A stretch of DNA of 21,710 nt from a virus, in IMG/VR virus record IMGVR_UViG_3300030061_000782, positions 1 through 21,710 of that record; one strand, given 5' to 3'. Shown here piece by piece: positions 1 through 21,710 of this stretch. Position 1 is the stretch's first letter. Each line of letters starts with the position of its first letter. The translations under genes and the position numbers were made by a program. A model generated the notes under the pieces. It saw nothing but the letters and a program-made list of their open reading frames with translations, was not told the origin of the DNA and made no database searches.

Positions 1-2
1 CT

Positions 3-497
3 TTGTTTTATGGTGGTAAGGATGAATCTAAAATGAAGAACCACAATAGACTGACTCAAGATGTTTTAAAATATTTTATAGATATGTTTAGACATTATTT
101 AAACTGGAATAAAATAACAGAATATGATCTACACTTAAACTCTATATGGGTTAATGAAATGAAAGAACATGAATACAATCCAGTTCATATTCACAGAGGC
201 ACATTGTTTACAGGTTTATCTAGTGTTATGATTTTAAGTTTACCTTCAACTTACGGTAAAGAATATTCAAATGATGAAGTTCCACAAAACGGTAAATTAC
301 AAATACTAGGTTCTACTAACGGTCAATTTGCAAAAATAGATTTTCAACCTCAATTAAAAGTAAGAGATTTTTTTATTTTTCCATATGATATGAGACACTG
401 TGTTTATCCTTTTAATAGTACAAAGGAAACTAGAAGAACACTAGCTGCAAACTGTGATGTGCAGTTTGATCCAATAAAAAACAGAGGTGTATCATGA
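3..497 (+). CDS. 2OG-Fe(II) oxygenase-like protein, 5' partial
   Basis: The reading frame is open to the left edge of the window, so the true start lies upstream and codon positions here are counted from base 3. The protein resembles the phage 2OG-Fe(II) oxygenase group (TIGR02466 / 2OG-FeII_Oxy_5 type). It has W49-x-N51, then NPVHIH (H62, H64), a glycine-rich strand, FPYDMRH with H132, and a terminal pair of arginines (R144/R145) expected to bind 2-oxoglutarate. It aligns by eye with the third gene of the cluster: both share YN..HIH, FP....HCV.P.N and a trailing R. No acidic residue sits at the usual HxD/E position, so the full iron triad cannot be assigned by eye. Its stop overlaps the next start as ATGA. 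Substrate unknown: such enzymes hydroxylate proteins, nucleobases or small molecules. Confidence 0.75.
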   Translation: MFYGGKDESKMKNHNRLTQDVLKYFIDMFRHYLNWNKITEYDLHLNSIWVNEMKEHEYNPVHIHRGTLFTGLSSVMILSLPSTYGKEYSNDEVPQNGKLQILGSTNGQFAKIDFQPQLKVRDFFIFPYDMRHCVYPFNSTKETRRTLAANCDVQFDPIKNRGVS

Positions 498-1075
498 TAA
501 CAGAACCACGTTGGAAATCTTTTTGTGTAACAACAACTAATCCAATGTTTTCATTAAAACAATGTCAGATGATTATTGAAGCTGGAAGAGCCCAACCAAG
601 ACAAGATGCAAGTGTTGGTCAAGCTAACCAAGAAGGCGGTATAGTAGATACTAAAACAAGGACTTCACACATTAGTTGGATACCATTTAAAAAAATGCCA
701 GAGATGTATAAAGATATTGAAACCATGATGAAAAAAACAAATGGTAATCATTTTGGTTTTGATGGTATGCAAATTACAGAACTAGCTCAATACACTGAAT
801 ATCCATCTGGAGGTTTTTATGATTGGCATATGGATTCAGATGTTAACTTTGCACATGAACCACCTGTTAGAAAAATATCAATGACTTGTTTATTATCACA
901 CGAGTCTGAGTTTGAAGGTGGAGAATTACAAATAGAAAAAGAAGAAAACAAAGTAATATTAAAACAAGGACAAGCTGTATTTTTTGCATCATTTATTAAA
1001 CACAGAGTTGCTCCCATAACACGTGGTGTTAGAAAATCTTTAGTAATGTGGTTCGGGGGTCCGCCATTAAAATGA
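494..1075 (+). CDS. 2OG-Fe(II) oxygenase, PKHD/prolyl-4-hydroxylase type
   Basis: This 193-residue protein carries a complete Fe(II)/2-oxoglutarate dioxygenase signature: WHMDSD supplies H112 and D114, FIKHRV supplies H170, and R180 lies ten residues later for 2-oxoglutarate binding. The strand FEGGELQI (about 140-147) and the segment QGQAVFFASF are typical of the PKHD (PiuC-like) hydroxylase fold. The ATG at 494 overlaps the upstream stop by 4 nt and is preceded by AGAGGT, so coupled translation is likely. The 3' end overlaps the next gene in the same ATGA manner. Family members hydroxylate proline or other residues in proteins, or small molecules; the substrate here is not deducible. The catalytic residues look intact. 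Confidence 0.88.
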   Translation: MITEPRWKSFCVTTTNPMFSLKQCQMIIEAGRAQPRQDASVGQANQEGGIVDTKTRTSHISWIPFKKMPEMYKDIETMMKKTNGNHFGFDGMQITELAQYTEYPSGGFYDWHMDSDVNFAHEPPVRKISMTCLLSHESEFEGGELQIEKEENKVILKQGQAVFFASFIKHRVAPITRGVRKSLVMWFGGPPLK

Positions 1076-1656
1076 TTAAAGAACAATTTTTTCCAACAAC
1101 AGTTTACGCTAAAGATGTAGCACTAGACAATGATCTTTTTACAAGAGAAGTTGTTAGATGGTCTAATGCGGATAGAGGTATACAAAGAACTAACATGAAC
1201 GGTTGGCATAGTCATACTGACATGCATAAAATACCAGTATTCAAACCTTTAGTTGACGAATTATTTAAAATGCAATTTGAAGTTTTTAATGAAGAACATT
1301 TAGCTAGAGAACCTGTTATTGGAAATATGTGGGCTAATATAAATCCACCAGGTGGATACAACAGACCACACATACATCCTAATAGTCACTTTAGTGGTGT
1401 GTATTATATTAAAGCAACAAAAGACTCTGGTGACATAGTCTTTAATGATCCTAGATCTACATCTCATATGGCTATGCCTGCTAGAAAAAAAGGTGAACCA
1501 CCAAAACATTTGTGGAGAGAAGTTAGAGTTAATCCTATGGTGGGTAGAATTATAATGTTTCCTGCATGGCTTTGGCATTGTGTTGATCCAAACAATACTA
1601 ATGATATAAGGATATCCGTATCGTTTAATTTTATACAGAGAGGATTCGATGTTTAA
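1072..1656 (+). CDS. 2OG-Fe(II) oxygenase, TIGR02466-like
   Basis: A protein of 194 residues when started at the ATG at 1072, which forms an ATGA overlap with the preceding stop. A GTG at 1048 would add eight residues inside the upstream gene and is less attractive. The central block reads W88-x-N90, then GGYNRPHIHPNSHFSGVYYI, with H100 and H102. After it come DPR at 126-128, a GRIIMFPAWLWH block with H169, and R180 in IRISVSFN. This order is characteristic of TIGR02466-type putative 2OG-Fe(II) oxygenases common in marine phages. It is the closest relative in the window of the first gene, suggesting duplication within the cluster. Role unknown; the overlapping arrangement implies co-expression with the other three oxygenases. 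Confidence 0.85.
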   Translation: MIKEQFFPTTVYAKDVALDNDLFTREVVRWSNADRGIQRTNMNGWHSHTDMHKIPVFKPLVDELFKMQFEVFNEEHLAREPVIGNMWANINPPGGYNRPHIHPNSHFSGVYYIKATKDSGDIVFNDPRSTSHMAMPARKKGEPPKHLWREVRVNPMVGRIIMFPAWLWHCVDPNNTNDIRISVSFNFIQRGFDV

Positions 1657-2290
1657 ATATCAAGTAATAAAAAATGCAGTATCATTTGAGTTAGCTAATT
1701 TTATATTTAATTATTTTTTACTTAAACGTGATGCAGTTAAATTTTTGTATGACAATAACTTTGTTTACGATACAGCATTGTTTGGAACTTGGTCAGATAA
1801 ACAAATACCTAATACCTACTCACATTATGCAGATATGGTGATGGAGACCTTGATGATGAAAGTATTACCAAGAATGGAAAAAGAAACAGAATTAAAACTG
1901 TTGCCTACATATTCTTATGCTAGAATATATAAAAAAGGCGACATATTGAAAAGACATAAAGACAGACCCTCATGCGAAATATCTACTACAGTTAATCTAG
2001 GTGGAGATCCATGGCCTATATTTATCGACGGTACGGGGTCTAATAACGTCATAGACGAGTATAAAAACATACATAAGCCCAATGCACCCAAAGGCACTAA
2101 AGTCTTGCTTGAAGTAGGCGATATGCTAGTATATAGTGGATGTGAATTAGAGCATTGGAGAGAACCTTTTGAAGGAGATGTTTGTGGTCAAGTATTCCTT
2201 CACTATAACCATGTAAATGGTCCTTTTGCTGATAAGAATAGGTTCGACAAAAGGCCGATGTTAGGTATTCCACCAATAAGGAATATATAA
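1649..2290 (+). CDS. 2OG-Fe(II) oxygenase-like protein (HxD type)
   Basis: A 213-residue protein with a jelly-roll oxygenase pattern. SYARIYKKGDILKRHKD gives H103 and D105. This is followed by ISTTVNLGG, then GDMLVYSG and LEHWREPF with H169, and QVFLHYNHV, where a basic residue that binds 2-oxoglutarate is normally found. The Y-xx-G-xx-L-xx-H-x-D spacing is that of the prolyl-4-hydroxylase family. A clear arginine or lysine about ten residues after H169 is not evident (Q181 sits there), so co-substrate binding may differ. The ATG overlaps the upstream gene by 8 nt and follows AGAGAGGA. It closes the four-gene oxygenase run; an 11-nt gap separates it from the virion module, with no visible terminator, so oxygenase and structural genes may be co-transcribed. 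Confidence 0.78.
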   Translation: MFKYQVIKNAVSFELANFIFNYFLLKRDAVKFLYDNNFVYDTALFGTWSDKQIPNTYSHYADMVMETLMMKVLPRMEKETELKLLPTYSYARIYKKGDILKRHKDRPSCEISTTVNLGGDPWPIFIDGTGSNNVIDEYKNIHKPNAPKGTKVLLEVGDMLVYSGCELEHWREPFEGDVCGQVFLHYNHVNGPFADKNRFDKRPMLGIPPIRNI

Positions 2291-2301
2291 TATGAGGTTA
2301 T

Positions 2302-4476
2302 ATGCTACAAAAAATAAGTTTTTTACCAGGGTTTAATAAACAGATTACAGAAACCACAGCAGAAAGTCAGTGGGTTGATGGGGACAACGTAAGATTCAGA
2401 TATGATTCTCCTGAAAAAATAGGAGGGTGGTCTCAATTAGGTGAAAATAAAATGACAGGTGCTGCAAGAGCACTGTTTCATTTAGTTAACAAATCTGGAA
2501 CTAAGTATTCTATTATAGGAACAAACAGAATTTTATATGCATATTCAGGTGGTGTGTTTTATGACATACACCCTATTAAAACTACAACAACTCTTACAAG
2601 TGCATTTAGCACAACTAACGGATCACCGACGGTTACAATAACTTTTGGTAGTGCTCATGGTATAGGAGAAAAAGATATTATTCTTTTAGATAATTTTTCG
2701 TCAATAACTAATTCTAATTTTGCAGCTGCTGATTTTGATGATAATAAATTTATGGTAACAAGTGTACCATCAACAACTACCATTACTATCACAATGGCGT
2801 CAAATGAATCAGGATCTGGTGCAACAACATCAGGTGGTGTTAGAGTAAAACACTATTATCCTGTTGGACCTGCCGAACAATTACCAGGACTAGGATGGGG
2901 ACTAGGTCAATGGAGTGGTACAGTATCAGGAGAAGCAACAACAACTTTAACTAGTGGTATTTCATCTTCTGCTACAACTGGAATTACTTTAACAGACGCA
3001 TCTCAGTTTCCAACTACAGGAACAAATTTTGTTCAAATAGGAACAGAAGAAATATCTTACACAGGTATTACATCAGGTGTTTTATCTGGTGTAACAAGAG
3101 GTGTAAGAAACACAACAGCTGCTGCTCACAATGGTGGTGACACAGTTACAAATTCTTCTGACTATGTTGCATGGGGACAAGCTGCATCAGGTGACGTAGT
3201 AATAGATCCAGGTATGTGGAGTATTGATGGTTTTGGAACTAAAGTAATTGCATTAATACATAATGCACAAGTATTTGAGTGGAGCGCAGATGCAACAAAT
3301 GCAACTAATAACAGAGCAACAATTATATCTGGTGCACCAACTGCATCAAGAGATATGTTAGTATCTACACCGGATCGTCACTTAGTTTTCTTTGGAACAG
3401 AAACAACTATAGGAACTCCATCAACACAAGATGAAATGTTTATTAGATTCTCGGACCAAGAGGATATAAATACCTATACACCAACAGCAACTAACACAGC
3501 AGGTACACAAAGACTTTCTGATGGTTCTAAAATTGTAGGAGCTGTTAGAGGTAGAGATGCAATATACATATGGTCAGACACATCTTTATTTACTATGCGT
3601 TTTGTAGGTGCTCCATTTACTTTTGGTTTTGCACAGGTTGGTACTAACTGTGGATTGATAGGACAGAACGCTGCATTAGAAGTAGATGGTACGGCGTATT
3701 GGATGTCAGAAAATGGTTTCTTTAAATATGCTGGTAGTCTTGAAACAATGTTATGTTTAGTAGAAGATTTTGTTTATGATGATTTAAATACAACTGCAAG
3801 ACAATTAATAAATGTTGGATTAAATAATTTGTTTGGGGAGATAACTTGGTTCTATTGCACAGAAGGTTCTACTGTTCTTAATAGATGTGTAACTTATAAC
3901 TATCAAGACTCTAGAGCTAAAAGACCTGTGTGGACAACAGGGACACTGGCACGGGGAACATGGCAAGACTCATCTGTTTTTGGTTTGCCACACGCAACAG
4001 AATATGATGCAGGAAGTAATAATTCTTATGATGTTGTTGGAAATACAGATGGATGCACAACATACTATGAGCATGAAAAAGGAACAGATCAAATTGCAGG
4101 TGGAACTGTAACAGCGATAACGTCAAATATAGTATCTGGAGATTTTGATATTACTCAAAGAGTTTTAAGAGGCTCTACTACAAGTATGCCTGATCTTAGA
4201 GGAGACGGTGAATTTTTAATGAAAATAAGAAGATTTATACCAGACTTTATATCTCAAACAGGTAACACACAAGTTACATTACAATTAAGAGATTTTCCAA
4301 ATGACACTAAAACCAGTTCTGCACTTGGACCATTTACTGTAACATCAACTACACAAAAAGTAGATACACGTGCAAGAGCGAGACAGATAGCTTTAAAAGT
4401 AGAAAATACAGCTGCTTCTCAAAGTTGGAAACTAGGCACATTTAGATTAGATATACAACCAGATGGTAGAAGATAA
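2302..4476 (+). CDS. phage structural protein, P22 gp10-like DNA-stabilisation/tail protein (putative)
   Basis: A 724-residue virion protein. The N-terminus (FLPGFNKQITET... W24-x-D..NVRFRY..PEKIGGW, residues 8-43) and the following G-T-x-x-x-L strand (73-79) match the opening of phage stabilisation or tail-accessory proteins of the P22 gp10 type, which cap the portal after packaging. Two threonine/serine/glycine-rich beta segments interrupt this core: residues about 94-183, and about 207-287 with a TDASQFP...GTEEISYTG...GVTRG pattern familiar from phage structural proteins. The core resumes at VAWGQ near 289. The C-terminal third has FIPDF and QVTLQLRDFP beta strands and ends with a jelly-roll-like segment. 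The family assignment is by recognition and only moderately secure; a virion role is much more certain. Confidence 0.8.
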   Translation: MLQKISFLPGFNKQITETTAESQWVDGDNVRFRYDSPEKIGGWSQLGENKMTGAARALFHLVNKSGTKYSIIGTNRILYAYSGGVFYDIHPIKTTTTLTSAFSTTNGSPTVTITFGSAHGIGEKDIILLDNFSSITNSNFAAADFDDNKFMVTSVPSTTTITITMASNESGSGATTSGGVRVKHYYPVGPAEQLPGLGWGLGQWSGTVSGEATTTLTSGISSSATTGITLTDASQFPTTGTNFVQIGTEEISYTGITSGVLSGVTRGVRNTTAAAHNGGDTVTNSSDYVAWGQAASGDVVIDPGMWSIDGFGTKVIALIHNAQVFEWSADATNATNNRATIISGAPTASRDMLVSTPDRHLVFFGTETTIGTPSTQDEMFIRFSDQEDINTYTPTATNTAGTQRLSDGSKIVGAVRGRDAIYIWSDTSLFTMRFVGAPFTFGFAQVGTNCGLIGQNAALEVDGTAYWMSENGFFKYAGSLETMLCLVEDFVYDDLNTTARQLINVGLNNLFGEITWFYCTEGSTVLNRCVTYNYQDSRAKRPVWTTGTLARGTWQDSSVFGLPHATEYDAGSNNSYDVVGNTDGCTTYYEHEKGTDQIAGGTVTAITSNIVSGDFDITQRVLRGSTTSMPDLRGDGEFLMKIRRFIPDFISQTGNTQVTLQLRDFPNDTKTSSALGPFTVTSTTQKVDTRARARQIALKVENTAASQSWKLGTFRLDIQPDGRR

Positions 4477-4640
4477 TGGCAAAGATAGTACAAATATTAA
4501 CAAGACCTAGTGAAGAATATTCTAAACAAATAGCAGATTCACAAGTTAGAGATCTAGATGCTGTGATACAAAAATTAAATACAACATATCAAGAAGAATT
4601 AAAAAATGAGGTAGAAGCTCAAAACTTCTTTTTAAATTAA
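4476..4640 (+). CDS. small hypothetical protein (54 aa)
   Basis: A 54-residue protein beginning MAKIVQILTRPSEEYS and ending QNFFLN. Its ATG shares one base with the stop of the structural gene upstream (TAATG), and its own stop shares one base with the next ATG, so it fits the tightly coupled virion operon. It is helical and charged (KQIADSQVRDLDAVIQKLN, then TYQEELKNEVEAQ) and would form a short coiled coil. No family recognised; position suggests a small virion or assembly component. Confidence 0.7.
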   Translation: MAKIVQILTRPSEEYSKQIADSQVRDLDAVIQKLNTTYQEELKNEVEAQNFFLN

Positions 4641-4981
4641 TGGCTAATAGTTTTATAAATAAAAAAGCAGATCTAACTACAACAGACTTAACTACATTAT
4701 ATACAGTACCAAGTTTTAAGACAGCTGTTGTTAAATCATTAATAGTATCCGAAGACGCTGGATCAGGGAGCACAATAACGATAACTTTAGTAAATTCTAG
4801 TGGCACTATATTTAATTTGTTTAAGGATAAAGCAATTGCATCTAAGGCAACAACAGAACTTTTAACAAATCCACTTGTTATGGAAGAAAGTGAGATATTA
4901 AAAGTACAAGCTGCTGACGCGAATGAGCTGCACGTCATAGCTTCTATATTAGAAATACAGCCAAGAGAGGTAACAACATAA
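4640..4981 (+). CDS. small phage structural protein, beta-rich (putative)
   Basis: This 113-residue protein has no cysteine and a strongly beta-prone sequence. It has a TTDLTTLYTVPSF opening, then VVKSLIVSEDAG, STITITLVNSSG, an NPLVMEESEILKVQA segment, and a final HVIASILEI strand. This pattern recurs in small proteins coded between tail/neck genes of many tailed phages, often annotated only as hypothetical or structural. I recognise the pattern but cannot place it in a named family. TAATG coupling on both sides supports membership in the virion operon. A neck, tail-completion or decoration role is an inference. Confidence 0.75.
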   Translation: MANSFINKKADLTTTDLTTLYTVPSFKTAVVKSLIVSEDAGSGSTITITLVNSSGTIFNLFKDKAIASKATTELLTNPLVMEESEILKVQAADANELHVIASILEIQPREVTT

Positions 4982-5151
4982 TGAAAGTAATAAAACCAGA
5001 GAAAATTATAGAAACTATTAGTAATTTAAAGACAGGTGAGATATATAAGAACGATGAGGAATGGAAAACAAAAGGCATTCCTGAAGAAGATATTAGAAGA
5101 GATATCAAGGTAATAATGCCAAGCCTTGACTTATTTGGAGAAACTAAATGA
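4981..5151 (+). CDS. small hypothetical phage protein (56 aa)
   Basis: A 56-residue charged protein starting MKVIKPEKIIETISNLKTGE. It contains EEWKTKGIPEEDIRRD and ends in PSLDLFGETK. The ATG shares a base with the upstream stop and follows AGAGAGGT at good spacing; the stop overlaps the next ATG as ATGA. Proteins of this size and ending with an IRRDxKVxxPSLxxFGE-like tail are familiar to me in marine phage virion modules, but no function is known. No membrane segment or cysteine is visible. Confidence 0.7.
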   Translation: MKVIKPEKIIETISNLKTGEIYKNDEEWKTKGIPEEDIRRDIKVIMPSLDLFGETK

Positions 5152-5771
5152 TATTAGACCCCATAGATCAAAATATAAGAAATCAAGGTTTTAACTTTGT
5201 ACCATTCGATAGGACCCTAGCGGAAAGATTTCAACCAAATACATTAGACATGTCTGGATCTGGTTTATCTTCATTTGGTACACCAGGCTCTATTCCTACA
5301 GGAAGATTTGGAATAGTAAATCCAAATATAAATGTTGGTCCTAATGTTCCGTTTGGTGGTGAAGATGAAGATGAAGAAGAACTTAATCTTAACAGAACAG
5401 ATAATTTAGGCATCAATTCTTTTACTGATCTTACGCAATCAGGTTTTTTTGGTTCACCAACAAGTATAGGATTTAATCTGTTTGGTATACCTGGAGCTCT
5501 TTTAGGAACACTTGGAGCAAAAGCATTGGATAATTATAACAATCAATACACGGATATTTTTGGAAATTTAAATAAACAAACAAAAGACGCAATCCTTGAA
5601 GATTATAGAGATAGTCCAGAAGGAATAGAAAGCGCTAAAGATTATGCTGACCTTCAACAAGAGATCGGACAAACTAGAGATGCTCCTGGAGGCGACGGTG
5701 GTAATAATTCAGGTGGTGGTTTAGACTCCGGAGGAAGAGAAGGTTATGGCGGAGGGGGCCAGTATCAATAA
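5148..5771 (+). CDS. hypothetical virion-module protein with Gly-rich C-terminus
   Basis: A 207-residue protein of unknown family. The N-terminal third is rich in N, P and F and contains an acidic stretch (EDEDEEEL, about residues 73-80). A hydrophobic, glycine-containing segment follows (SIGFNLFGIPGALLGTLGAKAL, about 106-127) that could be a membrane-active helix. The last about 35 residues are low-complexity glycine, serine and asparagine. Start at 5148 is supported by GGAGAA upstream and the ATGA overlap. The mixture of acidic linker, amphipathic helix and glycine tail is typical of small proteins flanking phage ejection proteins, but this is inference. Confidence 0.75.
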   Translation: MILDPIDQNIRNQGFNFVPFDRTLAERFQPNTLDMSGSGLSSFGTPGSIPTGRFGIVNPNINVGPNVPFGGEDEDEEELNLNRTDNLGINSFTDLTQSGFFGSPTSIGFNLFGIPGALLGTLGAKALDNYNNQYTDIFGNLNKQTKDAILEDYRDSPEGIESAKDYADLQQEIGQTRDAPGGDGGNNSGGGLDSGGREGYGGGGQYQ

Positions 5772-5775
5772 GATA

Positions 5776-5796
5776 TTTATCATTGATTATGATAAA
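5776..5796. promoter_or_regulatory. AT-rich 8-bp dyad in the 5772-5820 gap
   Basis: The 49-nt gap between two virion genes holds a perfect inverted repeat, TTTATCAT at 5776-5783 and ATGATAAA at 5789-5796, with a 5-nt loop. It is followed by an A run rather than a T run, so it is not a canonical rightward terminator. A TATGAT hexamer (5788-5793) overlaps the right arm and could be a -10 element, but no convincing -35 is present. Function is uncertain: weak terminator on the minus strand, operator-like dyad, or chance in AT-rich DNA. Confidence 0.3.
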
Positions 5797-5820
5797 AAAA
5801 GTCGATAAAAAGGTAAAACT

Positions 5821-7092
5821 ATGGCAATTTCAAGGATGAATATGGAAAGACAAATGCGTAACATGGGTGGACTCATGACACTAGATGAGCCAAGACAAGG
5901 TTATTTTTTAGGTAAGATTGTAAGAAAAGCAAAAAAAGCTGTAAAGAAAGTTGTTAAATCACCTTTAGGTAAAGCTGCTATCATAGGTGGTCTAGGTGCA
6001 TACGCTGGAGGACTTGGTCCTTTTTCTTCTGGTAAATTTGGTGCTGGTTTTTTAAGAGGCACTGGTAGTAATTTACTTACAGGATTAAAAAGCAGAGAAG
6101 GACTTTTAGGTCAACTTGGAAATGTATTTAGAGTTGGTGGTGGAAAAGAAGACGATTCACCTTTTAGTGCACTAAGATTATTAGGTGGTGGACTTGGAGC
6201 TGCTGCAATTGCTGCACCATTCTTAATGGGTGGTGATGAAGACGAAATAATAGATGAAGGTGTTGATTTTTCAGGTGTACAGCCAATGGTAGCTGACATT
6301 AGACAACAAGCTAAAAATTATTATCAAGACCCAACAAAATCTGCATTATATTTTATGCCTCCTAAGTCAGCGGTGCAAAGTCAATTCTACGCTGCTGGTG
6401 GTGGATTAGCTGACATACCAAGAGGAGGGTATTCAAGCGGTCAATTAGTAAGTCCAAGCAGTGATGGTTCAAGACCCGGTTATGCGGGACCTCTTGATTT
6501 TTTAAAAAATTTAAAATCTGGATTTGGACAAATATTTAGTGGAGAAGTTGGAGCACAGTTAGGTGGTGATCAAGAAAAAATAAATGAATTTAACGTATTA
6601 AAAGGTTATGGAATTGATTTACCTAAAGACACAATTGAAATGATTGTTGATGGATACAAAAGAGGTTTAGATATTTCTACAATATCTACTCTTGCAGAAA
6701 CTGACGATAAAACTGTTGGAGACATTATAACTATGTTAACTGCAAATGTAGAACAAAAAGCTTATGGTGGTAGAATAGGCAAAGCAGAAGGTGGTATCAT
6801 GGATCTAGGTGGTATGGAAAAAGATTACAGAGAAGGTGGTTTTGTACCACTAGGAGCTGAGGAAAGAGCGGACGATGTGCCGGCTAGACTTAGCAAAAAT
6901 GAATTTGTATTTACAGCAGACGCTGTAAGAAACGCAGGCGGAGGCGACATAGACAAAGGCGCTGAAGTTATGCAAAATATGATGGACAATTTAGAAGCAG
7001 GTGGTACTATCTCGGAAGAGTCTCAGGGCGAAGAAAATCCTGCACAAGCAATGTTCGATCAAGCACAAATGTTGGAGGGTAGATTAGCATAA
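5821..7092 (+). CDS. predicted virion/ejection protein with DDVPARL-EFVFTADAV motif
   Basis: A 423-residue protein. It has a basic N-terminal region (KIVRKAKKAVKKVVKSPLGKAA, about 32-53), glycine-rich hydrophobic helices (54-66 and 118-137), and a middle part with the motif SSDGSRPGYAGP (213-224). Two linear motifs sit near the end: YGGRIGKAEGGIMD (315-328) and DDVPARLSKNEFVFTADAVRNAGGGD (351-376). I recognise this last motif from marine phage structural-region proteins, where it recurs near tail or injection genes; its molecular function is not established to my knowledge. SD AAGGT lies upstream of the ATG. No catalytic signature is visible. Location between small structural genes and Gln-rich ejection-like proteins suggests an internal virion or membrane-interacting role. 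Confidence 0.82.
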   Translation: MAISRMNMERQMRNMGGLMTLDEPRQGYFLGKIVRKAKKAVKKVVKSPLGKAAIIGGLGAYAGGLGPFSSGKFGAGFLRGTGSNLLTGLKSREGLLGQLGNVFRVGGGKEDDSPFSALRLLGGGLGAAAIAAPFLMGGDEDEIIDEGVDFSGVQPMVADIRQQAKNYYQDPTKSALYFMPPKSAVQSQFYAAGGGLADIPRGGYSSGQLVSPSSDGSRPGYAGPLDFLKNLKSGFGQIFSGEVGAQLGGDQEKINEFNVLKGYGIDLPKDTIEMIVDGYKRGLDISTISTLAETDDKTVGDIITMLTANVEQKAYGGRIGKAEGGIMDLGGMEKDYREGGFVPLGAEERADDVPARLSKNEFVFTADAVRNAGGGDIDKGAEVMQNMMDNLEAGGTISEESQGEENPAQAMFDQAQMLEGRLA

Positions 7093-7967
7093 TGGCATTA
7101 CCAGATTATTTACAAGAAACCGCAAAGGATTACGCCAAGCAGTTAACGGCTGCAACTTCTACACCTATAGATACAAGTAAGTTTGTAGGTCGTCAATTTG
7201 TTGCTGGCGAAGATCCATTACAATCACAAGCTATTGGTTTAGCAACACAAGGTATTGGTTCTTTTCAACCATTTTTAACATCAGCTCAACAAGCTATAAC
7301 ACAAGCCGGACAAGATGTTGGCGGGCTTCAACAATTCATGGGCACTGGAGCAGGGACCGGGGCTGGATCAATTTCATCTTTTCAATCACCATTTCAACAA
7401 CAAGTTATTGATGAAACATTAAGACAGTTTGATCAATCAAGAGCAGGTGGTTTACAACAGATTGGAGATCAAGCAATTACAGCTGGTGCGTTTGGTGGTG
7501 GTAGACAAGGTGCATTAGAAGGACAGTTTATGGCCGACACCGCATTAGGTAGAGCAGGAATCGAAGCACAATTAAGAGCACAAGGTTTTGCAGATGCAGC
7601 GGCAAGAAGAGGACAAGCATTTGGACAACAACAAGCATTAGCAAATCAAAGAGCTGGTTTAGCTCAAAATCAATTTGCATTATCTAATTTTCAAAGAGCA
7701 GGTCAATCTGCAGACGTCGCTAACCTAGGACAACTTGGTGCATTTAGACAAGGATTAGATCAATCAAGATTACAAGCAGATGCACAAGCTGCACAAACTG
7801 CAGCTTACGAACCTTTTGGTAGATTATCGACTTATGGAACAGGACTTACAGGTCTTGCTGGTGGTGTTGCCGGTCAACAATTTGAAACACCTGCAGCTCC
7901 TAGTCCATTCTCTACAGCGTTAAGCACAGCATTGGGTATCGGCGGATTGTTTGGTAAATTTAGATAA
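7092..7967 (+). CDS. Gln/Ala-rich putative DNA-ejection protein
   Basis: A 291-residue protein, extremely rich in Q, A and G and almost devoid of cysteine and lysine in its central part. From about residue 100 it follows a pattern well known in podovirus-like and marine phages: P-F-QQQVIDETLRQFDQSRAGGLQQIGDQAITAGAFGGGRQGALE. After this come long amphipathic alanine/glutamine helices (about 150-240) and a glycine-rich hydrophobic tail ending FSTALSTALGIGGLFGKF. Such proteins are often internal virion or injection proteins that insert in the host envelope during DNA delivery. The assignment is by pattern, not by a named family. SD GGAGGGT precedes the start, and the ATG overlaps the previous stop by one base. 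Confidence 0.8.
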   Translation: MALPDYLQETAKDYAKQLTAATSTPIDTSKFVGRQFVAGEDPLQSQAIGLATQGIGSFQPFLTSAQQAITQAGQDVGGLQQFMGTGAGTGAGSISSFQSPFQQQVIDETLRQFDQSRAGGLQQIGDQAITAGAFGGGRQGALEGQFMADTALGRAGIEAQLRAQGFADAAARRGQAFGQQQALANQRAGLAQNQFALSNFQRAGQSADVANLGQLGAFRQGLDQSRLQADAQAAQTAAYEPFGRLSTYGTGLTGLAGGVAGQQFETPAAPSPFSTALSTALGIGGLFGKFR

Positions 7968-7976
7968 GGAGGATAT

Positions 7977-8177
7977 ATGGCTAAAGATAAAAGATCTACA
8001 TTTCAAAAAGTAAAAGATTATGGTGGAGGAATTCCATATAAAGTAGGGATGGGCACTGCAAATACACTAACTGGAATTGAATTATTTAGATACTTAATGG
8101 GTATGAAAAAAGGTGGTCGTGTTGGCTGCGGTGTCGCTAAACGTGGATTTGGTAAAGCAATGAAGAGGAAAAGATGA
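7977..8177 (+). CDS. small basic virion-module protein (66 aa)
   Basis: A 66-residue, highly basic protein. It begins MAKDKRSTFQKVKDYGGGIP, has one moderately hydrophobic stretch (GMGTANTLTGIELFRYLMG, about 24-42), and ends KKGGRVGCGVAKRGFGKAMKRKR. The GVAKRGFGKA...KR ending recurs in short proteins of uncultured marine phages and could bind nucleic acid. It has the strongest ribosome-binding site in the window, AAGGAGG at 7966-7972 four bases before the ATG, suggesting high expression. The stop overlaps the next start as ATGA. Function unknown. Confidence 0.75.
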   Translation: MAKDKRSTFQKVKDYGGGIPYKVGMGTANTLTGIELFRYLMGMKKGGRVGCGVAKRGFGKAMKRKR

Positions 8178-9442
8178 GACCATTAAATAGACCAATGTTT
8201 AAATACGGTGGTCCTATTAAAGAAGGGATCATGGACGGAATGCAAGATAGAACTATTGCAGGTGGTAATCAGGTAGGTACCCCTATGGGTAATAGAACAG
8301 GTTTTGCAGATCCAAGAAAATCTATAATAAAAGGGGTTGCTACTAGAACACCCGGACTTTCATCATTAATAGAAAAAGGTAGAGGTATCATACCTAGAAT
8401 ATTTGAAAAAATTAAACCAACATTTAGAATGCAACCAGGTCAAGTCACAGGTGGAACTACTGGAACTAGACAAAAATATATATCTCAAACAATGCCTAAA
8501 GTTCCTTTCATGGAAAGAGCAGGAGCGTTTGTAAAAGAGAATCCATACTTTACTGGATCTGTTGGTATAGGTGGTACAACTAGTGGTTTAATCCCAGATA
8601 TAGTTACTGGTGGAGCAGGTTTACTTAAAAAAGGTGTTCTTCAGGCAGCGGATCTTTTAGTAGATGACGATATATTTGATCAAGATAAATATTTTGCAGA
8701 TAAAAAATTAATAGAATTAAATAAACAAAAACAAAAATTAAAAAAGAAACTCAAAGAAAAAGATAAAAATACTGTAGACACCGTTAAAAAAATAGATAGA
8801 GACAAAGAAATACAAGCTAACAGAGAAAGGTATTACAAAATTTTAGGCATAGATAAAATGAAAAAAGATTCTATCTATGATTCATTAATAGATGCTAGTA
8901 AGATTGTAACTGAAGAGGGTGGAGATCTTAAAGGTTCTATTAAATCAGGAACTTTACAAACAAAACTTATAGATGCAATATCTAAAAACCTAGATAAATC
9001 TGCTGATATTAAACGACAGATAGATTCTGCTATTGTTAAAGGTGAAATAGACAAAGATGTTAATAGAGAGAAAAATACATTAGACAAATTAGTAAAAGAA
9101 AAACAATTAAAAGTATTAGATAACCAATTAAAAGGTGGATCATTAGAAGAAGTATTAGCCAATTTACAAAGTAAACAAGGTATAGTGCCAGAAGGTCCAG
9201 AACTAGCAGCATTAGCTATACGAAAAGATATAGAGATACCTACAGGACATACACTTAACACTAAAGATGTAAATACTTTCTTAAAAGACAACCCAACTCT
9301 AACTGTTGTAGATTATCTCAACGATCAAAATCTTAAATTACAACAAGCAGGAAAAGGTAGTTTAACTGCGGGTAATTACGTTGTAGGTAAAAATATTCTT
9401 GAGGTTGGTGAAGACGGAACAGTTACGGATATTATAGTATAG
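8174..9442 (+). CDS. predicted virion protein with YGGPIKEGIM motif and coiled coil
   Basis: A 422-residue protein. The N-terminus carries FKYGGPIKEGIMDGMQ (9-24), a linear motif I associate with virion-region proteins of pelagic phages and which resembles residues 315-328 of the 423-residue protein upstream. Residues about 125-160 are hydrophobic and glycine-rich. A very lysine-rich helix with coiled-coil character follows (about 172-215), then alternating charged helices to about 330 and a smaller globular end (TLTVVDYLNDQNLKLQQAG). No enzyme motif is visible. It starts at an ATGA overlap with SD AAGAGGAAA, and its stop is 8 nt before the next ATG. A scaffold, ejection or internal virion role is inferred from location. 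Confidence 0.8.
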   Translation: MRPLNRPMFKYGGPIKEGIMDGMQDRTIAGGNQVGTPMGNRTGFADPRKSIIKGVATRTPGLSSLIEKGRGIIPRIFEKIKPTFRMQPGQVTGGTTGTRQKYISQTMPKVPFMERAGAFVKENPYFTGSVGIGGTTSGLIPDIVTGGAGLLKKGVLQAADLLVDDDIFDQDKYFADKKLIELNKQKQKLKKKLKEKDKNTVDTVKKIDRDKEIQANRERYYKILGIDKMKKDSIYDSLIDASKIVTEEGGDLKGSIKSGTLQTKLIDAISKNLDKSADIKRQIDSAIVKGEIDKDVNREKNTLDKLVKEKQLKVLDNQLKGGSLEEVLANLQSKQGIVPEGPELAALAIRKDIEIPTGHTLNTKDVNTFLKDNPTLTVVDYLNDQNLKLQQAGKGSLTAGNYVVGKNILEVGEDGTVTDIIV

Positions 9443-9450
9443 GAGTATAA

Positions 9451-12400
9451 ATGGCACTCCCATCAGATTTAAATCCACTCTCTTACAGCAAAAACAATAA
9501 AGTAGGCACGATAGAATCAGTGTTATCTGGTGTTGCATCTGGTCTTATTGGTATACCAAAAGGTTTCTTTTCTTTAGGTGCAACTCTTATAGATCTTGGG
9601 GCAGGCACAAGATACGCAGCAGAAGTAGAAGATTTTTTTGATAACCTTACAGAGTTTGATGAGAAAGCAGAAGCTACAGCTGCCGGTAAAATTACAGAAG
9701 CATTAGTAAATATAGGTATCCCTGCGGTACGTGGTATGAAACTTGGTGCACAGCTTGCAGACGATGCAATGCGTGCGAGTAGAAATAATAAATATTTTAA
9801 AACAACAAATCCTAATCTTGCAAAAGGTATAGATAAAGCTGCAGAATTAAATGCTAAAGGTAAAACAAATAAATTTATTGCAGGTGCTTTAGGTGGTGGT
9901 GTTGCCGAAGCTGTATTTGTTGGCGATGTAGAACAAATAGGTACGTTTGGAGATTTTATAGGTGGGCCAACAAAAGTAGATAGATCAACTGATGATGACC
10001 CTACAAGAGAATTATTAAATAGAGTTAAGTTTGGTGTAGAAGGTGCACTATTTACAGGTGTCATAGGTGGTGCAGGTAAAGTTGTTAAAAGATTAACTGA
10101 TCGAAACAAACAATTAGATGTAGCAAATTCTAAACTAGATGCATTTATCGATAAAATTGCATCAGGGTTCAGGGCACGTAGCGGTAAGACTCAAGAATTT
10201 TTTGATATAGAAAGAACTTCTGTAGGAGAAAGAGCATCTGATGCTGCTCGTGCTAGAAATGTATCTAGAGAATTAGACCAAGCAATAGATAAAATATTTC
10301 CGCCTATTCGAACTGTATTAAATCAAGGAGAAGCTGCAAAAAGAAAACAAATGTTAACAAAAATAAATGATTTGTTATTATCCGGTAAAGCAGAATTAGA
10401 TGACACTGGTGTTGCAACATTTGGTAAATTAGATTTAGAAAAACAAGAAGCTTTTCTTAAAGAATTAAAAGATATGGGTGTAGATGATCAAGTTGGTGTG
10501 GATATTCTTTTTAATTTAGGGACAATAAGAACTAGATGGTCTGATCTATTTTCTAAATTAGGGAGATCATTAGGTCAAAATGAAATAAAAGAATTTAAAA
10601 GTTTATTTGGTAATAAGTTTAAAAACTACATTGGATCTACGTACGACATATTTCAAAATCAAAGTATCTTTCCATGGGTAAGATACAAACCAGCTAAAGA
10701 AGCAATAGACGAAGCAAAAGAAGTTTTTAAATCTAGTGCAAAAGAAGCTGGTGAAGAGATGACAGATCTTCAAGCAGAGCAAGCTGTAACAAGAGTATTA
10801 AAAACTGCAAGACTACCAAAAGGTATTAGAATGGATAAACCATCTGATGCTATCTTTGAAGTGCCTGCATTTTTTGTAAACAGAACTACATTGGATGAAG
10901 TTGTAACGGCTAGAGGATCAGCATTGGTATCTGCTGGCGCAATTAAAGAAGCAGATAGAAAAGTGTTTGAAAAACTTTTAGGAAAGCAACAAAATCCTAT
11001 GCAAACAATACTAGGTGGTACAGCTAAACTATCTATGATTACGAGAAGAAATTTATTTTTTCAAGACCTTATAAAAAAGTCAAAAGAATTAAAAGCAGCA
11101 GGGCAAAAACCTTTGTTTGCAGAAACTGCAGATGAAGCAAGATTATTATTTGGTGATGACTATCAACAGATAAGAATTGATCAGGCTAAGACACTTAGCG
11201 TTGCAGCTAAAGGGGGTTCTGTAAATCCACTTAATGAATTATACGCGCCAAAAGGTGTAGCAGAAGCATTAGAAGGTACATCTCTTTCTTTTGATAAAGC
11301 AGGTATGTTAGGTCAATTATATCAAAGTCTTATATTATATCCAAAAGGTTTATCACAGATAGCAAAAACAATTTTGTCACCAGTAACACATGTTAGAAAC
11401 TTTGTATCTGCTGGTGCATTTGCTACAGCAAACGGCATCATACCTGACGGTGCTGCAATCAAACAAGCGTATCAAGCTTTACAAACACCTCTTAAGGGTA
11501 CAAGACAACAAAATGATCTGTATGAAGAGTTATTAAAACTAGGTGTTGTAAACTCTAACGTAAGATTAGGAGATCTAACAAGGTTGCTTGAAGATGTAAA
11601 TTTTGGTGAGACTATGACATCAGACAAAGGTTTAAGATTATTATTAAAACCATTATCAAAATTAAAATCTGTATCACAAGATTTATACACAGCTGAAGAT
11701 GATTTTTGGAAGATAGCATCATGGGCTATGGAAAAAACAAGATTGGAAAAAGCTTTTGCAAATAAAGGCATAACCAGAGGTATGACAATTAAAAGAAATG
11801 GTGTTGATATTGTATTAGATGAACAATTTTTTAAACAAGAAGCAGCTGACATTGTAAAAAATAATATACCAAACTACGATTATGTATCTGATTTTGTAAA
11901 ATCATTAAGAAAATTGCCTATTGGAAACTTTGTATCTTTTCCGGCAGAGATAGTTAGAACAGGCACAAATATTGTAAGACGTGGTCTTAGAGAAATAAAT
12001 GAAGAATTTGTTACACCTGATGGTAAAACAATAAAACCTTTTGAAGGTATTGGGTATACGAGATTATTTGGATTTGGTACTACAGTTGCAGCTGTGCCTT
12101 ATGCAACACAAAAAGCTTTTCAAGCTATCTACGATGTGACTGATGAGGAGAGAGATGCGATTAAAAGATATGTAGCTGATTGGTCAAAAAACTCAACATT
12201 ATTACCAATAAAAAACAAAGATGGATCTTTTTCATATGTCGATTTTAGTCACGCTAATGCATACGATACATTAATTAGACCAGTTCAAACTATAATAAAC
12301 CAAGTGGCCGACGGTAGAACAGACCAGGATGGTATGATGGATGATTTTATCAGAGGTACTTTTGAATCTATGAAAGAATTTGCATCACCATTTATATCTG

Positions 12401-13290
12401 AATCTATTTGGACAGAGGCTGTAGCAGATATTGTAGGAAGAGGGGGTAGAACTAGAGATGGTTTCCAAGTGTTTAATCCTCAAGACACAGCAGGTGATAA
12501 ATCATATAAGATTATGGCCCACCTTGTAAAAGCACAAATGCCGTTTTCTTTTGAACAATTAAAAAGATTAGATAGATCTATAGAATCTGTGGATGTTATT
12601 ACAAAAGGTAAGTTTGATAAATATGGACAGACGTTTGAATTTGGTGATGAGTTTGCAGGATTGTTTGGTTTTAGATCTGTAAATGTAGATCCTGGTAGAG
12701 CAATTAATTTTAAAGTAGCTGATTATCAAAGAGGTGTTAGAGAATCTAGATCTTTGTTTACTAGAGAAGCTTTACGTGGTGGACCAATTGAACCAAGAGA
12801 AGTTGTTGATTCGTATATAAATGCAAACAGAGCTTTATTTGATGTAAGAAAAAATTTTAAAAAAGATATAGATGCGGCTAGGGTTTTAAATATAAGTAAT
12901 ACAGATTTTAGAACCGGCACTGGAAGATTATCTGGCATAGATGTTAATACTATTGATAGAAATATATTTAGACCAATAAATATTTCACCAGATATAAGAA
13001 TAGCATTTAGAGATAACGCTGCTGCGTTAGGTACAACAAGTCCATTAGATGATGCACAAAGTGCAATATCATATATTCAAAATGTAATGAGATCAATATC
13101 TTTAGAAGAACCTAACTTTCCATTTATAGAAAACCCACTATTACCTATTATGCAAGACACACCTGCAACACCAACATCATTAAATTTACCAGGTATTGAC
13201 GCAAATATAGTTAATAATCCAGGTGCAGCAGGGTCTTTTTCTAACTTGACAACTGCACAAAAACTGCAATTATTGTTTCCACAAGGATAA
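9451..13290 (+). CDS. very large putative internal virion/ejection protein (1279 aa)
   Basis: The largest protein in the window and the last of the virion module. Hydrophobic glycine-rich helices occur at about 24-52, 140-165 and 195-212. Long helical, charged regions fill much of 215-600. The segment YPKGLSQIAKTILSPVTHVRN (about 630-650), followed by a hydrophobic stretch, resembles the SPVTHxRN motif that I recall from large proteins of marine cyanophages and pelagiphages. No lysozyme, transglycosylase or polymerase signature could be identified by eye. Size, position before lysis genes and membrane-prone helices fit a giant ejected protein (a functional counterpart of T7 gp16) or a polyvalent protein. 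Start at 9451 has SD AGGAG at 9441-9445. Function is inference; the gene itself is certain. Confidence 0.85.
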   Translation: MALPSDLNPLSYSKNNKVGTIESVLSGVASGLIGIPKGFFSLGATLIDLGAGTRYAAEVEDFFDNLTEFDEKAEATAAGKITEALVNIGIPAVRGMKLGAQLADDAMRASRNNKYFKTTNPNLAKGIDKAAELNAKGKTNKFIAGALGGGVAEAVFVGDVEQIGTFGDFIGGPTKVDRSTDDDPTRELLNRVKFGVEGALFTGVIGGAGKVVKRLTDRNKQLDVANSKLDAFIDKIASGFRARSGKTQEFFDIERTSVGERASDAARARNVSRELDQAIDKIFPPIRTVLNQGEAAKRKQMLTKINDLLLSGKAELDDTGVATFGKLDLEKQEAFLKELKDMGVDDQVGVDILFNLGTIRTRWSDLFSKLGRSLGQNEIKEFKSLFGNKFKNYIGSTYDIFQNQSIFPWVRYKPAKEAIDEAKEVFKSSAKEAGEEMTDLQAEQAVTRVLKTARLPKGIRMDKPSDAIFEVPAFFVNRTTLDEVVTARGSALVSAGAIKEADRKVFEKLLGKQQNPMQTILGGTAKLSMITRRNLFFQDLIKKSKELKAAGQKPLFAETADEARLLFGDDYQQIRIDQAKTLSVAAKGGSVNPLNELYAPKGVAEALEGTSLSFDKAGMLGQLYQSLILYPKGLSQIAKTILSPVTHVRNFVSAGAFATANGIIPDGAAIKQAYQALQTPLKGTRQQNDLYEELLKLGVVNSNVRLGDLTRLLEDVNFGETMTSDKGLRLLLKPLSKLKSVSQDLYTAEDDFWKIASWAMEKTRLEKAFANKGITRGMTIKRNGVDIVLDEQFFKQEAADIVKNNIPNYDYVSDFVKSLRKLPIGNFVSFPAEIVRTGTNIVRRGLREINEEFVTPDGKTIKPFEGIGYTRLFGFGTTVAAVPYATQKAFQAIYDVTDEERDAIKRYVADWSKNSTLLPIKNKDGSFSYVDFSHANAYDTLIRPVQTIINQVADGRTDQDGMMDDFIRGTFESMKEFASPFISESIWTEAVADIVGRGGRTRDGFQVFNPQDTAGDKSYKIMAHLVKAQMPFSFEQLKRLDRSIESVDVITKGKFDKYGQTFEFGDEFAGLFGFRSVNVDPGRAINFKVADYQRGVRESRSLFTREALRGGPIEPREVVDSYINANRALFDVRKNFKKDIDAARVLNISNTDFRTGTGRLSGIDVNTIDRNIFRPINISPDIRIAFRDNAAALGTTSPLDDAQSAISYIQNVMRSISLEEPNFPFIENPLLPIMQDTPATPTSLNLPGIDANIVNNPGAAGSFSNLTTAQKLQLLFPQG

Positions 13291-13294
13291 TATT

Positions 13295-13474
13295 ATGGCT
13301 AAGAGATCAGCATTACAAAAAATAGAAGCGCATGAAAAACTTTGTAGAATCATGCAGAAGCAAACGTTCGAACAAATAAAAGAAATGAGAGAACGTATTA
13401 AAAGAATTGAATACATGATTGTAGCTGGAATGGGATCAATAATTCTAGCTTTACTCATGAATTATATGAAATAA
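13295..13474 (+). CDS. small coiled-coil membrane protein, holin/XhlA-like candidate
   Basis: A 59-residue protein with SD AAGGATAA four nt after the stop region of the giant virion gene. Residues 8-40 form a charged helix with heptad-like spacing (KIEAHEKLCRIMQKQTFEQI then KEMRERIKRIEY). Residues 41-57 form one hydrophobic helix (MIVAGMGSIILALLMNY). This coiled coil plus C-terminal transmembrane layout matches the XhlA-type holin-accessory proteins. The position, two genes before a peptidoglycan peptidase, supports a lysis role. The stop overlaps the next start (TAATG). It could alternatively be a spanin-like or antiholin component. Confidence 0.65.
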   Translation: MAKRSALQKIEAHEKLCRIMQKQTFEQIKEMRERIKRIEYMIVAGMGSIILALLMNYMK

Positions 13475-13638
13475 TGACAGCTGGTTTTGGTATAGGTATG
13501 TTTATTTACAGCATGAGCTGTTTATTAATTGGTGCTGCAATTGCATATTACATAATAAATAGAGTTAAAAAAACTCCACAACAAATTGAACAAGAAGAAA
13601 ACGAGAGATATTTAAGAGAACTACAGGGGAAACTATAA
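13474..13638 (+). CDS. small membrane protein, holin or spanin candidate
   Basis: A 54-residue protein. An N-terminal transmembrane helix (about residues 5-28, with GFGIGMFIYSMSCLLIGAAI) is followed by a basic junction NRVKKT and a charged helical tail (QQIEQEENERYLRELQGKL). No Shine-Dalgarno is visible, and the ATG shares one base with the preceding stop, so it probably depends on translational coupling. The stop in turn shares a base with the ATG of the M15 peptidase. One transmembrane segment plus a helical soluble tail could be a holin or an i-spanin; the tail is short for a spanin. Topology could be tested with a predictor. Confidence 0.62.
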   Translation: MTAGFGIGMFIYSMSCLLIGAAIAYYIINRVKKTPQQIEQEENERYLRELQGKL

Positions 13639-14117
13639 TGGATCTTACACGTAACTTCACTCTCTCAGAGCTTATTAAAAGCGACACTGCTGTACGTAGG
13701 GGCATTAATAATAACCCTAACGCAGAACAAATAGAAAAATTAAAGGTATTGTGTGAAAAAATTTTACAGCCAGTACGTGATCACTTCGGTAGAGTTAAGG
13801 TCACGAGCGGATTCCGAAGCCCAGAGTTATGTGTTGCTATCGGCAGCAGTTTAAATTCGCAGCACTCGCGTGCGGAAGCGGCGGACTTCGAAGTAATAGG
13901 TGTGGATAATTGTGAGCTTGCTGATTGGATATATAGAGAGCTAGAATGGGATCAATTGATCCTCGAGTTCTACACTCCCGGCGAACCCAACTCGGGCTGG
14001 ATACACTGTAGCGTAACAGAAGGTATGCCTAGAAAACAATTTTTGCATGCGTACAGATCAGAAGGTAAGACAAAATACAAACCTATATTAGGTAAAGCAA
14101 AAGATTTATTTGTTTAG
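13638..14117 (+). CDS. M15-family peptidase, putative endolysin
   Basis: A 159-residue protein of the Peptidase M15 (M15_3-like) family, which cleaves peptide cross-links in peptidoglycan. FTLSEL at 7-12, VTSGFRSPE at 55-63, and the zinc-binding SQHSRAEAADF give H76 and D83. WIHCSV supplies the third ligand, H123. The expected SGFRS...SxHxxxxAxDF...WxH order is complete, and the length is usual for single-domain phage lysins. No signal peptide is visible, so release would need a holin, fitting the two small membrane proteins just upstream. SD AGGGGAAA precedes the start. Bases about 13801-14040 are clearly richer in GC than the flanks and use codons such as GCG, AGC and GGC rare elsewhere. 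Confidence 0.88.
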   Translation: MDLTRNFTLSELIKSDTAVRRGINNNPNAEQIEKLKVLCEKILQPVRDHFGRVKVTSGFRSPELCVAIGSSLNSQHSRAEAADFEVIGVDNCELADWIYRELEWDQLILEFYTPGEPNSGWIHCSVTEGMPRKQFLHAYRSEGKTKYKPILGKAKDLFV

Positions 14118-14191
14118 AAATACCAAAGTAAACATAGAACAAGACTAATCCATAATCCAAATCTTATAACGACACCAGGTCTTAAATCCAT
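14114..14191 (-). CDS. possible 25-codon membrane micro-ORF
   Basis: On the minus strand, an ATG at 14191-14189 opens a 25-residue frame ending at TAA 14114. The peptide begins MDLRPGVVIRFG and continues LWISLVLCLLWYF, a single uninterrupted hydrophobic helix after two arginines. It would insert with the N-terminus inside. It lies within and beyond the 3' end of the SNF2 helicase gene, in another frame, and is preceded by GGAGAGGAG ending eight bases before the ATG. The stop overlaps the stop of the M15 peptidase on the other strand by 4 nt. It fills the otherwise empty 64-nt gap between convergent genes. Too short for statistical support on its own; no family recognised. Confidence 0.45.
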   Translation of the reverse strand: MDLRPGVVIRFGLWISLVLCLLWYF

Positions 14192-15615
14192 TCTTTTAAC
14201 TCCTCTCCCATTATTTGGGTAGCTATGTCTACTTTTTTACGTAGAGCTTTTACAATACGTGTGTCTACAGTATTTTCACATATAATATCAATATAAGTCA
14301 TAGGTTTTTCTTGCCCTATACGATCTATTCTAGCTTCTGATTGCTGTCTTTTCTCTAAATCATAACCATTAGAGTAATATACCATTGTGCTAGCCGCTGT
14401 AAGGGTAATACCATAACCACCAGTCTGTGTAGTTCCTACAAAAAACCGGACTCCAGAATTAGGGTCCTGAAATTTTTTAATATTCTCTTGTCTATCTTCT
14501 TGTGGTGTAAGACCATAATAATCTACGAATGTGCCCTCTCCATACTCTTTAGATAATGCATTTATAATATTATGTACATCTCTTTGAAACTGGGCCCAGA
14601 TAACAACTTTACCCTCTACTTCATACAATAGATCTAACAGCTCACCAATTCTATTGTTAGGCATTTCTTGTATTGTGCCGTCATCAGCTGTAAAATGACC
14701 ACAAGTTATTTGTTGTAGTCTCATTAACTGAGTTAACACCGTGGCTGTAGACATCATTTTGCCATTCATTTGAGCATGAGCTAACTTTTGCATTTGTAAG
14801 TAAGCTTTAGTTTGTTCTTCAGTCAACATAACTTCTCTCTTCATAAATGTTTTCTTAGGTAAATCTAAACATTCATCTTTTAATACACGATAAGAAAATG
14901 CTTTTAATTTTTCTGACAGCTCATCTAAATTTCTATAACCAACCACAATCTGTACAGACCTACCACTGAAGTTTGCTGTTCTCATAACAGCATATCTAGT
15001 TCTAAATGCATAATAAGAATTAAAACCTAATAACTCATCTTCTAAAAATTCACACTGTTTGTATAAATCTAATGGTGATTTAGTTACAGGCGAACCTGTT
15101 AGTATTCTTCTGTAAGTTGCAAGTTTACCAATACCTACAATATTTTTTGTACGTTTTGCACTTGGGTTTTTTATTGTAGTAGACTCATCGATAGCCATTA
15201 ATGTTCTATGAGAGTTTAAAAATTTTTCTGCAAACGCTACACCTTTTTTAGTAGATAAAGATTCTACATTCATAACAAGTATATGCAGGTCTTCACCTGT
15301 TTCAAATAAAGTATCTAATTTTTTTTGTTGTTTTGCATTAATTAATGACTGCCACAAAACACTTTTATGTTCTATGTGATCAACTATATGTGTGGGTATC
15401 TCGCCTTCATACCAGTTTTTTACTACACCCTTTGGTGCCACAATTAGAACACCATTGATCTTACCATTGTCATAAAGCATAGATATATTATCTATTAATA
15501 CTTTAGATTTACCTGTACCCATCTCCATAAAGTATGCAAAGAAAGGTCTTTCCCATGACATTTCTAACGCCTTCAATTGATGCGCGTATGGCTTAGTCTT
15601 AAATTTATAATTCAT
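14182..15615 (-). CDS. SNF2-family DEAD/DEAH-like helicase
   Basis: A 477-residue superfamily 2 ATPase on the opposite strand to the main phage operons. Motifs in order: HQ at 12-13 (Q-motif region), Walker A MGTGKSK (32-38), VAPKGVVKNW (59-68), Walker B AIDEST (141-146, DEST in place of DEAH), LTGSPVTKSPLDLY (172-185), VVIWAQF (337-343), FFVGTTQTGGYGITLTAAS (391-409) and motif VI QSEARIDRIGQ (425-435). This set is diagnostic of Snf2-type translocases as found in many siphovirus and marine phage genomes. It probably moves on duplex DNA or remodels protein-DNA complexes in replication or recombination. It has no added nuclease domain. The ATG at 15615 follows a minus-strand sigma70-like promoter. 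Confidence 0.93.
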   Translation of the reverse strand: MNYKFKTKPYAHQLKALEMSWERPFFAYFMEMGTGKSKVLIDNISMLYDNGKINGVLIVAPKGVVKNWYEGEIPTHIVDHIEHKSVLWQSLINAKQQKKLDTLFETGEDLHILVMNVESLSTKKGVAFAEKFLNSHRTLMAIDESTTIKNPSAKRTKNIVGIGKLATYRRILTGSPVTKSPLDLYKQCEFLEDELLGFNSYYAFRTRYAVMRTANFSGRSVQIVVGYRNLDELSEKLKAFSYRVLKDECLDLPKKTFMKREVMLTEEQTKAYLQMQKLAHAQMNGKMMSTATVLTQLMRLQQITCGHFTADDGTIQEMPNNRIGELLDLLYEVEGKVVIWAQFQRDVHNIINALSKEYGEGTFVDYYGLTPQEDRQENIKKFQDPNSGVRFFVGTTQTGGYGITLTAASTMVYYSNGYDLEKRQQSEARIDRIGQEKPMTYIDIICENTVDTRIVKALRKKVDIATQIMGEELKEWI

Positions 15616-15634
15616 AATTTTTATTCTTTCTGTA

Positions 15635-15664
15635 TTGACATTTGTATATAGGACGTTATATGAT
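15635..15664 (+). promoter_or_regulatory. sigma70-like promoter for the replication operon
   Basis: A perfect -35 TTGACA lies at 15635-15640. The best -10 is TATGAT at 15659-15664 (5 of 6 to TATAAT, 18-bp spacer); TATATG at 15657-15662 (16-bp spacer) is an alternative. Transcription would start near 15670-15671, only two or three bases before the ATG at 15673, giving a nearly leaderless message. The promoter interlocks with a minus-strand promoter. Seen directly in sequence; activity is inferred. Confidence 0.6.
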
Positions 15665-15673
15665 ATTTGTCAA
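15645..15673 (-). promoter_or_regulatory. sigma70-like promoter for the minus-strand helicase
   Basis: Read on the minus strand, TTGACA (15673-15668) is followed by a 17-bp spacer and TATATA (15650-15645). Transcription would begin near 15638, leaving about 23 nt before the helicase ATG at 15615 with only a weak AGAAAGAA ribosome site. Its -35 hexamer covers the start codon region of the rightward gene, and its -10 lies inside the spacer of the rightward promoter. Confidence 0.6.
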
Positions 15674-16068
15674 TGTCAGAAAGTAATAAATATGAAAGTT
15701 TAAAAAATGACTATGCAGCAACTGTATATGTTATTCAAGAGATACCAGGAAGCAAAGCAGGTACTCCTAAAATTAATATTATGGGTGCTTCACAGTATGG
15801 TCAATTTAAATTTTTATTACCAGAACTTTCACAAATGATTTTTTCTCCAGGTCCACTTATATATAAGTTGCGAAATGGATTAAGACATTTTAATAGTAAG
15901 GATTATTTACTACTTACAGGCGATCCTGCAATCATAGGTGTTGCATGTTCTATTGTATCTGATATTACAAATGGAAAATATAATTTGCTCAAATGGGATA
16001 GACAAGAAAGAAGATACTATCCTATTAAAATTAACTTATACGAGAAAGGAGAAGTAGATGAGCGTTAA
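15673..16068 (+). CDS. conserved-looking hypothetical early protein
   Basis: A 131-residue protein from the ATG at 15673; a TTG at 15667 would add two residues but is a poor choice. The body contains ASQYGQFKFLLPELSQ, then FSPGPLIYKLRNGLRHF, LLTGDPAIIGVACSIVSDI and LLKWDRQERRYYPIKINL. The last two blocks are familiar to me from uncharacterised proteins of uncultured marine phages, but no function is known. It is the first gene of the rightward replication operon, directly under a strong promoter with almost no leader, so early expression is likely. The 3' end overlaps the next gene by 11 nt. No catalytic motif or membrane helix is evident. Confidence 0.78.
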   Translation: MSESNKYESLKNDYAATVYVIQEIPGSKAGTPKINIMGASQYGQFKFLLPELSQMIFSPGPLIYKLRNGLRHFNSKDYLLLTGDPAIIGVACSIVSDITNGKYNLLKWDRQERRYYPIKINLYEKGEVDER

Positions 16069-16639
16069 ACAACAAATAAAATTCAAAGATGAAATAAACT
16101 TTGAAGCAGATCAAAGAGAAGATCTGAACTCAGTTAATGATGCTAAATCATTATCAGATCAAGTCGTTAAACTAAAAACATTAGAGGACGATTTTGTTCA
16201 AAAAGAAAAAGAATTAAAAGAACTGAAGAGACATATCGAATTAGTATCGGGTGAGGTAATACCTACCATGATGCAAGAAATGAACATCTCTACATTAAAG
16301 TTAGCAGATGGTTCTTCAGTTGAAGTAAAACCAGTTTATGGCGCTTCTATTACAGTAGCTAATAAAGAAGCAGCCTATACATGGCTTCGAGAAAACGGCC
16401 TGGGTGATCTTATTAAAAATGAGATTACAGTTTCCTTTGGTCGTAACGAAGATAACAAGGCGAGCGATTACGCAGACCTTGCAAAGGGTCAAGGGTACGA
16501 ACCTGTCCAGAAACTAAAGGTCGAACCTATGACGCTTAAAGCATTGGTCAGAGAGCGTCTGGAATCTGGACAAGAGATGCCCTCTGATCTATTTAATGTG
16601 TTCGCAGGAAACAGGACCAAAGTAACAAGGAGTAAATAA
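16058..16639 (+). CDS. hypothetical protein with N-terminal coiled coil
   Basis: A 193-residue protein of unrecognised family. Residues about 28-65 form a charged coiled coil (QVVKLKTLEDDFVQKEKELK, then ELKRHIELVSGEV). It is followed by IPTMMQEMNISTLKLADGSSVEVKP and an alpha/beta C-terminal region with WLRENGLGDLIKNEITVSFGR. The start is set by AAAGGAGA at 16045-16052. It lies between an early unknown gene and a putative ssDNA-binding protein, so a role in DNA replication or recombination is plausible but inferred. Codons become more GC-rich from about 16380 to 16580 than in the gene's first half. Confidence 0.8.
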   Translation: MSVKQQIKFKDEINFEADQREDLNSVNDAKSLSDQVVKLKTLEDDFVQKEKELKELKRHIELVSGEVIPTMMQEMNISTLKLADGSSVEVKPVYGASITVANKEAAYTWLRENGLGDLIKNEITVSFGRNEDNKASDYADLAKGQGYEPVQKLKVEPMTLKALVRERLESGQEMPSDLFNVFAGNRTKVTRSK

Positions 16640-16641
16640 AC

Positions 16642-17403
16642 ATGAACCAAGTAACAGAGAAAAAGTCTGCAGGTTTACCATCAAATATGTTTGAAGGTGA
16701 TGCAGCAAAAGGTTTGGGTACAATAGGTCAAGAAGATCTAGCCCTTCCTTTTTTAAAAATCCTTGGACAGCTTTCACCAGAAGTTAACAAACGTGATGGT
16801 AAGTATGTCGAAGGTGCAGAACCAGGTATGATATTCAATTCAGTATCTGGCGATCTGTATGATGGAGTGAAAGGTATTGATGTGATTCCATGCTTTTATA
16901 AGTTAGAATACATCGAATGGAAAGATAGAGGAGAGGGACCAGGTGCACCAGTTGCCATTTATGATTCTTCTTCAGACATCATGTCCAAAACAAAACCTGA
17001 TGCAAACTATAAAGATAGATTACCGAATGGTAATTATATCGAAAAGACTGCATCTCACTTTGTTATAGTATCGGGAGATAGTCCGTCGACAGCACTGATT
17101 TCTATGAAGTCTACTCAATTAAAAATTAGTAGAAAATGGAACTCTATGATGTCCGGTATTAAGATGAAGGGTGCAAACGGAATGTTTACACCGGCATCTT
17201 TCAGCCATATTTACAAACTAAAAACAACCCAAATGCAGAATGATAAAGGCACTTGGTTTGGTTGGGAAGTAAATAAAGTTGGACCAGTAACTGACAAAGG
17301 TCTTTACGATCAAGCCAGAAGTTTTAGTGAAAGCATTTCAAAAGGAAGTGTGAAGGCTAAACATGGTGAAGATAAACCAAAGGACCAAGCTAGCATTATC
17401 TAA
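16642..17403 (+). CDS. putative ssDNA-binding or replication accessory protein
   Basis: A 253-residue protein. The N-terminal part has DLALPFLKILGQLSPEV and GMIFNSVSGDLYDGVKGIDVIP (about 32-84), then CFYKLEYIEW, FVIVSGDSP..ALISMKSTQLKISRKWNSMM and a FTPASFSHIYKLKTT block. The alternating beta strands with aromatic residues resemble proteins placed beside primase and polymerase genes in marine phages and sometimes annotated as single-stranded DNA-binding. I cannot confirm an OB fold by eye. The C-terminus, DKPKDQASII, lacks the acidic tail typical of gp2.5-like proteins. SD AAGGAGT lies well placed before the ATG. It is followed by a structured leader for the primase gene. Confidence 0.78.
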   Translation: MNQVTEKKSAGLPSNMFEGDAAKGLGTIGQEDLALPFLKILGQLSPEVNKRDGKYVEGAEPGMIFNSVSGDLYDGVKGIDVIPCFYKLEYIEWKDRGEGPGAPVAIYDSSSDIMSKTKPDANYKDRLPNGNYIEKTASHFVIVSGDSPSTALISMKSTQLKISRKWNSMMSGIKMKGANGMFTPASFSHIYKLKTTQMQNDKGTWFGWEVNKVGPVTDKGLYDQARSFSESISKGSVKAKHGEDKPKDQASII

Positions 17404-17417
17404 TTCTCTCAGAGAAT
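17403..17417 (+). promoter_or_regulatory. 7-bp dyad after the putative SSB gene
   Basis: ATTCTCT and AGAGAAT flank a single C, forming a perfect 15-base inverted repeat that straddles the upstream stop and an alternative ATG at 17416. The one-base loop is too tight for a stable RNA hairpin, so if functional it would act as a DNA operator. It may also be chance. Confidence 0.25.
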
Positions 17418-17427
17418 GAGTGCACAG

Positions 17428-17459
17428 TGTGGGCCAGGAAGGAGACTGAGTGGCCCACA
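17428..17459 (+). promoter_or_regulatory. GC-rich hairpin in the primase leader with SD-like loop
   Basis: TGTGGGCCA (17428-17436) and TGGCCCACA (17451-17459) form a perfect 9-bp stem, extendable by a G-U pair. The 14-nt loop at 17437-17450 contains GGAAGGAGA, a near-ideal anti-16S sequence. The ATG at 17470 follows ten bases after the stem. No T run follows, so it is not an intrinsic terminator. It looks like a translational operator or RNA processing signal, and is unusual in this AT-rich DNA. Confidence 0.55.
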
Positions 17460-17469
17460 TGGGATAGTT

Positions 17470-19101
17470 ATGGAACAATATATAGAATTTTTTAACGGAT
17501 ATAGAAATGCCTATGGTGTGGCTGACTTCAACCACCAGGATTCAAAAGTAGATCCAGATACAGGCAAAAAGAAACCTGTATACAGGTGGAACTTTGAAGA
17601 GCTTACTAATGAAATATATAATCAACATCTAAAAGGCGAACTATCAATAGGTATACAGCCATGTACAGAAGACTCAGAAGTTAAGTTTGGGGTCATAGAT
17701 ATAGATCCAAAAGATTATGCTGACTTTAATAAAAAAGATTACATAAATATAATACAACAATACGAATTACCCTTACTACCAGTAGAATCTAAGAGTGGTG
17801 GCCTACATTTATTTTTATTTTTGGATACCTTTACAGATTCTAAAACTGTAAAATCTTTTCTTACAAATTTATTATCTTTGTTTGGACTCAAACAAGATAC
17901 AGAAATATTTCCAAAACAAACACAGCTAACAAAAGATAGTGAAACAGGTCAACTACGACCAGGACAATTTATAAATCTACCGTACTTCGGGGAGGAGCGT
18001 AAAGCTTTAAACGTAGATGGTACACCATTTACACTAGAACAATTCATGAAAGTGATTAGTGCAAACCTGATTACTAAAGAAAGACTGAAAGAAATTACAG
18101 AAGAGATTGAACACAAAAGTATGCAGGGTGTTGACGAAGAATTTTTAGATGGTCCACCATGTTTAGCAGCAATATCTAAACTATCTAGTAACGAAAACTT
18201 TGATGGTAAAGACAGGTTTATGTACAACTATCACGTTATGGTTAAGATGAAATATCCAGACAACTGGCAACAAAAAGTTATGAATGCACCAGTAAAATAT
18301 TTTGCAGGTGTACATGCAAACGCGTGGGATCAAAAGTTTTTAAATCAAAAAGTAAAATCATGGAATAGAAGTTCCAAGGGTTATACCTGTACACAAAGTC
18401 CACTAAGTGAAAACTGTAAGAAAGGTATATGTGTTAAGAAAAAGTTTGGAGTCTTGGCAGGATCAAAAGGTTCTTACCCTGTACTAACAAATTTAAAAAA
18501 GATAGATTTAGACCCAGAACCAGAGTACGAGTTTGATGTAACAAAACCAGATGGTATTGGTACAGCTACAGTACATTGTAAAAATGTAGAGCACCTAAAT
18601 GATCAACGTAAGAGACGTAACTCAATATCAAAAGCTGCAGGATTTTTACCACCACTAATTAAAAACGATGAAGAGCAGACTGTAATGGATACATTATATC
18701 AAACACAGAAAGTTGTACAGCCACCTGTAGGTACATCACCAAAAGAAAAATTACATGATGTTATACATGCAAAAATAAATGGACCAAAAGCAACAAGTGA
18801 TGCTGCATTTAAAACTGGATCTGTATTAATAGAGGATGACTATGCATTCTTTAAGTTTGATAAATTTTATGACAAATTAAAAGCAAAGAATTGGAAGTAT
18901 AGTGAGGACAAAACAGGACGTATGATGCAGGTATTGTATCAAGAATGTGAGATAGAATTTTTAGAACAAAAAAGATTTCCGTCAAAAGAATCTGGTAAAT
19001 ATCATTCATCAACAAAGAATATAATACAGATAAATATAAAAACATTTGAAGAAGTACCAATACATCACACTAAAACAAAACATAAGACAGACATAATATG
19101 A
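17470..19101 (+). CDS. archaeo-eukaryotic primase (AEP, TOTE/PriS-like)
   Basis: A 543-residue protein from the ATG at 17470, where the conserved part starts (YIEFFNGYRNAYG). An ATG at 17416 would add 18 residues that look leader-like and cross the hairpin. The catalytic core shows LKGELSIGIQP (55-64), FGVIDIDP with metal-binding D77 and D79, SGGLHLF (109-115) with H113, and GQFINLPYF (165-173), the order seen in AEP primases. Downstream, PPCL (C231) and YTCTQSPLSENCKKGICVKK (C307, C316, C321) form a four-cysteine pattern reminiscent of the PriL-type metal or iron-sulfur domain. The C-terminal 200 residues have no recognised family and no helicase motif. It would make primers for the downstream family A polymerase. 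Stop overlaps the next ATG. Confidence 0.85.
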   Translation: MEQYIEFFNGYRNAYGVADFNHQDSKVDPDTGKKKPVYRWNFEELTNEIYNQHLKGELSIGIQPCTEDSEVKFGVIDIDPKDYADFNKKDYINIIQQYELPLLPVESKSGGLHLFLFLDTFTDSKTVKSFLTNLLSLFGLKQDTEIFPKQTQLTKDSETGQLRPGQFINLPYFGEERKALNVDGTPFTLEQFMKVISANLITKERLKEITEEIEHKSMQGVDEEFLDGPPCLAAISKLSSNENFDGKDRFMYNYHVMVKMKYPDNWQQKVMNAPVKYFAGVHANAWDQKFLNQKVKSWNRSSKGYTCTQSPLSENCKKGICVKKKFGVLAGSKGSYPVLTNLKKIDLDPEPEYEFDVTKPDGIGTATVHCKNVEHLNDQRKRRNSISKAAGFLPPLIKNDEEQTVMDTLYQTQKVVQPPVGTSPKEKLHDVIHAKINGPKATSDAAFKTGSVLIEDDYAFFKFDKFYDKLKAKNWKYSEDKTGRMMQVLYQECEIEFLEQKRFPSKESGKYHSSTKNIIQINIKTFEEVPIHHTKTKHKTDII

Positions 19102-20591
19102 TTAGTAGAAAATTATTCGGGCCTCCGGGAACAGGAAAAACAACTAGGCTATTAAAGTATGTTAAAACATTTTTAAAATTAGGAACACCCATAGATAAGA
19201 TAGGATACTTTGCATTTACAACTAAAGCTGCGAACGAAGCTATTGATAGAATGCTAGACTACCACACAGCTTTTGAAAGAAAAGATCTTAAACATTTTAG
19301 AACCCTACACTCCCTTGCTTTTAATCGACTTGGTATGAAGAAAGCACAGGTTATGCAGGACGAACACTACGAAGACATAGGTAGAAAACTAGGTATAGAA
19401 GTTACAGTATATTCTAATGGAGAAGAATCTACAGGATTTATAAATTCTGATAGTGAGTATTTTAATTTAATAAATGCAGCTAGAATAAAAAATATTACGA
19501 TAGAACAAGAATATAATACCGACATGTACTCACAAGACATAGACAAAAGGTTATTAAAAATTATTTGTGATGAGGTACAAAATTATAAAGAAGCGTTTCA
19601 ACTGGTAGATTTTACAGACATGATAGAAAAATTTATTGTGTCTAAATTGTGTCCAAAATTTGACGTAGCTTTTATTGATGAGGCACAGGATTTATCACCC
19701 ATACAGTGGAAAATGTTCAATATTATCAAGGAAAACAGCAAATATGTTATACTAGCAGGTGACGATGATCAAGCAATTTATGGCTGGGCAGGTGCAGATG
19801 TAAAAAAATTTCAGCAAGAAATTTCAAAAAAAAACATAATTTTGCCACAATCTTACAGAGTTCCACAGAGCGTACAAAACATAGCAGACAAAATATTAAA
19901 TTTAATTCCAGAAGATAGAAGAGTTAAAAAAAATTGGAAAGCAAGAGAAGAACAAGGAACTGTAAATTATATTTATGATACAGCAGATGCACCACTGGAC
20001 CAGGGAACATGGCTAGTGCTGGCAAGATACAACGATAAATTAAATAGACTCAAACCTACACTAAAAGAACGTGGTATATATTTTGAATTTAAAGATCGTA
20101 AAAGTTATAAGATAACATTGTTTAGAACCATTCTAAACTACATAAGATGGCAGAAAGGTGATGATCTATCTTTGTCTGAAGTTAAGGATATATTTGAATA
20201 CACCAGCACAGAAGAAGAATTAACAGAAGAAAGAATGTACAATCTTGAAGAATTTGGTTATAATAAAAACATACCTTGGTATGACGAGTTTACTTCTGAT
20301 TATGAAGAGTGTTTATACATAAGAGAAATGTTAAGTAATGGAGAACAATTAAGAAAGGACCCAAGAGTAAAATTATCAACAATACATTCTGCAAAAGGTG
20401 GTGAAGCAGATAACGTATTGTTAATATTAGACAATACAAAAACAATACGAGATGCATTAGAGAAAAGTTCTGACAAACAAGATGAAGAACACAGAGTATG
20501 GTATGTAGGTGTGACTCGTACAAAACAAAATCTATATATCATGGCAGCAAAAAAGGAGGACCAAGGTTATGACATCGAAAGTTTGGGATAA
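19098..20591 (+). CDS. UvrD/PcrA-like superfamily 1 helicase
   Basis: A 497-residue SF1A DNA helicase. Walker A GPPGTGKT at 8-15, TLHSLAF (69-75, motif Ia region), Walker B FIDEAQDLSPIQ (192-203), motif III GDDDQAIYGWAGAD (221-234), motif IV LPQSYRVP (249-256), motif V STIHSAKGGEADNV (427-440) and motif VI VWYVGVTRTKQNLYI (467-481) are all present. It is shorter than cellular UvrD (about 700 residues), with reduced 1B/2B insertions, as in phage relatives. The ATG overlaps the primase stop by 4 nt and has only a weak ribosome site. It likely unwinds DNA 3' to 5' in replication or recombination, together with primase and polymerase. Confidence 0.93.
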   Translation: MISRKLFGPPGTGKTTRLLKYVKTFLKLGTPIDKIGYFAFTTKAANEAIDRMLDYHTAFERKDLKHFRTLHSLAFNRLGMKKAQVMQDEHYEDIGRKLGIEVTVYSNGEESTGFINSDSEYFNLINAARIKNITIEQEYNTDMYSQDIDKRLLKIICDEVQNYKEAFQLVDFTDMIEKFIVSKLCPKFDVAFIDEAQDLSPIQWKMFNIIKENSKYVILAGDDDQAIYGWAGADVKKFQQEISKKNIILPQSYRVPQSVQNIADKILNLIPEDRRVKKNWKAREEQGTVNYIYDTADAPLDQGTWLVLARYNDKLNRLKPTLKERGIYFEFKDRKSYKITLFRTILNYIRWQKGDDLSLSEVKDIFEYTSTEEELTEERMYNLEEFGYNKNIPWYDEFTSDYEECLYIREMLSNGEQLRKDPRVKLSTIHSAKGGEADNVLLILDNTKTIRDALEKSSDKQDEEHRVWYVGVTRTKQNLYIMAAKKEDQGYDIESLG

Positions 20592-20790
20592 GCAACACGG
20601 AGGATCACACTATCAGAAATATAAAATTCAGCCTAGTAAGTTTGTAGTAGAGAATGAATTGCTATATCCTGAAGGTTGTGCTATAAAATACATAATAAGA
20701 CATCGCGATAAAGGAAAGAAACAGGATTTGTTGAAAGCAATACACTTTATAGAAATGATTATCGAAAGGGACTATAATGAAAATTCCTAA
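20569..20790 (+). CDS. DUF3310 protein
   Basis: A 73-residue protein matching the DUF3310 pattern (nucleotide-kinase-like SaV annotation in some databases). GGSHYQKYKIQPSKFVVENEL is followed by YPEGCAIKYIIRHRDKGKKQDLLKA and a final helix HFIEMIIERDY. The HY...P..F......Y..G..IKY..RH..K....DL.KA order is characteristic. It lies within the replication operon, overlaps the helicase by 23 nt and the polymerase by 14 nt, and has a strong SD (AAGGAGG) inside the helicase gene. Biochemical role is unknown; it is commonly coded beside phage polymerase or nucleotide metabolism genes. Confidence 0.88.
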   Translation: MTSKVWDKQHGGSHYQKYKIQPSKFVVENELLYPEGCAIKYIIRHRDKGKKQDLLKAIHFIEMIIERDYNENS

Positions 20791-21710
20791 GTTTGAAGCA
20801 CAAACTGAATGGGTTAAACCTACAGAATTTCCAGACCTGCGTAAAGTAGATGAGATTGCAATAGACTTAGAAACAAAAGACCCAGACTTATTAAAGAAAG
20901 GATCTGGTTCTGTGATTGGTAATGGAGAAGTTATTGGTATTGCAGTTGCAACAAAACATTACAAAGGATATTTTCCAATAGCACATGAAGGTGGTGGTAA
21001 TATGGATAGATCAAGAGTTATGTCTTGGTTAAAAGATATATTAGAAGCACCATCAACAAAAGTATTTCACAATGCTATCTATGATGTTTGTTGGCTACGG
21101 GCAATGGGTTTTAAAATTAATGGTGACATAGCCTGCACTATGATTGCATCAGCGTTGACAGATGAAAATAGATTTAGATATGATCTCAATAGTTTATCGT
21201 GGCATTACCTGGGGTATGGTAAGAATGAAGCTGCACTTGCAGAAGCTGCAGAAGAATGGGGTATTAATCCAAAATCTGAAATGTATAAATTACCTGCAAT
21301 GCATGTTGGTGCATATGCAGAAAGAGATGCTGAAGTAACATTAGGTCTTTGGCAAGAAATGAAAAAAGAAATTATTAGTCAGGACCTGGAGGATATATTT
21401 GATTTAGAATCTGATTTGTTTCCATGCCTGGTTGACATGAGATTCAAAGGTGTGCGTGTAGATGCTGAACGAGCTCATGCAATGAAGAAACAATTAATCT
21501 CACAAGAAAAAGAATTATTACATAAAATAAAAGGTGAAACAAATATTGATACACAAATTTGGGCAGCTAGATCTATTGCAAATGTATTTGATATATTAAG
21601 ATTAGAATATCCAACAACAGAGAAAACAGGAGCACCATCATTTACAAAAAACTTTTTACAAGAACACAAACACCCTGTTGTAAATATGATTGCACAGGCA
21701 AGAGAGATAA
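20777..21710 (+). CDS. family A DNA polymerase with 3'-5' exonuclease, 3' partial
   Basis: The first 311 codons of a DNA polymerase I-type enzyme that runs off the right edge. The proofreading exonuclease is complete: Exo I IDLET with D30 and E32, Exo II FHNAIYD with N99 and D103, and Exo III YAERD with Y180 and D184. The polymerase part begins with LVDMRFKGVRVD (218-229) and TEKTGAPSF (281-289), which matches the thumb/palm entry T-x-x-G-x-PS-F block. Motifs A, B and C lie beyond the window. No 5'-3' exonuclease domain precedes it, as usual for phage enzymes. SD AAAGGGA lies before the ATG. It is the replicative polymerase of the operon. Confidence 0.93.
   Translation, partial: MKIPKFEAQTEWVKPTEFPDLRKVDEIAIDLETKDPDLLKKGSGSVIGNGEVIGIAVATKHYKGYFPIAHEGGGNMDRSRVMSWLKDILEAPSTKVFHNAIYDVCWLRAMGFKINGDIACTMIASALTDENRFRYDLNSLSWHYLGYGKNEAALAEAAEEWGINPKSEMYKLPAMHVGAYAERDAEVTLGLWQEMKKEIISQDLEDIFDLESDLFPCLVDMRFKGVRVDAERAHAMKKQLISQEKELLHKIKGETNIDTQIWAARSIANVFDILRLEYPTTEKTGAPSFTKNFLQEHKHPVVNMIAQAREI

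Follow-up and report, generated by a model that had tools for sequence, protein, structure and literature searches.

In the CsrA/CsrB system, a protein recognizes a site close to the start codon of its mRNAs, and this site is also carried by a non-coding RNA. The translational operators of T4 genes 32 and 43 are structured RNAs that immediately precede the start codon of a gene for replication. At the level of RNA structure, 3×3 internal loops of the type 5′YGGA/3′RAAG form consecutive sheared pairs. SAR11 bacteria and their phages rank with the most numerous organisms of the ocean, and little regulation is usually attributed to their genomes. One RNA element described in SAR11 is the rhtB-associated element of 'Cand. 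P. ubique', which the consulted part of its report presents as a single interrupted hairpin with a conserved loop and bulge, followed in about half of the cases by a U-run, in the contexts rhtB, proC and livM/K (Meyer et al. 2009, PMC2704228).

We analyzed a viral DNA stretch of 21,710 nucleotides (the window; IMG/VR record IMGVR_UViG_3300030061_000782) and found that positions 17428–17459 are one copy of a conserved hairpin module that occurs in several SAR11 phage lineages, usually once per genome. The module resembles the rhtB element, as far as the consulted part of that description goes, in being a single interrupted hairpin with a conserved loop and bulge in SAR11. Unlike the T4 gene 32 and gene 43 operators, it is not confined to a single gene or linked with that gene's product, and is common to phage lineages and host. 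Its proposed logic would be analogous to that of CsrA/CsrB; however, the module is one hairpin rather than a GGA array, and we claim no membership in that system.

The module is located between two genes on the + strand. The upstream gene (16642–17403) encodes a Pam3_Gp34-like protein (PF23977), as judged by family and PHROG profile matches; its PHROG falls in the function-unknown category and a search against the PDB returned no credible relative, and the label of putative ssDNA-binding gene given to it in the original prediction is thus not borne out. The TAA stop codon of this gene (17401–17403) abuts hairpin 1 (17403–17417, +), the predicted 15-base dyad, which is indeed present (ATTCTCT-C-AGAGAAT, 7 bp) and covaries in window-type relatives. 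Hairpin 1 is outside the core module; at its place, other phages either lack a hairpin or have a small one of another kind. The linker GTGCACA (17420–17426, +), invariant in 42 distinct window-type leaders, precedes the main stem, a perfect 9-bp stem as originally described, in which the 5′ strand TGTGGGCCA (17428–17436, +) pairs with the 3′ strand TGGCCCACA (17451–17459, +). The apex, GGA-AG-GAGA-CT-GAG (17437–17450, +), is composed of a 3×3 internal loop (GGA/GAG), an A-U pair and a G-C pair, and a GAGA tetraloop of the GNRA class. Covariance model R1, which contains this very sequence, scores the whole module (17428–17459, +) at 35.9 bits. The downstream gene (17470–19101, +) encodes an AEP-type primase (PF22548, phrog_21866; family and PHROG profile matches), and its ATG at 17470 starts 10 nt past the stem end, with no Shine-Dalgarno sequence in the spacer. 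The RNA fold of 17400–17475 has an energy of −26.9 kcal/mol (z −3.21), a stability equaled by 1 of 200 shuffles, and no terminator-like site is seen at the element in the window.

To obtain window-type relatives, we used 80 viral loci from a protein scan with the window primase. The apex is located upstream of the primase in 75 of the 75 loci having at least 45 nt of upstream sequence, five of the 80 being excluded as too short. The primase of phage HTVC027P is 36% identical to that of the window and is preceded by a different stem with the same kind of apex; among HTVC027P-type loci, the apex is found before the primase in 70 of the 71 with enough upstream sequence (9 of 80 excluded), and in the sole exception a copy is located further upstream. 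Since these loci were found via the protein, the position of the apex before the primase is support independent of the hairpin search. The 42 distinct leaders of alignment A4 were likewise gathered by primase homology, independently of hairpin or stem. Both hairpins are retained in them with compensatory changes, with 99.0% of cells paired and two-sided changes in 52 cells, as compared with a shuffle mean of 16.7. Covariation, the check named in the original prediction, is therefore present and supports the view that a structured RNA precedes the primase gene.

In window-type leaders, the apical C-G and G-C pairs swap, while the pair below is G-U (or A-U). Specifically, the C-G form (GCGAGAGT, which has no GGAG) is found in 27 of the 42 leaders and the G-C form (GGGAGACT or AGGAGACT) in 15, and HTVC027P-type leaders mostly have the GGGAGACT apex, which includes GGAG. 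The long Shine-Dalgarno-like string of the window phage is one apex variant among its relatives. An in-frame start upstream of the hairpin exists in 14 of the 42 leaders, the window's included, and is absent in 28, and frame-shifting indels occur in the linker of window-type leaders. Coding from 17416, which the relatives do not support, was dropped for these two reasons, in accordance with the predicted start downstream of the hairpin (ATG 17470).

Across phages, the module consists of a variable, covarying stem, a 3×3 mostly purine internal loop, and an apex of a G-U pair, a C-G or G-C pair and a GNRA loop. A structural scan of 1.86 Mb of fetched loci, many of which had been fetched for holding the element, gave 225 matches, versus 1 in the same sequence reversed. 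The apex is GCGAGAGT in 138 of the 225 matches, a number inflated by the use of that apex as a search query, and five of the 225 matches of the wider structural scan have another apex. We aligned 50 phage hairpins (alignment A2; 99 distinct hairpins, then 53, then 50 after near-duplicate removal), three presumed chance matches having been left out beforehand. The covariation score of A2 is 0.734, versus 0.181 for shuffled rows; double changes are seen at all nine stem pairs and 92.4% of cells pair, versus 62.7% after shuffling, counts that are partly circular because the rows were picked for having a stem. A search of viral contigs with the apex 14-mer GAAGCGAGAGTGGA alone retrieved at least 120 loci, and of the 120 matches listed, 96 have the apex flanked by a stem of five or more pairs and 24 do not. 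Stems thus flank matches found by the apex only, which is support independent of stem selection. Phage and host hairpins taken together (n = 38) have a covariation score of 0.798, versus 0.214 shuffled; HTVC008M was omitted from alignment A5 owing to an insertion.

The G-U wobble is retained in 49 of 50 phage rows and 28 of 28 host rows, GAGA is present in 50 of 50 rows of A2, T20 is invariant, and the closing pair is C-G in 40 rows and G-C in 10, consistent by sequence with a GNRA tetraloop closed by a Watson-Crick pair. Conservation of the wobble and of the GNRA loop argues that the module acts as RNA. The internal loop is not one fixed motif, as AGC/TAA, GGC/AAA and AAC/GAG variants occur; the commonest form, GAA/GGA closed by G-U, has by its sequence the make-up of the 5′YGGA/3′RAAG loops, from which the other loop types depart. 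The varying internal loop counts against the factor-binding reading proposed below, as does the lack of a match in HTVC010P, HTVC023P, HTVC119P, HTVC200P and HTVC025P and in about two thirds of the SAR11-family genomes sampled.

The genes beside the phage copies differ. Downstream of the 96 stemmed loci among the matches listed, blastp clusters, each named from one member, comprise an AEP primase (40), a 66-aa ORF (20), a 487-aa protein without family (13), a 56-aa ORF (6), a T7 gp4-like primase-helicase (4), a peptide deformylase (3), a terminase (2), a 91-aa protein (2) and single cases (4), with no gene found in 2; the tally reflects what one exact apex retrieves and is no census. Relatives of the 66-aa ORF are found in 21 records, all from Pelagibacter phages, Skadi-type phages included. 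Model R1 applied to 24 phage records, most of them selected because the element is present, gave one strong match each in 22, a second weak match (18.4 bits) in five, and no match in HTVC023P and 023Pt; in 023Pt, a separate search picked out a candidate of 22.3 bits (E 0.042) ahead of the deformylase gene. Copies scored with R1 include those of Skadi-1 (E 1.6e-7, one gene past the capsid gene), HTVC168P (E 0.0012, after the capsid gene) and HTVC019P (E 0.0094), and further copies are found in HTVC109P (E 0.0005), Bylgja (E 0.0007), the T4-like HTVC008M (E 0.0018, before the endonuclease V gene) and HTVC021P (E 0.017). These last four belong to a set of ten further isolates, in which HTVC010P, HTVC011P, HTVC119P, HTVC200P, HTVC025P and roseophage CRP-171 have no element; in HTVC011P, model R3 finds a hairpin (E 0.19) with GGGAGACT and no internal loop, located between the capsid gene and the gene for tail tubular protein A. 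No match was obtained in seven phages with hosts outside SAR11 or with unknown hosts, CRP-171 included, an empty answer that shows nothing by itself. An extended pattern matched genome contigs four times; in two of these contigs the match is followed by the small ORFs typical of the phage contexts, and both appear to be phage contigs within SAG or MAG assemblies. Another match looks like chance and was discarded, and another, in a Blastocatellia MAG, has a good stem, with no gene start found downstream.

To describe the geometry of the phage copies, we used 147 distinct contexts from the 225 matches, after removal of duplicates, three rare apices and one further locus. The distance from stem end to predicted start codon has a median of 8 nt with quartiles of 6 and 11 nt (144 of 147 contexts, within 160 nt), and the distance from the upstream stop codon to the stem start has a median of 15 nt (stop codon found for 142 of 147). 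A Shine-Dalgarno-like word is located entirely within the spacer in 4 of 144 phage contexts, and GGAG, GAGG or AGGA is found at −18 to −4 in 29 of 144, where stem bases can be included. In 54 of the 147 contexts an open frame spanning 120 or more codons covers the element; we take these frames to be mostly the downstream frame extended upstream. T7-like phages have a longer stem-to-start distance: HTVC168P has AAGGA ahead of the start, and in HTVC019P a tRNA-Cys gene is positioned between the hairpin and the primase. The failure of tight start spacing in these two T7-like phages counts against a cis role, as do the 29 contexts with GGAG, GAGG or AGGA.

The module is also present on bacterial chromosomes, which we scanned with covariance models R1, R2 (host) and R3. 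With R1 at E 0.02, three of 385 genomes sampled across the class gave a match. One is the reference genome itself, with its match on a phage-like contig; the other two are genomes of 1.2–1.3 Mb that have the match on large contigs with 28–29% G+C around it, and both belong to one family. One sampled member of this family is probably HTCC1062, as its copy falls in an intergenic region listed for that strain (see below), and we therefore take the family to be SAR11. Among 117 SAR11-family genomes, the element was found in 31 with R1 (E 0.05), 41 with R2 (E 0.01) and 39 with R3 (E 0.01), counts that, like that of the class sample, are lower bounds, as the filters were strict and only part of the candidates was scored; about two thirds of the 117 gave no match. 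Host copies occur once per genome, except in one genome with two. In ten host regions, pgm-like and dusA-like genes, named by eye, are present in eight and tRNA-Ser in two, and the same tRNA end is visible by eye in ten of 28 aligned host loci (30 minus two that the pattern missed). A same-strand ORF starts within 60 nt past the stem in four of the ten regions, again by eye; the lack of such a start in the other six counts against the cis model. In two hosts the apical stem is longer, yet GGA/GAA and GAGA are retained.

GANTC is found upstream of the stem in 38 of 39 host loci (one locus was misplaced by the script). TAnnnT follows 8 nt after the GANTC start in 32 of 39, and for 27 of the 32 its end is 5–7 nt ahead of the stem; this block is found in 0 of 143 phage contexts. 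Its sequence is promoter-like, with GANTC next to a candidate −10 element suitably placed for transcription to start at the stem, and with this spacing a short transcript appears to begin with the host hairpin and, in some genomes, to consist of nothing else. In 12 of 39 host copies, the 3′ end of the stem has five or more T in a row. GANTC methylation in Pelagibacter is tied to the cell cycle, according to the consulted part of PMC9516812, and the putative host promoter may possibly share this link.

The apex, not the stem sequence, is what phages and host have in common, as is typical of a site that a factor recognizes. We propose, with about even confidence and from comparative sequence data, that the module works as RNA and would be the recognition site of a putative SAR11 RNA-binding factor, acting in cis in the phage and as a competitor RNA in the host. 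In the host, transcription driven by the promoter-like block would begin at the stem base and yield a short hairpin RNA, ended in some genomes by the T-run. In window-type phages, the module is positioned in cis between the stop codon and the start of a gene without a Shine-Dalgarno sequence, and a factor bound at this place would govern initiation on the downstream gene, with the host hairpin RNA competing for the same factor by a CsrA/CsrB-like logic. More tentatively, at somewhat less than even confidence, the host hairpin RNA could belong to a GANTC-linked (CcrM, cell-cycle) circuit, and T4-like, T7-like, Skadi- and HTVC027P-type phages could each carry the module to plug one gene into this circuit or to disarm it.

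The main rival to the cis model is that the phage copy is a trans-acting mimic that replaces the host hairpin RNA or acts as its decoy, residing in or cut from phage mRNA and occupying the host factor, with the neighboring gene irrelevant. We regard this as possible, if rather unlikely. It would fit the usual single copy per phage and per host genome and the different neighbor genes between phages, and a single copy at differing genes is unusual for cis control of a set pathway and suits a trans role as well. Furthermore, the capsid gene is normally strongly expressed, and some copies are located after it (HTVC168P; Skadi-1, one gene on; and, in HTVC011P, the hairpin without internal loop). 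Certain apices are moreover identical in T7-like phages and hosts, namely TGGAGGGAGACTGAAG (HTVC019P and hosts) and AGCGGGAGACTTAA (HTVC168P and one host). Such a mimic, however, leaves unexplained the 8-nt median spacing to the start codon in 144 contexts.

The intergenic position near the upstream stop (median 15 nt), and after the capsid gene in some phages, could also suggest an element of RNA processing or stability, a nuclease site or protective hairpin bounding genes that need unequal amounts of mRNA. The apex of such an element need not be conserved, whereas A2 shows no variation in GAGA or T20 and retains G-U in 49 of 50 rows, and host copies are at the inferred transcript start; we consider such an element improbable.

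The original prediction, that the stem presents a Shine-Dalgarno sequence to ribosomes and may be an operator through which the upstream protein or the primase controls its own synthesis, now appears very improbable. GGAAGGAGA (17437–17445, +), the supposed Shine-Dalgarno sequence, is indeed situated between the stem strands, with no other near the start, and GGAG is contained in the GGGAGACT apex of many relatives. Rather than an open loop, however, these bases form part of the apex, with its internal loop, pairs and GAGA tetraloop. GGAG is missing from the apex of the 27 of 42 window-type leaders with GCGAGAGT, in GGAG-bearing GGGAGACT leaders the bases belong to pairs and to the GNRA tetraloop, and the GGAG region is retained in host copies also where no gene starts. 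The presence of the same module at several unrelated phage genes and on host chromosomes argues against autoregulation by either neighbor.

The single copy per replicon, often beside a primase gene, might indicate a site acting as DNA, such as a replication origin, a primase recognition hairpin, or a packaging or attachment site; tRNA-Ser precedes 2 of 10 host copies and the HTVC019P copy adjoins tRNA-Cys. Against this, RNA is favored by the conserved wobble pair and GNRA loop, no skew switch is seen at the element in one SAR11-family genome (20 windows of 20 kb), and ten host regions contain no cluster of exact TTATCCACA boxes, making a DNA-level role less probable still. A host replication origin, an idea prompted by TATCCACA and GANTC upstream of some copies, found no support in this skew and box sampling and was rejected. 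Least probable of all is an intrinsic terminator or attenuator, which the T-runs of at least 5 T after the stem in 12 of 39 host copies would suit but which nothing at the window element resembles, and which we rejected for phage copies as they lack a U-run (T4 in 4 of 147 contexts, T6 in 0 of 147).

We compared the hairpin with catalogued elements. Rfam 15 gave 0 matches at the gathering threshold for the window and 12 further loci and nothing up to E 10 for window positions 17300–17600, and six phage and two host loci reached no gathering score. AniS sRNA (RF02274), also a small RNA ending in a hairpin and U-run, matched two host loci at 24.3 and 24.7 bits (E 0.55–0.69), far below its gathering score of 50. 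Another hairpin, GATAGTCCTTCTTAGCC...GGACTATC, is present in four of 18 LysE gene leaders; we take it to be the rhtB element, and it is unrelated in sequence to the module. The contexts rhtB, proC and livM/K were not recognized by eye around module copies in ten host regions. Identity with the rhtB element was rejected on the grounds that LysE leaders carry this other hairpin and that the ten host copies are at pgm/dusA-like genes or tRNA-Ser, a distinction drawn from the consulted part of Meyer et al. In the consulted parts of the literature searched, mostly open papers and including PMC5069720, no such element was found. The hairpin is thus apparently new to description and, as a structured RNA motif spanning phage lineages and a host hairpin RNA, apparently unusual; it would exemplify a single host RNA module carried by several lineages of phages. 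Its occurrence in hosts and phage lineages hints, from sequence, at a common putative RNA-binding partner, for which the hairpin could serve as bait. In HTCC1062, the copy is located at 1142941–1143029, within an intergenic region (1142870–1143031) that the consulted part of Meyer et al. 2009 (PMC2704228) lists with a count of 29, flanked by COG0659 and HIT-protein genes, and with no motif named there. The element accounts for this region.

The near-invariant motif GCATTAT[AC]TAATT spans the stop codon of the upstream gene at window positions 17393–17405, at the start of the leader, the intergenic stretch that carries the conserved GNRA hairpin (the module) 5′ of the primase gene. The pattern used to cut out the leaders itself requires most of this motif, yet the only loci that lack it are truncated ones. 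When the eighth base is A, the motif contains TATAAT; a promoter at this place is possible. At the other end of the leader, a two-codon ORF, ATGGGATAG, occupies window positions 17459–17467, its first base being the last base of the module stem; it is absent from the other window-type leaders compared.

In the Pelagibacter phage HTVC011P, the hairpin GGGAGACT, which is devoid of the internal loop, lies between the capsid and tail tubular protein A genes (20597–20622; 1098–1123 in locus L453), the position that the full module occupies in HTVC168P. Two SAR11-family host loci, L444 and L447, have a longer apical stem (GACC GAGA GGC) and retain both the GAGA loop and GGA/GAA as the internal loop. 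A hairpin with the exact module apex and an 8-bp stem in a Blastocatellia MAG (L291, 5289–5314) may be a chance occurrence or a repeat element.

In HTVC019P (L293, 8908–9019), the immediate neighbour of the module is a tRNA-Cys gene encoded on the other strand, and tRNA-Ser precedes some host copies; the module may be connected with integration sites. In L238, the module lies upstream of a gene for a 487-aa protein (1488–2951; a cluster of 13 loci), for which we found no PHROG family and no match among phage records.

The window encodes an SNF2-family helicase on the minus strand (14182–15615), and the HTVC027P genome ends in a superfamily II helicase, likewise on the opposite strand; the window gene order thus looks like a permutation of the HTVC027P layout.

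Strong hairpins different from the module occupy the same intergenic place in other phages with AEP-type primases (L083, 1454–1507; L086, 1420–1489; L087, 1426–1489). Among the sampled SAR11 genomes, loci L392, L393, L395 and L397 carry a hairpin 5′ of LysE genes that is apparently the rhtB element described in Meyer 2009.
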